Positions 1-64,000 of a stretch of 64,000 bases of DNA are shown here, one piece after another (within the stretch, counting starts at the first letter, position 1; every line of letters begins with the position of its first letter). The notes beneath the pieces are model-generated. The model ran no database searches and was not told the origin of the DNA. It saw only the letters and a program-made list of their open reading frames with translations. The position numbers and the translations under genes were made by a program. This stretch comes from Fontibacillus panacisegetis (GTDB lineage Bacteria; Bacillota; Bacilli; Paenibacillales; Paenibacillaceae). The stretch covers positions 62,001-126,000 of the forward strand of contig NZ_FNBG01000001.1 in the NCBI RefSeq assembly GCF_900102215.1, given 5' to 3'.

Positions 1-400
1 ATGGGCTGTACTTAATGTTTCCTGTGTCGCCACGTAAGACGATCGCTTTTGGCTCAGTCCATTCGTTATTAACTCTGAAGCTTATAAAGAATCTGTGACC
101 GCGCACGAATATAAGATAGCTCTCGTCGGGAGCGATATAAGGAGATTCATCATTCACACTGGTGTTGATCGTATTGGGCAGCCTCTCCGGCTCGGAATAG
201 GCTCCATTCGTCCATTTGGAGACGTATAGATCGATTCGGCCAGCTCCGCCAGGACGATCCGATTCGAAATACAAGTTGCCGTTCGTGGCAACAGAGGGCA
301 GCCATTCCTGACTTGTCGAGTTAACGGGACCTTCCAGAGGGCGTGGTGCAGACCACTTCTCTCCTTCACGTTCGGAAACCCAAATATCGTTGTCATAATT
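1..400 (-). pseudogene. PD40/TolB-type beta-propeller gene fragment
   Basis: The minus strand from 400 down to the window edge is open and reads like a PD40 (WD40-like) propeller: NDIWVSEREGEKW, then LPSVATNGNLYFESDRPGG, IDLYVSKW, and SPYIAPDESYLIF. These are typical blade signatures of periplasmic or extracellular TolB-like proteins. An in-frame TAA (401-403) sits immediately upstream of the first recognisable residues and no start codon or ribosome site precedes them, so the 5' end is missing. The gene continues past the left edge, so its downstream part cannot be judged. I call it a 5'-truncated remnant, though a frameshift near 400 would look the same. Confidence 0.55.
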
Positions 401-457
401 TTACACAATATGTAAACAAATTAGATGTAAATGTAAAAGCAAGGCTGAGTGATTTCT

Positions 458-1081
458 TTATTCGTCAGTGGAAGGATTTGCTGCGTCTAACTCATTCTTT
501 ACCGCCCATTGTACTAAAGTAGTACTATCCAATGTTTGCTGAAAATGTAGATTATGTAGAAATGATTCGATCAAACTCTCCGAGCGGCAAAGCTCAGGAA
601 TTGAGCTGGTAGCATCTTTTGCTTCAAGATATCCATCAGTGATCAACAAAATATAATTTTTCCCTGTTCTAAGTTCCCTACGCCCGAGTGAATAACAGGG
701 TACTGTTTTTTCAAACGTGTTTACTTTACCTATCCATTCGTAAAAATTTCTTTGGTTTAAACTCACTTGACCCCAAGATTCTAAATCATCATGAATTAGA
801 AAAAGCTGACAATCACCCACGGAGAACCACCAAAGAATGTTTTCTTTTCGTATACATATTAAGCATGATGCCTCACCCTTTAGGGAACGACATTTATCTT
901 TAAACCTATCCGATTTAAATATATTAAGCAGTAATTGTTCAATATGATCAAATGAAACGTCTATTATTGAATCGAGAATTCCTTTAATCCTATTTTCATT
1001 TTCTTTCAGTGTATCAATTATCAGCTCAGCACTATCACAAGAGCAATAAAAACCATCCCTTCGTGGTTCCTTCGTATTTAG
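458..1081 (-). pseudogene. PP2C-like serine/threonine phosphatase, 5' end lost
   Basis: A frame open from 1081 to the stop at 458 encodes about 207 residues with the centre and end of a PP2C-type phosphatase domain: SCLICIRKENILWWFSVGD, then RRELRTGKNYILLITDGYLEA, where the GD and DG acidic residues are the expected metal-binding positions. A TAG (1082-1084) lies directly upstream in frame and no plausible start precedes it. A second frame just upstream (MINLAKYEGTTKGWF, starting near 1093) looks like the N-terminal piece, so a frameshift near 1050 plus loss of the first metal-binding motifs is likely. A short protein could still start at an internal ATG at 820. I infer an inactive relic. Confidence 0.5.
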
Positions 1082-1119
1082 CTAAGTTAATCATACGGTT
1101 GCTTTTAGTTAGCAAATGC

Positions 1120-2322
1120 CTACATATAATAATGACTTTTGAAATCGAAAATGTCATCGACAGCTTGATGATACCCGCCTGATTTTCGAAAGGATTCCCT
1201 AAAGTTTGCGGCGGCTAGCTTAAAAGATGCATGGCTTAATACATGATCTGCGGCCTCACGTAGTTGACTTGCAGTCAAGCTATGCATGGGTAATTCAATG
1301 CCTGCTCCGGTGTTGGCGACCTGCTTCGCGATGATCGGCTGATCGGCACTTTGTGGGATTACAATGAGAGGAACCCCGTAAAATAGGCCTTCATGGGCAC
1401 TGTTCATTCCACCATGTGTAATCAATAATTTAGTGTGTTGCAGGATTTCGGTTTGTGGAACATAGTTTTTTACAATGAAGTTATTAGGAATTTCCCCTAA
1501 ATCAGATATTTGAGCTTTTTCTCCAATAGACATTACAACGCTATGATTCGTCTTCCCAAACGCCTCAAAACAAAGTTTATAGAAATCGGTCAGCTGATTA
1601 AAGACTGTGCCCATTGAAATGTAAATGGGATTTTCCCCTCTTATTCCATCAAAGTCGAAGCTGTCCTGAGTTAATCGTTGAGAAATCGATGGGCCTACAA
1701 ATTTGTATGTGTGATCAAAAGCCTCTTCATCAGGTTGGAACTCTCTTGTTGTATAAACGATTGTAAGGGGTGCTGGATTGCAAAACACATCGTAGGGAGA
1801 ATGAATCTCTACATTGTATTTTTCACATACCCTCACTGCCAGACTTTGAAATCTATCGAACACAGATTTAACAATTTCAGAAGGCACTTCGTTAGAAAAC
1901 TGTTCCAACGCTTTATCCAATGAATTTTTGGACTGCACAAAGGAAGTGCAAGAGTTAATTGCAGGTAACTTAAAAATTTGAGCAAATAAACGCCCACAGC
2001 CAAACATGGAGTCGTGGATGATGTAATCAAAACAATCTCCTGCGGTTTGCTCCAGAACGCTTGGTATGACGATATCTGCCGTAAGTAAAAGGCCGTTAAT
2101 TCTTTCGAGCAAATGATCTCTTCCGCCGGAGATAAAGGCTTTAATAAATTTGTGATCATCAAACGTTCGAACGGTAGCCCCCGTTGCTTCAATGCGCTTC
2201 CGAAATGCTTCTATACAAAAGTAAACTACCTCTTCTCCGCGCGCAACAAGCTCTTGCACAACTCCTATCGTAGGATTGATATGTCCCTCAGATCCGCCAT
2301 TTATAAATAAAACACGCGCCAT
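1120..2322 (-). CDS. UDP-glycosyltransferase, MGT (macrolide) family
   Basis: The 400-residue product is a GT-B fold glycosyltransferase of the GT1/MGT family (OleD, YjiC and YojK relatives), which moves a sugar from a nucleotide donor to small hydrophobic acceptors such as macrolides or flavonoids. The N-terminal half opens with the acceptor-domain motif FINGGSEGHINPTIG (residues 6-20). The C-terminal half has the donor-binding signature: VKNYVPQTEIL, then LITHGGMNSAHEGLFYGVP and IPQSADQP (about residues 285-345), with the catalytic-type His in the N-terminal GH motif. Length is normal for the family. The start follows AGAGGTGATAG. It stands alone on the minus strand. The acceptor cannot be told from sequence; self-protection against an antibiotic is possible but unproven. 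Confidence 0.85.
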   Translation of the reverse strand: MARVLFINGGSEGHINPTIGVVQELVARGEEVVYFCIEAFRKRIEATGATVRTFDDHKFIKAFISGGRDHLLERINGLLLTADIVIPSVLEQTAGDCFDYIIHDSMFGCGRLFAQIFKLPAINSCTSFVQSKNSLDKALEQFSNEVPSEIVKSVFDRFQSLAVRVCEKYNVEIHSPYDVFCNPAPLTIVYTTREFQPDEEAFDHTYKFVGPSISQRLTQDSFDFDGIRGENPIYISMGTVFNQLTDFYKLCFEAFGKTNHSVVMSIGEKAQISDLGEIPNNFIVKNYVPQTEILQHTKLLITHGGMNSAHEGLFYGVPLIVIPQSADQPIIAKQVANTGAGIELPMHSLTASQLREAADHVLSHASFKLAAANFRESFRKSGGYHQAVDDIFDFKSHYYM

Positions 2323-2466
2323 TCTATCACCTCTCGGTCATGCTTATCATAGTATACTCGTTGAAAATTTAGAAATCTTTCTTGATGATCTGATAATTAG
2401 AGTATCACAAGCGGCAATCACATTCTTGTACGATATTGCCCTTTAACTTTTTAGCCGTTCTTAACT

Positions 2467-2490
2467 AAAAAAGCCGCCATTTCTGGCGGC
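2467..2490 (-). terminator. Rho-independent terminator after the cupin gene
   Basis: On the minus strand GCCGCC-AGAAAT-GGCGGC forms a perfect six-pair stem followed by six T residues, starting nine bases beyond the cupin stop codon. Confidence 0.85.
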
Positions 2491-2498
2491 GGCAGCTA

Positions 2499-3050
2499 TT
2501 ATGTCTCTGAAGTCATGGCATCTGCCTTTGTTTTATGAACCGTGCCATGCGGATGATGAGGAGGAGCGTATATTACATAAACCTTAAGCGGTGAACGACC
2601 TGTATTGGTTACATTGTGCCATTTTCCAGCAGGTATCATAATGGCATAGCCGTCATAGGCCATGGCTTGAAAATTCAATTTGTCTTTGCTGTCACCTATT
2701 TGAATAAGTCCTTGCCCCTCTTCGATTCTTATGAACTGATCCGTATCCGGATGAACTTCCAAGCCGATATCATCTCCCGCATTAATACTCATCAGGGTTA
2801 CTTGGAAGTGTTCCCCTGTCCATAATGTGGTTCGGTAAGTATTGTTTTGTTCCGCAGCTTCTTCTATATTTACAACAAAAGGGTTTGGACCATAATCCAT
2901 TAATTTAATGCTTTCATTATGAGATTTTCGATAATAAAGCTGTCCACAATAATATGGGCCTGAGTTTCGGTTCCAATTGGCAGCACAATAGTCATACATT
3001 GGATGATGCCATTGATCATAATAGCAACCGTTTCGGTACATATTTTTCAT
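2499..3050 (-). CDS. Cupin-domain protein with Tyr/His-rich N-terminus
   Basis: The 183-residue protein has a single cupin_2 barrel from about residue 70 to 165. The first metal motif is EVHPDTDQFIRIEEG (a G-x5-H-x-H-x4-E variant) and the second is PAGKWHNVTNTG. The first 45 residues are rich in Tyr, Trp, His and Asn (YYDQWHHPMYDY), as in some proteins of the spore surface in Bacillales. The C-terminus carries a His-rich tail (PPHHPHG). The family includes metal-dependent enzymes and sugar isomerases, but no substrate can be assigned. It has its own terminator and is monocistronic. The ATG at 3050 is only two bases from GAGGAG, so the ATG three codons later is equally plausible. Confidence 0.75.
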   Translation of the reverse strand: MKNMYRNGCYYDQWHHPMYDYCAANWNRNSGPYYCGQLYYRKSHNESIKLMDYGPNPFVVNIEEAAEQNNTYRTTLWTGEHFQVTLMSINAGDDIGLEVHPDTDQFIRIEEGQGLIQIGDSKDKLNFQAMAYDGYAIMIPAGKWHNVTNTGRSPLKVYVIYAPPHHPHGTVHKTKADAMTSET

Positions 3051-3215
3051 TTCTCCTCTTTATTGATATTTACAAGTCTTTTTATCCTATGCAGCAGCCT
3101 ATTTAATGGATTGGAAAATGGGCGGCCGCCCATCATTGTCAGAAAGAAAATGAGCACAAAAGAACCATGCTGCAGAGCAGCACGGTTTAGTTGATCCTTA
3201 TGGCAAATGACTTTA

Positions 3216-3992
3216 TTAATCATTTGATTGTGTTGTAGCTTCGTACAATCGCTGTAAGATTGTAACTGCTTCAGCACGTGTGACTAACGCTTTTGGACGA
3301 AGATAACCTTCATTTCCGGTAAGGACACCCAGCTTGGTTAAGGTATAAAATGCTTCTGCCTTTTGATCCTGGAAATCACCATCATAGTAGTACTCTTCTT
3401 CACTATAATCGATGTAAAGTACCGGATAGTAGGCAGAAAAATCGTCATTATAATTTGCCGGACGAATTTTAACATCCTTGTATTCTGCCGCCGCTGAAAT
3501 CACTTCCTCTATCTCAGGATGAAAAGTCAGATTCGTGTAATCAGTACGAATGGAAGCAATCATCATTACATCCCATCGAGTTAATGGTTTCTCAGGACTT
3601 ACATAGAATTGATAATTTGGATATTTGCCTCCTACATTTTCAGCAAATGGCCATACATAATCCCCGTTGAATAGAGCTGCAAAGTCTTTGTTCGCCCAGT
3701 GCTTACGCGCATCAGCAAAGTCTGAGGATTTGCCGGATGAATGATTTATTTCTGGAAAAAGCTTGTGGAACATATGTACAAATTCTGCTTTCGTTACAGT
3801 TTTATCTGGCTTGAACGTCCCATCCGCGTAACCGCTGACAACGCCCTTGTCAACCATTGAACGAATCGATTCTGCAGCCCATTCATATTGGGTCTCATCC
3901 ACATCCGGAAAAGTATTTGCTGCGAGTGCGGATTGGCTGAAAAACAGTGCCGCCACAACCGACGGGATGATAAGCCATTTCTTTTTCAACAT
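3216..3992 (-). CDS. Secreted S-layer homology (SLH) domain protein
   Basis: 258 residues with a clear signal peptide (KKKWLIIPSVVAALFFSQSALA, cleavage expected near AxA at 24). An SLH repeat follows (FPDVDET through GVVSGYADGTFKPDKTVTKAEF, about residues 28-75), then a diverged Tyr/Asp-rich middle, and a last SLH repeat (KLGVLTGNEGYLRPKALVTRAEAVTILQ, about 220-250). SLH triplets bind pyruvylated secondary cell-wall polymer and hold proteins on the cell surface of Paenibacillus and Bacillus. No catalytic domain is present, so it is a small surface or envelope protein of unknown job. It is monocistronic on the minus strand. Confidence 0.85.
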   Translation of the reverse strand: MLKKKWLIIPSVVAALFFSQSALAANTFPDVDETQYEWAAESIRSMVDKGVVSGYADGTFKPDKTVTKAEFVHMFHKLFPEINHSSGKSSDFADARKHWANKDFAALFNGDYVWPFAENVGGKYPNYQFYVSPEKPLTRWDVMMIASIRTDYTNLTFHPEIEEVISAAAEYKDVKIRPANYNDDFSAYYPVLYIDYSEEEYYYDGDFQDQKAEAFYTLTKLGVLTGNEGYLRPKALVTRAEAVTILQRLYEATTQSND

Positions 3993-4148
3993 CTCTTTCC
4001 ACTTCCTTTAGGCATAATTTATGAAAAGTAGTTCTCTAGACTTACTATTATATCGGTTCTTCAGATACAAAAAATAATAACTAAAATCTTGATTTATGTG
4101 CAAGTAAATAGCATGATATAGACATATCATTTTTTAGGTGGTAACTAC

Positions 4149-4677
4149 TTGGAAAATATATACTTGAACTGGTTTACAACGGATGAACATTTTCCCTTTT
4201 TTATACAATATGGTGGTCATCATGAGGACTTGTCTAATCATAACATGTAGACTTCTCGGAATTGGTTATTGTACTGAATGGACACGCTACTCCCGATTTA
4301 TGGAGCTAGTCGTTTATTTGTCGAGACAGTATGATCAACAGGAAAAAGGCGTAGACAGCAGTATGATGCATCTGGCGAGTGCGATCTCCTATATTGAGGA
4401 TCACTATCTGGAGCAAGTTACGTTGGAAGAGATCGCGACCAGATCAGGTATTTCCGTTAGACACTTAAACCGGATATTCCGAGCTTATTATCAGACGTCG
4501 CCGATCGCTTATCTTCAGAGACTGCGCTTGGATCGGGCATGTACGCTTCTTAAACGAACAGACCTTTCTATTACGGAAATTTCTTATGAATGCGGATTTA
4601 ACGACAGTAATTATCTCACGCGCCAATTTAAAAAAACGTTCGGCATGTCACCCAAATCCTTTCGTAATAAGCAGTAA
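4149..4677 (+). pseudogene. AraC-family regulator with collapsed sensor domain
   Basis: A TTG start at 4149 behind AGGTGG opens a sensor-domain-like frame (LNWFTTDEHFPFFIQYGGHHED) that stops at 4248. The expected continuation (HVDFSELVIVLNGHAT) is in a second frame around 4243-4285, and the linker plus both helix-turn-helix motifs are in a third frame: FMELVVYLSRQYD, ISYIEDHYLEQVTLEEIA, and TDLSITEISYECGFNDSNYLTRQFKKTFGMSPKSFR, ending at 4677. About 100 residues between NGHAT and the linker are gone. At least two lesions therefore separate the sensor from the DNA-binding domain. A short DNA-binding fragment might still be made from the ATG at 4183 or one at 4363-4366. It neighbours a decayed GH43 gene, so it was probably a sugar-locus regulator. 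Confidence 0.7.
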
Positions 4678-4712
4678 TTGCTGCGGATGCTGTTTGCAAC
4701 TCCTCTCCTCTT

Positions 4713-5118
4713 AAGAAGAGGCTGTCCCAAAAGTTTACTAAGATAACTTTGAGGGACGCTCCTGTTTTAGCAGTGGAAAGGCAAGATATCAGGAAAAGGT
4801 GCAAAAATGCAGTTTTTTATAAGTAGCTGTGAAAGGATGAACAAAAGCCTGCAAAAATGCAGGAATATGGTTCAGAATAGACTAGTTTGAAGAGAATCCT
4901 TAGAGAAAGCCTGCACATTCGCAGCAATTTAGGGCATTTAGAGGCTTTACATAAACAAAGCCTGCACATTTGCAGGAATTTCAGGAATTCCGCAACATGA
5001 CTCTATTACATATGAGATACGGTCATGGAAGGTGGCGGGATCAAGCGGTACAGGAATCGTCTTCCTTGCACCGCTTTTTCTAGTTTTGACACTAAACCTA
5101 TTTTTGGAACAGCCCCTT
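4713..5118 (+). repeat. Interspersed intergenic repeat, copy 1 (GCAGG interior)
   Basis: Bounded by AAGAGGCTGTCCCAAAAG at the left and the near-reverse complement TTTTTGGAACAGCCCCTT at the right. The left end carries a hairpin (GTCCCAAAAG ... CTTTGAGGGAC). The interior repeats the short motif GCCTGCA-n-TGCAGGAA three to four times. The last 110 bases (from GAGATACGGTCATGG) recur almost unchanged at the right end of copy 4 (59655-59760). It contains no coding sequence. It fills the gap between the broken AraC and GH43 genes. Confidence 0.75.
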
Positions 5119-5122
5119 CAGT

Positions 5123-5417
5123 TTAGGAAGACATGATTATCGGCTCATAATCGAACCAATCGAATGATGCAGGCGCAGATTGTCCTGTTTCACTCGTTGC
5201 ATACATAGCTACAAATACACCTGTAGAGCCTCCGGCAACTTCGGTACTAAGAAGATGGGTTTCCCCTCATCCCATTTCAATTGTCTCTGATTGTGGAGCT
5301 CGGATCGAAGCTACAAACTTCTTGGGGAAAGCTTGAATTTGGAGCACAATAGGTCTCCTTTCGGCAGATGCTTGGATCGGGATAAAAGCCCGGTATAACG
5401 GGATTGGTGTACTGCAT
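5123..5417 (-). pseudogene. GH43 beta-xylosidase/arabinosidase remnant
   Basis: The minus strand starts at 5417 with MQYTNPVIPGFYPDPSICRK, a textbook GH43 N-terminus holding the catalytic-base Asp (PDPSI). The frame is soon lost. The end of the gene survives as GGSTGVFVAMYATSETGQ followed by APASFDWFDYEPIIMSS and a TAA at 5123-5125, matching the C-terminal concanavalin-like domain of GH43 subfamily enzymes. Roughly 450 residues between these pieces are missing. The fragment cannot be an active xylosidase. With the neighbouring AraC relic it suggests a lost plant-glycan locus. Confidence 0.75.
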
Positions 5418-5656
5418 ATGTTCGAACTCCTGTCTGTTTAGTGATTTTATTACAAAGCAAATGTAAGTCACAGGTCTAGCATGATCTGGACATATTATGT
5501 GAATTGTACAGGGCCGATTCTGCCAAACTATATTTACATGAAGTAATACTTGATTTAAGATGTAACTTCTGTCATAGTCAAGTACGCTGATAAAAAAGAT
5601 AATTTAAAGCGATAACATTTTTTTATGACTATAACGTGAGAAAAGAAGGCCCAGAA

Positions 5657-6529
5657 ATGAATCGGATTCCATATGTACCAACTATCAGTAAACCTATCAA
5701 GGCATCGCTCAAACCAATGCAGGAGGTCGGAATTATACTTATATCCGCCTTGCTTGTGGCTGCAGGCCTTAATTTGTTTCTAATTCCTCATCAGTTGTTA
5801 TCCGGCGGTGTCACTGGGGTGGCTTCCATTATTGGTTATGTAACCGGATGGAATATTTCCGTTGTGTATTTTTTGCTTAATGTTCCGCTAATTTTATGGG
5901 GCTGGAAAGCGGTCGGACGAAGATACATCGTTCTTAGCTGCATTTCAGTTGTCAGCACCACTTGGTTTATCGCTATCATTCCCGTCATATCGGTTACTAA
6001 AGACCCTATACTCGGTGCTGTTTTTGGCGGCATCATCTCGGCGGCTGGCATCGGTGCTTCATTGCGTGTTGGCGGCTCTACCGGCGGGTTCGATATCCTC
6101 GGCTCCATCGTGACGAGAAAACGGGACGTTCCTATGGGAAACATTCTGTTCCTCATGAACGGCGTAGTCATTTTGGCGCTCGGCTTTTTCCAGAGCTGGG
6201 ACCTCGCTCTTTGCTCTATGCTGTCTACTTTTGTCAAGGGCAGAGTCGTTGACATGATTCATGTTGGACATATTAAGGTTACCTGCTTCATCATTACAAA
6301 AGAAAAAGATCAGATGCTTTGTCAGCTGCGCAAGCTTCACCATGGAATTACTTGTATCCATTCTGAGGGCGGGTATAGTGAGCAAGAAAACTACACTCTG
6401 ATGACCGTAACCACACGATATGAACTGGCGGCCGTCAGAAAAACAGTTATCCAGACCGATCCTACTGCCTTCATGAATGTCGTGCAATCCACAGAAATCC
6501 TTGGGCGTTTTGCGAGACCAAAGCTTTAG
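5657..6529 (+). CDS. YitT family membrane protein (DUF161-DUF2179)
   Basis: 290 residues from the ATG at 5657, which has AAGAAGG seven bases upstream (a GTG at 5636 would add seven residues). Five or six hydrophobic segments fill residues 20-195, including the family pattern LFLIPHQLLSGGVTGVA and GGSTGGFDI. A C-terminal soluble DUF2179 domain follows (VTCFIITKEKDQMLCQLRKL ... YTLMTVTTRYEL). This is the usual architecture of Bacillus YitT/YpjC/YqfU paralogues, whose transport or regulatory function is not settled. It is monocistronic, with a weak terminator-like hairpin 35 bases after the stop. Confidence 0.85.
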   Translation: MNRIPYVPTISKPIKASLKPMQEVGIILISALLVAAGLNLFLIPHQLLSGGVTGVASIIGYVTGWNISVVYFLLNVPLILWGWKAVGRRYIVLSCISVVSTTWFIAIIPVISVTKDPILGAVFGGIISAAGIGASLRVGGSTGGFDILGSIVTRKRDVPMGNILFLMNGVVILALGFFQSWDLALCSMLSTFVKGRVVDMIHVGHIKVTCFIITKEKDQMLCQLRKLHHGITCIHSEGGYSEQENYTLMTVTTRYELAAVRKTVIQTDPTAFMNVVQSTEILGRFARPKL

Positions 6530-6561
6530 ACAGGTTAACATGGACATGGATTCAACCCATT

Positions 6562-7073
6562 CTAACCATTTTGGGAATGGTTTTCACCAAAGGCTTTCCG
6601 AACATCATAATCATTTATATCTAGATCTGGACCCATCGTCAAACCAGATGCTCCTAGACCGTTAGCCGTAATCAGGCCTTGCCAGCCCGGTACAGCACCT
6701 AACACCGGAAGAAATCCTGGGGTAAAAGGACGGAAACCAACCCTTACCTCCTCAAATATGCTGTTTGCCAAATCGGGGGCCAGCTCCGCTAATATGAACG
6801 GAGTGATAACCCTCCTCTAATAGAGGAAACAGCTCATGCGTCTCATTTCCGTTGAGCAGGGTAATTTCCCTTCAGGTGCGTCCCCTTTGCGAGCCTGTAC
6901 CACGCTTGGTTACGCCGTTGTGAGAGCCAGGGACAAATGATGCCTGCAGCGGCATCGCTAGCCTGTCCTTTATCTTTTCGGTCTATTATCAGAACATCTG
7001 CGCCCATTTTGGCCAAATGATACGCTGTTGATGCCCCGAGAATTCCCGCTCCAATGACTATAATCTTTTTCAT
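6562..7073 (-). pseudogene. FAD-dependent (DadA/ThiO-like) oxidoreductase, internally deleted
   Basis: The N-terminus is clear: MKKIIVIGAGILGASTAYHL (GxGxxG Rossmann motif), then ADVLIIDRKDKGQASDAAAG, starting at 7073. About 70 codons later the frame is lost. The C-terminal piece in 6562-6771 reads VRVGFRPFTPGFLPVLGAVPG followed by GLGASGLTMGP, the conserved FAD-closing region of glycine oxidase/D-amino-acid dehydrogenase proteins. A normal member has about 370 residues; here only about 150 codons remain, so around 220 residues were lost. The product would not fold. It sits between the yitT-like gene and the NmrA-type reductase. Confidence 0.75.
6564..6584 (+). terminator. Possible terminator after the yitT-like gene
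   Basis: AACCATT-ttgg-AATGGTT followed by a short T run, 35 bases after the stop. The stem is AT-rich and it overlaps the decayed oxidoreductase, so the call is weak. Confidence 0.35.
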
Positions 7074-7089
7074 GAATACATCCCTTCCT

Positions 7090-7115
7090 AAAAAAAGAGC
7101 CTCATCAGAGACTCT
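7090..7115 (-). terminator. Terminator after the NmrA-type reductase gene
   Basis: On the minus strand GAGTCTC-TGAT-GAGGCTC (one wobble pair) is followed by seven T residues, about 15 bases beyond the stop at 7131. Confidence 0.75.
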
Positions 7116-7130
7116 CGAGTAGTAAATTCC

Positions 7131-7982
7131 TTAGGATAACAATTCTTGAAAAGCCGTTTTAAGTGGCGTTGTTGGATGACCTAATAACTTTTCGAGATCA
7201 TCACTCTCGATGTTTAATTCGCCGTCGCCTATATCTTTTTGAAGAGAAGCTAATAATCCTACAACGGCTTCCGGCATTCCAGTTGAACTTAGCATTTTAC
7301 TATAAGTTTCCAGATCTACATATTGCACCTGAACATCACGATTCATGGCTTCTGCAAAAATGTTGGCGAGCTCCTCCTGAGTTAAAGGTGTGCCTGACAA
7401 TTCATACACAGTATTCTCATGCCCTTCTCCAGTAAGAACACGTGCTGCTGCCTCAGCAAAATCTCTACGCGATGCCCAGCCTATTTTGGCCTCGCCTGTC
7501 GCTATAACCCAAGGCCCACCCTGTAGAACAGACTGGAAGGTAGCCATTTCATTTTCTAAATACCAATTGTTGCGAAGGAATGAATATGGAATCCCTGACG
7601 CTTTGATCACTTCCTCTGTTTCACTATGGCTCTTGGCTAACACTAATTTACTATTTGGAGCATTCGGCGCACTCGTGTATGCGATGAAACTGACATTAGC
7701 TTCTTTTGCAGCTTTTACTGCCGCGGCTTGCTGGTTCACTCGATTTTGCAAATCATCGGTTGAAATTATCAGTAATCGATCAATTCCGGCAAAAGCAGAT
7801 ACCAATGAATTATAATCATTAAAATCTCCTTGTCGTACATCAATGCCTTGTGCGCTTAGATGCTCTGCTTTTTGGGGATCACGTACGCTAACCGCAATAC
7901 TTTCTGCAGGCACTATTTTTAAAAGCTCTTGTACAACTAACGATCCTAAATTTCCAGTTGCTCCAGTCACTAATATTTTCAT
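7131..7982 (-). CDS. NmrA/QorB-like NAD(P)-binding reductase
   Basis: 283 residues from an ATG at 7982, chosen because GGAGGT lies seven bases upstream. The nucleotide-binding motif LVTGATGNLGSLVV is at the N-terminus and the body follows the atypical short-chain dehydrogenase pattern of the NmrA/QorB (YtfG) group: VRQGDFNDYNSLVSAFAGID, then YTSAPNAPNSKL and LRNNWYLENEM. These proteins are NAD(P)H quinone reductases or redox sensors. The gene is divergent from a HxlR regulator, the same pairing as ytfG/ytfH in enterobacteria, so redox or electrophile stress control is a reasonable inference. Confidence 0.85.
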   Translation of the reverse strand: MKILVTGATGNLGSLVVQELLKIVPAESIAVSVRDPQKAEHLSAQGIDVRQGDFNDYNSLVSAFAGIDRLLIISTDDLQNRVNQQAAAVKAAKEANVSFIAYTSAPNAPNSKLVLAKSHSETEEVIKASGIPYSFLRNNWYLENEMATFQSVLQGGPWVIATGEAKIGWASRRDFAEAAARVLTGEGHENTVYELSGTPLTQEELANIFAEAMNRDVQVQYVDLETYSKMLSSTGMPEAVVGLLASLQKDIGDGELNIESDDLEKLLGHPTTPLKTAFQELLS

Positions 7983-8026
7983 TTTATTACCTCCATTTAT
8001 ACAAACCATTGATTAAGGTTTATGTT

Positions 8027-8056
8027 ATTATAGTTATCACAGTTCATTATTAACAA
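8027..8056 (-). promoter_or_regulatory. Promoter of the NmrA-type reductase
   Basis: Read on the minus strand, TTGTTA (8051-8056) and TATAAT (8027-8032) are separated by 18 bases, a good sigma-A promoter 45 bases upstream of the reductase start. Confidence 0.6.
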
Positions 8057-8057
8057 G

Positions 8058-8077
8058 TACGATATATTAATATCGTA
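8058..8077. promoter_or_regulatory. Palindromic operator candidate for the HxlR regulator
   Basis: TACGATATATTAATATCGTA is a near-perfect 20-base palindrome. It abuts the -35 element of the reductase promoter and lies 34 bases before the hxlR-type start, the expected position for an autoregulated HxlR dimer site. Confidence 0.55.
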
Positions 8078-8110
8078 AGTATGTTTTAGTATACTATGGG
8101 AGTGTGAATC

Positions 8111-8455
8111 ATGTCTGAATCTAATTTAACCATACAGGATTGCCCTTATTTTACTGTTCAAAAGGTACTCGCAGGAAAATGGTCCCTGTTGATATTGCAT
8201 TTTTTGAGTGAAAGTACATTGCGATTTAATGAGCTTCAACGAAAGCTGGATAACTTGACACATGCCACTTTGGCCAAACAATTAAAACAATTGGAAGGCT
8301 TCGGGTTAATCATTCGTAAGGAATATCCTCAAGTCCCTCCGAAGGTGGAGTATTCTCTTAGTGATTTAGGCAGAAAGCTCATCCCCAGCTTAGAATCCAT
8401 ATTTGTGTGGGGAGATGAATACCTAAAGTACTCTGTCAGTAAAAATAAAAATTAA
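8111..8455 (+). CDS. HxlR-family winged-helix regulator
   Basis: 114 residues with the complete HxlR domain: CPYFTVQKVLAGKWSLLILHF (with the N-terminal Cys used for sensing in many relatives), then LRFNELQRKLDNLTHATLAKQLKQLE and YPQVPPKVEYSLSDLGRKL. HxlR proteins are dimeric regulators of stress-linked neighbours, often responding to aldehydes, quinones or thiol oxidation through the first Cys. The start has GGGAGTGTG upstream. The divergent partner is the NmrA-type reductase and a palindrome lies between them. Confidence 0.85.
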   Translation: MSESNLTIQDCPYFTVQKVLAGKWSLLILHFLSESTLRFNELQRKLDNLTHATLAKQLKQLEGFGLIIRKEYPQVPPKVEYSLSDLGRKLIPSLESIFVWGDEYLKYSVSKNKN

Positions 8456-8479
8456 AATCTCAATAGCCTCTCTAACACT

Positions 8480-9439
8480 TTAATAGCCCCACTTCTCACG
8501 AATTGTATCTGCTTCACTCACCATTCTGTCGATCAGCTCTGAAACCGTTGGGATATCATGAATCATGCCAGTAACTTGGCCTGCCCAACCGAATCCTTCT
8601 TCCTTGATGCCATCGTAAATCCATCGCTTGTTGACTTCGCCGCTAATATAGTCCTTTAAAGACTCATAGGTCGGTGAATGATGCTCAATTTCAACAACTT
8701 TATCAGTAAAGTCACTTCGTAATACTCTGGCAGGTGCTCCAATCGAACGTTTAATAACCACTGTGTCAGACTCTGAACTTTCGATTAAAGCATTCTTGTA
8801 TGAAGCAGAAGCATGAATGCATTCCTGGGTAGCGATAAAGCGTGTGCCCATCTCGATTCCCTCCGCTCCAAGAGCATGAGCTGCCATCCATCCGCGACCA
8901 TCTCCGATACCGCCAGAGGCAACGACAGGAATTTTTACCGCATCGACCACTTGAGGAACAAGCACCATCGTACCCACATCATCACGTCCTAAATGTCCTC
9001 CGCCCTCTTGTCCAACAACAATTACGGCAGCAGCACCTAGCTGTTCGGCTTTTTGTGCCTGTCTACGCGTGGAAACGAGCACCAATGCTTTAATATCGGT
9101 AGGCAGCAGCATCTCTAAAATCGGCGCAGGGTTTCCACCTGTAATCGTCACAACGGGTACTTTCTCAGCGATCGCAACTTGTACTCTATCCTCATACCCT
9201 ATACCATGCTGCCCAATGGCAAAATTAACTCCGAAGGGCTTATCTGTCAAAGAACGTGCAAGCTGTATTTCTTGGCGTAATGCATCTGCATCGGGGAGAC
9301 TCATAGCTGTGATTTGACCCAGTCCACCTGCATTCGAAACAGCCGCAGCGAGGTTCGCATAAGCTAAATACGCAAGCCCTCCTTGAACAATAGGATACTG
9401 AATTTGCAACAATTCGGTCAGACGTGTATGCCATTTCAT
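8480..9439 (-). CDS. FabK/nitronate monooxygenase-like flavoenzyme
   Basis: 319 residues from the ATG at 9439 (AAAGGG eight bases upstream; GTG/ATG at 9448/9445 would add two or three residues). The TIM-barrel flavoprotein pattern is clear: YPIVQGGLAYLA, NAGGLGQI, PFGVNFAIG, VVGQEGGGHLG, PVVASGGIGDGRG and GTRFIATQE, the FMN phosphate-binding loops of the 2-nitropropane dioxygenase/FabK superfamily. FabK members reduce enoyl-ACP; nitronate monooxygenases oxidise nitronates. The two are hard to separate by eye. The gene begins 15 bases after the ecfT stop at 9455, so it is the tenth gene of the bioY operon, where an enoyl-thioester reductase would complete the chain-extension set. Function is inferred from context only. 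Confidence 0.8.
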   Translation of the reverse strand: MKWHTRLTELLQIQYPIVQGGLAYLAYANLAAAVSNAGGLGQITAMSLPDADALRQEIQLARSLTDKPFGVNFAIGQHGIGYEDRVQVAIAEKVPVVTITGGNPAPILEMLLPTDIKALVLVSTRRQAQKAEQLGAAAVIVVGQEGGGHLGRDDVGTMVLVPQVVDAVKIPVVASGGIGDGRGWMAAHALGAEGIEMGTRFIATQECIHASASYKNALIESSESDTVVIKRSIGAPARVLRSDFTDKVVEIEHHSPTYESLKDYISGEVNKRWIYDGIKEEGFGWAGQVTGMIHDIPTVSELIDRMVSEADTIREKWGY

Positions 9440-9454
9440 CGCCATCACCCTTTC

Positions 9455-10258
9455 TTACAATCCGCCAAGCTCTAATAAAATAAGAGTCGTCGCAAACAAT
9501 ACAGCTATACCCCCTACCCAATAATCAAGTTGCTGGAATTGCAGCTGTTTATAAACGGTTCTCCCCTTGCCATTCCCGTAAGCTCGTGCATCAATTGCGT
9601 TGGACAACACTTCGGCACGTTGAATGATCGTAAAGAGCAAAGGAATCAAAACCGGAATATAAGCAAAAATTCGTTGAGGCAGCTTTAAAGCTGCTATATC
9701 ATAACCTCTGGCTTTTTGCGCCAAAAGAATACGTTCAAGCTCTTGCATAATCGTCGGAATAAATCGAATCGCAATGACGATCATTAACGAAAATTGTTCT
9801 ACCGGCACGTTTATTCTGGACAGCGGTGACAGCAGCTTTTCCAGACCATGTGCTAATGTTAGTGGTTTAGTAGTTAACGTTAAAATGGAAGCAAGCAAGA
9901 TGAGTAAAACAATACGCCAAACGAAACGTGTCCCGTTGATCAATCCTTCAGCAGTGACCTCTAGGAAAGACAAGGACCAAATTACAGTACCCTTCGTGAA
10001 CAATACATTATAGATAAAAGTAAACATCAAAATGAATAATATGGGCTTTAACCCCTTCGCAAACACGTAAAAAGGAATTTTGGACAACAGCAATATGCTG
10101 ATAACAAAAAAGGTTGCCACTGCATAGCTAAGGAACGTACCCAGCATCAGAAAACTCAGCATGATTATAATCAAACCTAATAGCTTCGTCCTTGGGTCCA
10201 GTCGGTGAAATATGGAATTCGTCTCTAAATATTGCCCCAACAATACGGTATTAGCCAT
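9455..10258 (-). CDS. ecfT: ECF transporter transmembrane subunit EcfT
   Basis: 267 residues, with about five to six hydrophobic segments and the two cytoplasmic coupling motifs of EcfT proteins: AQKARGYDIAAL (ARG) and SNAIDARAYGNG (ARA), near residues 155 and 215. EcfT joins the two ATPases to a substrate-binding S component, here presumably the BioY encoded at the head of the same operon. The start codon directly follows the ecfA2 stop. Most Firmicutes keep one shared ECF module by the ribosomal protein genes; a copy inside a bioY operon points to a dedicated biotin transporter. Confidence 0.9.
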   Translation of the reverse strand: MANTVLLGQYLETNSIFHRLDPRTKLLGLIIIMLSFLMLGTFLSYAVATFFVISILLLSKIPFYVFAKGLKPILFILMFTFIYNVLFTKGTVIWSLSFLEVTAEGLINGTRFVWRIVLLILLASILTLTTKPLTLAHGLEKLLSPLSRINVPVEQFSLMIVIAIRFIPTIMQELERILLAQKARGYDIAALKLPQRIFAYIPVLIPLLFTIIQRAEVLSNAIDARAYGNGKGRTVYKQLQFQQLDYWVGGIAVLFATTLILLELGGL

Positions 10259-11110
10259 TTAGAAGCCCCTTGCATGCCAGATTGGCATTATTTTATCAAA
10301 AATTTCCCGCTCCTTACAGCTATCGACTTCTACCTTCCGGCCGCATAACTGCTCAACCAGCTTTAATAGCTGCACAGGTTCTGGCAATGACAATTCTAGC
10401 TCTTCGAGTAATTCGTTCTTTTCCAGAAATAATTTGCAGGCGTTGAAATGTCCCTTAAGCTGTCCTTTATGAAATACCATAACTTCATCCGAATACTCGG
10501 CAACATCATCCAGTTGATGAGATATGAAAATGATGGTGCGACTTTTATCTTGCTTCTGCCATTGCTGCAGATATTGCAGCAGTGCTGCTCGGCTTAAGGG
10601 ATCGAGACCTGCCGTTGGTTCATCCAGAATAAGCAGCTTCGGATTCATCATCATCACCGAGGCTACAGCTACACGGCGCTTCTGTCCCCCGCTTAATTGG
10701 AATGGAGCGTACGAGAGAATTTCTTCCGACAGCCCAACTTGCGGTAATATAGAATCGATTGCCTCCGTGATCTGCTGATTTGAATAACCCTGTAGCTTCG
10801 CTCCAAAGGCCAGTTCTTTGTATACGCTCGTTTCAAATAACTGATGCTCAGGGTATTGAAAAACGAAGCCTATCTCCGGGATGACCTTAAGTCGTCCTTT
10901 AGTGTCTCTAATAACAGGTTGATCATCAATCATATAGTTTCCGTCAAAAGAGGGGATCAGGCCTTTCAGCACTTTAACGAAAGTAGATTTACCTGCCCCC
11001 GTTTGACCAATAACGGAAATCCATTTGCCCTCCTGGATCGTACAGCTAATGTTTCGCAATGCAGCATGATCATCATAGTTTACGCTTAGATTTTGTAATT
11101 CGTAGACCAT
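10259..11110 (-). CDS. ecfA2: ECF transporter ATPase EcfA2
   Basis: 283 residues from the ATG at 11110 (an upstream start at 11134 would overlap ecfA1 more deeply). ABC ATPase motifs are in order: Walker A GQTGAGKS, Q-loop FQYPEHQLFE, signature LSGGQKRRVA, Walker B LLILDEPTAGLDP, and the switch His in FISHQLDD. The Q-loop spelling and the EcfA2-type C-terminal extension are typical of energy-coupling factor ATPases. It pairs with EcfA1, whose gene ends at 11086, so the two overlap by about 25 bases. Confidence 0.9.
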   Translation of the reverse strand: MVYELQNLSVNYDDHAALRNISCTIQEGKWISVIGQTGAGKSTFVKVLKGLIPSFDGNYMIDDQPVIRDTKGRLKVIPEIGFVFQYPEHQLFETSVYKELAFGAKLQGYSNQQITEAIDSILPQVGLSEEILSYAPFQLSGGQKRRVAVASVMMMNPKLLILDEPTAGLDPLSRAALLQYLQQWQKQDKSRTIIFISHQLDDVAEYSDEVMVFHKGQLKGHFNACKLFLEKNELLEELELSLPEPVQLLKLVEQLCGRKVEVDSCKEREIFDKIMPIWHARGF

Positions 11111-11895
11111 TGCGAAGTAATCATCTCCTTCCAATTTGCCGTTAGCGGAGTTGTTAGATGGAGTTGATGATACAGCCTTACCGCAAAAGGAAGCTCTAGC
11201 TGATAGTCCCCTACGGGAACAGTTTCAAAAAAAGTATAAGGTTCGCCATCAAATATAAGGCGTCCTTGATGCAGCAGCATCACACGGTCAGCCAACAGCA
11301 CTTCATCCATGTGATGAGTAATGTGTACAATGGTCATGCCTTGTTGATTCAGCTCACGCATAATGGACAACACCTGCTTCCTACTCTGTGGATCAAGCAT
11401 GGATGTCGACTCGTCGAAAATAATAAATTGGGGATGCATCGCTAAAATTGCTGCAATAGCTACTCGCTGCTTTTGACCACCGGATAGCTGATGCGGCATA
11501 GCTTCCAGATAATCCTCCATTTGCACGGCTTGTAATGCCTGATGGAGTCGAATGCTGATTTCCTCTCTAGGCACAGAGATATTTTCTAATCCAAACAGCA
11601 CCTCATCCATCACCGTCGTGGTGATGAATTGGTCTTCCGGATTTTGAAACACAAAGCCTAATTGCTTATGAATTTTAGCCAAATCAGCAGGAATTCCTGT
11701 GTCTAGACCATTAAATTTGACACTGCCTTCCTTAGGCAGCAGCAATCCATCCATCAGTTTGGCGATCGTTGATTTTCCGCCACCATTTGCTCCCACAATC
11801 GCTACATACTCGCCTGCAGTGATTGTGAAGCTGATATCCTCGACGACAGGCTGTCCTTTTTTATAATAAAAATGAACATGATCGAACGTAAGCAT
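11086..11895 (-). CDS. ecfA1: ECF transporter ATPase EcfA1
   Basis: 269 residues with Walker A GANGGGKS, Q-loop FQNPEDQF (the hallmark spelling of EcfA1), signature LSGGQKQRVA, Walker B FIIFDESTSMLDP (Ser in place of the usual Pro) and switch His ITHHMDEV. The start ATG shares one base with the stop of the preceding FabG-like gene (TAATG), so translation is coupled to the enzyme genes. This joins transport and enzyme halves of the operon into one unit. Confidence 0.9.
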   Translation of the reverse strand: MLTFDHVHFYYKKGQPVVEDISFTITAGEYVAIVGANGGGKSTIAKLMDGLLLPKEGSVKFNGLDTGIPADLAKIHKQLGFVFQNPEDQFITTTVMDEVLFGLENISVPREEISIRLHQALQAVQMEDYLEAMPHQLSGGQKQRVAIAAILAMHPQFIIFDESTSMLDPQSRKQVLSIMRELNQQGMTIVHITHHMDEVLLADRVMLLHQGRLIFDGEPYTFFETVPVGDYQLELPFAVRLYHQLHLTTPLTANWKEMITSQWSTNYKI

Positions 11896-12716
11896 TATTT
11901 ACTTCCTTTCTGATGATGCAATACCTTAAAAAATGCCTCTATACTATTTTCGGAAAAAACAGGCTCAGGCTTTTGCCACTTCGTTACCTTCGAACCGTTC
12001 ACACCAAATATTTCACCTGATAAATTATCATCCCGCTGTGCCAACAATTCGACTACGAAACGAGCAATATCATCTGCTTCACCTATACGCCAAAACTCTG
12101 GCAAAGGCTCATTTCGGCTTCCATGCTTGCCCTTCAAATGCTCGATCACAGGTCTCGTCATATCCGTTAACGCAGCTGGTGAAATTGCATTTACTCTAAT
12201 ATGTTCACGCTTCAGTTCAGCCGCTAGCGTCCACACTATGCCGAGTATTCCGGCTTTGGCAGCACTGTAATTCACCTGCCCGATTGAACCGGTCAAGCCA
12301 GCCGTTGAGGTCATCAAAAGGATATCGCCACCATTTTTTTGCATATACGGAAGTACACGATTAATGCAATAAAAAGCACCATTCAAATGTACATCAAGTA
12401 CAGAATGCCAATCTTCATCCGTCATACGAGAACATGTTTGGTCATGCAAATTGCCAGCATTATGAATCAATACATCTATACATCCATTCTTAGCCGCGAC
12501 AGTATCCACCATTGCAGTAACTGCTGCCGGATCAGCAACATTGGCACAATACCCAAACGCCGTACCACCAGCCTGAAGAATCTCATCTACAACTTCGTTT
12601 ATCAAAGCTTGCTTTGTACCATTTACAACAACTTGATAACCGGATTGCCCAAGATGTACAGCGATGCTTCGACCTATCCCCCTGCTTGCTCCAGTAATTA
12701 AAGCTACTTTTTTCAT
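11895..12716 (-). CDS. FabG-like 3-oxoacyl reductase (SDR)
   Basis: 273 residues of a classical short-chain dehydrogenase. It has the NADPH motif GASRGIGRS (residues 8-16), NAG at the structural position, and the catalytic Ser-Tyr-x3-Lys in LMTSTAGLTGS and VNYSAAKAG. The core resembles 3-oxoacyl-ACP reductase, with a C-terminal extension of about 25 residues past the usual end. In the operon it would reduce the 3-oxoacyl thioester made by the upstream thiolase-like enzyme. Its start overlaps the MaoC stop by four bases (ATGA). Confidence 0.85.
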   Translation of the reverse strand: MKKVALITGASRGIGRSIAVHLGQSGYQVVVNGTKQALINEVVDEILQAGGTAFGYCANVADPAAVTAMVDTVAAKNGCIDVLIHNAGNLHDQTCSRMTDEDWHSVLDVHLNGAFYCINRVLPYMQKNGGDILLMTSTAGLTGSIGQVNYSAAKAGILGIVWTLAAELKREHIRVNAISPAALTDMTRPVIEHLKGKHGSRNEPLPEFWRIGEADDIARFVVELLAQRDDNLSGEIFGVNGSKVTKWQKPEPVFSENSIEAFFKVLHHQKGSK

Positions 12717-13057
12717 TCAAACCTCTCTTTCGTAGAAAAAATGCCCGAGGCAATCACCTCTTCGGTTTCTGCTGTAACGGTCACCAGGACATTATCATTA
12801 CTTTCCTTAAAGTCAAAAATTACAACAGTTTCTACTAAAAGTGGCTTTTCAAATTTCATACTGTACGCTGTAATCCACTTCATGGGATTTTCGGATAAAT
12901 ACATGGATTGCGCTAGCCCCATGATATACATGCCATGCGCGATTGGACGCCTGAATCCAGCCTTTGCTGCGGCTTCAGCGTTTAAATGAATGTCAGCCCT
13001 ATCCTTAGAAGCTTCTGCATATTGCTGGATAGCTTCAGCTGTTATGCATTTTCTCAT
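12713..13057 (-). CDS. MaoC-like (R)-specific hydratase/dehydratase
   Basis: 114 residues forming one hot-dog domain. The hydratase-2 motif is complete: YAEASKDRADIHLNAEAAAKAG with the catalytic Asp and His, followed by RRPIAHGMYIMG. It should interconvert 3-hydroxyacyl and trans-2-enoyl thioesters. It overlaps its neighbours by four bases on each side. The gene just upstream encodes a second hot-dog half without the catalytic residues, so the active form is probably a heterodimer like mycobacterial HadAB. Confidence 0.8.
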   Translation of the reverse strand: MRKCITAEAIQQYAEASKDRADIHLNAEAAAKAGFRRPIAHGMYIMGLAQSMYLSENPMKWITAYSMKFEKPLLVETVVIFDFKESNDNVLVTVTAETEEVIASGIFSTKERFE

Positions 13058-13434
13058 GCTCCGTCACCTATTAGAATTAATACAGTTTCCGCTGTGACAA
13101 TGTGCTCCTCGTTGCATTTACAGACAAGGGTATGCGTAAAAAGCGTCAGTTCACCCTGTCTGCTCGTCTTTTTCTCTATCTTTGTTAATGATAATTCACA
13201 ATCCAAGATCATGCCTGCACTAATTGGTAGTTCGTATGAAAATGACTGTGAACCATGAATCAAAAGGGTATGCTTCTTCAACCAAGGAATATCAAATTGT
13301 TGCCAGAATATGATTGGCATCGTGACAGGTGCGATCAGAAGGTTGTTTATCGTTTGCAAAGGTGCTTCGATACTTTTGGCATAATCCAGAATCCACTCAG
13401 CGGTGATGTGCAGTCGATGATGGGCAATTGTCAT
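13054..13434 (-). CDS. MaoC N-terminal-type (FAS1-DH-like) hot-dog subunit
   Basis: 126 residues from the ATG at 13434, which overlaps the thiolase stop by four bases. The sequence resembles the non-catalytic MaoC_dehydrat_N hot-dog half: ITAEWILDYAKSIE, then APVTMPIIFWQQFD, LLIHGSQSFSYELPISAGM and LTLFTHTLVCKCNEEHIVTAE. No Asp/His hydratase motif is present. In two-part hydratases this half shapes the acyl pocket. Similarity is recognisable but modest, so the family is inferred partly from the neighbouring catalytic MaoC. Confidence 0.65.
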   Translation of the reverse strand: MTIAHHRLHITAEWILDYAKSIEAPLQTINNLLIAPVTMPIIFWQQFDIPWLKKHTLLIHGSQSFSYELPISAGMILDCELSLTKIEKKTSRQGELTLFTHTLVCKCNEEHIVTAETVLILIGDGA

Positions 13435-14582
13435 AGGGCCGCCTCTACGATGGTCGCGATTCCTAACCCACCGCCAATTCCCAACGTGGCAAGTCCTCTT
13501 TTGTATGGCTGGTGCAGCATTTCTGCACATAAACGAGTCATTAAGATAGCCCCGGATGCACCGTAAGGATGACCGATTGCTAATGCGCCACCGCCACGAT
13601 TGACCTTATTCTCAGGAATCTGGAGTTCCTTCAGTGAAGCCAGCACTTGAGAGGCAAAGGCTTCATTAAACTCTACGATATCCAAGTCGGAAACGGATAG
13701 CTGATGGCGTCTTAGCACCTTTTGAACCGCTGGAACTGGACCAATACCTGAATAATTTGGATCAACACCTGCAGCTTGAGCATCCACTACACGCAAAATA
13801 GGCTTTAGGCCTAGCTCTTCGCATTTTTCACGAGACATCATCAGTACTAGAGCGGCCCCGTCATTGATTGGACAAGCATTGCCTGCTGTTACAGTACCTT
13901 GTTCCTGAAAAATAGACTGCAATTTTTGCAGTTGTTCTATACTCGTATTAAACCTTGGACATTCGTCGGTCGTAATCCATTTTCCTTCAACCTGTAGAGA
14001 GACTATTTCTTGATGGTATCGACCAGTCTGTTGTGCAAAAATGGCTTTTTGGTGGCTTATAAATGCAAATCGATCTTGATCCTCTCTGGAAATCGCGTAT
14101 TTTAGAGCCACATTCTCAGCAGCTATGCCCATATCAGGGTCGCCGTAAGTGCCAGGAGTAAAATGTGCTCGCGTATAGAGCTGAGGTACGCCCGATAAGG
14201 TTTGCGGCTTGAACATTCTCCATGGCGCACGGCTTGTGCTTTCAACACCGCCTGCTAAATAAACTTCACCTGCGCCGCTTTGAATCAATCGTAACGCTAG
14301 ATTGATGGCCTCGAGTCCGGAACCGCACTGCCGATCAATGGTGACACCCGGGACTGTGACAGGAAGCCCCGCTTCCAAAGCAGAAACCCGTGCTATATTA
14401 CCGCCTGGACCAACTACATTGCCAATGATTACGTCATCGATGATTTCCGTGGGTATTTTCGTTTCTGCTACAATATGCTGAATAAGTGGTGCAAGCAATG
14501 CCTCAGGTTCAAGCGTGCCTAGAATGCCGCCGATCTTGCCAATTGGAGTACGCTTTGCCATGACAACGACGACCTCTATCAT
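13431..14582 (-). CDS. Thiolase-like condensing enzyme lacking the second Cys (YhfS-like)
   Basis: 383 residues from the ATG at 14582 (ATGA overlap with the ligase gene). The nucleophile motif TIDRQCGSGLEAI, the NEAFAS motif and the GHPYGASG motif are intact. The last motif, normally C-x-GGG-x-G with the acid/base Cys, reads LGIGGGLG: a Gly (GGA codon) stands where the Cys should be. Thiolases condense or cleave 3-oxoacyl-CoA, and that Cys activates the acetyl-CoA methyl group, so the chemistry may be altered. The gene order bioY-ligase-thiolase matches B. subtilis yhfU-yhfT-yhfS, a BirA-controlled set. Whether YhfS also lacks the Cys I cannot check. Confidence 0.85.
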   Translation of the reverse strand: MIEVVVVMAKRTPIGKIGGILGTLEPEALLAPLIQHIVAETKIPTEIIDDVIIGNVVGPGGNIARVSALEAGLPVTVPGVTIDRQCGSGLEAINLALRLIQSGAGEVYLAGGVESTSRAPWRMFKPQTLSGVPQLYTRAHFTPGTYGDPDMGIAAENVALKYAISREDQDRFAFISHQKAIFAQQTGRYHQEIVSLQVEGKWITTDECPRFNTSIEQLQKLQSIFQEQGTVTAGNACPINDGAALVLMMSREKCEELGLKPILRVVDAQAAGVDPNYSGIGPVPAVQKVLRRHQLSVSDLDIVEFNEAFASQVLASLKELQIPENKVNRGGGALAIGHPYGASGAILMTRLCAEMLHQPYKRGLATLGIGGGLGIATIVEAAL

Positions 14583-16060
14583 ATCATCACTCTTTTCATG
14601 TAGTCTTTCATCGCCTGACGGGCAATTTTCCCACTGCTCGTGTATATAAATTGCTCTACCGTAATGAGTTGCTTCGGGGCTTTGTAGTGAGCTAAATACT
14701 TCCGGCAATAATCTTTAATTTCCTCAAGCGATAGGCTTTGTTGTCCGTTCCATTTTACGAGTGCCGTAAGCTTATCTCCCCAATAATCGTCCGGTACGCC
14801 TAGTACCATTACTTCTTGAATAGCCGGAAGTTGCTGCAGCACAAACTCTATCTCTTCCGGAAAAACGTTAAATCCACCTGACACCATCCTGTTTTTAGCA
14901 CGACCGACCAAATACAAAAAGCCTTCCTTATCCCTATACATATAATCGCCAGTAATCAGCCAACCGTCCTGAAAGACGGCCTCTGTTTCTTCAGGCAGAT
15001 GATAATAGCCTAGAAACATTAGCTCACTTCGAACGAATAGCTGCCCAGTGTGCCCAGTTCGTACCTCCTGAAAATGTTCATCACGAATGGAGATTTCTAC
15101 GCCTGTAAATGGTTTACCTAGTGAATCATTTCTAGTCGCTGTAGTAACGTCCACATAACTAATATAGCTCGCCTCGGATGAGCCGTAAAATTCATATAGT
15201 TTACTTTCCACGAATACTTCTCTACACTTTTGCTTTGACGCCTCTGACCACTTACCGCCCGAGCTAATCAACGCTTGAATGAATGTCTGATCGGATGATG
15301 CCAGCTGTAGCATGGATTCAATCATCGTTGGCACAACAAACATAATGACATTGGGTATCTGCTGGCACAGCTTCAACACTTTTGCGGCATTAAAATACTG
15401 CACGATATGAAAGGTCACTCCATTGTAAAGACTCTGCAATAAAGCGAATAATGACAACGAATGAACAAATGGACCTGGAGCTAAAATATGCTCCATATCG
15501 TTCAGCTGGAATGCTTCCTTTGTTGCTTCAAAACTTTTGATCCACGATGCATGAGTACGCATATACCCTTTTGGTGTACCTGTTGTGCCTGACGTAAAGC
15601 CGATGAATAATAATTCGTTACTATCATCGAGTTTTGCCTCGGTATTTAAACGATCTAACCATAAGTCATAAGAACCTTTTTCTCCATCTGAGAAGATGTA
15701 AAGCTTTTTCTCTAGATCCTGTAGGACTGGATTGTTTGCAAATGCAGTTTCAGTAAAAATCAATTTAGGCTGAGTCTGCTCTAAAATAGCTTTTATTTCA
15801 TTGGAACTCCATTTTGGGTCCACAGGAATTGGAATACACCCTGCATAAATGGCCCCTAGAAAAACCTCCACAAATTCTATTCGATTCGTACTCAAAATGG
15901 CGACATGGTCATGAATGAGTCCATTTTGCTGCATGCCCTCTGCAATTTTTTTCATTCTCTGAACTAATTCCATGTAAGTCAGGCTCTTTAGGCCCTCGGA
16001 TAAAGCAATTGTTCTGGGCTGCTTGATAGCATGTCTTAATATCGGCTCTACTAGATTCAT
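14579..16060 (-). CDS. Acyl-CoA ligase, AMP-forming (YhfT-like)
   Basis: 493 residues from the ATG at 16060, six bases after AGGTGA (a GTG at 16069 is the alternative). All adenylate-forming motifs are visible: FIGFTSGTTGTPKG (phosphate loop), YEFYGSSEAS, ITGDYMYRDKEGFLYLVGRAKN and GGFNVFPEEIE, with the C-terminal catalytic Lys in SSGKIARQAM. It should activate a free carboxylic acid to its CoA thioester. It is the first enzyme after bioY in a BirA-controlled operon. The acid is unknown; a dicarboxylate such as glutarate or pimelate, or a fatty acid, would fit a biotin-precursor role. Confidence 0.85.
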   Translation of the reverse strand: MNLVEPILRHAIKQPRTIALSEGLKSLTYMELVQRMKKIAEGMQQNGLIHDHVAILSTNRIEFVEVFLGAIYAGCIPIPVDPKWSSNEIKAILEQTQPKLIFTETAFANNPVLQDLEKKLYIFSDGEKGSYDLWLDRLNTEAKLDDSNELLFIGFTSGTTGTPKGYMRTHASWIKSFEATKEAFQLNDMEHILAPGPFVHSLSLFALLQSLYNGVTFHIVQYFNAAKVLKLCQQIPNVIMFVVPTMIESMLQLASSDQTFIQALISSGGKWSEASKQKCREVFVESKLYEFYGSSEASYISYVDVTTATRNDSLGKPFTGVEISIRDEHFQEVRTGHTGQLFVRSELMFLGYYHLPEETEAVFQDGWLITGDYMYRDKEGFLYLVGRAKNRMVSGGFNVFPEEIEFVLQQLPAIQEVMVLGVPDDYWGDKLTALVKWNGQQSLSLEEIKDYCRKYLAHYKAPKQLITVEQFIYTSSGKIARQAMKDYMKRVMI

Positions 16061-16088
16061 CTCGATCACCTGTTTTAAATCTGAATAA

Positions 16089-16643
16089 CTATGAATGTTG
16101 TACTTTTTCTTCTATCGGACTGACAGCTTTTAATTGAACCGCAATAATGGCTGCGATAATGGCTTTAATACAATCTCCAGGCAGAAATGCAGTAGCTCCG
16201 ACAAGTCCAGCCCAAACCGAGGTATGCGTAATAAGGGCCATCACTGGAGCACCAATTAAACTAATAAGCACAACGCCGAACACAAAATTAATGATGACTA
16301 CTTTCCACGTTCTTAACGTTGACCATACCTTTTCAGTCATATATCCGATACAAAATACAGCGATTGGCCAGCTTAAGAAGTATCCGACAGTTGGTCCTGC
16401 AAAAACGGAAAGACCTCCCCGTCCACCAGATAATAAAGGTAAACCTAGTGCGACTAATACGATAAATAAAATTACGCTTAGCGTACCTGTTTTCTTTCCT
16501 AAAAAGCATCCTGCAAGTATAACACCTAAGGTTTGTGTAGTGATCGGTACTGGAATAAAGCCAAGTGGAATTGGTGGAATCATGCCTAATACACCTATTA
16601 ATGCAGCGAATAACGCAGCGAATACCATTTCTTTTGTTTTCAC
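16089..16643 (-). CDS. bioY: Biotin transporter S component BioY
   Basis: 184 residues from a GTG at 16643, chosen because GGAGG precedes it by seven bases. Six hydrophobic segments and the BioY signatures are present: FIPVPITTQTLGVILAGCFLG (residues 31-51), SGGRGGLSVFAGPTVGYFLSW and FLPGDCIKAIIAA near the end. BioY binds biotin and is energised by EcfA1-EcfA2-EcfT, all encoded later in this operon. A BirA operator lies 90 bases upstream, so biotin sufficiency should repress the whole operon. Confidence 0.95.
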   Translation of the reverse strand: MKTKEMVFAALFAALIGVLGMIPPIPLGFIPVPITTQTLGVILAGCFLGKKTGTLSVILFIVLVALGLPLLSGGRGGLSVFAGPTVGYFLSWPIAVFCIGYMTEKVWSTLRTWKVVIINFVFGVVLISLIGAPVMALITHTSVWAGLVGATAFLPGDCIKAIIAAIIAVQLKAVSPIEEKVQHS

Positions 16644-16732
16644 ACTGATACCTCCGTTGATATGGAAAAATAATAAACTTACAAAGAGTCGACATCTATG
16701 TAATGAATAAATCATAGCTTGATAGACTTCTA

Positions 16733-16765
16733 TTGTAAACCATAAATTTAAATTTAGGTTAACAA
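16733..16765 (-). promoter_or_regulatory. BirA operator upstream of bioY
   Basis: Two inverted half-sites TTGTAAACC (16733-16741) and GGTTAACAA (16757-16765) are separated by 15 bases. This matches the known BirA half-sites (TTGTNAACC ... GGTTNACAA with 14-16 bases between), with one mismatch between the arms. BirA bound to biotinyl-AMP represses biotin genes through such sites. It lies 90 bases upstream of the bioY start. Confidence 0.9.
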
Positions 16766-16777
16766 TTTGAACGCTAC

Positions 16778-16818
16778 AAAAAAAGGCTGAGCCTTCGCAT
16801 GAACGAACTCAACCTTTT
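16778..16818 (-). terminator. Terminator-like hairpin just upstream of the bioY promoter
   Basis: On the minus strand AAAAGG-t-TGAG ... CTCA-g-CCTTTT forms a stem followed by a T run. It would insulate the bioY operon from readthrough. The only minus-strand gene upstream already has its own terminator at 16962-17009. Confidence 0.55.
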
Positions 16819-16834
16819 CTCGACTCAATTATTT

Positions 16835-16954
16835 ATGACAAAATCCCTTTGGCAGCATGACGTGGATGTGCATTTACGTGCAATTGATAACTTGCCGTAT
16901 GGGAGAAGCTACTTATTTATTGACCACTACAAACAAGAAAAATTAATGCTGTGA
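16835..16954 (+). CDS. Possible 39-residue small protein, unknown
   Basis: An ATG frame encodes 39 residues (starts MTKSLWQHDVDVHLRAI, contains NLPYGRSYLFIDHY). I do not recognise it. No ribosome site is visible and it lies between two terminator-like hairpins, so it may be chance or a relic. Confidence 0.15.
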   Translation: MTKSLWQHDVDVHLRAIDNLPYGRSYLFIDHYKQEKLML

Positions 16955-16961
16955 ATTAACT

Positions 16962-17009
16962 AAATAAAGATCAGGTTGGCCCTTGAACAAGGCTACCTGA
17001 TCTTTATTT
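16962..17009 (-). terminator. Terminator after the helicase gene
   Basis: A long inverted repeat AATAAAGATCAGGT ... ACCTGATCTTTATT begins at the base after the stop codon at 17010, with T runs in both directions. It ends the three-gene TerB/ATPase/helicase operon. Confidence 0.85.
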
Positions 17010-19187
17010 TTACAACAAACTTTTCCGCAGTCCTTTCAAATCCAATCCATCCGTCGCAAACGCTTGCCGAACTAACTCTGGAGCAACGAATTCATCGTAT
17101 TTCCCAAGGTAGGGCGCTTCATCTGGCACTAATAGACTTTCTTCATTACTTTGATTGCATTCGCTCATGATTTCATGAATTAAGGTCTGGGCGTCACTTT
17201 TACCGGATACGATCATATAATAAGGCTCCATCGGAATAACCGTTCTTAAGGCTAGCCGTTCTGACAGCTTATGCTTCAATAAACGCTCCAATGTTCGGAA
17301 TTGTTTACTGCCCACCCATGGTAATACAAAAAGCGAGTCCCCACCCGCGGGTAAAACGATCTGCCTGGCTAATCCGGTTTCTCTGGCAAGACGTCGAGCT
17401 CTTTCCAGCCGATTAACGGCTTGCGGAGACAGATAAGGGTAAATGGTATGCTCGCTTAGCACCTCTCTCATCTTTTTCACTACTGAGGTATGAATATCTC
17501 CTCCTGAACCAATCCAAAGCGTGTCCACTTTTCCTATGGCAGGCTTCACATACACCGCCTTATGCTTCGCATCTACTTCTACCACCTTCCAGAGCTTCCC
17601 GGCAAGTGTAAAGCAGTAACCTGGAGGTGGGACGGTTGTGATCGAGCCAATCTCTTCAGAACCATTGTATACTGAATGCTCTTCATCATCCTTAAACACG
17701 GCATAGAAGCGGAAATTGTTTATGATTTTCTCCCCGGTCAGGCCGACGATCAATGCCTTTTCTTCTGTCCACTGAATATGGTCAGTCTGAATGAGATAGT
17801 TCAGAAAGACTTTGTACTGATCCGGGCTTACTTGATTAAATGAAGGCAGCGACAACACCGATCTGGCGAGATCATCCGGCTCTGCCTCCCCTATGCTTTT
17901 TAATATACTCATCGTCTGATGATACATGGTTCCTATGGGCATTTGCCGAACGTCCACAGGCTCGACCCATTTGGTCTGAATGTACAATTCAATGACAGCG
18001 ATCGCTCGAAGCAAGGTCCAAGGCATTCTGGCGGGAAGTGGAGCTTCTTCGTCCTCCGTCTCCTCAATGACGAAGAGCATTTCGGACGCCGTATCCTCAC
18101 GTCTGCCGGAACGCCCCATTCTTTGAACAAAGCTCGACGCGCTGTATGGCGCACCAAGCTGGACAACTCTTTCAAGCTCACCCAGATCAATACCAAGCTC
18201 CAATGTGAGTGTCGCTGCGGCTACTGCTGGACCTGACCCGCTTTTCAGCGCGTTCTCAGCCTCTTCTCTCAGCATCGCCGAAATACTTCCATGATGCACA
18301 TAATAGACATCCGGTTGATGTCGTTTTGCTGCGACTCTCCTCATCTCCAAGGTGACCAGCTCCGCATCAGAACGGCTATTGGTAAAGATCAGAGCTTTCT
18401 TCAAATGCGTGCTATCGTAAATATACTCATTGTATGCTTTTCGAGCGTTCTGCAAATGTTCTGCTTGTTCCTCATCACGTGCGTCGGGTAAAGAAAAATG
18501 ATCTACACGCAGACGAAGCTTGCGCCCTCCTGGTGAAGTAGCTACCTCAACCTGTTGTGGGCTGCCAGCGCCCAGCCATGCCTTTGCTGACTCATAATCG
18601 CTAAGCGTTGCCGATAGCCCGATGCGTCGCGGCTTAGCTCCAGTCATTACTTCGATCCGTGCAATCTGGCTTAACACTTGAATGCCTCGATCCACCCCCA
18701 TAAAAGCGTGAACCTCATCGATAATGATATATCGCAAGTCTTTAAATAAAGCCGGAATCGCATTTGGCCGATTCATAAGAAGCCCTTCAAGAGATTCAGG
18801 TGTGATTTGCAGTAAACCGGAAGGATTTCTCACCAGTTTGCTTTTTTCAGTCTGAGACACATCTCCATGCCAATGCCACACCGGAATACGAGATTCCTTA
18901 AGCAAATCCTTCAGCCTTTCAAATTGGTCATTGATTAACGCTTTTAGAGGCCCGATATACAATATCCCAACTGAGCTAGAGGGCCGTTCATACAGCTCGG
19001 TTAAGGCAGGAAAAAAAGCAGCCTCCGTTTTTCCCGAAGCCGTTCCAGAAGCAATTAACAGGTGATGAGGAGTTTCAAAACATACCCGGCACGCTTCAAC
19101 CTGAACCGCCCGCAAAGTATCCCATTTCCGCTTGTAAATAAACTCCTGAATAAAGGGTGCTAGTCTATAGAACGGATTCGTACTCAT
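17010..19187 (-). CDS. Lhr/BrxHI-like DEAD/DEAH-box helicase
   Basis: 725 residues of a superfamily 2 helicase. The ATPase motifs run in order: Walker A LIASGTASGKTEA, YIGPLKALINDQ, LQITPESLE, DEVH (IIIDEVHAF), SAT (GLSATLSDYE), then in RecA-2 FTNSRSDAEL, LELGIDLGELERVVQLG and QRMGRSGRR. About 300 further residues include a winged-helix-like region and a C-terminal domain, as in Lhr-type and BREX BrxHI helicases. It is third in an operon whose starts and stops overlap by four bases. With the BrxD-like ATPase it resembles the brxD-brxHI pair of some BREX systems, but no PglZ, PglX or BrxC gene is in view. Confidence 0.85.
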   Translation of the reverse strand: MSTNPFYRLAPFIQEFIYKRKWDTLRAVQVEACRVCFETPHHLLIASGTASGKTEAAFFPALTELYERPSSSVGILYIGPLKALINDQFERLKDLLKESRIPVWHWHGDVSQTEKSKLVRNPSGLLQITPESLEGLLMNRPNAIPALFKDLRYIIIDEVHAFMGVDRGIQVLSQIARIEVMTGAKPRRIGLSATLSDYESAKAWLGAGSPQQVEVATSPGGRKLRLRVDHFSLPDARDEEQAEHLQNARKAYNEYIYDSTHLKKALIFTNSRSDAELVTLEMRRVAAKRHQPDVYYVHHGSISAMLREEAENALKSGSGPAVAAATLTLELGIDLGELERVVQLGAPYSASSFVQRMGRSGRREDTASEMLFVIEETEDEEAPLPARMPWTLLRAIAVIELYIQTKWVEPVDVRQMPIGTMYHQTMSILKSIGEAEPDDLARSVLSLPSFNQVSPDQYKVFLNYLIQTDHIQWTEEKALIVGLTGEKIINNFRFYAVFKDDEEHSVYNGSEEIGSITTVPPPGYCFTLAGKLWKVVEVDAKHKAVYVKPAIGKVDTLWIGSGGDIHTSVVKKMREVLSEHTIYPYLSPQAVNRLERARRLARETGLARQIVLPAGGDSLFVLPWVGSKQFRTLERLLKHKLSERLALRTVIPMEPYYMIVSGKSDAQTLIHEIMSECNQSNEESLLVPDEAPYLGKYDEFVAPELVRQAFATDGLDLKGLRKSLL

Positions 19188-20503
19188 AATTCAAACTCCG
19201 TCAAAAAATCATCCACTTCATCGCGATTGGCTTCCTCAGGTATACTAACTTGCTCACCTACAAGCTGTTCAAAGGATGCCTCCGGATTTTGATGCAATGT
19301 ATGCAGAATGTCCATAAAATCACGAATCACTTCACGTGGTGTAAGCAGCTGTTCCGCACCTAATCTACCAACCGCTGTCTCCATAAAATAGATCATGTTC
19401 TGATTGCTGATCGAAGGCGTATAGCCAAAATGCTGGGCATGTATTTGAACAAGCTTTTGCAGTAAAATCAAAATTTCCTCATTGGAGAGCATTTCGAGCT
19501 TCAGGATAGGTCCTGTATAGTTCACATAACCATTTCCGGCAAACCGTCCTTCAATCAGACGCGAACGAAGGGCTTCGTAGCTAAACAGCCCCCTTCTCTC
19601 ATCTTCGACAAATTGGGGGGTTCCGCCAACAAAGATACCTAGATGCTCTGCTTTTCCTTGCATAGTATCGTTAAACATCGTGAGCAGCTTTTCATAGTTG
19701 CTCTGGCGGGAAATACTGTTCGTGATTTTGTACAAATTAACGGCTTCATCGATAAAAATTAGCAAACCTTTATAGCCAATTCGTGCTGTGAACTCTGACC
19801 ATAGCTTCATGTAGTCATACCAGTTCTCATCATCGATGATCACACCGACATTCAATTCTTTTTTTGCCTCTGTTTTGGTAGGAAATTCCCCGCGTAACCA
19901 CCGAAGAGCAGCCTGCTTTTGATCGTCATCGGCGAGCTTATATCCATTCCAGTAAAGGGCTAATACCTTCGCAAAATCAAAGCCATGAACCATATTCTGC
20001 ATTTCTGCTGTAACCGTAAAAATTCGCTGCTCCACCTCAACGTTTAAAGCAGGATCATTGGGGCGCAACACCTGCTCTTTCATAACCTCTTGCTGTAAGG
20101 CCGCATACCATTTTTGCAAAATCGATTCCAGAGCCCCTCCGTCAGGACGAGTCTTTGTAGACAAGTGTGTCATGAGTTCCCGATAAGTTGCCAGCCCCTG
20201 TCCTTTAGTACCGACCAGTCTGCGTTCAGGAGACAAATCCGCATCTGCAACTACAAAATCCCGATCCATCGCATAGTTGCGAATCGTCTGAAGCAAGAAG
20301 CTTTTACCGCTTCCATAACGACCAACGATGAATTTAAACGCAGCTCCGCCCTCTGCAATATTGTCCATATCTCTTAAAATAGACTCTACTTCCACTCTGC
20401 GCCCAACCGCGATATGCTCCAGACCCACGCGAGGTACAACACCGGCAGTCAGTGAGTTGACAAGCGCTGTTGTGAGCCGCTTTGGTATTTTCACTTCATT
20501 CAT
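19184..20503 (-). CDS. BrxD-like ATP-binding protein (DUF2791)
   Basis: 439 residues from the ATG at 20503, which overlaps the TerB-N gene stop by four bases (AAAGG nine bases upstream). The P-loop is FIVGRYGSGKSFLLQTIRNY and the Walker B is YKGLLIFIDEAVNLY; an arginine-finger-like region follows (ALRSRLIEGRF). This is the DUF2791 family, the ATPase called BrxD in some BREX loci, an ORC/STAND-like AAA+ P-loop protein. It probably loads or drives the helicase encoded immediately downstream. Confidence 0.8.
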   Translation of the reverse strand: MNEVKIPKRLTTALVNSLTAGVVPRVGLEHIAVGRRVEVESILRDMDNIAEGGAAFKFIVGRYGSGKSFLLQTIRNYAMDRDFVVADADLSPERRLVGTKGQGLATYRELMTHLSTKTRPDGGALESILQKWYAALQQEVMKEQVLRPNDPALNVEVEQRIFTVTAEMQNMVHGFDFAKVLALYWNGYKLADDDQKQAALRWLRGEFPTKTEAKKELNVGVIIDDENWYDYMKLWSEFTARIGYKGLLIFIDEAVNLYKITNSISRQSNYEKLLTMFNDTMQGKAEHLGIFVGGTPQFVEDERRGLFSYEALRSRLIEGRFAGNGYVNYTGPILKLEMLSNEEILILLQKLVQIHAQHFGYTPSISNQNMIYFMETAVGRLGAEQLLTPREVIRDFMDILHTLHQNPEASFEQLVGEQVSIPEEANRDEVDDFLTEFEL

Positions 20504-22029
20504 GAGGACCATCCTTTCAGATTCTCAAAATAATCCGTATATTCTTCAGCGATACGATCCCCGTCAATAACAAGGTCACCGATCGTTTCCATTGCAAGGC
20601 TGTTAATGTCATCGATTATGAGCTCCGGCATCGTACCATATGTTTCAGCCACACGCTCTAGCTGAACAGTCGCAGAAGCGCTAATCATGGCACATAATGC
20701 CTCCAGCTGACATGGACTAAGCAAACTTGCGAACTGCGACCATTCCTCGTCCAGTTTGGAGGTATCCCAAACGATTTCGGCAGATTCACACTTCTGAGGG
20801 TCTATTTCAGGTTTTTCGAACTCCTCTTCTTCACTTGCATTCAACTGAGAAGCATCCTGCGTTTTGGTCGTATCCGCAGCCTTTTCCGGTTCCTCTTCAA
20901 TGGTAAGCATACTTCGCACATAATCGGTATCCTGCTGCAGCACAGCCAATTTGTCTTCATCTATTGTGATAACAGGCTCAGAAGCTACCTTCTGTGCGAA
21001 CTCCTTCTCCAGATATCGCTCAATCAAATGCTCAATTTCTTGCTCAAGGGATACACCCCTTAACCGCCCTTTAAAGCCTCTTAAATCCCTTAACTTATTC
21101 TCGGTGAATCTAATAATTTGAGTGATATATTCCCTAAGTGGAGCAATGCTTCGAATCGGTATTGTCTTAATAGTAATTGTTCTTCCATATAAAGTATTAT
21201 CATAAACCGCACTGTGATAAAGGTAGCGTTCGGTGATTTGTTCTTGACCTGGCGGGAATTTTTCGATCAGCTTCATTCCACATGTTTTTTGCAGATATGC
21301 ATCCACCATGACGACAATACGCGGAAGATACAAATCTAAATCGAGCTTACCGCTCTCCTGATAAAATTTGCTGCGACGAAGATCGTAGTCACTTAATGTT
21401 AAAAGAAGGTCCAAATATATCCGGGATGGCTGGTCTCTAAAAATTCTGAGTAGCTCCATATCCATTATTTCTCCTGAACATGTACCGCCAGATCGAGCAA
21501 GTATTTCAATTAAAGGCACTTCTAAAGAGTGGACTAACACAAAGTCAGAAATCCACTCCTTTAAATAACCATTCAATTGAGGATAATTACCGCCGTAAGC
21601 CTTCGATATCTTGTCCAACAGCTCATAACCGATCTTTGGATCACTCCACCCAATACCATTAATAAGCTCATATACATATATAAAAATATAGGACAGATCC
21701 GTCTTCGGATATCGTTCACTTCGTACCTCGGACCGCCAATAAAAATACCACTTCTGCTGTGAAGCAGTCATATGCTCATAAGTGGGCCAATAGCTCATAA
21801 ACGGTACAAAAGGCACAGACTCACCTTGTTCATTGACACATCTACGGGCCTCCTGAACAAAATGATGCTCGCGACTAGTAAATGGAACGGGGACCTCTAG
21901 TTTTGTAGCGGGGCTTGAGTCGGTAATTTTTCTCGGAGGTATGCTAATCCCTGGCTCCTCTACATACAAGTCTATCTCCGTGAAATTAATGGATCTTGAA
22001 TGGTACTCCATGCTTTTATCATTCCTCAT
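20500..22029 (-). CDS. TerB-N/TerB-C domain protein
   Basis: 509 residues. The N-terminal TerB-N region has its typical run (FMSYWPTYEHMTASQQKWYFYWRSEVR, then YIFIYVYELING, split here for length), about residues 75-130. A helical middle follows, then an acidic low-complexity linker (about 390-420), and a TerB-C-like end (SPCQLEALCAMI ... DIAEEYTDYFENL-like). TerB-N/TerB-C proteins have been predicted to act with helicases and ATPases in DNA-processing or stress modules. The first ATG (22029) lacks a clear ribosome site; an ATG six codons later is possible. It heads the three-gene operon. Confidence 0.75.
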   Translation of the reverse strand: MRNDKSMEYHSRSINFTEIDLYVEEPGISIPPRKITDSSPATKLEVPVPFTSREHHFVQEARRCVNEQGESVPFVPFMSYWPTYEHMTASQQKWYFYWRSEVRSERYPKTDLSYIFIYVYELINGIGWSDPKIGYELLDKISKAYGGNYPQLNGYLKEWISDFVLVHSLEVPLIEILARSGGTCSGEIMDMELLRIFRDQPSRIYLDLLLTLSDYDLRRSKFYQESGKLDLDLYLPRIVVMVDAYLQKTCGMKLIEKFPPGQEQITERYLYHSAVYDNTLYGRTITIKTIPIRSIAPLREYITQIIRFTENKLRDLRGFKGRLRGVSLEQEIEHLIERYLEKEFAQKVASEPVITIDEDKLAVLQQDTDYVRSMLTIEEEPEKAADTTKTQDASQLNASEEEEFEKPEIDPQKCESAEIVWDTSKLDEEWSQFASLLSPCQLEALCAMISASATVQLERVAETYGTMPELIIDDINSLAMETIGDLVIDGDRIAEEYTDYFENLKGWSS

Positions 22030-22124
22030 AGAATAAGGTTCGGTCGATTATTTATCCTATAGTATATCACAATCATTGCATATCTTACCGTTCTAAAAGA
22101 CTGGCGCGGATCTGTTCGGTTTGA

Positions 22125-22130
22125 TATAAT
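22125..22130 (+). promoter_or_regulatory. Possible -10 element of the antiporter leader
   Basis: TATAAT at 22125-22130 lies 50 bases before a leader terminator and 155 before the antiporter start. No good -35 is visible at the right distance, so this is tentative. Confidence 0.3.
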
Positions 22131-22179
22131 TCAATGAGGAAATTAGAAGCATAAAATTTAAAACGATTCAGCCTGGAGG

Positions 22180-22243
22180 AGCCTGTCACCAAGGAATTGC
22201 TATGTCGCATTGACATCATATTCCCTTGGTAACAGGCTTTTTT
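22180..22243 (+). terminator. Leader terminator upstream of the antiporter gene
   Basis: AGCCTGTCACCAAGG ... CCTTGGTAACAGGCT is a long stem (one mismatch) followed by six T residues, ending 42 bases before the antiporter start. Its position between a possible promoter and the gene suggests attenuation control. I do not recognise a known riboswitch in the preceding 50-100 bases. It could also end an upstream short RNA. Confidence 0.7.
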
Positions 22244-22284
22244 GTATCTAATTTTCTTATTTTTGCATAATAAACGGCAATAGG

Positions 22285-23439
22285 ATGGTGATTGATTTGT
22301 TGATTTTGGAGCTGGCTATTATTTTGCTTGCCTCGAAATTAGCCGGAGACCTGAGCGTAAGATTACGTCAGCCCGCGGTTCTAGGAAAATTGTTAATTGG
22401 TATTCTTCTTGGCCCGGCAGTTTTGGGTGTCATCAAGGGAACCGATATTCTCGAGGAAATTAGTCAAATTGGTGTAATTTTGCTCATGTTCATTGCTGGG
22501 CTGGAAACAGATGTAGATGAGTTTAAACGTACAGGAAAAGCCTCCTCTTACGTTGGTATTGCGGGAATTGTACTTCCGTTCGGGATGGGTTATTTAACGG
22601 GGATGCTGCTGGGTATGCCAGTTTTTGAAGCTATTTTCCTTGGACTTCTATTATCTGCCACAAGTGTGAGTATCTCAGTACAGGCATTAAAGGAAATGGG
22701 CAAGCTCAAATCCAGAGAAGGTACAACCATACTGGGTGCTGCGGTTATTGACGACGTTCTAGTAATCATTATTCTTGCTTTTGTCATGAGCTTCGTTGGC
22801 GGTGATGTAAATCTAGGGATGATTTTAGTAAAAAAGGTAGCATTTTTTGCGGTCGCACTGCTTGCAGGCTGGAAAATCGTTCCTTGGGTGCTCCGAAAGT
22901 TCGCCCCGCTTCGCGTTTCAGAAACGGTAATCTCTGCAGCGTTAATCATTTGCTTCCTGTTTGCATACATGGCTGAGTATGCTGGGGTGGCAGCCATTAT
23001 CGGCGCCTATCTGGCAGGAGTTGCAATTAGTATGACTGATTACAAGCATGAGGTAACCGAAAAAATCGAAACGATAGGTTATGCTGTTTTTGTCCCTGTT
23101 TTCTTTACTACAATCGGGATAAAAGTCGATTTCACAGGCATATCGTCCCAGTTAGCATTAATCGCAGGACTTAGTGTCCTTGCTGTTGCCACCAAGCTGC
23201 TCGGTTCTGCCTTTGGTGCTAGGGTTGCCGGCTTCGGATGGCGCAGCGCGTTAGGAATCGGTGCGGCAATGGTATCGCGAGGAGAGGTCGCCTTGATTAT
23301 AGCTGCAATCGGTCAGGAAGCCGAATTGCTCACCCAAGACATGTTCGCTGTGATTGTAATTGTTGTCCTGATCACTACAATCGTCACTCCTCCAATGATG
23401 AAGCTGTTTTTTGCTGAAAAAAAAGAGAGTCGCAGTTAA
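22285..23439 (+). CDS. Cation/proton antiporter, CPA2 (KefB-like) family
   Basis: 384 residues with 12-13 hydrophobic segments. CPA2 features include RQPAVLGKLLIGILLGPAVLG, the LLMFIAGLETD motif, LLLSATSVSISVQALKEMG and VIDDVLVIIILAFV, where the adjacent Asp pair is the ion-binding site. There is no C-terminal TrkA-N domain, so it is the short form found in Bacillus and Paenibacillus (Na+ or K+/H+ exchange). A terminator-bearing leader precedes it and a shared terminator follows. Confidence 0.85.
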   Translation: MVIDLLILELAIILLASKLAGDLSVRLRQPAVLGKLLIGILLGPAVLGVIKGTDILEEISQIGVILLMFIAGLETDVDEFKRTGKASSYVGIAGIVLPFGMGYLTGMLLGMPVFEAIFLGLLLSATSVSISVQALKEMGKLKSREGTTILGAAVIDDVLVIIILAFVMSFVGGDVNLGMILVKKVAFFAVALLAGWKIVPWVLRKFAPLRVSETVISAALIICFLFAYMAEYAGVAAIIGAYLAGVAISMTDYKHEVTEKIETIGYAVFVPVFFTTIGIKVDFTGISSQLALIAGLSVLAVATKLLGSAFGARVAGFGWRSALGIGAAMVSRGEVALIIAAIGQEAELLTQDMFAVIVIVVLITTIVTPPMMKLFFAEKKESRS

Positions 23440-23458
23440 AGCGCCTCTCTTTTTTAGC
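23418..23458. terminator. Bidirectional terminator between antiporter and alkC-like gene
   Basis: AAAAAAGAGAG ... CTCTCTTTTTT flanks the antiporter stop codon, with A and T runs on both sides. It can serve the convergent genes on both strands. Confidence 0.75.
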
Positions 23459-23465
23459 TAAATTA

Positions 23466-24581
23466 TTAACTGAAATGTGCATTTATTAGCAGCAATTGTG
23501 TATGAGCTACTTCCTGACCATTGACCAGCAAAACAATTTTGTGCTGTCCAGGATAATGACGACGTGTTGTCAGATCAGCCCAGCGATGGGTTCTTGATGC
23601 CTGTAAATGTGAACCCCCATCCACCGTTTTATCTGATAATAGAAACTTTTTGCGCGACACTTTGCCGCTAGATTTCACGAAGTCGATTCCATATTCGATC
23701 CGAATACGAACAGGCTCCCCTTCTCGTACATAAATTTCATACTGAAGCTCAGAGCTATCCCCGATTTGAACTTGGATGGGATTAACTGCTATGGTTGCTT
23801 TTTGCGTAAGAGCCGACCCATCCTTAGTGTCAGCGTATCCAAACAATTTCATCACTTCAGGCTCCGCTGAACGGATCAAAGTTCGGCATGCATGACGAAC
23901 GATCCAATCTGTGTGAGGATGTTTACCCATCCAGCGTTGAGCGATATCGATCACAATATTGGGGTGGTCTTTGGCAATGTCGTTCAGGTTATTTGCTACG
24001 CTTTTTCGAACATACAGTGAAGAATCCTCTTTCAATAACTCCAATACTAACAAAATAGGCGCAGGATCTTGTTTAAACATCGTTAATGCTTGCCCCCATG
24101 GCAAACGAGGACGACATCCTTCACTTGCAAGACGTCTTATGTGCTCATTTGAGCTCTCAGCCCAACGAAGCATTTGCTTCATCATCCGCTCAGGATCATG
24201 AATAATAAAAGGTCTTACCGCAAACTCAGCAGAGGAATGCTGCGTAAATGTTTCCAATGCTCTCATAGATAGCTCCCAATGCTGATCATCTTGCCCAAAT
24301 ACCTCAACAAAGTCAGGTAATATCAAATAAGGGAATCCAGAGCAGGAATTGTGAACCACTAACAATATCTCAATAGCTTCTTCATACTTAACAGGCAAGC
24401 ATTCCTTTAGCGAACAAGTAATTTTCCGAATCCGTCCTTTAAGCTCAAGTTCTTGCCATCCGTCAGCAAATACCTTCTGTACAAAATCTTCTATGCTGAA
24501 CGATGGATACACCGCTTTTATTGTCCGTCCGAATTGTTCTAGAAAGTCTTGACTATACATGTTTTTCAGTGGTTCTGCCAT
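23466..24581 (-). CDS. AlkC-type DNA alkylation repair HEAT-repeat glycosylase
   Basis: 371 residues. Residues 1-260 are HEAT-like helical repeats of the AlkC/AlkD superfamily, with ASEGCRPRLPWGQAL and YVRKSVANNLNDIAKDHP, hallmark segments of the DNA-facing repeats. Residues about 265-370 are beta-rich with an Ig-like look (SSELQYEIYVREGEPVRIRI ... GQHKIVLLVNGQE), as reported for an AlkC subgroup with an added DNA-contacting Ig-like domain. The enzymes excise N3- and N7-alkylated bases without base flipping. Length fits the Ig-bearing form. It is a single gene on the minus strand. Confidence 0.8.
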   Translation of the reverse strand: MAEPLKNMYSQDFLEQFGRTIKAVYPSFSIEDFVQKVFADGWQELELKGRIRKITCSLKECLPVKYEEAIEILLVVHNSCSGFPYLILPDFVEVFGQDDQHWELSMRALETFTQHSSAEFAVRPFIIHDPERMMKQMLRWAESSNEHIRRLASEGCRPRLPWGQALTMFKQDPAPILLVLELLKEDSSLYVRKSVANNLNDIAKDHPNIVIDIAQRWMGKHPHTDWIVRHACRTLIRSAEPEVMKLFGYADTKDGSALTQKATIAVNPIQVQIGDSSELQYEIYVREGEPVRIRIEYGIDFVKSSGKVSRKKFLLSDKTVDGGSHLQASRTHRWADLTTRRHYPGQHKIVLLVNGQEVAHTQLLLINAHFS

Positions 24582-24748
24582 TTATTGATCTCCTTCTCTC
24601 CGGTTCTATGTACCAATATTATTCCAGATATCCTCTAGTAAAAGCAATGGAAGTAGTATGCTTCACAATAATTAATATGATTAATAAATCTATATTGATA
24701 ATAGTATTACGGACTGTTTACCTTACGAACGCAAAGTAATTAACATGA

Positions 24749-25648
24749 TTAATTCATCACGTTAATTATTTTAGAGTCTTTATATTCTTGTATCTGAGGA
24801 TAAGCAATTCCATACAATATGACCACTATTCCGAACCATTGTAACCAGGTTACTTGCTCATGAAGGACGATAACTGAAGCAGTAACTGCTACAGGAAATT
24901 CACCCGCGCTAAGAATGCTAGCCAGCCCGGAATTTATTTTGGGTGCACCCAGGGCAAACAGCAGTACAGGTAACACTGCTCCAAATATGCCTAGAACTAA
25001 ACCATACAACCATAATCCATCATCCAGGGAAACCGTAAATACTTTTTGGGGTGTGAACATGATAAGAAGCAGTAATAAGCTGCCTGTTGTTACCAAAAAG
25101 CTGCGTGTAAGCAAAGGGATTTCAGTTTCGACTCTTCCGCTGAAAAATATAAAAAGGGCCATCATAAGCGCCGAACCCAAACCAAACAATACTCCTGCAA
25201 GATCAAGGTGCAAATCACTACCTCCGATAACACCGCCTGCAAGAATCGTTCCTACTAATAATATGATGACAGACCACAAAGTGGCTCTGGAAGGCCGTTT
25301 TCTGGTCACAATGGTTTCGATCACTACACCGATCCAAGTAAATTGAAAGAGCAGCACTACTGCTATAGAAGCCGGAAGACTTTGTAAGGAGAGATAATAA
25401 AAATATCCAGTTAAACAGGTACACGCACCCACACCAGCAAGACGCATGAACTGCTTAAAGCTCACTTTATGTCTGGAGAAAATCAGCATTAAAATCAACA
25501 TGATCGTCCATCCAAACCCATACTGCCCCGCCATTACCTCATGCAGCACAAATCCTTCATTGTAGGCAATTTTTACGATAGTCGATAAAATACCAAACGA
25601 ACACGCCCCTAAAAATACGTAAAGAGAGTTTTTCAAAAGCTGCAACAA
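24749..25648 (-). CDS. EamA/DMT superfamily permease
   Basis: 299 residues with about ten hydrophobic helices in two EamA halves. The first half has ITVLLFQFTWIGVVIETI-type helices and the second ends with GVVIVLYGIAYPQIQEY-type residues. DMT proteins export metabolites or amino acids; no substrate can be given. A long hairpin followed by T-rich sequence lies in the leader 25 bases upstream (25673-25717). Confidence 0.8.
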   Translation of the reverse strand: MLQLLKNSLYVFLGACSFGILSTIVKIAYNEGFVLHEVMAGQYGFGWTIMLILMLIFSRHKVSFKQFMRLAGVGACTCLTGYFYYLSLQSLPASIAVVLLFQFTWIGVVIETIVTRKRPSRATLWSVIILLVGTILAGGVIGGSDLHLDLAGVLFGLGSALMMALFIFFSGRVETEIPLLTRSFLVTTGSLLLLLIMFTPQKVFTVSLDDGLWLYGLVLGIFGAVLPVLLFALGAPKINSGLASILSAGEFPVAVTASVIVLHEQVTWLQWFGIVVILYGIAYPQIQEYKDSKIINVMN

Positions 25649-25672
25649 GATATACTACCTCCTAAAATAATA

Positions 25673-25717
25673 AAACCACTTCATTGTTTTGGATTCCAGA
25701 AAACAATAAAGTGGTTG
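25673..25717 (-). terminator. Leader hairpin upstream of the EamA permease
   Basis: AACCACTT-c-ATTGTTTT and AAAACAAT-a-AAGTGGTT surround the loop GGATTCCAG. On the minus strand it is followed by TTTTATTATTTT and lies 25 bases before the start, so it may act as an attenuator. It is nearly the same as the hairpin at 26904-26952. The rest of the 301-base gap holds only the DUF2935 terminator. Confidence 0.6.
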
Positions 25718-25906
25718 TGTTTAATATTTCATATTTATTTTTTACGAAAAGTATATCATAAATCTATAATAGTGTGCAGTACTAATACATGCCATAACAA
25801 TTTCAATTCCTGAAGCACTTCCTTATAGGTTCTCCGATCATGTGCTCTAATTATGAACTGTCAGCTATGATACTAAATCAAGTTGTTCTTGTAGATGAAA
25901 TTATTA

Positions 25907-25938
25907 GCAAAAAAATAAAAGGAGCTTAAATGCTCCTT
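25907..25938 (-). terminator. Terminator after the DUF2935 gene
   Basis: On the minus strand AAGGAGC-attta-GCTCCTT followed by TTATTTTTTT, 12 bases beyond the stop at 25950. Confidence 0.8.
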
Positions 25939-25949
25939 CATTTTTATGA

Positions 25950-26768
25950 TCAGAACAATATTTCTCTTTTATTCACCTTAACACCGGATAATGATTGATC
26001 GAACATATCGAGAATAAACAGAAACCTTTCAGCTTCTCGAAAAACATGATCTGCCAGCAACGGATGAATAATGCTTTTTATTCGGCATTCCTCGATTAAA
26101 TCCCGGGCTGTTTTCTTGAAATCTCGTAGTGATTTTACGGATACCCGATTCTCATCAACAAATTGACTTAACAATGGAACCGTTTGTGATTGCGGACGCA
26201 TAGAGCTTAAATCAACCGCTTGAAACATTAAGGTATCAAACTCATTGCTAAACTCCCTTGCTTGTTCAACCAGCTTCCGCTCAGACGGATCAAGCAGATG
26301 ACTTATGAACTTTGCATGATCCGCCATAATTTTAAGAAAAAATACATTTTCATCGATAATCGCATCAGGTAAAGGTTCGAGTCTTCCTGTATTAAGCTCC
26401 TCCAGCCGATTTCTGAAGTAATTAGCTTCTCTGCTTACGTGATCTACCAATAAGGGGAAATTATTTTGACCTGGAAGCTTACATGTTAGTATCAGACCCA
26501 ATACCTTTCTCTTGAACGCCCAAATTCGAGTGACAGCTGTATGTACTTCTGTATTAAAATCTCGGATCGTTTGAGGATCGGTATTGCTTGGATAAGCATG
26601 GGCTCTTCTTTCGATGTCTTCAAAAATCGCTTGAAATTCGAGTGCCTCTTTGATCAATTGTGTATCCTCACACCTAAAACCTAGTCTAAGAAATAAAGAA
26701 TGCTCTTTCATAATACGTGACCAAAAACGAATTTCGTCTAGTGAACGGGTTACAAATTCATCTGACAA
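25950..26768 (-). CDS. DUF2935 helical protein
   Basis: 272 residues, almost wholly helical, made of two related halves: ARFWSRIMKEHSLFL-like (residues 12-28) and ENVFFLKIMADHAKFISHLL (about 150-170), each an E-x6-H-type helix seen in DUF2935 proteins of Bacillales. The repeated EH/DH pattern with later H and E residues (VDHVSREANYF, ADHVFREAERF) suggests a ferritin- or hemerythrin-like four-helix fold that binds metal; this is an inference. It stands alone with its own terminator. Confidence 0.75.
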   Translation of the reverse strand: MSDEFVTRSLDEIRFWSRIMKEHSLFLRLGFRCEDTQLIKEALEFQAIFEDIERRAHAYPSNTDPQTIRDFNTEVHTAVTRIWAFKRKVLGLILTCKLPGQNNFPLLVDHVSREANYFRNRLEELNTGRLEPLPDAIIDENVFFLKIMADHAKFISHLLDPSERKLVEQAREFSNEFDTLMFQAVDLSSMRPQSQTVPLLSQFVDENRVSVKSLRDFKKTARDLIEECRIKSIIHPLLADHVFREAERFLFILDMFDQSLSGVKVNKREILF

Positions 26769-26903
26769 TCTAATCCCTCCACCCTATACTTTAGAAACAA
26801 CAAACAGATTATTACCAAAATATATGGCGTTTGCTTGTTCCAATATGCTCAATTCATATTGCAGGATTGCCACTATTCATATAAATTTACCGCTTAAAAA
26901 AAT

Positions 26904-26952
26904 AAAACCACTGTTATTGTTTTGGATTCCCAAAAAACAATAACAGTGGTTT
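26904..26952 (-). terminator. Terminator after the amidotransferase gene
   Basis: A 19-base stem AAACCACTGTTATTGTTTT pairs with AAAACAATAACAGTGGTTT around the loop GGATTCC(C), followed on the minus strand by TTTATTTTTTT. It lies about 55 bases beyond the stop at 27008. Sequence and loop match the hairpin at 25673-25717. Confidence 0.8.
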
Positions 26953-27007
26953 GCTCAATAATTTGAATCTACTTTTTTACCCGAGCCCATTCCGTGAACC
27001 TGCTCCC

Positions 27008-27724
27008 TCATCCGACAATGTACCTCCTCTCCTGCATTTGAAGTCTTGTCAGAAATTTCGTAATCCAAAAATTGTTCATTTCAATATACTCCGGATGCTC
27101 CAGTACCTCCTGAGGAGACTGAACATACGCAGCAGGTGTCATCTCTGCCGCACCTGCTTTAATATAGCCCTGTACAAGCTCCGGTGTATTTTCCAGATGG
27201 AATTGAAAGCCAAATACATGTTCATGATACATAAATGCTTGATGATGACAGCACTCACTTTCAGCCAATACCTTAACCTCTGCCGGAAGAACGCTGAACG
27301 TATCGTAATGCCACTGGAATACGACAGAGCTTCTCGGAAAAAATGAAAACAAGGGGTGTTCACTAGCCAGACTGTTCCACCTGATCGGGAACCACCCAAT
27401 CTCAGGCTGCTGCGCTCTTGTTACCTTGCCACCAAGACAATCCGCAATCAATTGAGCACCGAGACAAAAACCGATCACTATTTTACCGGAAGAGATTGCC
27501 TCGCCAATAAACATCTTCTCCTCCTTTAACCATGGGTAACGATCCTCTTCATAAATGTTCATGGGTCCCCCCATAACCACCAGCCAATCGATGCTGTTGA
27601 GCGAGGGAAGTGATTCCTGGTTATAGAATCGGGTATGCGTAATCACGTGGCCATTTTCTTCAGCCCAGGATAAAATATGACCAGGATGCTCCAGCTCGAT
27701 ATGCTGTAAATAATGAAGTCGCAT
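27008..27724 (-). CDS. Class I glutamine amidotransferase (GATase1) domain protein
   Basis: 238 residues of a stand-alone type 1 glutaminase domain. The oxyanion and nucleophile motifs VVMGGPMNIYEED and VIGFCLGAQLIAD hold the catalytic Cys, and the His/Glu pair is in GFQFHLENTPE. It resembles GMP synthase-like GATase proteins of unassigned partner; members hydrolyse glutamine or gamma-glutamyl compounds. It lies 44 bases downstream of the HEPN-like gene that follows anfK, so it may be cotranscribed with the nitrogenase operon. A link to nitrogen metabolism is possible but only positional. Confidence 0.85.
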   Translation of the reverse strand: MRLHYLQHIELEHPGHILSWAEENGHVITHTRFYNQESLPSLNSIDWLVVMGGPMNIYEEDRYPWLKEEKMFIGEAISSGKIVIGFCLGAQLIADCLGGKVTRAQQPEIGWFPIRWNSLASEHPLFSFFPRSSVVFQWHYDTFSVLPAEVKVLAESECCHHQAFMYHEHVFGFQFHLENTPELVQGYIKAGAAEMTPAAYVQSPQEVLEHPEYIEMNNFWITKFLTRLQMQERRYIVG

Positions 27725-27767
27725 TTTCTCCCCCCTTATTCCAAAATTAATTTCATTGCAATGCTAA

Positions 27768-28211
27768 CTACCCAACCTGCTGCTTGATAACCTGCGAATG
27801 TGCCGCGCGTACCTCTTCAATTCTGGACTTATCGAACAAATTCCTGATCTCCTCACACATACGAAGAACACGATGGGCATCCTTCGGCTCAGGTGTTCCG
27901 TGAAAATAATCGTCAAGTGAGCAAATACCAAAAATAAAATCAAGAGAACGGATTTCCTTGCTCAATTGTGCCGGAATAGTTACTGCGCTTTCCACGGCAT
28001 TCATAAGGCAAATATAATTATGGTTCATAGGTGGAGCATCATATAAATAACACATTGCAACAAGATAACGTTCGAGAGCGACGCAGGCAACATTAAATAC
28101 CAGGCTATAGCGTTGTCCAATTTGTTGAAACTGCTCTGCTCTCCTGTGATAAGCAGCTGCATCCCGATAATTCTCCTCAAAGCTGTCCACATCCGTTTCT
28201 ATCGCCAGCAT
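27768..28211 (-). CDS. HEPN-like helical protein downstream of anfK
   Basis: 147 residues, all helical. The segment NVACVALERYLVAMCYLYD, then APPMNHNYICLMNAVE, has the layout of HEPN-domain proteins (paired helices with a short P-x-x-H-x linker). No catalytic R-x4-6-H motif stands out, so it is probably a binding domain and not an RNase. It starts 51 bases after the anfK stop and looks like part of the anf operon. Fe-only nitrogenase loci often carry accessory genes (anfO, anfR) here; I cannot match it to them with confidence. Confidence 0.6.
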   Translation of the reverse strand: MLAIETDVDSFEENYRDAAAYHRRAEQFQQIGQRYSLVFNVACVALERYLVAMCYLYDAPPMNHNYICLMNAVESAVTIPAQLSKEIRSLDFIFGICSLDDYFHGTPEPKDAHRVLRMCEEIRNLFDKSRIEEVRAAHSQVIKQQVG

Positions 28212-28262
28212 ATATTTCCTGTCCCTCCTCTTTAGTAAAATGCAATATCTATAAACCTGCTG

Positions 28263-29651
28263 CTACCACATATTCAATATCCATTCTTTATTTTTTTTGT
28301 ATTCCATATCCGTAAATAGTGTATTGGCCATTTCCTCAGCCAGCCATATAGCACCTGCATATCCAACGACAGGATGTCTGTACAAACCTGCCCGATCATA
28401 GGTTGGGAAGCCTACCCGAACCATCGGCACGTTATTGTCAATGGAGATAAATCGTCCCTTGGAATGACCGAGAATGAGATCAAGCTCAACCTCCTTGTTT
28501 TTGATTCTACTTTCCAGCTCCATTAAATCAGCGTTAAGAACAATTTTCATGTCGTAATCTACATTGCTCTCTAACGCTTTGATTCTTGGATCATTCTTGT
28601 ATGAAGAATTGTCATCACCCAATAGCAAAAGTACAGGCTTCATTTCCAGATCCAGACAAAATTCTGCTAGCCCGATTACGAGATCAGGATGTCCGTAAAT
28701 AGCTACTTTTTTATCCGCCAGAAACATGTGAGTAACATCTGTCAATGCATCTAGAGCAATACCGCGCTCACGAACAAGTGATTCAGGAATAGGTTTGCCT
28801 GTCAATTTCTTGACATTTTGCAAAAAGGTATCCGTGTTACGGATGCCAATTGGCGTTGGCCCTATAATAGTAGGAATATCAAATTCAGCTTTAAGATATT
28901 TGGCTGCTTTTCCTCCTTCATAACGGTTTAGAGCGATCGTTCCTATTGCATTGGCTGTGCCGGTCAGATCCTCAATTGTCGTGCTGCCGTGGGACTCACC
29001 GCTTTTATCAGGCATTATTGGGGAATCAAAGGATTCTATTTCGAACAAAACGGTAGAGTCCACCTGCATTTCAGCTAATAGATGCTTCAGCGCAGTTACA
29101 TCTCCGGGATTTACCCAACCAGTGATCAGGTTAAGCTTGCCGTTTGGCTCACCTTTTTTTGCAAAATAGGTTACGAAGGACTCCACCGCAACGTCATACC
29201 CGGTTACATGGCTGCCTACAAAGCTAGGAGAATGAATGGCAACAAGATGGACTTCGCGATCAGCGTACTTTTCCTGCAAAAGTCCTCGATTGAGCTTATT
29301 AATAACACCGTCAACGTCATCTCCAATAACCTCGGTTGAGCATGTTGTAATGATCGGAACTACTTTCACATCGGGGTAGCGCATGAGAAGCACATCCACC
29401 GCCGTTTCCACACGATCCAAAGCGCCAAATACTGCGCCGTCTTCATGAACCGAGGATGAAGCGAGTAAAAAATTATCTTTAAAATGCTGAGAGAACCATA
29501 GTCGAACAAACATTACGCAGCCCTGTCCTCCGTGAACGATGCCTATGCAATCTTTAATGCCAATGCTGGCAAACTGCGCTCCCGCAGGCTGACACGTAAA
29601 AATCGGATTAATAACTCCAGCTCGTTCCTTTAGTTGAACATCGCAAGTCAT
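28263..29651 (-). CDS. anfK: Fe-only nitrogenase beta subunit AnfK
   Basis: 462 residues, the short N-terminus typical of AnfK/VnfK. P-cluster Cys ligands are in FTCQPAGAQFA, GIVHGGQGC and TTCSTEVIGDDVDG. Other conserved patches are FKDNFLLASSSVHEDGAVFG and SPSFVGSHVTGYD. With AnfD and AnfG it forms the FeFe dinitrogenase that reduces N2 and protons using electrons from AnfH. The gene follows anfG by 29 bases in the order anfHDGK. Confidence 0.95.
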   Translation of the reverse strand: MTCDVQLKERAGVINPIFTCQPAGAQFASIGIKDCIGIVHGGQGCVMFVRLWFSQHFKDNFLLASSSVHEDGAVFGALDRVETAVDVLLMRYPDVKVVPIITTCSTEVIGDDVDGVINKLNRGLLQEKYADREVHLVAIHSPSFVGSHVTGYDVAVESFVTYFAKKGEPNGKLNLITGWVNPGDVTALKHLLAEMQVDSTVLFEIESFDSPIMPDKSGESHGSTTIEDLTGTANAIGTIALNRYEGGKAAKYLKAEFDIPTIIGPTPIGIRNTDTFLQNVKKLTGKPIPESLVRERGIALDALTDVTHMFLADKKVAIYGHPDLVIGLAEFCLDLEMKPVLLLLGDDNSSYKNDPRIKALESNVDYDMKIVLNADLMELESRIKNKEVELDLILGHSKGRFISIDNNVPMVRVGFPTYDRAGLYRHPVVGYAGAIWLAEEMANTLFTDMEYKKNKEWILNMW

Positions 29652-29680
29652 CGTTTTTCCTCCTTTCTTGTCCTATGGCA

Positions 29681-30034
29681 TCAATATTGCTGAACAGTCA
29701 ATTCCTCATTTAGCGATCCGCTTATTGTTACAAAATCAATCCGTTCTTTAAGCCCCTGCATAACTCTCTTGATTTCATTCGTATTAAGCGACGATATCCA
29801 ATCAAATTTGCTTTTGTAGGCGTCTGCCAAGCAAACGGCATCCACCCAATAACATCTGTCCGCTGGCGATTCCTTCTCTACAGGTTCACCGCACAAAATT
29901 TGCATCGTTTTCGTCAAAATTCCTTCATTTTGCTTTTCTCTATCCCAAGCACGGGAGTGAAATTGCCACAAGCATTTTTTCATAATATAATTTTCCAACT
30001 GTGCTACTCGAGCTTTCAGTAGATCTTCACCCAT
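29681..30034 (-). CDS. anfG: Fe-only nitrogenase delta subunit AnfG
   Basis: 117 residues, matching the delta subunit that exists only in the vanadium and iron-only nitrogenases. The features are VAQLENYIMKKCLWQFHSRAWDRE (split over the first 40 residues) and CYWVDAVCLADAYK. Its place between anfD and anfK is the standard order. Presence of this gene rules out a molybdenum system for the cluster. Confidence 0.95.
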   Translation of the reverse strand: MGEDLLKARVAQLENYIMKKCLWQFHSRAWDREKQNEGILTKTMQILCGEPVEKESPADRCYWVDAVCLADAYKSKFDWISSLNTNEIKRVMQGLKERIDFVTISGSLNEELTVQQY

Positions 30035-30066
30035 TTCCTACTCCTCCTTATCTACTCCTAATGTAA

Positions 30067-31629
<1,563 letters not shown>

Positions 31630-31639
31630 TCATCCCTCC

Positions 31640-32517
<878 letters not shown>

Positions 32518-32526
<9 letters not shown>

Positions 32527-32545
32527 AATTGGCTAAGTCTGTCAA
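32518..32545 (-). promoter_or_regulatory. Sigma-A-type promoter of anfHDGK
   Basis: Read on the minus strand, TTGACA (32540-32545) and TATGAT (32518-32523) are separated by 16 bases, about 50 bases before the anfH start. No -24/-12 sigma-54 element is seen, which fits Paenibacillus nif promoters and not the proteobacterial anf promoters. Confidence 0.7.
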
Positions 32546-32720
32546 TGATATAAACAAACAATGAGTTGTAATCATCACATAATCGTTCGGAATTAGATGA
32601 TTGTAATCGCTTTATTTACGCTCATTCAACTCATATATCACATTAAAAGCAAACTTTAGATTCATTCAAGCTCGTAAAAGCGTATACATTATTGTTAAAT
32701 CATTATTTGTGTAATGTTTA

Positions 32721-32737
32721 TGTTATAGTTTATTACA
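32721..32737. promoter_or_regulatory. GlnR/TnrA box between anfH and the ferredoxin gene
   Basis: TGTTATAGTTTATTACA matches TGTNA-N7-TNACA exactly. It lies about 157 bases upstream of the ferredoxin start and 255 upstream of anfH. GlnR is the known nitrogen-status regulator of Paenibacillus nif genes. The rest of this 426-base gap holds the anfH promoter and a small AT-rich hairpin (32764-32784). Confidence 0.6.
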
Positions 32738-32893
32738 CAAAATACGAATATGTTGTTAAAAACTGTTATTTTATTGAAAATAACATGATAATGGAGGTAA
32801 AATAACATAAAACAAGAGAATCCATTCTTTCTTTTGCCAGTCCACCCCTGATCCAGGATTCTTTCCGTTAACTTTATTGCCAAAGGAGCGAAG

Positions 32894-33133
32894 ATGATTA
32901 TGAGCAGCTATGCGAGTGTCGACAAGGAAGCTTGTATCGCCTGCGGGTCCTGCAATGCCGCAGCCCCTGACATTTTTGATTTTGATACGGATGGAATCGC
33001 TGAGGTTATCTACGAAGGCGATAACAATCGGGGAATTACAATGATTAAGCAGGAAATGCAGGATGATCTTCAAGATGCAATCGAGAGTTGTCCGACCAAT
33101 TGCATCAAACTGGCCCAAGTTCCATTTTCATGA
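32894..33133 (+). CDS. [4Fe-4S] ferredoxin, single-cluster Bacillus type
   Basis: 79 residues with one cluster motif, CIACGSC (C-x2-C-x2-C) near residue 15 and the distant CPTNC Cys near 67, and an acidic surface. This is the monocluster ferredoxin type of Bacillus. It starts after AAAGGAG. It is divergent from anfHDGK and next to a GlnR box, so a role as electron donor to AnfH is plausible. In this genus the donors to alternative nitrogenases are not fixed by sequence alone. Confidence 0.85.
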   Translation: MIMSSYASVDKEACIACGSCNAAAPDIFDFDTDGIAEVIYEGDNNRGITMIKQEMQDDLQDAIESCPTNCIKLAQVPFS

Positions 33134-33165
33134 GAAATAATTCATATCATTAACTGATTGGAGTC

Positions 33166-33213
33166 AAAAAGCCGTCTCTCAGGCATGCAATTTGCCCTTG
33201 AGTACGGCTTTTT
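33166..33213. terminator. Bidirectional terminator between ferredoxin and nifN-like genes
   Basis: AAAAAGCCGT ... ACGGCTTTTT with an inner stem (CTCAGGCA ... TGCCCTTGAG) and A/T runs on both sides. It serves two convergent genes. Confidence 0.85.
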
Positions 33214-33233
33214 AAAGCTTGATTTGTTATAGG

Positions 33234-34541
33234 CTAGAATACATCCGTTTTGTTCATTACATTTCCAAAATGATTAAGTCGATTGGCTGTACCGCGATAT
33301 CCTACGGACACATTAATCGGTGAGCCAAAACGATTAAACACAGGGAAACCTAAGGGAATATAAGGAATATTATGTTTTCTCGCTGCTGCTTCTCCATAAC
33401 CATTACTCACCCATAAATCGCTTCCCATCACAGCCATCTTCTCTAAATCATGCAAATCTCCAACCCGAACAACGCCAGGAATACAAGCCTCCGTCTGAGA
33501 AGGAGCAGAAATAACGGATTGAAAAGATTTCATCCCCATTTCGGAGAGGCATTGATATAGGGACACCAGATGATCAGGCTCTAACGAAGCAACCATTGTT
33601 TTTCCTCGAAACAAAGAGCGTGTGTCCAACATACAATCCAGTAACAACTGTCGCTCCCAACGATATTTAATATGCCCCTCACTCTGACTGAACTGCCGAA
33701 GAAACAAAATAAACTCATCCGATTCCTGCAAGCCTGTCACACCATTAAACATGATGTAAGGAATTTTCATTTCTTCATACAATAATCTGCCACAAAACTC
33801 CATTGATTTTCCGATGACGATGGTATATGCCGAGTTAATCATTTCTTTTAAATAATCAAGTGGTACCCCTCCCCTAGACAAGGTAGTGTATCCGGTCATC
33901 AAATGTCCTGTAAGAGAGGAAGAAAGGTCTGGAAGTACAATAACCTCAATCCCGAAAGAAGCGATAATCTCTTTCAGTTCCATGACATCCCCTGGCGTCA
34001 AATGTGAACTCGGCAGCAGATTAATACGGTTTCGTCTAAGCTTGCGTTTTCCTTTACCCGTCATTTCAATTATTTTCATCATTACAGCATGCGCTGTCCT
34101 CGCATATCCAGATTCCAATGAACCTTCATCATCGGGAAGTTGCATACCTAGCAGTAACCTGTTACTGAATATTTTTTTGTAACAATCACCAACAACATCA
34201 ATAAGCTGCGCTTCTCCCATAACTTCTGACAATGCAGTCTCTATAACGACCATCACATCCGGACTGTGCTTGCTCATCACCATTTGAACGATCTCACGAT
34301 AACGTTCTCCGTCATCAATTATCCCGTTTTCCGCTTGTTTTGGAATGTGTTCTATGGGAATGGGCTCTCGATAATGACGAGATAATACTGTTTGTATCGC
34401 TCCTATACATCCTTGGGCACTGTGCAAAACGGGAATTGAACGATATATTCCTTGTAACGCTATGATTCCTCCGTAGACTTGACCGGAATGCATTAGATTG
34501 TTAGCTAATGGTTGATATAGAGTTTCATTAACATTCTCCAT
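33234..34541 (-). CDS. NifN-like cofactor scaffold subunit
   Basis: 435 residues of the nitrogenase component 1 family. The N-terminal YGGIIALQGIYRSIPVLHSAQGC matches the NifN pattern (G-x-x-x-A-x-x-G-I ... LLHGSQGC), and the later TALSEVMGE and LPDLSSSLTGH patches fit NifN/VnfN and not NifK. Only one of the P-cluster-type Cys residues is kept, as expected for NifN. With the NifE-like partner it should form an EN-type scaffold on which the cofactor matures. Its start overlaps the NifE-like stop by 14 bases. It is clearly diverged from usual NifN, so it could be dedicated to the FeFe cofactor. Confidence 0.8.
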   Translation of the reverse strand: MENVNETLYQPLANNLMHSGQVYGGIIALQGIYRSIPVLHSAQGCIGAIQTVLSRHYREPIPIEHIPKQAENGIIDDGERYREIVQMVMSKHSPDVMVVIETALSEVMGEAQLIDVVGDCYKKIFSNRLLLGMQLPDDEGSLESGYARTAHAVMMKIIEMTGKGKRKLRRNRINLLPSSHLTPGDVMELKEIIASFGIEVIVLPDLSSSLTGHLMTGYTTLSRGGVPLDYLKEMINSAYTIVIGKSMEFCGRLLYEEMKIPYIMFNGVTGLQESDEFILFLRQFSQSEGHIKYRWERQLLLDCMLDTRSLFRGKTMVASLEPDHLVSLYQCLSEMGMKSFQSVISAPSQTEACIPGVVRVGDLHDLEKMAVMGSDLWVSNGYGEAAARKHNIPYIPLGFPVFNRFGSPINVSVGYRGTANRLNHFGNVMNKTDVF

Positions 34542-35898
34542 AGCTATCTACCTCCCATGGAGATACACGGCAGATTATCTTCCAGATCGGCTGCTCCAGC
34601 GTATCCAGCAAATCCTTGGCAAAGCGCCTAACCCCCTCATAACCAACATAAATTCTATGTTGGCTTTCATCGACATCTAAAAACGGTATTTTTTCTTTAA
34701 GAGGCACATACGAATTGCGCCTGCTTACAATCATCAGCTCTGCTTTTCGCTCCCGATATAGAGTCAAAATCTTATTTTCATCACTGTGATCGATAAGAAC
34801 CGTCTTTTCCTTCATCCTTTCCTTAATCCGCGAAATATCCTCCTGTGCGTTTTGATTCGTACCAATAGCAACAATTTTCATCCCAAGCTCATACAGCATA
34901 GAGATAAAGGTCCAGCTTTCAATGCCATCAGTAAACAATACGATCTTCTTTCCTTTTAATGATTTATATGATCGCGAAATATCTTTACGCAGCAGTACCT
35001 CCTCTCTGCGCATATATCGAACAATTCGTTTGTCCAGCTCAGGATTTTGAAAGAAAAAGGCAATTTGCATTAAAGAAAACCGGATTTCCCTTGATCCATA
35101 AAAAGATCCTTCAAAATAAGGAATCCCATAGGATTCCCTCATTTTTCGCACCAAGGTAAGCATCGATCTGCTACTTATCAGCATATTCAGCTTCACGTGG
35201 TGAGCCGTGCGCAGTTCATCGAAAGTACATTCTCCGCCAATACGAGATAAGACACGAACTCCTATTTTAGACAGAATAGCTTCAATTTGATCTCCTTCTC
35301 TGGAAAACGAATCGCCTCCGATTAAATTCATATCAAATAAAGTGAGTTTCAGAGGTTCCTTCGTTGCCGTACCTACTACTTTTTCAAATAACGCTTCTCC
35401 TGCTTGTCTGCATCCCATGTTAGCTCCTGTGTTAGAGCCCGAATTGTAAATAGGGACGGCTGGGACAGTGCATATTTCTTCCGCTTTTTCACATGTGGCC
35501 TTTAGATCATCTGTAGCAATAGCGTTTATACAAGGCGTATATACAAAAATACAAGAAGGCTTGAAATGCTCAGCTATATAACATATAGCATTTTGTAATA
35601 TATTTTTATCGTTTAGGACAATATCTGTGTATTTATATCCCATGGAAAATATGAGAGGAAATTGCTGGAGTTCTGTTAACTTGCTCTCTAGGATCCTCCA
35701 GCTATTCTGAACACATTCCGGATTTCCATATACCAAATGAGCAGCATCTGAGACAGGCAGCAAAACGGATTGAGAGCCTTGTAATGCGCAGCTTTTTACC
35801 AGATCACCTATTGTCGGGTTGAGACAACCTTTTTTAACCAGACAGTTGTGTTCGCAATCAGGCTCAATGAACAAGTTAGGGATTCCATCAGGCATCAC
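34528..35898 (-). CDS. NifE-like cofactor scaffold subunit
   Basis: 456 residues with NifE features: a Cys-rich head (CEHNCLVKKGCLNPTIGD), SCALQGSQSVLLPVSDAAHLV, the GNPECVQNSW cluster, and YTPCINAIATDDL with another Cys. The later GGSFSREGDQIEAIL-like and GGECTFDELRTAHHVKLN regions resemble EN/DK subunits. It pairs with the downstream NifN-like gene and presumably carries the FeFe-cofactor precursor. Most Paenibacillus place nifEN in the Mo nif cluster; a separate pair beside anfHDGK recalls vnfEN of Azotobacter. Confidence 0.8.
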   Translation of the reverse strand: MMPDGIPNLFIEPDCEHNCLVKKGCLNPTIGDLVKSCALQGSQSVLLPVSDAAHLVYGNPECVQNSWRILESKLTELQQFPLIFSMGYKYTDIVLNDKNILQNAICYIAEHFKPSCIFVYTPCINAIATDDLKATCEKAEEICTVPAVPIYNSGSNTGANMGCRQAGEALFEKVVGTATKEPLKLTLFDMNLIGGDSFSREGDQIEAILSKIGVRVLSRIGGECTFDELRTAHHVKLNMLISSRSMLTLVRKMRESYGIPYFEGSFYGSREIRFSLMQIAFFFQNPELDKRIVRYMRREEVLLRKDISRSYKSLKGKKIVLFTDGIESWTFISMLYELGMKIVAIGTNQNAQEDISRIKERMKEKTVLIDHSDENKILTLYRERKAELMIVSRRNSYVPLKEKIPFLDVDESQHRIYVGYEGVRRFAKDLLDTLEQPIWKIICRVSPWEVDSYGEC

Positions 35899-35957
35899 AG
35901 CCCCTCCTTCTTCCTTCCTATAAATTTAACCCTGCGAACTTGCCGTCTTTATCTGGA

Positions 35958-36303
35958 TTACGAAAAGTAATTTAAATACCGCACACTCTCGATTAACTGT
36001 TCATGGATAGCTCCCTTTCGGATTAATGGTATGATGCCATTCTGCTGCAGTATCTCAGAGGGAACCTTTCCTATTCCGGAAGACAGCAGCATTTGACAGT
36101 CTATCAAAACTTTTAATGTTTCGGACATAGGTGAGTCGCAATTTCTGGAGCTATTGCAATATGCTTGAACTTTGCGCACTCCAACCAGACGACAATCTTG
36201 ATTCCTCACATCATATATGCTGATTGATTACATTTGAGCCTCTTGTAGCAACTGCTACACGAATGGAACCAGCCCAATACGGCTTCCATTTCCAAACCTC
36301 CAT
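35958..36303 (-). pseudogene. NifX/NafY-like cofactor-binding gene, frameshifted
   Basis: From an ATG at 36303 one frame reads MEVWKWKPYWAGSIRVAVATR then GSNVINQH, the start of a dinitrogenase cofactor-binding (NifX/NifB C-terminal) domain, and soon ends at a TGA (about 36220). The rest is in another frame: IYDVRNQDCRLVGVRKVQAYC, then LSSGIGKVPSEILQQNGIIP, ending at 35958. The segment between, usually FGHA-x-EF with about eight residues, is missing together with the frame. The gene looks inactivated by one small deletion. The part from a GTG at 36209 might still be translated. It lies just upstream of the nifE-like gene. Confidence 0.7.
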
Positions 36304-36336
36304 TCCAAATATATTTATTTATATCTGAATATAACA

Positions 36337-36369
36337 AAAATGAATGATAGATAATATAACATTCATTTT
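36337..36369. promoter_or_regulatory. Inverted repeat upstream of the broken nifX-like gene
   Basis: AAAATGAATG (36337-36346) and CATTCATTTT (36360-36369) are perfect inverted arms separated by 13 AT-rich bases, 35 bases upstream of the nifX-like start. The layout suggests a dimeric regulator site; no known box matches. The rest of the gap up to 36537 is AT-rich without recognisable features. Confidence 0.4.
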
Positions 36370-36537
36370 GTTTTTATTTATTTTATATTACATAATACGG
36401 AAATACAATTCAATGTTATAGGTTATATGTACTCATATTGTCATCAAATATGTTATGAATTTTACCCTATATCTAACATCAAGCGCTACCAAAAGCATTT
36501 TTACATGGCTTTCTTAACCCATTTGCCCACACTAAAT

Positions 36538-36987
36538 AAGAGGCCGTCCCAAAAGTTATCTAAGATAACTTTGAGGGACGCTCTCTTTAGCAGTAGAAAG
36601 GCAAGATATCAGGAATAGCATGCAAAAACAACGAATGAAAATAAGATTTCCAAATTTCCAAATTGCGCTTTAGCAAAATAGTACAGCTAGCTTATTCGTG
36701 AGAAGTCAGAGGATTGCAGATCGAACACAGTAGAGGAAAAAATCTCCTTTATTTTCGAAAATGGGATGATCTTAAAGGAAATAGAGGAAGTATTTTCCTT
36801 TATCCTTACTGAAATTGCCCTAAAATGCGAAAAATCAGCGTTTAGCACCAAAATAGAGGAATTAAGTTCCTTTATTTTATGATCTTGAGCGAATCCTGAT
36901 GGAATAGGGGAACTTTTTTCCTTTATTGCTACCGAAGTGCTGAGATAGGCTAAAAACGCCCAACTGTAGCTTTTGGGACAGCCCCTT
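36538..36987 (+). repeat. Interspersed intergenic repeat, copy 2 (GAGGAA/TTCCTT interior)
   Basis: Left end AAGAGGCCGTCCCAAAAG and right end CTTTTGGGACAGCCCCTT are inverted repeats. The left end forms a hairpin (GTCCCAAAAGTTATC ... GATAACTTTGAGGGAC). The interior has several AATAGAGGAA-n-TTCCTTTATT hairpin units; about 320 bases (36644-36965) are nearly identical to 59330-59648 in copy 4. No gene is present. Confidence 0.75.
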
Positions 36988-37006
36988 GATCAACGTATTG
37001 AGCCCA

Positions 37007-38260
37007 TTAAAGTTCCTTTTTTTGTTGCGCCTTAAGTGTACGAATTACTTTTTCTGAACCCAGCAGCATGGCGAAAATAAATACCAAGGCAGCGATTGGG
37101 AACAGTTTGATGGTTGTATTGGAAGCAATGAGACCAAAAACAGGCGGTAAAAACGTGGTTCCCGTATACGCAGCAGCCATTTGGTAACCCATTAGCTTGG
37201 CAGACTGCTCCTTACCAAACCGAGCCGGTGTCTCGTGAAGCAAACCAGGGAATATCGGCGCAAGTCCCAAACCAATCAGAATGAAGCCAGTCAGAGTCAG
37301 TACGTTTGGTAAAGGAAGTAATAGAATGATTCCACCTGCTAATGCAGTCAGTTGCCCAATTAAAATCAAATGACGATTACTTACCTTCATCGTTATAAAT
37401 CCGCTCATGAATCTTCCCAACGTAATTCCACCATAATAAAGCGATACCCAACTTGCAGCTGTCTCTGCCGAGATATTTCTTGCTCCAACCAAATAACTGG
37501 CTCCCCATAAGCCTACTGTAGCTTCAACACCGCAATAAAATAAAAAGGCCACAAGTGTAAACTTTACACCCTTGATTTTGATGGGATGCTTTTGAGCAGC
37601 AGAGGATTTTTGCGATTTAATGTCATTATGTTGCTTTTCCTCAACGTGAGCTGCTTCTGATGATATGGATAAGCTTTTAGAAGCCTGCTGTCTTTCGGCA
37701 ACTCGCTTCCATAAAGGAAGTGTAATGAATAACACAACAACAAGCCCGAACTGAATCATCGCCACCGCCCAGTATCCTTGTCTCCATGAATTATCATCTG
37801 CAATATGATAAGACATAATAATCGGCCCCAGCATTGCCCCAACACCCCAAAAGCTGTGCAACCAGCTCATATGGTGAGCTTTATAATGAGAGGCCACATA
37901 ATGGTTGAGAGCTGAATCCACTGCACCTGCCCCTAATCCTAGCGGAACTGCCAATACTGCAAACCATAATAAAGATGGTGCAACTGAAAAACCGAGAAGA
38001 GCCCCCGCGGTCATCAAACAGCTGATCAGTGTAACTTGACCTGTGCCCAGCTTTTGAATGATGCTCCCGCTAACAAGACTGGATACAATGGTTCCTCCTG
38101 CAATAATCATAGATATAATACCTGCTGACCCAAAGGAGGCGCCAATTTCAGGCTGCATAATTGGCCAGGCCACCCCTAACAATGAATCAGGCAGCCCCAA
38201 GCTAATAAAAGAAAGATAAATAACAATTAGAAATAACGTAGCCATGATCTCATCATCCAT
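37007..38260 (-). CDS. Major facilitator superfamily permease
   Basis: 417 residues with about 12 hydrophobic helices and a charged central loop (about residues 185-225, rich in Lys, Gln and His). Motifs include SLGLPDSLLGVAWP in helix 1, SGSIIQKLGTGQ after helix 2 and YYGGITLGRFMSG in helix 8. The pattern is that of FucP/GlpT-distant MFS proteins such as B. subtilis YfkF-like permeases; substrate unknown. The start may be the ATG at 38245, five codons in. It is flanked by repeat copy 2 and the TelA-operon terminator region. Confidence 0.8.
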   Translation of the reverse strand: MDDEIMATLFLIVIYLSFISLGLPDSLLGVAWPIMQPEIGASFGSAGIISMIIAGGTIVSSLVSGSIIQKLGTGQVTLISCLMTAGALLGFSVAPSLLWFAVLAVPLGLGAGAVDSALNHYVASHYKAHHMSWLHSFWGVGAMLGPIIMSYHIADDNSWRQGYWAVAMIQFGLVVVLFITLPLWKRVAERQQASKSLSISSEAAHVEEKQHNDIKSQKSSAAQKHPIKIKGVKFTLVAFLFYCGVEATVGLWGASYLVGARNISAETAASWVSLYYGGITLGRFMSGFITMKVSNRHLILIGQLTALAGGIILLLPLPNVLTLTGFILIGLGLAPIFPGLLHETPARFGKEQSAKLMGYQMAAAYTGTTFLPPVFGLIASNTTIKLFPIAALVFIFAMLLGSEKVIRTLKAQQKKEL

Positions 38261-38468
38261 CCAATCTACATAAGTAGTGAGTTTATTTTCAATACTTTTA
38301 ATTACCGTTTTAATAAGTGGATTATATTTGTTGCCTTATTAGATGTCAATAGGATTTAAAAATTAGCCCCAAAACATACTAATGTAATTGTTAATCCATT
38401 GGATGCTTGTTAGTATAGTACCAGTATAACGAGAGCCTATAAACTTAAGGGGGATCAGTAATGAATCC

Positions 38469-38549
38469 GAATATTCACAAGACATGAAGTTGAGCGATGG
38501 TGAAGGTCTTACGGATGAGCATGAAAATATTGAAGTATACGGAGAGTAA
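38469..38549 (+). pseudogene. Possible Nudix hydrolase tail remnant
   Basis: One frame reads EYSQDMKLSDGEGLTDEHEN then IEVYGE and a stop, recalling the C-terminal part of NudK/ADP-sugar pyrophosphatases (G-x-GL-x-x-EHE-x-IEV). No start or Nudix box precedes it. I see nothing else in 38261-38671. Confidence 0.25.
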
Positions 38550-38671
38550 ATATTATGAACCTCATCCCTTCTGAATGGAGAACAGAACGCTGTATTGTCT
38601 AATCGCTCGATGAACATATTGCAGACTCGCTTCAAGTCTATGATTGAGCTTGTTGCTGAATTATAATTTCT

Positions 38672-38726
38672 AAAAAAAGTAGTGAACCGATGTCTAACTT
38701 AGAGCATCCGGCTCACTACTTTTTTC
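38672..38726. terminator. Terminator after the telA-like gene
   Basis: AAAAAAGTAGTGA ... TCACTACTTTTTT with an inner CCG/CGG stem. It lies 23 bases beyond the telA-like stop and could work in both directions. Confidence 0.8.
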
Positions 38727-38748
38727 AAATAGCTTTATTTCCCCTATA

Positions 38749-39888
38749 TTACAACCCCAGCTTCTGCCCCTTCTCCAAGCGCAAAATCTGCTTCTCCCCA
38801 TCATCAGCCAAATCACGGAATTGATTGATCGTATCCCGCATTTTTGGCAGAGCTTCCTGCTTGTAAGTGCTGATCGAATCCAGAGCCGATAATACATCGG
38901 TGAAGGCTTGTTTCAATGTGTCAACGGATACACTTGCTTCAAGCGCTTGCTTTTGGATCGCAGCTCCCTGATCTTTCAACATTCTGGACGTTCCAGCGAT
39001 CAGTTCGTTCGTAGTTTGATTCAATAGTTCGATCTTCTTCAAGACAATCTTCTGATTGTACAGGGCACTAGCTACAGTTACGGAAATCTTTAGCGCAGAA
39101 ATGGTAACATTTTTTGCTCGATCCACTCCGCGAATGAGTTCCTTATTGTTTCTTATTACGACTTCAATTGCCATGATTCCCTGTTGGTTAACCACTAACA
39201 TTTGCTGTAAATCCATCACCCGTTGACGGAGTGGAAACAACACTTCTTCGGTAATAAAACGAATTTTATCCGGGTCTTCGTTGCGCAGCTTTGCCCCCTC
39301 AATTTGCGATTCGATAGATTCATCCATTAATGAACCTAGTTGAATTTCCTTTTGAAGCTTTTTAGTCAAATCACGGAGTGATTGCTGTTCGATCTCCAGT
39401 GTCGTATTGTCGTTCTTGAGCGTCGTCTTCCCCTTATCTAATGAAACAACAATGTCCGCAATTACTGCATCAGCTTTTTGATACTTTAGGAAGTAAGCAC
39501 GTAGTGGATTGAACAACTTGCCGAGAAAACCTGTTTTAGCAAAATCTATTACGCTAGGGTCCAAATCCTTAAGTTGAATATGCAGTTCACTCAGACCCTT
39601 GGCCACTTGCCCTCCCTCATCTCCTGTCTTTGAGAGATTTCCTACAGAAACCTGAAGCAACGTATTTTTGGATGAGGATGATTTCATTGTATTAAGACCA
39701 AATGCATCTATGGATTGCAGGATTTCTTTCCTTTTCTCAAGTGACTCAACATCAAGCTCCATGATCGCTGCCACATTAGAATCTGCTAACTCTTTAAGCT
39801 TTGCCACTTCTTCAGGTACTGGCTTATCCTCTTGTTCAATCGCTTTTTTAATTTCTTCCGGACTTACAACTTCCATTGAAAATGACAT
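38749..39888 (-). CDS. TelA-family (tellurite/toxic anion resistance) protein
   Basis: 379 residues of coiled-coil-rich TelA (B. subtilis YaaN) type. Motifs include FAKTGFLGKLFNPLRAYFLKYQ and LRQRVMDLQQMLVVNQQGIMAIEVV (split across residues 225-255), then a helical tail. TelA proteins are soluble and linked to tellurite, colicin or cell-wall-antibiotic tolerance, with unclear biochemistry. It is third in an operon after an XpaC-like and a VWA protein; the xpaC-yaaN pairing is known in B. subtilis. Confidence 0.85.
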   Translation of the reverse strand: MSFSMEVVSPEEIKKAIEQEDKPVPEEVAKLKELADSNVAAIMELDVESLEKRKEILQSIDAFGLNTMKSSSSKNTLLQVSVGNLSKTGDEGGQVAKGLSELHIQLKDLDPSVIDFAKTGFLGKLFNPLRAYFLKYQKADAVIADIVVSLDKGKTTLKNDNTTLEIEQQSLRDLTKKLQKEIQLGSLMDESIESQIEGAKLRNEDPDKIRFITEEVLFPLRQRVMDLQQMLVVNQQGIMAIEVVIRNNKELIRGVDRAKNVTISALKISVTVASALYNQKIVLKKIELLNQTTNELIAGTSRMLKDQGAAIQKQALEASVSVDTLKQAFTDVLSALDSISTYKQEALPKMRDTINQFRDLADDGEKQILRLEKGQKLGL

Positions 39889-39908
39889 ATTACTCCTCCT
39901 TATTAGAG

Positions 39909-41597
39909 TTACATTTGAACGTTAAATAGGTTACCTATCTTGTAGACAACATCATCTGTATCTGCGTTAATACTAGCTGCCTCATTGATACTCGAAATAC
40001 TTTGAAGCGCCTTAATATTCGCGTTATAGCCGATCGTGTAGATTGGAATCTTATAGGTTTCGATTAGCTCCTTGATGTCCTTAAGAGAATTTCCTTCATT
40101 TGTCTCACCGTCACTCAGAACGAAAATAATCGGCTTAAAATTCGGGTTTACAGCGAGCTCATCCTGAAGCATTTTCATTGCAACAACAATTCCATCAAAA
40201 GTAGCCGTACCCCCAGAAGCTTGTAGACTTTCCACTGCACCTACAAACATAGACTGATGATTGATATCGTATTTTCCGATAGGCAAATTAATGGAGACAT
40301 CACTTGAATAAGAGACAAGGCCGATGCTATTATCTTTGCCAAGATATTGCTGACCCTTCAGTAGAGACTCCTTCAAACGATTCAGTGGTTCTCCTGCCAT
40401 ACTGCCAGACACATCCGTCACAAATACTGCTGCAATAGGCTTGTTACTATTCTTTTTCTCTTTCCAGAGCTTCTGGGCGGAGGATAATAGTCCACCTTCA
40501 ACTGCTGCAAGCTCGGACTTATAATCCTCAAGACCATTAAAACCTATTTCCTGCGCTGATTTTTGATACTTATTCTGAGCGACAAATTCAGCAAACTTGT
40601 TAAGAATGTCAATCTTCTCTTGTGGAAGGTCACCTAACCCATACAATGGACTATCATGCCTTACTCCAAATGGAGTAAATACATAGCCACTCTTCAAGTC
40701 GGATGCATTAACATACGTTTGGTACTCTAGTACAAATCCATCGAGCATACCCGATTTCGCAGCATCACGCATTTGAATCGTTGTAGATGCAGTAAATGGT
40801 ACATTGGTTTGGAATGTCTCAAAACCTTGTACAGCTTGATCACCCAAAATATTTGAGCTATCAAAAGTGTTAAGTGCTGTTACTAGAAAATTCAATCCTG
40901 TGGAGCTGGCAAATGGATCTGTATATCCAAAGGAGAACTCATTATTTGCTATAGCTTCGGTAACCGTCTTAACGTTAATAGCTCCGTACTTATCGACTAG
41001 TTCATCATATTTAGATTTGGTGATGACGATACCAGGTACATTTCCTACCAGACGTTTAGATATGAGCTGCGTCTTTACACCACTTGCTTTAACCATTTCA
41101 CCCCACAGCTCATTTGAAGGTGTATAAGCGTCAGGGACATACTTCCCGGATTTAATATAATCCGCAGCCGTACCTGAAGCGATGTTGCGAATCCTGACTG
41201 CAGCAGGCTTACCGTTCACTTCAATTTTTGAATTGTTAAACTCGTTTGCAACCTCTGTTAACCAGCCGTCAACACCGCTACCCGATTTTTCTGTAGAGGA
41301 AAAGATCTCTACATTATTGTCATTTGTGCTATCCACGACTACAGGGAATTTGGAAATATCCGGCAAAGAGTCGCCTACGTCTACTGGAGTGAGGTCTATT
41401 TGACCTTTTACAGGCTCCTCAGTCGTAACAGAAATTTTGGAGTAAAGCTTGTTTAATTGCTTACCTGCATCCTCTGTTGTCACCTGTGATTTCGATTTCC
41501 CTAAATTGGATGTTAAATTAACTCCAATGTATACAAGGCCAAAAACTAATATCACAAGAAGAACTGATATAAGGAAAAATCCGCCCTTTTTTTTCAT
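39909..41597 (-). CDS. Membrane-anchored substrate-binding/VWA fusion protein
   Basis: 562 residues. An N-terminal membrane anchor (residues 8-28) is followed by a periplasmic-binding-protein-like region (about 90-380: VDSTNDNNVEIFSS, GYTDPFASSTGLNFLV and FTPFGVRHDSPLY). Then comes a von Willebrand A domain (about 390-560) with the MIDAS motif DVSGSMAGEP, SGGTATFDG and VLSDGETNEG. A solute-binding fold fused to a VWA domain, anchored outside the cell, is an unusual layout, and the binding half recalls tungstate/sulfate-type proteins only vaguely. It lies between the XpaC-like and TelA genes. Confidence 0.75.
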   Translation of the reverse strand: MKKKGGFFLISVLLVILVFGLVYIGVNLTSNLGKSKSQVTTEDAGKQLNKLYSKISVTTEEPVKGQIDLTPVDVGDSLPDISKFPVVVDSTNDNNVEIFSSTEKSGSGVDGWLTEVANEFNNSKIEVNGKPAAVRIRNIASGTAADYIKSGKYVPDAYTPSNELWGEMVKASGVKTQLISKRLVGNVPGIVITKSKYDELVDKYGAINVKTVTEAIANNEFSFGYTDPFASSTGLNFLVTALNTFDSSNILGDQAVQGFETFQTNVPFTASTTIQMRDAAKSGMLDGFVLEYQTYVNASDLKSGYVFTPFGVRHDSPLYGLGDLPQEKIDILNKFAEFVAQNKYQKSAQEIGFNGLEDYKSELAAVEGGLLSSAQKLWKEKKNSNKPIAAVFVTDVSGSMAGEPLNRLKESLLKGQQYLGKDNSIGLVSYSSDVSINLPIGKYDINHQSMFVGAVESLQASGGTATFDGIVVAMKMLQDELAVNPNFKPIIFVLSDGETNEGNSLKDIKELIETYKIPIYTIGYNANIKALQSISSINEAASINADTDDVVYKIGNLFNVQM

Positions 41598-41608
41598 TCC
41601 CTCACCTC

Positions 41609-42346
41609 TTAATTTTTATAAAGTTTTGTTTGCTTAATTAACGAATCAATTTCCTGCATACAAGGCATATTTTCTATATCCCCTGGCTCAAAACTGTCCA
41701 GACGGGATATCTCAAGCAGCAACTTGTCTAGCTTTAACATGATTTCTTCATTAGTAGCAAGAGAGCTTTTTATAAAAGTCAGATATTCACTGTACACCGT
41801 TCTTCTTTCTTGTAGCAGCTCAGTTGAGAATCGTGCGTTCTTTTGATTCATAACACTCTCAAATTCTGTCTCATCAAAAACACTTAGCCTGTTCAGAATA
41901 CTTCGAATGTTGAGGTAAAATAGTTTTTCTACCTCTAGAGTCACTGAAGCGAATTTCTTGTAACTTAACTCGGTCGATTCGAATCGTTGATTTAGAACAT
42001 CTAACAAGGTGTCCTTCTTCTTTCGCATTCGATCCAACTGACTCAGAGCCAGAGTAACATCATCCTCCAGCATCCTTATTCTGCGATAGTGAGATAAAGC
42101 TTCAACATAGTCCTCGTGCGTTTTAATTTCTTTTACGGGTACAGCCTCTGGTTTCTTAAACAGGAAATAATAACACCCATAAATCAACACAAGCGCACTC
42201 GCAAATAGTAACGTTACCCCAAATGCTGTTGAAAAAGCACTCCCACCGATCTCTACCCCAAAAAATCCGGGCGAGAGTACTAGGATATTCAAAATGACTA
42301 CAGTAAGAATAAGTCCCAATACTTTTATGTACTTTGTTTCAAACAA
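41609..42346 (-). CDS. XpaC-like membrane protein
   Basis: 245 residues. Two N-terminal hydrophobic segments (about residues 10-28 and 35-58), then a long helical part (EDDVTLALSQLDRM, LEVEKLFYLNIRSILNRLSVF). The second part resembles XpaC-type (5-bromo-4-chloroindolyl phosphate hydrolysis) proteins, often encoded beside TelA proteins. It is the first gene of the operon with the VWA fusion and TelA. No enzymatic role is secure. Confidence 0.6.
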   Translation of the reverse strand: MFETKYIKVLGLILTVVILNILVLSPGFFGVEIGGSAFSTAFGVTLLFASALVLIYGCYYFLFKKPEAVPVKEIKTHEDYVEALSHYRRIRMLEDDVTLALSQLDRMRKKKDTLLDVLNQRFESTELSYKKFASVTLEVEKLFYLNIRSILNRLSVFDETEFESVMNQKNARFSTELLQERRTVYSEYLTFIKSSLATNEEIMLKLDKLLLEISRLDSFEPGDIENMPCMQEIDSLIKQTKLYKN

Positions 42347-42655
42347 TACTTATACCCCCTCTAATCTATTATTTTTCCATTTCATTTCTCCCTTTTCGAT
42401 AATTCACACCATATAAATAATTAATACGTGACTTAGGCTATTACGATTTCATGATTTTAAGAAATTTGGAGTTTTTTTCTTTGCTTATCAATACTTGAGT
42501 ATCTCCTAATAATGCGTAGTAGTCAATATTTCCCCTGATTTAATAAATGAACCAGTTTTGTATGATCGAAAAGACTGAAGTTCAGGTAAACTGGAAATTA
42601 CACTAAAACATCTGTATGATAAAACAAGATTGTAAAAGGAGTGAGACAAGCATCT

Positions 42656-43303
42656 ATGAACAAGAAATATTATGTTTTACCGATGATTCTACTTATTTCT
42701 GCTGCTCTATTGCTAAGTGGCTGCGGCAAAAATAATACGCCTGCAGCAGAGCAGACACCTGAAACAAAAACTGTCATGAGCTGGGACACCCCACCAGCGA
42801 TGGAGATCGACACCAGCAAGTCCTATAAAGCTGAAATTACGACTAATAAAGGAAACTTCACTATTGAGCTTTTCGCCAAGGATGCTCCAAAAACTGTTAA
42901 TAACTTTGTATTTTTGTCTAAACAGGGTTATTACAACGACGTCATCTTCCATCGTATTATCGAGTCCTTTATGATCCAGACTGGTGATCGAGAAGGTACA
43001 GGTATGGGAGGTCCTGGGTATCAATTTGAAAATGAAAAAACGGACTATAAATATGAGCCAGGCATTGTAGCTATGGCTAATGCGGGGAAAGATACAAATG
43101 GCAGTCAATTCTTTATTTGTACAGGTGATAACAGCATTTCACTTAATCGTACTCCGAATTACACCATCTTCGGTAAAATCACAACCGGAATGGATGTTGT
43201 AAAGGAAATTGCTGCTACACCTGTCGATGTGGGTCCAAGCGGTGAAACCAGCTCGCCAACAGAAACTATTCAGATCAAAGAGATTAAAATTATTGAAGGA
43301 TAG
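42656..43303 (+). CDS. Lipoprotein peptidyl-prolyl isomerase (cyclophilin)
   Basis: 215 residues from the ATG at 42656 (a GTG at 42641 lies too close to the ribosome site). The signal peptide ends in a lipobox (ALLLSGC). Cyclophilin residues follow: FTIELFAKDAPKTVNNFVFL, FHRIIESFMIQTGDREGTG, FENEKTDYKY, GIVAMANAGKDTNGSQFFI and NYTIFGKIT. The Trp for cyclosporin binding is absent, as in many bacterial forms. It should help fold exported proteins at the membrane face. Confidence 0.9.
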   Translation: MNKKYYVLPMILLISAALLLSGCGKNNTPAAEQTPETKTVMSWDTPPAMEIDTSKSYKAEITTNKGNFTIELFAKDAPKTVNNFVFLSKQGYYNDVIFHRIIESFMIQTGDREGTGMGGPGYQFENEKTDYKYEPGIVAMANAGKDTNGSQFFICTGDNSISLNRTPNYTIFGKITTGMDVVKEIAATPVDVGPSGETSSPTETIQIKEIKIIEG

Positions 43304-43332
43304 AACCTCATATCGTAATTGATTTGATGCAT

Positions 43333-43559
43333 AACAAGAGGCTGTTCCAAAACTGTATCTCATGTGTAATGGAGTTATGATGCGGAATTCCTAAAATTGC
43401 TGCAAATGTGCAGGCTTTCCCAAGTATCGTGCCTATCCATTGCTAATGGCAAGGCATTCTACACTTCAACTATCCAGCGAAAGTTATACTTCCTGATCTA
43501 TTAAAGAGGTGTCCCTCAAAGTTATCTTTTAGATGACTTTTGGGACACCTTCTTTGTTA
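43333..43559 (-). repeat. Interspersed intergenic repeat, copy 3 (inverted, short)
   Basis: Left edge AACAAGAGGCTGTTCC and right edge GGGACACCTTCTTTGTT are inverted relatives of the ends of the other copies. Internally GCTGCAAATGTGCAGGC (inverted GCCTGCACATTTGCAGC) matches copy 1, but in opposite orientation. The right edge overlaps the stop codon (43557-43559) of the GNAT gene. There is no gene in this 250-base interval. Confidence 0.7.
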
Positions 43560-44099
43560 GTATGGGAAATCCTCCCAATCAATTGGGGTAGTTTTATTCT
43601 CCATCCAATCTTCCCTAAGAATAGCGTATCCGATAGAATCATGAAGTTTTCCGTCCTCAGACGGCCAGGATTTACGGTGTACCGCTTCTTTTACAAATCC
43701 TGCATGATGAAACGTGGTGCGCATAGCATAATTGTCGGCACGTGTATGTCCTTCCAGCCGAATGACATGATCATAATTGTTGAACACGTACTCCGCGAGT
43801 TTCCTGATGGCATGATTGCCGTAACCACAACCACGATGCTGTGTGCTTATTCGGATATCAAACATCGGGGTAGGGTCTTCAAGTTCGAACACCCGAATGA
43901 TCCCGATTTTCGCCCCTACTTCGTTCATGATCCAAAACGTCTTTTTCTCCTCATCCGAATGATATCTTCCTTGCGAGATTTGCTCCCGCACGCTGTCTTC
44001 CGTAAGTATCGTTATTCCGTGAAAGGGCCAAAACTCACCCGTTAATAATGTGATCAGTTCACCTGCCTCATCAACATAGGGATTTAAATCTATTTCCAT
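43557..44099 (-). CDS. GNAT N-acetyltransferase (RimJ/RimL type)
   Basis: 180 residues of a Gcn5-type acetyltransferase with an acetyl-CoA loop region (STQHRGCGYGNHAIRKLAEYVF: Q/R-x-x-G-x-G/A) and the RimJ/L C-terminal pattern HAGFVKEAVHRKSW. It acetylates an amine (protein N-terminus, antibiotic or metabolite). It overlaps hisC by 10 bases and is therefore translated with it. The TAA stop abuts the end of repeat copy 3. Confidence 0.8.
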   Translation of the reverse strand: MEIDLNPYVDEAGELITLLTGEFWPFHGITILTEDSVREQISQGRYHSDEEKKTFWIMNEVGAKIGIIRVFELEDPTPMFDIRISTQHRGCGYGNHAIRKLAEYVFNNYDHVIRLEGHTRADNYAMRTTFHHAGFVKEAVHRKSWPSEDGKLHDSIGYAILREDWMENKTTPIDWEDFPY

Positions 44100-45166
44100 G
44101 CATACTCCTCCAATATCTCCACAACCCCTTGGTAAAACACACTCATCTCATGATCTGTACCAATACTAACTCTTAAATAGTTATCGATCCCGGATTTTTT
44201 AAAATAACGCACAAAAATATTGCGCTGCTTCAGCTTCTCAAAAATAGTTTCGGCAGGAACTTCGGAATGACTAATAAATATAAAGTTCGCTTTTGAATCA
44301 ACGACATAAAAACCTAATGCCCTTAATTTACTAGTAATATGCTCTCGAGTCTGAATGATACGGTTCACATTTGTTTTGAAGGTATCTATATCTCGTAATG
44401 ACTGTTCTGCTCCTGCTAGTGCAACTCGATCAAGGGTATAGGAATTGAAGCAATTTTTCACCCTATTTAATCCTTCTATCAAATCGCTGTGACCTAGAGC
44501 CAGACCAACTCTTAGCCCAGCAAGTGATCTGGATTTAGAGAATGTATGGACGACAAGCAAATTGTCATACTCGGAAATGAGCTCAACTGACGATGTACCA
44601 CCAAAATCGATATAAGCTTCATCAATAATAACGACGCTATCAGGATTTTGATCGAGTATTTGTCGAATACTATCTATGGCTAACAATTTACCAGTAGGTG
44701 CATTCGGATTGGCTATAATAATACCCTTATTCTTGTGAAAAAAAGCTTCAACAGGTATTTCGAAATGATCATTCAGAGCTACTGTTTCATACGATATATC
44801 AAATAATTTGGCATAGACCTCATAGAAGCTATATGTAATGTCAGGAAAAAGGATGATATCTTCAGGATTAAAAAATGCTTTAAAACAAAAAGCCAATATT
44901 TCGTCTGAGCCATTTCCTACAAAAATATGATCGCTTGGCAATTTGTAATATTGACTTGCTGCTTCTTTCAGCTTGGTGCAGTTCGGGTCAGGGTAAAGTC
45001 TCAGATTACTTGATACAGCCTGCTGCATGGCCTCAAAAACAACCTCTGAAGGAGGATATGGATTTTCATTAGTATTTAATTTGATTAACTGATGATTTTG
45101 TGGTTGTTCTCCTGGCACATAAGGTATAATCTCATTAACAATATGACTCCAGTATTTACTCACCAT
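44090..45166 (-). CDS. hisC: Histidinol-phosphate aminotransferase
   Basis: 358 residues of fold-type I PLP enzymes. HisC motifs: KLNTNENPYPPSE, FVGNGSDEIL, IIDEAYIDFGG, the PLP-lysine in HTFSKSRSLAGLRVG and FVRYFKKSGIDNYLRVSIG at the end. It converts imidazole-acetol phosphate to histidinol phosphate, and many Bacillales forms also act on aromatic amino acids. It stands apart from any his operon here. The start has GGGGAC-type pairing upstream. Confidence 0.85.
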   Translation of the reverse strand: MVSKYWSHIVNEIIPYVPGEQPQNHQLIKLNTNENPYPPSEVVFEAMQQAVSSNLRLYPDPNCTKLKEAASQYYKLPSDHIFVGNGSDEILAFCFKAFFNPEDIILFPDITYSFYEVYAKLFDISYETVALNDHFEIPVEAFFHKNKGIIIANPNAPTGKLLAIDSIRQILDQNPDSVVIIDEAYIDFGGTSSVELISEYDNLLVVHTFSKSRSLAGLRVGLALGHSDLIEGLNRVKNCFNSYTLDRVALAGAEQSLRDIDTFKTNVNRIIQTREHITSKLRALGFYVVDSKANFIFISHSEVPAETIFEKLKQRNIFVRYFKKSGIDNYLRVSIGTDHEMSVFYQGVVEILEEYAWK

Positions 45167-45293
45167 AAGTCCCCTTTCATTACATTTTCATATATTCCAT
45201 AATATTCTTATATACACTATATACTCTTAAATAACAAATTAATAATTATTCAAAAAATAATAGCCTCAACAATTAAGTAAAGGGGATGATTTT

Positions 45294-45500
45294 GTGAAGT
45301 TGCGTTTTATATGGGCAGTCCCTCTTGTACTCCTAATTATGATTAATATCGGATTATTATTGTTTATTTTATCCAATGTACACGGATTAAAGGAACTCGC
45401 AAGTCTGGAATTGTTTATTTTGATGTGGCTATTCATCACCTTCACAATCATATTCGGTGCTTACCAATACTTTATATGGATTAAGAACAAAAGAATGTAA
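45294..45500 (+). CDS. Small membrane protein, unknown
   Basis: 68 residues from a GTG at 45294 with AAAGGGGATG upstream. Two hydrophobic helices (residues 4-27 and 40-60) and a basic tail (IKNKRM). It resembles no family I can name. Divergent from hisC. Confidence 0.65.
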   Translation: MKLRFIWAVPLVLLIMINIGLLLFILSNVHGLKELASLELFILMWLFITFTIIFGAYQYFIWIKNKRM

Positions 45501-45518
45501 ACGACACAAATGACTAAA

Positions 45519-45543
45519 AGGACTTCAAAAAATGAAGTCCTTA
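45519..45543 (-). terminator. Terminator-like hairpin after gcvH
   Basis: AAGGACTTC-aaaaaat-GAAGTCCTT, followed on the minus strand by TTTTAG. It lies 40 bases beyond gcvH and could also end the small membrane gene on the other strand. Confidence 0.55.
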
Positions 45544-45582
45544 CCTGTTACCGTACATGGTGGCATTCCTTGACCACTTAAA

Positions 45583-45972
45583 TTATTCTACTTCTTTACT
45601 ATAATCCTCGGCAGACAACAGCTTGCCAAGAGCTTTCTCCAAATCTCCTGAGACCTCAACCTCAAAGATCCATCCGTTATCATACGGCTCGCTGTTCAAT
45701 AATTCAGGGCTAGTTTCGAGCTCTTCATTTAACTTTGTAATGATTCCAGAAACAGGGCAATATAGCTCAGACACGGTCTTAACAGACTCAATAGAGCCCA
45801 CGCTATCTCCTGCGGTAACCTCGAACCCTACATCCGGCATTTCAATAAATACGATATCACCCAACTGACACTGAGCATGATCTGTAATTCCAACACGAAC
45901 TATGTTTCCCTCTAGCTTTAATACCCACTCATGATCGTCACTATATACTAGCTGCTCTCTTATTTCGCTCAT
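45583..45972 (-). CDS. gcvH: Glycine cleavage system H protein
   Basis: 129 residues from the ATG at 45972, chosen for GAGGAG upstream (a longer reading frame exists but lacks a site). The lipoyl-lysine sits in GSIESVKTVSELYCPVSG, and the N-terminal HEWVLKLEGNIVRVGITDHAQ is typical. It shuttles the methylamine group between the P and T proteins. It is divergent from the gcvT-gcvPA-gcvPB operon, an unusual separation since gcvH is often unlinked or joined. Confidence 0.9.
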   Translation of the reverse strand: MSEIREQLVYSDDHEWVLKLEGNIVRVGITDHAQCQLGDIVFIEMPDVGFEVTAGDSVGSIESVKTVSELYCPVSGIITKLNEELETSPELLNSEPYDNGWIFEVEVSGDLEKALGKLLSAEDYSKEVE

Positions 45973-46067
45973 ATAAAACTCCTCTTTTCTCACTAGGTGA
46001 TCGGCTAGCCTATGAATTACTAGTAATTTGATGAATTCCAACAAAGAATAAAACAGAAATGGACTCA

Positions 46068-46084
46068 TGTCAATATACCTAACA
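46068..46084. promoter_or_regulatory. GlnR/TnrA-type box between gcvH and gcvT
   Basis: TGTCAATATACCTAACA fits TGTNA-N7-TNACA exactly. It lies 96 bases upstream of gcvH and 28 bases before the gcvT -35. Such a match can occur by chance in AT-rich sequence, so function is unproven. Confidence 0.35.
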
Positions 46085-46111
46085 AATATTTAAGATTTTT
46101 ATTATTTTCGG

Positions 46112-46142
46112 TTGACACGTTAGATAACCTAACGCTTATAAT
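46112..46142 (+). promoter_or_regulatory. Promoter of the gcvT operon with embedded inverted repeat
   Basis: TTGACA (46112-46117) and TATAAT (46137-46142) are perfect hexamers, spaced 19 bases (a little long). The spacer contains GTTAG-ataac-CTAAC, an inverted repeat that could be an operator. The tandem riboswitch starts about 50 bases downstream. Confidence 0.65.
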
Positions 46143-46189
46143 AACTTATGAGCCAAAACTCATTGAAAGCTTAATAGGCGGATGAAGGT

Positions 46190-46408
46190 ATAGGGAGAGA
46201 TTACTGCATTTCAGGTAACGCCGAAGGAGTAAGCCGGTATAACGGTGAATCTCTCAGGCAAAAGGACCTGTACTGGACGCATCTCTGGAGAGAATCCTTA
46301 CGGAAAGGTTATTTGCGTAAAGGATCACCAAAGGGGAAACTCTAACACATATATGACATGTATATTACATATAAGTGTGGAGGTAACTCTCAGGTACAAA
46401 GGACAGAG
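46190..46408 (+). ncRNA. Tandem glycine riboswitch
   Basis: Two glycine aptamers in series. The first has GGAGAG, then CGCCGAAGGAG, and CTCTCAGGCAAAAGGAC (46192-46291). The second has CACCAAAGGGG and CTCTCAGGTACAAAGGAC (about 46292-46408). Its 3' end overlaps the 5' arm of a terminator (46405-46474), the usual arrangement in which glycine binding prevents termination and turns gcvT on. This is the standard sensor of glycine cleavage operons in Bacillales. Confidence 0.95.
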
Positions 46409-46474
46409 CAAAAGGACTACAAATCAGGCGAGGTGTAATTTGCTTGCATTTCATTCCTTTTGCTCTGTTTTTTT
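46405..46474 (+). terminator. Riboswitch terminator before gcvT
   Basis: AGAGCAAAAGGA (46405-46416) pairs with TCCTTTTGCTCT (46455-46466), followed by GTTTTTTT. It is the expression platform of the glycine riboswitch. Confidence 0.9.
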
Positions 46475-46505
46475 ATAACAAAATCTATGACAAAGAGGTG
46501 TTAAA

Positions 46506-47612
46506 ATGATCCCTTTGCAACGCACACCACTCTACCCGCTTTATTCAGCCTTCGCTTCCGTACGCTGCATCGATTTTGGAGGCTGGGAATTGCCTGTTCA
46601 ATTTCAGGGCATTGTTGCCGAGCATGAAGCTATACGTCGGAAGGCTGGTCTGTTCGACGTTTCCCATATGGGTGAATTCCTGGTGTCTGGCCAGCATGTT
46701 GAGGCTTTTTTGCAGAAAATGATGACAAATGACATTTCTCGTCTGTCTGTAGGTCAAGCACAATATACACTTATGTGTTATGAGGATGGCGGAACTGTTG
46801 ATGATCTGCTCGTTTACAAGCTTTCGAATGACCAATATATGCTCGTCGTAAATGCATCTAACATCGACAAGGATTATAAATGGCTGGCAGATCATCTTGT
46901 AGAAGACATTATAATCAATAACGTGTCTGCCGAGACAGCACTTATTGCGCTTCAAGGGCCAGCATCTTCAGCCATCCTGGCAGAGATTTCAGCAACATCA
47001 TTCGACCACCTTGCTCCTTTTCATTTTATTCAAAATGCCAGCATATGCGACGCCTCCGTTCTTCTCTCACGCACTGGCTACACCGGGGAAGACGGCTTTG
47101 AAATTTATTGCTCAGTTGCAGATGCACCAGCCATTTGGACCGGACTTCTTCATGCAGGAGAGCCATATGGTCTGGTTCCCGCAGGTCTTGGAGCTCGCGA
47201 TACACTCCGGTTTGAGGCCAGATTGCCGTTATACGGCCAAGAGCTCTCTAGTACAATTTCTCCCCTGGAAGCCGGTCTTGGTTTTTTCGTGAAGCTGAAT
47301 AAAGGAGATTTTATTGGTAGAGATGCTCTTATGCTGCAAAAGGATCAAGGTGTGCCTCGCAAGCTGGTCGGATTGGAATTGATAGAACGCGGTATCCCTC
47401 GTTCCCGTTATTCCGTGTACGCTGGCGATATCCTGATCGGTGAAATTACCAGTGGTACACAGTCACCGACATTGAAACGAAATCTCGGGCTTGCCCTAAT
47501 CAACAGTGCATATGCCACCATCGGGACTGAGGTAGAGGTAGACATTCGCGGGAAAAGGTTAAAAGCGAAGGTCGTAAAAACACCATTCTATGTACGAGGA
47601 GAAATCTTATGA
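46506..47612 (+). CDS. gcvT: Glycine cleavage system T protein
   Basis: 368 residues of aminomethyltransferase: RTPLYPLYSAFASVRCIDFGGW, then AGLFDVSHMGEF, the folate site LLVVNASN-like MLVVNASNIDKDY, GYTGEDGFEIYC and GEITSGTQSPTLKRNLGLALI. It transfers the methylene unit to tetrahydrofolate and frees ammonia. The start follows AGAGGTG. It shares a four-base overlap with gcvPA. Confidence 0.95.
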   Translation: MIPLQRTPLYPLYSAFASVRCIDFGGWELPVQFQGIVAEHEAIRRKAGLFDVSHMGEFLVSGQHVEAFLQKMMTNDISRLSVGQAQYTLMCYEDGGTVDDLLVYKLSNDQYMLVVNASNIDKDYKWLADHLVEDIIINNVSAETALIALQGPASSAILAEISATSFDHLAPFHFIQNASICDASVLLSRTGYTGEDGFEIYCSVADAPAIWTGLLHAGEPYGLVPAGLGARDTLRFEARLPLYGQELSSTISPLEAGLGFFVKLNKGDFIGRDALMLQKDQGVPRKLVGLELIERGIPRSRYSVYAGDILIGEITSGTQSPTLKRNLGLALINSAYATIGTEVEVDIRGKRLKAKVVKTPFYVRGEIL

Positions 47613-48970
47613 TAAAACACCGTTACTTACCTATGACAGATCAGGATCAATCCGAAATGCTCTCTACAATTGGAGCCGAATCCATCGAAGCGCTTTTTGC
47701 CGATATTCCATCCAGTGTTCGATACCCCGGCACTCTATCCATGTCCAAGAGACTTAGTGAGCCCGAGCTATTGAAGCATATGCAAATACTTGCTGGAAAA
47801 AATGCTGATTTTGAACAGAATACGAGTTTTCTCGGTGCAGGATTATATGACCACCACATTCCTGTCGTCATAAATCATGTCATTTCCCGATCTGAATTTT
47901 ACACTGCATATACTCCTTACCAGCCTGAAATCAGTCAAGGCGAACTGCAAGCGATCTTCGAATTTCAATCCTATATTTGCGAGCTTACTGGAATGAAAGT
48001 TGCCAATGCCAGTATGTATGACGGCTCTACCGCTCTTGCTGAAGCCGCAGCGCTTGCGTCAGGTTTTACGAAGCGAAAAAAAATAATCATCTCACGCACA
48101 GTTCATCCTGAAGCCAAAGAAATTGTTCGTACTTCAGCTCATGGACTTGGACTTGAAGTGGTTGAGGTTGGTTTCAGTGATGGGGTCACTGATTTGCAGG
48201 AGTTAGCCTCCGCGATTGCAGATGATACAGCTGCAGTACTTATACAATCCCCTAACTTCTTTGGCTGTATAGAGAATCTTAAAGAAATTGAACCGCTCGT
48301 ACACGCCCGTAAAACTTTACTTGTTGTAAGTTCGAATCCCCTTTCTCTCGGCGTGCTTGAATCACCTGGCGTGCTTGGTGCAGATATCGTAGTCGGCGAT
48401 GCTCAGCCATTAGGCATTCCTGCTTCCTTAGGCGGTCCTACTTGCGGATTTTTTGCAGTATCCGAGCCACTCATGCGCCGTATTCCAGGCAGAATCGTTG
48501 GCCAAACTGTTGATCGGGACGGAAAGCGCGGCTTTGTATTGACATTGCAAGCACGTGAGCAGCATATCCGACGAGAAAAAGCGACATCGAACATTTGTTC
48601 GAACCAGGCATTATTGGCACTTTGCGCATCGGTTTATATGTCTACTCTCGGTAAAATGGGTATGCAAGAAGTTGCTAAGCTCAACGTTCAAAAGTCACAT
48701 TACACAGTAAACCACGCCACCGCAATCGGACTGAATAAGATGAAGTTAGAATTCTCCTCTCCATTTTTTAACGAATTCGTTCTGCAGCTGCCTCAAGGAA
48801 CGGACATTAAGGAGATCAATAATATGCTGCTCGAAGCGGGGTTCATTGGCGGTTATGACCTAGGAGTCGAATACCCCGAACTACAGGGTCGCATGCTAAT
48901 TGCTGTAACGGAACGGCGGACCAAAGAAGAGATCGACCAATTTATTGGCACACTGGAGGCGATGATATGA
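47609..48970 (+). CDS. gcvPA: Glycine dehydrogenase (decarboxylating) subunit 1
   Basis: 453 residues, the non-PLP half of the split P-protein. [38 protein letters not shown] (split in the chain near residues 75-115), [16 protein letters not shown] and [12 protein letters not shown] are the diagnostic stretches. It dimerises with GcvPB to decarboxylate glycine. Start and stop overlap gcvT and gcvPB by four bases (ATGA). Confidence 0.95.
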
Positions 48971-50424
48971 AAACTGAAAAAGCATTGATCTTCGAGTTAA
49001 GCAAACCCGGGCGAGTAGCATATTCACTGCCTGAGTGTGATGTTCCAGAGACGGATTTATCAGAGCTGATTCCAAGCGACCTGCTGCGTACTAAGCCTGC
49101 GGAGCTTCCTGAAGTATATGAAGTGGATGTTATTCGCCATTATACGGAATTGTCACGTCGCAATTTTGGTGTCGACAACGGATTCTATCCTCTCGGCTCC
49201 TGTACTATGAAATATAATCCTAAAATTAACGAGGATGTTGCTAGATACTCTGGTTTTGCCAAAATTCATCCCTATCAGCCTGAGCATAGCATTCAAGGAG
49301 CACTGGAGCTGCTATACACCCTGCAAAAGGACCTTTCAGCCTTGACCGGAATGGACCAAGTAACCCTACAGCCTGCTGCTGGTGCTCATGGTGAATGGAC
49401 AGGACTCATGTTAATCCGCGCCTATCACGAGAGCCGCGGCGAGCAAAGAATCAAAGTCATCGTGCCTGATTCATCACACGGTACAAACCCGGCAAGCGCC
49501 ACTGTAGCTGGATTCGATACGATCACCATTCAATCTAACGAACGCGGATTGGTCGATCTTGATGCTCTCCGCTCTGTTGTAGGCAGCGATACAGCGGCAT
49601 TAATGCTGACGAATCCAAGCACACTCGGTTTGTTCGAGGAACAGATCGTGGAGATTGCAGAAATCGTACACGAAGCGGGCGGCTTGCTCTATTATGACGG
49701 AGCTAACTCCAACGCAATTATGGGGATTACTCGTCCAGGAGATATGGGCTTTGACGTTGTCCATCTTAATCTTCATAAAACGATGAGTACACCACACGGC
49801 GGTGGCGGGCCTGGCGCAGGACCAGTGGGCGTAAAGAGCAAGCTGATTCCATTCCTGCCAAAACCTATCGTCTCCAAACACCTAGACGGTACTTATTATT
49901 GGGATTACGACCGGCCTGAGTCCATTGGCCGCGTAAAAGCTTTTTATGGCAACTTCGCCATTCTGGTTCGAGCATACACTTACATTCGGACATATGGGCC
50001 AGACGGACTTCGCCAAGTGTCGGAGCTAGCTGTGTTGAATGCTAACTATATGATGCATAGACTGGCTCCTTACTACGAGGTTGCTTATCCTGGTATTTGC
50101 AAGCATGAGTTCGTTTTATCCGGCAAAAAGCTCAAGCAATACGGTGTCCGTACTTTAGATGTTGCCAAACGGCTGCTTGATTTCGGGTATCATCCGCCAA
50201 CCGTCTATTTTCCGCTAAATGTTGAGGAGGCCATCATGATCGAGCCGACAGAGACGGAAAGCAAAGAAACGCTCGACGGCTTCATCGATACAATGATTCA
50301 AATCGCAAAGGAAGCTGAGACAAATCCCGAGCTTGTCATCAATGCTCCTTATACCACGGTGGTTAATCGCCTAGACGAAACAACCGCTGCCCGCAAGCCC
50401 GTACTGAATTGTACCTGCGGATAA
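48967..50424 (+). CDS. gcvPB: Glycine dehydrogenase (decarboxylating) subunit 2
   Basis: 485 residues, the PLP-bearing half. [18 protein letters not shown] opens the domain, then [26 protein letters not shown] and the PLP lysine in [18 protein letters not shown]. It binds pyridoxal phosphate and releases CO2 from glycine. A strong terminator follows the stop. Confidence 0.95.
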
Positions 50425-50430
50425 TAAATT

Positions 50431-50481
50431 AATCGAGCAAACCTATGCTGCACCATTGCATAGGCGTGCTCGATTTTTTTT
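50431..50481 (+). terminator. Terminator after the gcv operon
   Basis: ATCGAGCA-a-CCTATG ... CATAGG-cg-TGCTCGAT followed by eight T residues. It ends eight bases before the convergent LysR-type gene. Confidence 0.9.
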
Positions 50482-50488
50482 CGAAAAT

Positions 50489-51313
50489 TCAGGTTAATTC
50501 GCTTCTCCATACGGATGCGTGCTTCTGAACAATTTGCAAAAACTCATCAAAAGCCGGAGATTTCCACTTCTTCATACGATAAGCAACCTGCGTACTGACT
50601 CGCTGTGACACATCATCCCATGCCAATTGAATCAATTTCCCCTCTTGCAGCTCGCTTTCCACTGTAACCCGCGGTAAAAACGAAATCCCGAGTCCGTTTA
50701 TCACGCATTGCTTAATCGCCTCAATGCTCCAAAATTCCAAATTCGGGTCTGGAAATATCCCATGACGATTTAAGTAACTTTCAAATAATGCACGATATGT
50801 GCACCCTGATTCTGTATGAAGGATAATTTCTTCTTTTAGGTCAGCAGGCTGAACAAAAGAAAAATGCTCAAGACGATGCCCTTTCGGGGCAATCAGTGCC
50901 ATAGGCTCTTGAATGAGCGTCTCTATATGCAGATCTTTGAATTCTGTTTCTGGCTGAAGCGAAAAAGCTAAATCCAGCTCTCCGGATGCAACCAATTCAT
51001 TAAGCTCCCAACAAGCACCTGGTTTTAATATGATTTTCATTTGAGGATACCGCTCTCTGAATTCTCGTATAATCTCTGGCAGACGAAAAGCCGCCAACGA
51101 TTCGGGCGCTCCAATTTTCAACGTTCCAACCAGTTCATTTTGTGAACGAAGCGCCTCCTTAGCCAAGACGTGCATGTTAGCAATCTCTTGCGCAAAAGGC
51201 AGCAACCGCCTCCCTGCATCTGTTAACATAATTCTCTTACCCAGACGGTCAAAGAGCGGCATACCAATCTCAGCTTCCAATGCCTGAGATTGGTATGCTA
51301 AAGAAAAATACAA
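50489..51313 (-). pseudogene. LysR-family regulator with lost helix-turn-helix
   Basis: The 274-codon frame begins with MYFSLAYQSQ and then joins the LysR domain only at ALEAEIGMPLFDRLGKRIMLTDAG, after the recognition helix. The first 30-35 residues holding the HTH are gone. The effector domain (LVGTLKIGAPESLAAFRLPEII ... GLGISFLPR) is intact. At the junction is a perfect 15-base inverted repeat (51259-51273 and 51284-51298), so the AYQSQ codons are an inverted copy of those for EIGMP. A rearrangement fused it to the start of the next gene. The product cannot bind DNA as a normal LysR. Confidence 0.75.
51259..51298. repeat. Inverted repeat at the LysR truncation point
   Basis: GCATACCAATCTCAG (51259-51273) and CTGAGATTGGTATGC (51284-51298) are exact inverted copies with ten bases between. 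One arm is genuine LysR coding sequence; the other replaced the missing 5' end, a mark of template switching. Confidence 0.8.
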
Positions 51314-51331
51314 GGAAGCTGGAATCAGATT

Positions 51332-52612
51332 ATGAAAAGTTCAACATCAACGGGGTTAAAAAAATCAATTGGTATGCCTCAGGCCATTGCTTTATATATT
51401 AGCGCCGTACTTGGATCCGGAATATTAATTGTCCCCGGACTGGCAGCGGAAATAGCCGGGCCCGCTTCGCTGCTGGCTTGGGGATTTATGGCTTTATTCA
51501 TTTTACCTATGGCCTTATCTATGGGACTTTTATCGGCCAGGTATCCGAGCGTAGGCGGTGTCTCCCATTTCGTAACTTTAGCCTTCGGAGCTCGAACCGG
51601 ATCACTGGTTGGCTGGTTTTTTCTCATGTCTGTTCCTTTTGGCGCACCAGTAGCTGCCTTAACCGGAGCAGGATATTTGACATCCGCATTGGGCTTGGGA
51701 GAGAACATGCGCATTGCGTTAGCCACTCTCATCTTACTCATAGGTCTGTTCATGAATATTGTCGGCATGAAGCTTATTGGCCGTATTCAAATTGCTGTCG
51801 TCATATCTATCGTTGCTGTACTTTTATTTATCTTTGCTGCCGCACTTCCTCAAATGCAGGCATCCCACTTCACTCCTTTTATGCCTAATGGATGGATGAG
51901 TGTCGGCCGAGCAGGCGCTTTATTATTCTGGTGCTTTATTGGATGGGAGGCGGTCTCGCATCTGTCTGAAGAATTCGAAGATCCTCAGAGGGCTGCGATT
52001 AAAGGAGTAAGTATAGCTGCAGTAATTGTAAGCACGCTATATTTTCTCGTTGCGTTAGCTACAGTAGGCACACAAAGCTATTTAAAAACCGGTTCTGACT
52101 CGGCTCTGATTTGGATTATTAATGAACCTCTTGGGCGTATTGGAGCTCTTATCATAGGCATAACAGGTATGCTCATTTGCACAGCTACAATCATTGCGTA
52201 TATAGGGGCTGCTTCCCGAGTGGCATATTCATTATCCAGACAAGGAGATGCGCCAAAATGGATGGGGATCTTATCCAAGCGTTATCATACACCTGTTGGA
52301 GCTCTCATCTTCCTGTCGATCTGCTTTATCCTGGTATTATTACTATACGGAAGCAAGGTTGTTTCCTTAACTACAATTATTCAGCTGCCCAACGCTTCGT
52401 TTATTCTGACTTACCTCTTCGGCTGCGCAGCAGGAGTCCGACTCTTGAGAGACAGCAAATGGGGAGTCTCAATTAGCTTAATATCATTGTTATGTACAGC
52501 CTTTGTATTTCCTTTTACTGGCTGGGCCATTTTATATCCGTGTGTGATTACTATAGGATTTTGGATTGTTACCTTATTCGGCAAAAAAGAAGCAGCTATT
52601 AGTACAAAATAG
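51332..52612 (+). CDS. APC-family amino acid permease (YjeH-like)
   Basis: 426 residues with about 12 hydrophobic helices. The substrate-binding loop GSGILIVPG in helix 1 and the FIGWEAVSHLSEEFEDPQRA loop are typical of the APC YjeH (L-methionine and branched-chain amino acid efflux) group. The start has AAGGAAG about 13 bases upstream. It lies divergent from the truncated LysR gene, which may once have regulated it. Confidence 0.8.
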   Translation: MKSSTSTGLKKSIGMPQAIALYISAVLGSGILIVPGLAAEIAGPASLLAWGFMALFILPMALSMGLLSARYPSVGGVSHFVTLAFGARTGSLVGWFFLMSVPFGAPVAALTGAGYLTSALGLGENMRIALATLILLIGLFMNIVGMKLIGRIQIAVVISIVAVLLFIFAAALPQMQASHFTPFMPNGWMSVGRAGALLFWCFIGWEAVSHLSEEFEDPQRAAIKGVSIAAVIVSTLYFLVALATVGTQSYLKTGSDSALIWIINEPLGRIGALIIGITGMLICTATIIAYIGAASRVAYSLSRQGDAPKWMGILSKRYHTPVGALIFLSICFILVLLLYGSKVVSLTTIIQLPNASFILTYLFGCAAGVRLLRDSKWGVSISLISLLCTAFVFPFTGWAILYPCVITIGFWIVTLFGKKEAAISTK

Positions 52613-52830
52613 CGGAAATAACTTCTCTTATATTCTGCGAATATGGTGATTATGAGGAAATAACGGAGATCTTTTCCTCTATTCCTACCGAATCTGCTCC
52701 AAAAAGCAGAAAATCAATCGATAGCGCCAAAATAGCGGAAATAACTTCCCTTACTTTATGAGAATGGATCTAATATGAAGGATTAAGGGAAGTATTTTCC
52801 CTTATCCCTACCGTCTGCCCGAAAGTTCAA
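52613..52830 (+). repeat. Interior-type repeat without element ends
   Basis: Several AATAGCGGAA-n-TTCCCTTA and AAGGGAAGTATTTTCCCTT hairpin units, related to the interiors of copies 2 and 4 (for example GCGCCAAAATAGCGGAAATA against CACCAAAATAGAGGAATTAA). The terminal repeats seen in the bounded copies are absent. It lies downstream of the permease and upstream of the convergent thioredoxin-like gene; nothing else is seen to 52869. Confidence 0.6.
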
Positions 52831-52869
52831 CGTTAGATCGAACAGACCCATCATTCTAGCTCTATTTCT

Positions 52870-53187
52870 TCACTTCAAAGTATCTAAGTATTCTCTAATT
52901 TGAGTTGGCGTTTTTGCAAATTTGCTATGCAAATGGGCCAGCTTCTCACCATTTTTGAACACCAATAAGCTTGGAATTCCACGCACTTCATATTTGCTTG
53001 CAAGATCCTCAAATTTCTCGGCGTCTACTGCAAAAAAGTTTTTATCGTCGTTCTCCTCTACAATGGGGCCGATGAAACGATCCAGATTTTTGCAATCCGG
53101 GCACCATGTTGTATCGAACTTCATAACCGAGAATTGATCCTCATTAATTATTTTTTCAAATTGTTCCAGAGACTCTATTCTTTCCAT
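52870..53187 (-). CDS. Thioredoxin-like protein (CPDC active site)
   Basis: 105 residues of a thioredoxin fold with active site WCPDCKN (residues 28-34), the cis-Pro in VRGIPSLLVF and the C-terminal helix IREYLDTL. The active-site Cys pair is present, so it should be a disulfide reductase or sulfur-handling protein. It resembles B. subtilis YdbP/YtpP. Single gene. Confidence 0.85.
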   Translation of the reverse strand: MERIESLEQFEKIINEDQFSVMKFDTTWCPDCKNLDRFIGPIVEENDDKNFFAVDAEKFEDLASKYEVRGIPSLLVFKNGEKLAHLHSKFAKTPTQIREYLDTLK

Positions 53188-53233
53188 ATTGCTCCCTCCT
53201 TTGTTGTATAGTTGATTGTAACATATCTCTATT

Positions 53234-55333
53234 TTACTGTAACCGAAGCGGTCGAATTCTAACGGCTGACGTCTTAAATCCAGGCATCTTACAAAAAGGG
53301 TCCAAATCAGGTCTTGTAGCTCGGTTCACATTTTGATTTCCGCCCCAATGCATCGGTACGAACAGGGTGTCTTCCCGAATATGCTCCTTCACTCGGCTGC
53401 GCACAATAAATTTGCCGTGAGGCGACTCCACCTCCACCCATTCTCCATCCTGAATCCTATATCGCTGCGCTGTCCGCGGGTGAATCTCAACAAAATTTTC
53501 AAGCTCTCGTGCAGCTAAAGACGGACTTCTTCGGGTTTGCACCCCTGTTAAGTAGTGATACAAAACTCGGCCGTTAGTTAAAATAAGCGGATATTGTTCG
53601 GAGACACCATTCCAGCCAGAACTCTCTATCACAGAAAATACAGCCTTTCCATCCGTATGAGCGAATGAATCGCGAAACAACAAGCCTGATCCGGAGTCGT
53701 CAAGTGAAATGCACGGCCAGTACACTCCTCCTTCTTTACGCAGCCGTTCATAAGTAATTCCATAATAATCCGCAATCCCCCCCTTACTCGCCAGCCGCAG
53801 CTCATCGAATATTTCTTCCGGACTATTATATTTAAAATACTGCTCTTTACCTAGTAAACTGGCAATCGAGCAGAGAATCATCCAATCATGGCGAGCTTCT
53901 CCTAATGGCGGTCGTCCCGCTTCACGCAAAAGAACGCGCCCCTCCAGATTCGTTAATGTCCCCTCATTTTCCATGTAAGAGGTTACTGGCAGAACAAGGT
54001 GTGCGAGCCGCGCAGTTTCCGACATGAACATATCCGCTACAACGAGAAAATGAAGCTTCAGCAAGCCCTCTTCCACTAAATGTGCGTTCGGATTGGAGAC
54101 AATCGGATTCGAACCCATTACAAAAAGTGATTTAATTTCTCCCTGATGTACAAGCTCCATCATTTCGTAGGCAGAGACTCCTTTTCCTGGTATGCTGGAG
54201 GGCTCGACGCCCCATACTGAAGCAACATAAGCACGATCCTCCTCATTTTCAATCGATCTATACCCTGGAAGCTGATCCGCTTTTTGACCATGCTCCCTTC
54301 CGCCCTGGCCGTTGCCTTGTCCAGTTACCGCACCATAACCACAGCCGTCTCTTCCTATTTTTCCCGTTGCCAGCACAATGTTAATAAAATGACGTACCGC
54401 AAGATGCCCGTCTGTCTGCTGCTCTACACCTCTTGCCGTTAAAATCATTCCGGTATCTGCATGACCAAAGGTCAAGGCTGCCTCTCGAATCAGCTCTAGA
54501 TCTATTCCACAAATAGTCGCTGCTTCCTCCAAATTGATGCCAGAAATATACAACTTCAGTTCGTCGTAACCATTTGTTCTAGACTGAATAAACCCATCGT
54601 CAACCAATCCTGCATCCATCATAATCTTTAGCATCGCGTCCGCAAGCAGAGTATCACTTCCCGGTCTGATCGGCAAATGCAGATCAGCAATCGCTGCCGT
54701 GGCCGTTTTTCTCGGATCAATGACGATAATTTTCGCGCCATTTTGTTTGGCCTGATTAAAATAAGGCAGCAAGGTCGGCTGACATTCCGCTATGTTCGTG
54801 CCTGCCAGAATGATGCACCCCGCAAGCGGGATATCCGCGAGTCTAAACGTCAGTCCGCGGTCCATACCGAATGTTTTGCTGCCGGCGGATGCCGCTGCCG
54901 ACATGCAAAACCGTCCGTTATAGTCGATATATTTGGAGCCAAGTGCTACTCTAGTAAATTTTCCAAGCAAATAAGCTGTTTCATTCGTAAGTGAGCCGCC
55001 ACCGTATGCCCCTATCGCATCACGGCCATATTGCTCAGAGATTGCGGTAAACTTTTGACTAATGCAAGCGAGCGCTTCACCCCAAGAACAAGGTGTTAAT
55101 TCACCATTTACACGAATCATCGGGCTTAACAAACGCTGTGAATGTTCACTATGCTGATGCGCGTTCATGCCCTTGACACAAACCCTGCCCTCCGAGGCCG
55201 CATTTGGAGCCCCCTGAACATCAAACATTGCCCGGCGCTGATCGCCGTTGTCATGTTGTTCCCCTATTTGTTGAACCGTCATCTTGCATTGCACACTGCA
55301 AAAAGGACATTGCGTCTCCACCGCTTGCTGCAT
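53234..55333 (-). CDS. nasC: Assimilatory nitrate reductase catalytic subunit
   Basis: 699 residues of a molybdopterin oxidoreductase. The [4Fe-4S] motif is CPFCSVQC with a last Cys in GRVCVKG; GRFCMSAAASAG, GTNIAECQPTLLPYF and GQGNGQGGREHGQKADQLPGY are typical of NasC/NarB-type assimilatory enzymes. It reduces nitrate to nitrite in the cytoplasm with electrons from NasB. The gene begins 31 bases after the nasB stop. Control comes from the nasB promoter and its ANTAR-type leader. Confidence 0.9.
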   Translation of the reverse strand: MQQAVETQCPFCSVQCKMTVQQIGEQHDNGDQRRAMFDVQGAPNAASEGRVCVKGMNAHQHSEHSQRLLSPMIRVNGELTPCSWGEALACISQKFTAISEQYGRDAIGAYGGGSLTNETAYLLGKFTRVALGSKYIDYNGRFCMSAAASAGSKTFGMDRGLTFRLADIPLAGCIILAGTNIAECQPTLLPYFNQAKQNGAKIIVIDPRKTATAAIADLHLPIRPGSDTLLADAMLKIMMDAGLVDDGFIQSRTNGYDELKLYISGINLEEAATICGIDLELIREAALTFGHADTGMILTARGVEQQTDGHLAVRHFINIVLATGKIGRDGCGYGAVTGQGNGQGGREHGQKADQLPGYRSIENEEDRAYVASVWGVEPSSIPGKGVSAYEMMELVHQGEIKSLFVMGSNPIVSNPNAHLVEEGLLKLHFLVVADMFMSETARLAHLVLPVTSYMENEGTLTNLEGRVLLREAGRPPLGEARHDWMILCSIASLLGKEQYFKYNSPEEIFDELRLASKGGIADYYGITYERLRKEGGVYWPCISLDDSGSGLLFRDSFAHTDGKAVFSVIESSGWNGVSEQYPLILTNGRVLYHYLTGVQTRRSPSLAARELENFVEIHPRTAQRYRIQDGEWVEVESPHGKFIVRSRVKEHIREDTLFVPMHWGGNQNVNRATRPDLDPFCKMPGFKTSAVRIRPLRLQ

Positions 55334-55364
55334 AATCGTTCACCTCTCCTTCTATCTATAGGGA

Positions 55365-57515
55365 TTAACAGACCATACTCTCCCTCAGCACATTTTCTCG
55401 AATCGATATGACACCTACTCGTTTCACCCAGTTCCACAGAGGCTCCTCGTACGTTGCAGTTTGTCGATACCACTGAAGACAAGCTGTCGCTAATCGAACG
55501 GCTTCTTCTACATCTTCAGCTACACCCATTAGTTGTCCCTCACAAACAGGATGCTTTGCATGTCCACCTAGATAAACCTCAAAGCCCGCAGGTGAGCTGC
55601 AAATCCCTATCCCCTGAACTAACACACTCACAGCAGAATCAGTACTTTCTGTAACTGCCGCTTGGAGAGGATATGGCAATGATATATACTCCCATTCCGA
55701 TCTCAATCTTTGTGCAATCCTGTATAAGTTCTCTTGTACAACACTCCCTCCAGTACCATCCAGTTCCCCAGTTAAGACTCGAACCCCTCGATACAAAGGC
55801 TCCTTAAGCAGTGAATAAGAATCTATTTCCCTATCAGCGCCTAAGCCCAATAACTCCAAATAATAGCGGATGCTCGTACGACATAGGATACACCCGGTCC
55901 CCCTCTTCCAGCCCAGATAATTCATTAGATTAATTATTTCAGTATGACCACTGTTAACATTAAAGGTGGGTAATAGTTTCTGAACTTCTTTTTTTAACAA
56001 CTCATGGCTTAAATCAGTACAATCACACACCGGCAGCGCAGCTGACTTTGCCGTTAAATTTGATTCCGAATTTGTGATTTCACGTCTGCCATTACTTCCC
56101 CTCAACGTAAAATGAACCAGAGCTTCTACCATCGGACGGCAGCCACCACAGGAACCGGAAGCCTTCGTTTTGACCTTCACTTCATCTGCATTATTCAAAC
56201 CATGCTCTACAATGGTTGTCATAATATCATGCTTACTAACTCCGTTACAGGCACACACTGTCTCCTGATCAGGCAGGGTTGCAGCCGCTTTGTCTGCCGC
56301 ACTTGCATTATCGTTGCCGCTTGCCTCATCTGGAATTAACTCGGCAACTGAGGCCCCTTTTTTCACCATACCTAACAGTGTGGTTCCTTCAGATGTATCC
56401 CCGAACAGAATTGCTCCTGTTACTTTCCCTTCGGCCATCATCACCTTCTTGTAAGTACCCTGAATGGCATCGTAATTTTGGTATGCTATGTTACTATCAT
56501 CACCTGTAATCTCTCCAGCAGAAAAAACATCAACACCGGATACCTTTAGCTGCGAGTACGGAATCGAACCATTGTAAGACTCTGACTCCAGTCCGCAAAT
56601 CGCTCTGGCGAGAACTTTTCCTTGCTCATATAAAGGTGCGACCAATCCATAGCTTATACCGCGATGTTCAGCGCACTCACCTACTGCATAGACATCTGGC
56701 GCACTCGTCCGCATGAAGTCATCTACTACAATAGCCCGATTAGTGTGCAGCCCGCATTTCTGTGCTAATTCTATGTTTGGCCGAATTCCAACTGCTATAA
56801 CAACCACATCTGCATCAAGCTGGGTTCCATCTGAAAATCGCAGGCTTTGGACTCTTGTTCGCCCGGCGATCCTTGTTGTATTTTTTGAAAGGTGAAATCT
56901 CATCCCCTGTTTCTCTAGTTCTCGCTGCAGCATTCGGGCGGAAATAGGATCTAGCTGACGATTCATAATATAGGGTGCATTATGAATAACCTCGGTCTCC
57001 ATACCGAGATGAAGAAGTCCGCGGGCAGCCTCAAGGCCTAATAATCCACCTCCGATAACAGCAGCCCTGGAATAACTTCTCGACAACTCTGTCATCCTGT
57101 TGCAGTCATCCAATGTACGAAAAGATATGACTCCTTCGATATTCGTTCCATGGATTGGCGGAATAAATGGTGTAGAACCTGTAGCAATGATCAATACATC
57201 ATATCTCTTACGTATACCTGACACTGTATCGACATAACGTGCCTTCGTATCAATATGCCGAACGATCTCACCAGCCAGCAAAGTGATCCTATGCTCCTCG
57301 TACCAGTTCCAATCATTTAATATAATCTCTTGGAAGGAATGTTCACCTTGCAGCACTTTAGATAAAAGAATCCGATTGTAGTTTGGCCTTGGTTCAGAGC
57401 CGATCACCGTAATATCAAATAAATCCGGATCAAGCTTTAAAATTTCCTCTATGCATCTAATTCCTGACATCCCATTGCCGATGAGTAGTAATTTTCTTCT
57501 CTCCACGAGCTCCAC
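55365..57515 (-). CDS. nasB: Assimilatory nitrate reductase electron-transfer subunit
   Basis: 716 residues: an FAD/NAD(P) oxidoreductase part (GNGMSGIRCIEEIL, VIGGGLLGLEAARGL and VYAVGECAEHRG), a BFD-type [2Fe-2S] domain (CACNGVSKHDI ... GSCGGC), a second Cys-rich segment (CDCTDLSH ... GTGCILC), and a nitrite/sulfite-reductase half-domain at the C-terminus (about residues 600-690). This order is that of B. subtilis NasB (771 residues). The start is a GTG at 57515, with a second GTG three codons on. It is first in nasBC. Confidence 0.9.
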   Translation of the reverse strand: MELVERRKLLLIGNGMSGIRCIEEILKLDPDLFDITVIGSEPRPNYNRILLSKVLQGEHSFQEIILNDWNWYEEHRITLLAGEIVRHIDTKARYVDTVSGIRKRYDVLIIATGSTPFIPPIHGTNIEGVISFRTLDDCNRMTELSRSYSRAAVIGGGLLGLEAARGLLHLGMETEVIHNAPYIMNRQLDPISARMLQRELEKQGMRFHLSKNTTRIAGRTRVQSLRFSDGTQLDADVVVIAVGIRPNIELAQKCGLHTNRAIVVDDFMRTSAPDVYAVGECAEHRGISYGLVAPLYEQGKVLARAICGLESESYNGSIPYSQLKVSGVDVFSAGEITGDDSNIAYQNYDAIQGTYKKVMMAEGKVTGAILFGDTSEGTTLLGMVKKGASVAELIPDEASGNDNASAADKAAATLPDQETVCACNGVSKHDIMTTIVEHGLNNADEVKVKTKASGSCGGCRPMVEALVHFTLRGSNGRREITNSESNLTAKSAALPVCDCTDLSHELLKKEVQKLLPTFNVNSGHTEIINLMNYLGWKRGTGCILCRTSIRYYLELLGLGADREIDSYSLLKEPLYRGVRVLTGELDGTGGSVVQENLYRIAQRLRSEWEYISLPYPLQAAVTESTDSAVSVLVQGIGICSSPAGFEVYLGGHAKHPVCEGQLMGVAEDVEEAVRLATACLQWYRQTATYEEPLWNWVKRVGVISIRENVLRESMVC

Positions 57516-57534
57516 CGCCCTGTCTATCTAGGTC

Positions 57535-57613
57535 TAAAAAAACATAACAAGCCCTTTCCATATACAAATGAAAAGGGCGCCGTTGCCTTCTTGTTCAGCA
57601 CACCGTTGTGCTG
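57535..57613 (-). promoter_or_regulatory. ANTAR-type antitermination leader of nasBC
   Basis: On the minus strand: hairpin 1 (57596-57613) is CAGCAC-AACGGT-GTGCTG; hairpin 2 (57573-57590) is GAAGGC-AACGGC-GCCCTT with one bulge. Both hexanucleotide loops have A at position 1 and G at position 4, the ANTAR target signature. The 3' arm of hairpin 2 is also the 5' arm of a terminator (57551-57578, stem around GCCCTTTT) followed by TTGTTATGTTTTTTTT. The arrangement predicts antitermination by a NasR/NasT-type ANTAR protein in response to nitrate. Confidence 0.85.
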
Positions 57614-57628
57614 GATTTAATTAAGTTC

Positions 57629-57657
57629 AGATTAGTCGATCCTATAGTTAATGTCAA
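57629..57657 (-). promoter_or_regulatory. Promoter of nasBC
   Basis: On the minus strand TTGACA (57652-57657) and TAATCT (57629-57634) are spaced 17 bases. The -35 overlaps a GlnR/TnrA box (57652-57668). Confidence 0.6.
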
Positions 57658-57668
57658 TATAGTTAACA
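57652..57668. promoter_or_regulatory. GlnR/TnrA box at the nasB promoter
   Basis: TGTCAATATAGTTAACA matches TGTNA-N7-TNACA exactly and overlaps the nasB -35. TnrA and GlnR control nas genes in B. subtilis, so nitrogen-status control is likely. Confidence 0.7.
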
Positions 57669-57711
57669 CAAAAAAACGATTTTTAAATAAAATTATTTTT
57701 TTGAAAATTTA

Positions 57712-57728
57712 TGTTATTTATATTGACA
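57712..57728. promoter_or_regulatory. GlnR/TnrA box at the nitrate transporter promoter
   Basis: TGTTATTTATATTGACA matches the consensus exactly and covers the transporter -35 element (57723-57728). Confidence 0.7.
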
Positions 57729-57752
57729 TTAAATTCATAGATTATCTATAAT
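57723..57752 (+). promoter_or_regulatory. Promoter of the nitrate transporter gene
   Basis: TTGACA (57723-57728) and TATAAT (57747-57752) with 18 bases between, both perfect hexamers. Confidence 0.75.
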
Positions 57753-57789
57753 TTGAATCAAAATCACAATGTTGTGATAGATATTCTTA

Positions 57790-57868
57790 CAGATACACAA
57801 AGACGTGTTCTGTAATTGGGGCAATGAGGCCGCAAATCGTTCTTTCACAGGGCGTATTGCGGCCTTTT
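57790..57868 (+). promoter_or_regulatory. ANTAR-type antitermination leader of the nitrate transporter
   Basis: Hairpin 1 (57790-57812): CAGA-t-ACAC, loop AAAGAC, GTGTTCTG. Hairpin 2 (57816-57835): TTGGGGC, loop AATGAG, GCCGCAA. Both loops have A1 and G4. The 3' arm of hairpin 2 (GCCGCAA) is also the 5' arm of the terminator GGCCGCAA ... TTGCGGCC-TTTT (57828-57868). Formation of hairpin 2 and the terminator exclude each other, as in known ANTAR leaders. The loop sequences differ from the nasB ones but obey the same rule. Confidence 0.85.
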
Positions 57869-57917
57869 CTGCCTTATCAGATGAAAAAGAATGTAAATCG
57901 GATTAGGAGTGATTAAG

Positions 57918-59156
57918 ATGGAGAAAAAAAGTTTTTGGCAAAGCGGGCATAAGCCCTCACTGTTTGGAGCATTTTTGTACTTTGACATCAGCTTTATGAT
58001 TTGGGGAATGCTCGGACCGCTTGCGGTTGTTATTGCCGAAGACTTTCCCATGAGCCCGGTACAAAAGGCGAATCTAGTTGCGTTGCCGATTTTAGGGGGA
58101 TCTATTCTACGACTTGTTCTCGGTTTTCTCGCTGACCGGATCGGACCTAAGCTGACCGCACAAATCGGGATGTTAAGTACATTAATTCCTCTGCTGCTAG
58201 GCTGGTTATGGGTAGATTCGCTGAACCAATTGTATATTGTCGCTCTACTACTTGGGATTGCCGGGGCCTCCTTTGCTGCTGCTCTTCCTCTGGCAGGTCA
58301 ATGGTATCCCAAGGAACATCAAGGCTTGGCAATGGGTATTGCTGGAGCTGGCAATAGCGGCACTGTATTAGCTACATTGTTCGCCAACAGGATCGCCCAA
58401 CATTTTGGCAGCTGGGAAATTGTATTTGGACTTGCGATCATTCCAATTGTCATCGTCTTCATCTACTTCTCATTGTTTGCACATAACAGCCCAAATCGGC
58501 CCGCGAAAAAAACATTGTCCGAATACAGCAACGTTATCAAGCAGCGTGACGCATGGGTATTCTGTGCATTGTATTGTGTAACCTTCGGCGGATTCGTTGG
58601 TCTGGCTAACTACTTAACGATTTTTTTCAATACCCAATATGGTCTTTCACCAATTATGGCGGCAGACATCACAACTCTCTGTGTCATTTCAGGCAGCTTT
58701 TTCCGTCCAGTTGGGGGATTTTTAGCGGATCGGATCGGCGGGACACGAATGCTGATGATTCTATATGCTGGAGCAGCGATCATGCTGGCTAGTGTGTCCT
58801 TCTTGCCTCCGCTTATTGTTGTCGTTGCCCTATTATTTATTGGAATGATGTGCCTTGGCGCAGGAAATGGCTCCGTATTCCAGCTTGTACCGCAGCGCTT
58901 TGGTGGCGAGATTGGTCTTGTCACTGGCATAGTCGGAGCAGCCGGAGGTTTGGGAGGATATGCTCTACCTTTAATTCTTGGGAGATTGTATCAGCTAACC
59001 GGATCATATACTCCAGGGTTCATCATTTTAAGTCTCATTGCTGGAGGATCATTTATTCTAATATTTGTGATGCAAATGAAATGGCGTAGAAGCTGGTTAA
59101 GCAAGATCCACACTCCACGTACAGCAATAACTCCGATAGATTCGGCTAAGGCATAA
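57918..59156 (+). CDS. Nitrate/nitrite transporter, NarK/NasA family (MFS)
   Basis: 412 residues from the ATG at 57918 (TAGGAG eight bases upstream). Twelve hydrophobic helices and the two nitrate signatures: GIAGAGNSGTVLATLFANR in helix 5 and GIVGAAGGLGGYALPLIL in helix 11, with the conserved Arg in SILRLVLGFLADRIGPK. It imports nitrate (or exchanges it for nitrite). It is divergent from nasBC with its own ANTAR-type leader, and lies next to narGHJI, so it could serve either pathway; narK and nasA cannot be told apart from sequence alone. Confidence 0.9.
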   Translation: MEKKSFWQSGHKPSLFGAFLYFDISFMIWGMLGPLAVVIAEDFPMSPVQKANLVALPILGGSILRLVLGFLADRIGPKLTAQIGMLSTLIPLLLGWLWVDSLNQLYIVALLLGIAGASFAAALPLAGQWYPKEHQGLAMGIAGAGNSGTVLATLFANRIAQHFGSWEIVFGLAIIPIVIVFIYFSLFAHNSPNRPAKKTLSEYSNVIKQRDAWVFCALYCVTFGGFVGLANYLTIFFNTQYGLSPIMAADITTLCVISGSFFRPVGGFLADRIGGTRMLMILYAGAAIMLASVSFLPPLIVVVALLFIGMMCLGAGNGSVFQLVPQRFGGEIGLVTGIVGAAGGLGGYALPLILGRLYQLTGSYTPGFIILSLIAGGSFILIFVMQMKWRRSWLSKIHTPRTAITPIDSAKA

Positions 59157-59189
59157 ATGAATACAGGGTATTCGTTAATATCATGCATA

Positions 59190-59764
59190 AACAAAGAGGG
59201 TGTTCCTCAGTCATCTGCGATGACTTTTGGGACACCCCCGCTTCTTAGCAGTGGAAAGGCAAGATGTCAGGAAAAGCATGTAAAAACAACTATGACGCCC
59301 AAGCGTCACCACCTAAAATGAAAATAAGATACTCCAAATTTCCAAATTGCGCTTTATCGAAATAGTACAGCTAGCTTATTCGTGAGAAGTCAGAGGATTG
59401 CAGATCGAACACAGTAGAGGAAAAAATCTCCTTTATTTTCGAAAATGAGATGATTTTAAAGAAAATAGAGGAATTATTTTCCTTTATCCTTACTGAAATT
59501 GCCCTAAAATTCCAAAAACAAGCGTTTATCACCAAAATAGAGGAATTAAGTTCCTTTATTTTATGATCTTGAGCGAATCCTGATGGAATAGGGGAACTTT
59601 TTTCCTTTATTGATACCGAAGTGCTGAGATAGGCTGAAAACGCCCAACTTACACATGAGATACGGTCATGGAATGTGGCGGGATCAAGTGGTGCAGGGAT
59701 CGCCTTCCTTGCACCGCTATTTCTAGTTTTGACACTAAACCTACTTTTGGGACAGCCCCTTTGT
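59190..59764 (+). repeat. Interspersed intergenic repeat, copy 4 (mosaic)
   Basis: Left end AACAAAGAGGGTGTTCC and right end GGGACAGCCCCTTTGTT are inverted repeats. The left end has the same hairpin idea (AGTCATC ... GATGACT). The middle (about 59330-59648) is nearly identical to copy 2, and the right part (59655-59760) nearly identical to copy 1, so this copy is a mosaic. The right end runs into the hydrolase gene and supplies its stop codon. Confidence 0.75.
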
Positions 59765-60751
59765 TTCATAAAAATCATGATAAAACTGCAGCAGCTCATC
59801 CAGATACGGCTGTAATATCTCATTTTCGCTGCGATATATTTCATGTTTGGAGCCAATGATTCTGGTTAACCTTCCATTTGCCAGATAAGAAATGAAACGA
59901 TTCTGTCCCCCCGGCTTAACGAGTGAATCATGTTCTGCCTGAAACAGGAGCACAGGAACCGTTACCCTGCTGCAATTCTTCCGATTCACAATCTGCTTGA
60001 CGGTTCTTAAAGATTCCCGCATCCATTGATAGGTTGCCGCACTGTTCTGCAAATATGGCGTTTTGATCCGTTTATTCAAATAATAATTAAATCTTGCGAG
60101 AGAGGTAGCTACCCCCTCTTCAAAAGGTTCGTCCTCCCGAAATGGCTTATGGATAAACAATGGCTTCCTTTTATTACCGACAAAACTCTGATAACCCGCA
60201 TACAGCTTTGCGGCAAACATCGGAATATTGCCTGAATCAAGCTCCAGCATTGGGGCAGTCAGCACTGCACGATCAAATACGCCTGGATAAAGCTCCAAAT
60301 AACGAGCACCAATGGCTCCGCCCATTGAATGGGCATATAAAAATAGCGGCTTCTCATTTAGATTTTGCAAAACTATATGTATCATGAAATGGTGAAAATC
60401 CTGAATATAATCATCAAATCGCTCTACATGAGTTAGCCACATTTCCTCTGCTGCACGATATGAACGACCATGTCCACGATGTTCACATATAAAAACCTGA
60501 TATCCAGCCTGCACAAAATAATAGATCATTTCTGCGAATTTATCACAGGATTCTGCAAAACCATGGCTTATCACAATACTTCCGACATATGCATCCGGTG
60601 TGTACCGTTCCCAATAAATTTCTTCACCTTTCATTCGTTCGAACCGACCTGAGGTTCTTATAGCAGATATCGCAGGCTCCACTATGCCTAACATATCAGA
60701 TTCATAATTACTTTCAGAAATACAGGAAATGACTAAGCATGTGGTGTTCAT
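59741..60751 (-). CDS. Alpha/beta hydrolase (monoacylglycerol lipase-like)
   Basis: 336 residues. The oxyanion region GSIVISHGFAESCDKFAE, the nucleophile elbow LYAHSMGGAIGARY, the acid in LLFQAEHDSLVKPGG and the His in GSKHEIYRSENEIL match lysophospholipase/MGL-type Ser hydrolases (hydrolase_4). It probably acts on lysolipids or acylglycerols. The last five codons (GLSQK, then TAG at 59741-59743) come from the end of repeat copy 4, so the natural C-terminus has been replaced or trimmed. Confidence 0.85.
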   Translation of the reverse strand: MNTTCLVISCISESNYESDMLGIVEPAISAIRTSGRFERMKGEEIYWERYTPDAYVGSIVISHGFAESCDKFAEMIYYFVQAGYQVFICEHRGHGRSYRAAEEMWLTHVERFDDYIQDFHHFMIHIVLQNLNEKPLFLYAHSMGGAIGARYLELYPGVFDRAVLTAPMLELDSGNIPMFAAKLYAGYQSFVGNKRKPLFIHKPFREDEPFEEGVATSLARFNYYLNKRIKTPYLQNSAATYQWMRESLRTVKQIVNRKNCSRVTVPVLLFQAEHDSLVKPGGQNRFISYLANGRLTRIIGSKHEIYRSENEILQPYLDELLQFYHDFYETKGLSQK

Positions 60752-60858
60752 TATTTTTCTCCTTCCAGCGCGCCAATAACTCTCTTCTCATTATATAGAA
60801 GAAAAATTAGTCCGCCTAGTACAGAACACCGCGGCAACCCGGGTACATAATATCACAA

Positions 60859-60880
60859 GACCTGACGAAACCGCCAGGTC
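60859..60880 (-). terminator. Hairpin after narI
   Basis: GACCTG-g-CG-gttt-CG-t-CAGGTC on the minus strand, 35 bases past the narI stop. The T run is poor (TTGTGATATT), so it may be a processing or partial terminator. Confidence 0.45.
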
Positions 60881-60915
60881 CTTGGTGACAAACCAAAATT
60901 TTAATTACAAGATAA

Positions 60916-61608
60916 CTAAATCTTGTTTCTTCCTTCCGATCTTGTACGATATTGCTGCGGCGCTCGGCCTGGATAACGAGCAGGAAACGAAAACATATGC
61001 ACCAGCATTGTGAACGGAATCGAAGCAAACAAAAGAAAAGCAACGATGATATGGATTTGAAACAGAAGCGGGACTTCTTTCATGAGCTGGTACTTTGGCT
61101 GAAAGATGAAAAGACTTCGAAACCATGGACCAATGGATGTTCTGTACTCATAGGCGGTTACGGTCGTGTTATAGATTAATGTCATACCTGTTCCAAGACC
61201 CGCTGTAATCAACAGCATAATACCTGAGAAATAGTCAGCGAACTTAGCGTGTTTACGTATTCGCCTGTTTGTTAACCTTCTTATGATCAGCACGATAATC
61301 CCGACTACGACCATAAGACCGGCAATCCCGCCGCCCGCAATTGCGAATATATGGTATATTTCATCCGAGACACCAAGAGACAAATACACGCTTCTAGGGA
61401 TAAGAACACCCATTACATGGCCCACAAGAGCGAAAATAATGCCCCAGTGAAATAAAGTAGACCCCACTCTGAGCCATTTCTTTTCAAACATTTCAGTGGA
61501 TGGAGCAGTCCAGCTCTTCTGACGATAGGCGAAACGATATAGAAGTCCTATGATCATCATCGCCAAAGTGATGTACGGGAAAATAACCCACCAGAAAATA
61601 TCGGCCAT
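60916..61608 (-). CDS. narI: Respiratory nitrate reductase gamma subunit
   Basis: 230 residues from the ATG at 61608, preceded by GGAGG (a longer frame exists). Five hydrophobic helices with the heme-ligating His residues in STLFHWGIIFALVGHVMGVL and LLFQIHIIVAFLLFASIPFTMLVHMF (two each side). It is the di-heme b membrane anchor that takes electrons from menaquinol. It starts one base after narJ. Confidence 0.9.
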   Translation of the reverse strand: MADIFWWVIFPYITLAMMIIGLLYRFAYRQKSWTAPSTEMFEKKWLRVGSTLFHWGIIFALVGHVMGVLIPRSVYLSLGVSDEIYHIFAIAGGGIAGLMVVVGIIVLIIRRLTNRRIRKHAKFADYFSGIMLLITAGLGTGMTLIYNTTVTAYEYRTSIGPWFRSLFIFQPKYQLMKEVPLLFQIHIIVAFLLFASIPFTMLVHMFSFPARYPGRAPQQYRTRSEGRNKI

Positions 61609-61609
61609 A

Positions 61610-62278
61610 TTAAACCTCCATCCCATTACAAAAGTTCATACTTGGCATCGAAATATCTCCTCTTGCCATCCCGTCCATTCCATAAAGAACAGGGTAAGGC
61701 AAATCTTCTATGTCAGCGGCTTCTCTTGTATGTGTCAGTTTCTCGATATCTTCTGCTGTCGGTTCACCGAACACATCATTAATTAAAATGCTGAAGCAAG
61801 ATTTGTAAGGATGGCCATCAGGCAAATAATCAGCAATTTTTTTAGTGGCAACTGACAATCTTCTCTCCAGCGCCTTAATGTGAACATTATCATTCGAAAC
61901 TGCGAGCAGCTCGTAAAGTGCAGGGATGTAGTCAGCAAGCTCACCATACGCTGGAGTAAATCCTGCATCCGCAATAATATTTTTTAGTAAAATGAGCGCC
62001 GCCCCTCGATCACGACTATCACCAAGCTCCATCGCAGTCAAATAGAGACCTGTATCTTCCTTCATATCAAATGTTGTGACATATAGCTCTTGCAGCTCCA
62101 TTACCGTATTACCGCACAGTTGACTTAGTGCTAATGACAATCCTTGCTTGAGATCATCACCCAGAGGCCATTCTTGAATAGCCATCAATATTCCATTCCG
62201 TTCATCTGGAAAGCAATGATCCGGATACCCGATCATTCGTGCTACAGCAGCCAGAATGAATCTCTTCTCCTCGTTCAT
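61610..62278 (-). CDS. narJ: Nitrate reductase assembly chaperone
   Basis: 222 residues of the TorD/NarJ family: YPDHCFPDERNGILMA, then LQELYVTTFDMKEDTGLYLT (the conserved FD-x-x-x-x-x-L-YLT motif), ELADYIPALYELL and LPYPVLYGMDGMA. It inserts the molybdenum cofactor into NarG and is not part of the final complex. It overlaps narH by four bases. Confidence 0.9.
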   Translation of the reverse strand: MNEEKRFILAAVARMIGYPDHCFPDERNGILMAIQEWPLGDDLKQGLSLALSQLCGNTVMELQELYVTTFDMKEDTGLYLTAMELGDSRDRGAALILLKNIIADAGFTPAYGELADYIPALYELLAVSNDNVHIKALERRLSVATKKIADYLPDGHPYKSCFSILINDVFGEPTAEDIEKLTHTREAADIEDLPYPVLYGMDGMARGDISMPSMNFCNGMEV

Positions 62279-63774
62279 CGGGTGTTCTCCTTTCTCAGAG
62301 CAGAAGGGATGACCCCTTCGGGTGGAGCGATTCCTTCAATGCTACATGCTCCCTGCTTGTAATGAAGATTATCATCCATCTCTCTACGTCCCGTAGGAAT
62401 TACAAAACGTTCATTATATTTAGCTACAGCAAACAGACGCGCCATTTCCTCGATATCATCTACAGACATACCTGCTTCCTGAAGCAATTTGCTATGCCTG
62501 AGCTCATCCATACCCCCCATTGTCTTGTTCCGCATATGGACCCTCATTGCGGTCATTTTCAGAAGCACACGACGTATTACATCTGTATCTCCGGCGGTAA
62601 GGAGCGATGCAAGATACTCCATAGGAATACGCATCTGATCAACAGCAGGAATATAGTGATCGGTCTGAAGTGCATCCTCTTCGATATGATTCATGATCGG
62701 GCTTAACGGAGGAATATACCACACCATCGGTAGTGTTCGATATTCAGGATGCAGTGGTAACGCCACCTTCCATTTCATAGCCAGTTTGTACACAGGAGAG
62801 TTCTGCGCAGCATCAATCCATGCGTCCGTAATGCCTGCGGCACGAGCCGCTTCGATTACGTCAGGATCAAATGGGTCCTTGAACACAGAAAGCTGTGATT
62901 CATATAAATCCTGAGGGTTTTCCACAGAAGCCGATTCTTTTATTTGATCCGCATCATACAGAACAACTCCTATATAACGAATACGTCCAACACAGGTCTC
63001 CGAGCAAATCGTTGGCAGTCCCGCTTCAGTCCGTGGATAGCAAAAATTACATTTTTCCGCCTTATGTGTGTTCCAGTTGTAATACACCTTATGGTACGGA
63101 CAGCCATTCATGCAAAAACGCCACCCACGGCAAGCATCCTGATCCACCAAGACGATTCCATCTTCATCTCGTTTATACAGTGCGCCGGAAGGACAAGAGG
63201 CAACACAAGAAGGATTTAGACAATGCTCACAGATCCGGGGCAGATACATCATGAACGTTTTTTCATACTCCATTGCTATATGCTCCTGGAGCTTTTTGAT
63301 GTTAGGGTCCATCGGAACAATCTCACTGCCACCCGCAAGGTCATCATCCCAATTGGGTCCCCACTCTGGCTTGTCTATAAATTCCCCGGTAATCATCGAT
63401 ACAGGGCGTGCGACTGGAAGGTTCTCTCTCTTGGGACTGTGAATAAGGTTATCGTAATCGTAGGTCCAAGGCTCATAGAAATCATCTATAGTCGCCATAT
63501 TCGGATTATAAAAAATGTTCGCCAGCTTCGTAATAGGTCCTCCAGCACGTAGAGTCAAGCGGCCATTACGCAGGACCCAACCACCTTTGAACTTGCCTGT
63601 GTCCTCCCACTTTTTCGGATATCCCGGTCCTGGACGTGTCTCAACATTGTTAAACCACATGTACTCGGCACCTGGTCTGTTGGTCCAAGTGTTCTTGCAT
63701 GTAACGGAGCACGTATGACAGCCAATGCATTTGTCCAGGTTCATAACCATTACAACTTGCGTTTTAATCCTCAA
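62275..63774 (-). CDS. narH: Respiratory nitrate reductase beta subunit
   Basis: 499 residues with four Cys clusters: CIGCHTCSVTCKNTW, CEHCLNPSCVASCPSG, CRGWRFCMNGCPYHKVYYNW (where Trp takes a Cys place and gives a [3Fe-4S] cluster) and CNFCYPRTEAGLPTICSETC. It conducts electrons from NarI to NarG. It overlaps narG by 11 bases. Length is normal. Confidence 0.95.
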   Translation of the reverse strand: MRIKTQVVMVMNLDKCIGCHTCSVTCKNTWTNRPGAEYMWFNNVETRPGPGYPKKWEDTGKFKGGWVLRNGRLTLRAGGPITKLANIFYNPNMATIDDFYEPWTYDYDNLIHSPKRENLPVARPVSMITGEFIDKPEWGPNWDDDLAGGSEIVPMDPNIKKLQEHIAMEYEKTFMMYLPRICEHCLNPSCVASCPSGALYKRDEDGIVLVDQDACRGWRFCMNGCPYHKVYYNWNTHKAEKCNFCYPRTEAGLPTICSETCVGRIRYIGVVLYDADQIKESASVENPQDLYESQLSVFKDPFDPDVIEAARAAGITDAWIDAAQNSPVYKLAMKWKVALPLHPEYRTLPMVWYIPPLSPIMNHIEEDALQTDHYIPAVDQMRIPMEYLASLLTAGDTDVIRRVLLKMTAMRVHMRNKTMGGMDELRHSKLLQEAGMSVDDIEEMARLFAVAKYNERFVIPTGRREMDDNLHYKQGACSIEGIAPPEGVIPSALRKENTR

Positions 63775-64000
63775 GCCAGTCCACCTCCTTCAGCGGTCTC
63801 ACAATCGTCATCGTATCTCTTTGACTGCCTGTCGGTCCATAGTAATTAAATCCGTAACTTAGCTGTGAGTACCCGCCAATCATATGCGTGGGCTTCATCG
63901 TTATTCGAGTTACGCTGTTATGCGTCCCCCCGCGTTTCTTATTAATGTCAGTACCCGGAACACCCATCGTTCGATCCTGAGCATGGTACATATAGGAAAT
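63764..64000 (-). CDS. narG: Respiratory nitrate reductase alpha subunit, C-terminal part
   Basis: The last 78 codons of narG are in the window and the gene runs past the right edge. ISYMYHAQDRTMGVPG, then THNSVTRITMKPTHMIGGYSQ and SYGFNYYGPTGSQRD, correspond to the conserved C-terminus of NarG. It is the catalytic molybdenum subunit that reduces nitrate at the membrane. The start and the Mo-binding part are not seen. Confidence 0.9.
   Translation of the reverse strand: MSYMYHAQDRTMGVPGTDINKKRGGTHNSVTRITMKPTHMIGGYSQLSYGFNYYGPTGSQRDTMTIVRPLKEVDWLED

Follow-up and report, generated by a model that had tools for sequence, protein, structure and literature searches.

Why would a biotin-type importer share an operon, behind a BirA-type operator, with enzymes that handle CoA thioesters? 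The question is raised by ten minus-strand genes (positions 8480-16643) of Fontibacillus panacisegetis, found in a window of 64,000 nucleotides (contig NZ_FNBG01000001.1, positions 62,001 to 126,000 of the forward strand). The initial annotation had read them as a biotin transporter joined to a possible chain-extension pathway, for example from glutaryl-CoA with acetyl-CoA to pimeloyl-CoA, which would be a new start of biotin synthesis.

A Biotin-Type ECF Transporter Encoded with a CoA-Linked Enzyme Set

All ten genes were found on the strand and in the order first noted: bioY, an AMP-forming acyl-CoA ligase, a thiolase-fold enzyme, two MaoC halves, a FabG-like reductase, ecfA1, ecfA2, ecfT and a FabK-like flavoenzyme (Table 1). 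The gaps between them are, in order, 25, -4, -4, -4, -4, -1, -49, 0 and 6 bases, where the first is counted from a ligase ORF start at 16063; translation of the ligase probably begins at the ATG at 16060, setting the bioY-ligase gap at 28 bases, and bioY itself most likely starts at the GTG at 16643, with GGAGG ahead of it, rather than at the ORF start at 16715. Open reading frames, domain models and computed gaps bear out the composition, order and tight spacing originally described.

Table 1. Coordinates of the operon and its operator, with the best supporting matches
Feature	Position	Strand	Remarks
BirA-type operator, TTGTTAACC-N15-GGTTTACAA	16733..16765	-	89 bases ahead of bioY GTG
bioY, ECF substrate-binding component, 184 aa	16089..16643	-	Pfam PF02632 E 3.9e-36
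AMP-forming acyl-CoA ligase (YhfT-like)	14579..16060	-	PF00501 E 2.5e-66, PF13193
Thiolase-fold condensing enzyme (YhfS-like)	13431..14582	-	PF00108/PF02803; TIGR01930 above cut-off
Non-catalytic MaoC/hot-dog half (HadA-like)	13054..13434	-	PF13452 E 7.8e-6
Catalytic MaoC half, (R)-hydratase/dehydratase type	12713..13057	-	PF01575 E 6.5e-14
FabG-like SDR reductase, 273 aa	11895..12716	-	PF00106 E 4.5e-49
ecfA1, ECF ATPase	11086..11895	-	TIGR04520 314.9 bits, cut-off 315
ecfA2, ECF ATPase	10259..11134	-	TTG start, internal start possible; TIGR04521 273.5 bits, cut-off 330
ecfT, ECF transmembrane component	9455..10258	-	PF02361 E 1.8e-35
FabK/NMO-like FMN enoyl reductase	8480..9448	-	TIGR03151, PF03060

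Together with the two ATPases and the T component, BioY, the sole BioY match in the host genome, would complete a biotin-type ECF transporter. The ligase carries both the FTSGTTGTPKG loop and the lysine of the C-terminal SGKIAR motif, and its best NCBIfam model is PRK07638 (429 bits vs. a cut-off of 518). The FabG-like reductase scores under the cut-offs of the FabG models, and the FabK-like enzyme stays below the TIGR03151 equivalog cut-off (285.5 vs. 453.1 bits), has FabK 7l00 as its top PDB match (E 1.5e-70) and keeps the EGGGHLG His motif. These data support the ten genes as one operon that combines a BirA-type site, a biotin-type ECF transporter and a CoA-linked enzyme set.

Predicted BirA Control and Conservation of the Enzyme Core

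The BirA operator annotated ahead of bioY held up: it shows 0 mismatches to the half-sites used and, in a scan of the 5.26-Mb host genome at spacing 15, is the single match with fewer than three mismatches, with one further site at 3 mismatches and a reversed-pattern control yielding 5. Across the 28 operon loci, operators with at most one mismatch lie 60-167 bases ahead of the first gene in 20; at most two mismatches are reached in 21 of 28 leaders vs. 0 of 1264 control windows, three of which reach 3 mismatches. The reversed-pattern and control-window scans rule out an operator by chance. BirA sites were also expected ahead of each copy, an expectation that is borne out in these 21 leaders and not in the remaining ones; sites are weak or absent in the four Psychrobacillus leaders, and two loci (L015 and L020) yielded neither a bioY match nor an operator. 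The host BirA carries a DNA-binding HTH_11 domain (E 9.3e-16) as well as BPL domains, and from these sequence features we predict that the operon is under BirA control.

The order ligase-thiolase-MaoC-MaoC-FabG is preserved in 28 of 28 loci by tblastn, including two with broken reading frames (L020 and L027) where it is still matched, which rules out a chance arrangement. BioY accompanies this core in 23 loci, the ECF module in 25 and the FabK-like gene in 20 (two partial; absent from 8). All ten genes of the order to be looked for in other genomes are matched in 16 of the 28 loci, and what proved universal is the core of five. Three loci (L018, L028 and L029) have no bioY or ECF genes beside the enzymes, yet retain a 1-mismatch operator ahead of the ligase, so that the enzymes in their own right seem to belong to the BirA regulon. 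A plain transport operon with unrelated neighbors is ruled out by the ordered five enzymes in all 28 loci and by the operator without bioY in these three.

Biotin-Synthesis Genes in the Operon Hosts

The BioZ, BioW, BioI and BioC-BioH routes lead to pimeloyl thioesters, all feeding BioF-A-D-B. The operon would resemble them in supplying a biotin-related acyl thioester, and BioZ is likewise a condensing enzyme; in contrast, all 28 operon genomes are without bioW and without bioD over the cut-off, although 16 give weak bioD matches of at most 32 bits (cut-off 83.3). In the host genome none of bioB, bioD and bioW exceeds its cut-off, and bioB does so in 4 of the 27 other operon genomes, where one copy stands alone and three adjoin a second bioY.

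The same picture emerges from a family sample of 295 genomes, with bioB in 1 of 27 genomes with the operon vs. 144 of 268 without it (Fisher p 1.5e-7). Because Fisher tests take no account of phylogeny, we supply the count within the host genus as well (0 of 8 vs. 21 of 32, p 0.001). Seven genomes with weak MaoC family matches (G092, G117, G134, G194, G214, G231 and G236) are counted here as lacking the operon: each match is one protein, 300-355 aa long, that lies by another cluster, which we rejected as the same operon. Six of these genomes have bioB, and leaving the seven out changes the family count without the operon to 138 of 261 and the corresponding genus count, which holds five of them, to 16 of 27. 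Among the 27 strong family matches, G295 contains an in-frame stop, and the family sample overlaps with the 28 operon genomes (G256 and G017 show bioB in the same place), so that the two sets of bioB counts are not independent.

With bioB and bioD missing, pimeloyl-CoA could not become biotin in the host via the known route, and on this gene content its synthesis was rejected as the operon's purpose. The reaction types would permit an extension of glutaryl-CoA by acetyl-CoA, and the lack of bioW in all 28 genomes would suit it, agreeing with the initial expectation that the hosts lack other pimeloyl routes, for which bioW was the gene searched among bioI, bioW, bioC, bioH and bioZ. Against it stand the absence of bioB over the cut-off from the host and 23 of the 27 others, the absence of bioD over the cut-off throughout and the negative association of bioB with the operon; nor do the hosts keep bioFADB as had been supposed, judged by bioB and bioD, the two of these genes covered. 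Pimeloyl-CoA as the product is therefore very improbable, and this part of the original proposal is largely refuted.

The host's only BioY, its biotin protein ligase and the absence of every synthesis gene tested indicate that the importer is presumably its biotin supply. The same facts count against an improbable alternative, that BioY carries neither biotin nor its fragments and serves the uptake of some other carboxylic acid needed at low biotin. What favors that alternative is a related cluster in which a BioY 48-51% identical to this one, ECF genes, ligase, thiolase and FabG stand with an adenine-deaminase-like protein, so that the module can be reused; in the four stretches read that hold bioY (G092, G117, G134 and G194), the gene is without a recognized BirA-type site.

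A Thiolase Fold Missing Its Base and an Inert MaoC Partner

The thiolase-fold enzyme scores 432.4 bits against the subfamily model TIGR01930 (cut-off 240.55) and 430.7 bits against PRK06690 (YhfS), below the curated cut-off of 498. It keeps the canonical nucleophilic Cys86, NEAFA at 306-310 (Asn306) and GHP at 337-339 (His338), and has Gly368 at the CxG position of the catalytic acid/base Cys. Glycine occupies this position in all 27 readable rows of a 29-row alignment, in 50 of 50 rows of a further one, in 119 of 120 sequences by pattern (one unmatched) and in all 30 best-scoring YhfS-model relatives examined, 11 above the cut-off included; the three PDB alignments shown have Cys. Since this Cys is the base in canonical thiolases (PMC3406046), its loss means that condensation may not be the enzyme's reaction. 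The standard condensation with acetyl-CoA assumed at first is thus doubtful, which makes condensation a non-standard step and the least secure part of what we propose below. Of 28 tested genomes with a YhfS-type thiolase carrying this Gly, 23 have bioB (vs. 4 of 28 for the operon), so that the function of the core is not bound to auxotrophy.

In the catalytic MaoC half, Asp19 and His24 are invariant in 32 of 32 rows, and MaoC dehydratases, HadB and an R-specific hydratase are among its 25 PDB matches. The hydratase D-x4-H dyad was not seen in the aligned non-catalytic half, which matches HadA chains weakly (E 0.0089). Had-type pairs act on long chains, and given the weakness of the match a bulky substrate is at most suggested. 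A similar pairing is described for the ChsH1-ChsH2 steroid side-chain hydratase, where the partner of the catalytic MaoC is inert and makes space for bulky rings (PMC11321319); this hydratase in contrast belongs to a degradative mycobacterial pathway, and its name is absent among the PDB matches listed for the MaoC halves.

These residues bear on a biotin-sparing lipid metabolism, in which exogenous fatty acids would be activated and lengthened as CoA thioesters without malonyl-CoA when biotin is scarce and acetyl-CoA carboxylase fails. A BirA-type site would suit a response to biotin shortage, the ligase and reductase families are of the fatty-acid type, and auxotrophs would have the greatest need; such a pathway, however, depends on thiolase condensation of acetyl-CoA, and all readable homologs have Gly in place of the base Cys. 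With the enzymes moreover co-operonic with a biotin-type ECF importer, and the inert MaoC half suggesting a bulky substrate, we consider this explanation unlikely.

Reductive enzyme sets of the fatty-acid-synthesis style are told apart from those of the beta-oxidation style by stereochemistry, and the FabG, R-type MaoC and FabK relatives point rather to the former. Their families reduce, dehydrate and enoyl-reduce as in FAS-II (FabG, HadA-HadB, FabK), from which the operon differs by its CoA ligase and thiolase-fold starter, its arrangement as one short operon and its BirA-type site, the FabG and FabK matches being sub-cut-off and that to HadA weak. The set can still be read as one full round of chain extension, as first proposed, although pimeloyl-CoA is not supported as its product and a standard thiolase step is doubtful. 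The redox direction is not certain, given that an acyl-CoA dehydrogenase is present in the related cluster and FabK is missing from the stretches of it that were read. That dehydrogenase fits an oxidative or detoxifying editing, in which longer, unsaturated or oxidized side chains, biotin antimetabolites included, would be shortened or repaired to biotin: the same enzyme types could run a beta-oxidation-like cycle, and a base-less thiolase might still cleave or hydrolyze a 3-oxoacyl thioester. The ten genes themselves include no acyl-CoA dehydrogenase, however, FabK-type enzymes normally reduce, and we know of no common natural longer-chain biotin, all of which makes such editing decidedly unlikely.

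A Proposed Route for Biotin Salvage

We tentatively propose, as a reading that falls somewhat short of probable, that the operon serves BirA-controlled biotin salvage: a shortened biotin-like acid, most likely bisnorbiotin, would be imported and two carbons added back to give biotin. This rests on gene content and order, the operator, conservation, the BirA domain and the absence of bioB, bioD and bioW. Somewhat less probable is the fuller version, a recycling of catabolites in which bisnorbiotin or tetranorbiotin would be imported and its side chain regrown by one or two CoA-linked two-carbon rounds with malonyl-CoA and a base-less thiolase fold. Among the metabolites of biotin, bisnorbiotin is commonly excreted, and it makes up 13-23% of the total biotin in 24-h urine of humans (PMC9106636).

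Under biotin shortage, BirA would leave the operator, BioY-EcfA1A2T would import the acid with the shortened side chain and the ligase would form its CoA thioester. On the thiolase-fold enzyme, Cys86 would carry the acyl group for condensation with a two-carbon donor; as the base that acetyl-CoA calls for is absent, this donor could be malonyl-CoA. Reduction of the 3-oxo group by the FabG-like enzyme would give the 3-hydroxyacyl-CoA, from which the MaoC pair would remove water, its non-catalytic half giving room for the bulky ring. Saturation of the resulting double bond by the FabK-like flavoenzyme would then yield biotinyl-CoA. Among the ten genes there is no thioesterase or other obvious enzyme to release free biotin, which might come about through hydrolysis by the modified thiolase or, alternatively, through reversal of the ligase to biotinyl-AMP, the BirA intermediate.

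The main alternative named in the initial annotation, scavenging of a biotin-related acid, fits better than pimeloyl-CoA, although probably as rebuilding instead of the breakdown envisaged, since genes under a biotin-responsive repressor would be expected to be expressed at low biotin. By title and abstract start we found, among the papers listed, no description of bacterial regrowth of shortened biotin, in a search with most subscription journals outside its scope, and no literature on biotin degradation combining beta-oxidation and side chain.

Relation to yhfT-yhfS and Implications

The YhfS model also matches in a B. subtilis control, and BioY, AMP-ligase and Gly-type thiolase are likewise ordered, as in the Bacillus bioY-yhfT-yhfS type, in several genomes of the class. 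Unlike this arrangement and the Staphylococcus yhfT-yhfS pair, the operon adds two MaoC halves, FabG, FabK and the ECF module. In the excerpts cited, BirA control of bioY and yhfS-yhfT is shown in S. aureus (PMC6391492), and a statement to this effect covers both B. subtilis and S. aureus (PMC11089781); the function of the pair, a known part of the BirA regulon in these two species, is termed only putative there. Lactococcus lactis is likewise an auxotroph relying on BioY and BirA, with no CoA enzymes mentioned for its scavenging at the start of the abstract (PMC4861984).

The operon places yhfT-yhfS within a complete cycle of enzymes, and does so in genomes in which a known route of biotin synthesis cannot be the purpose, and thereby reduces the open question of the pair to a few growth and enzyme tests. 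If biotin salvage is true, bacteria could recover part of the biotin that animals and microbes degrade, and microbial biotin assays and predictions of auxotrophy would need to take account of it. It would represent a new type of vitamin-regeneration pathway, one that would also account for yhfT-yhfS.

Operon organization and BirA-type operator

The ten minus-strand genes of the initial annotation are present in the window in the order proposed there, with neighbors that overlap or lie no more than 28 bases apart (the ligase ATG being taken at 16060) and that Pfam and NCBIfam assign to BioY, an AMP-forming acyl-CoA ligase, a thiolase, two hot-dog proteins (one FAS1_DH-type and non-catalytic, one MaoC-type), a FabG-like SDR, two ECF ATPases, EcfT and a FabK/nitronate-monooxygenase-like flavoprotein. 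The proposed BirA-type operator before bioY is likewise found, as the dyad TTGTTAACC-N15-GGTTTACAA, and a scan of the host genome (5.26 Mb, 99.88% complete; spacing 15, up to 3 mismatches) returned this site and a single 3-mismatch site, the latter no more than the reversed-pattern control yields. The host BirA (323 aa) combines an HTH_11 domain with biotin ligase domains. The same genome holds one BioY match and seven EcfT-family matches, which makes the operon's ECF module one among several. Immediately downstream of the ten genes lie those for an NmrA-like protein and an HxlR-type regulator, for neither of which a tie to biotin was seen.

Aligning the non-catalytic MaoC half against named genome contigs matched 108 stretches, among which 28 loci were confirmed (21 Paenibacillus, 4 Psychrobacillus, 2 Cohnella and 1 Rummeliibacillus). 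Carriers of the operon include Paenibacillus macquariensis and P. glacialis. All 28 keep the ligase-thiolase-MaoC-MaoC-FabG order, with broken frames in two (L020 and L027). Of these loci, 23 have BioY, 25 carry the ECF module, 20 show a FabK-like match (two partial) and 16 possess the complete ten-gene set. Leader operators stand 60-167 bases upstream of the first gene, with at most 1 mismatch in 20/28 loci and at most 2 in 21/28, against 1,264 control windows of 400 bases from the same loci that gave none at 2 mismatches and three at 3. Three loci (L018, L028 and L029) carry the enzymes without adjoining BioY or ECF module and still keep a 1-mismatch operator 82-167 bases before the ligase, and thus the enzymes by themselves appear to belong to the BirA regulon. 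Counterevidence comes from two loci, L015 and L020, where BioY match and operator are both absent, and from the four Psychrobacillus leaders, which have weak sites or none at the control-scan threshold. No BirA-type site occurs anywhere in the L015 and L020 leaders, and the gene upstream is one that we take, by eye, to resemble queuosine-precursor-type membrane transporters. Five loci encode a small protein after ecfT that the window lacks; in L009 it is a CHY zinc finger (PF05495, E 3.9e-12).

Features in the window and in homologous loci or stretches of other genomes (L-handles)
Feature	Location	Observation
Ten-gene operon	window:8480-16643	minus strand
BirA-type operator	window:16733-16765	before bioY
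YhfS-like thiolase	window:13431-14582	Gly at CxG cysteine; same in relatives L069-L118
FabG-like protein	window:11895-12716	His in VHL
NmrA-like NAD(P)-binding protein and divergent HxlR-type regulator	window:7131-8455	
Protein of 102-108 aa directly after ecfT	L008:13979-14305, L009:13978-14304, L012:13979-14287, L016:13979-14287, L023:13980-14303	
bioY-bioB	L066:8176-9778, L067:8705-10323, L068:7355-8964	BirA-type site in front
Lone bioB	L065:8904-9911	BirA-type site in front
Second BioY-ECF cluster	L109, L113, L119-L125, L127-L130	

Biotin synthesis genes in operon-bearing genomes

The initial annotation suggested that the operon might supply pimeloyl-CoA for biotin synthesis, and asked whether hosts lack routes such as bioW but retain the later genes. 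bioW is indeed found in 0/28 operon genomes (B. subtilis, the control, was found), but of the later genes bioD is over cut-off in 0/28, again with B. subtilis found; the weak matches in 16/28 reach at most 32 bits against a cut-off of 83.3 and lie in frames 277-567 aa long. No bioB (TIGR00433) exceeds the cut-off in the window's genome (best 39.6 bits vs. 225), and only 4 of the 27 other operon genomes searched, L023 being left out, have one. In three of these exceptions a second bioY (identified by Pfam in one and by eye in two) precedes bioB, with a BirA-type site of 2-3 mismatches in front, and in the fourth a perfect site precedes bioB alone; a visual check of ORF starts showed no bioA, bioF or bioD adjoining bioB in the four. 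Such an arrangement, in genomes without bioD over cut-off, probably serves dethiobiotin salvage.

The same relation holds across 295 genomes of the host's family, a sample that overlaps the 28 named operon genomes: the operon MaoC half gives a strong match (E 6e-44 or better) in 27 and a weak one in seven, and bioB, present in 145/295 overall, occurs in 1/27 genomes with the operon vs. 144/268 of the others, those with a weak match included (Fisher p 1.5e-7, kinship ignored). Within the host's genus, its members counted by hand, the figures are 0/8 vs. 21/32 (p 0.001, kinship ignored). Biotin auxotrophy is real in Paenibacillus: P. sonchi genomovar Riograndensis SBR5 was shown by experiment to be auxotrophic for biotin, and bioWAFDBI cured it (PMC10789242).

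In genomes that lack bioD and mostly bioB as well, pimeloyl-CoA would not be convertible to biotin by the known route, which leaves the proposed pathway purposeless in these hosts; one round of CoA-linked extension is a plausible type of pathway, but pimeloyl-CoA as its product is highly improbable. Breakdown of biotin as food is also unlikely, since a repressor answering biotin would turn on the operon under biotin shortage. What remains is that the operon makes biotin from something imported or lets the cell live on less of it.

A thiolase family without the CxG cysteine

Gly stands in for the catalytic acid/base Cys of the CxG motif in 27/27 readable rows of the operon thiolase (29 aligned), in 119/120 of the database matches listed, the remaining one being unmatched by the pattern, and in 50/50 rows from the 30 top-scoring YhfS-model loci plus 20 fetched regions (31 distinct genomes, the window's own included). 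The nucleophile (Cys86), the NEAF Asn306 and the GHP His338 remain in place. The residue after GHP is Tyr in 112/120 and Phe in 8/120; in the three PDB alignments shown, all with the CxG Cys, it is Leu, Val or Ile. Since this Cys is described for the Zoogloea ramigera thiolase as the base taking the substrate proton (PMC3406046), the alignments indicate that a BioY-adjoining thiolase-type family has lost the residue needed to condense acetyl-CoA. Database names such as acetyl-CoA acetyltransferase are probably misleading for the YhfS-like thiolases examined. The enzyme may use malonyl-CoA in a decarboxylative condensation, for which no base is needed, draw on a different base, or hydrolyze or transfer the acyl group. 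The loss also argues against a lipid-sparing role, in which fatty acids would be built from acetyl-CoA alone to save biotin, and which we consider unlikely.

The wider YhfS family and a second cluster

In a class-wide sample, the YhfS model finds matches of 1e-100 or better in 62/299 genomes. The 20 fetched regions include several with BioY-ligase-thiolase, three with ligase-thiolase but no BioY, and others with FabG or FabK added. Of the 62, 28 were selected, score being the main criterion and four carriers of the ten-gene operon being excluded. A neighboring ligase was seen in each of the 19 fetched, and bioB is present in 23/28 vs. 4/28 extended-operon genomes (Fisher p 5.6e-7). The core therefore also serves bacteria with bioB, and it is only the extended operon that goes with bioB absence.

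The host's family has a second cluster, ordered BioY-EcfA1-EcfA2-EcfT, whose BioY is 48-51% identical to that of the operon and which, by Pfam assignments for the copy in genome G117, also encodes an adenine-deaminase-like amidohydrolase, a ligase, a Gly-type thiolase, FabG, a glycosyltransferase, an acyl-CoA dehydrogenase, a convergent double MaoC protein and others. None of the four stretches read has a BirA-type site at bioY; two bioY leaders (L129 and L130) share, in place of such a site, an AT-rich repeat, TTGACAT...ATGTCATTATTGTGTCAA. Reuse of the module is thereby shown, perhaps for a different substrate, which calls for caution against assuming biotin chemistry everywhere and lends some weight to the quite unlikely case that the operon itself acts on something other than a biotin-like acid.

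A possible route from a shortened biotin side chain

In its FabG relative, MaoC pair and FabK relative the enzyme set is similar to the reductive half of fatty acid synthesis and thereby favors the building direction; oxidative or repair editing we hold to be rather unlikely. In the FabG-like protein a His, invariant in a 29-row alignment, takes the place of the catalytic-tetrad Asn of SDRs. In the catalytic MaoC half Asp19 and His24 are invariant (32/32 rows); no such dyad is seen in the alignment of the other half, which matches HadA weakly (E 0.0089). Had-type pairs act on long chains, and a bulky-ring role for the inert half is for that reason suggestive only. The analogy is with ChsH1-ChsH2, which likewise pairs one catalytic with one inert half, the latter giving space for a bulky ring (PMC11321319).

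A natural biotin-like acid two carbons short does exist: bisnorbiotin, reported as 13-23% of total biotin in human 24-h urine (PMC9106636). Under biotin shortage the biotin-responsive repressor would let the operon switch on, and a single turn of ligation, condensation, reduction, dehydration and reduction would convert bisnorbiotin to biotinyl-CoA. We tentatively propose that the operon in this way regrows a shortened biotin side chain, bisnorbiotin being the presumed substrate.
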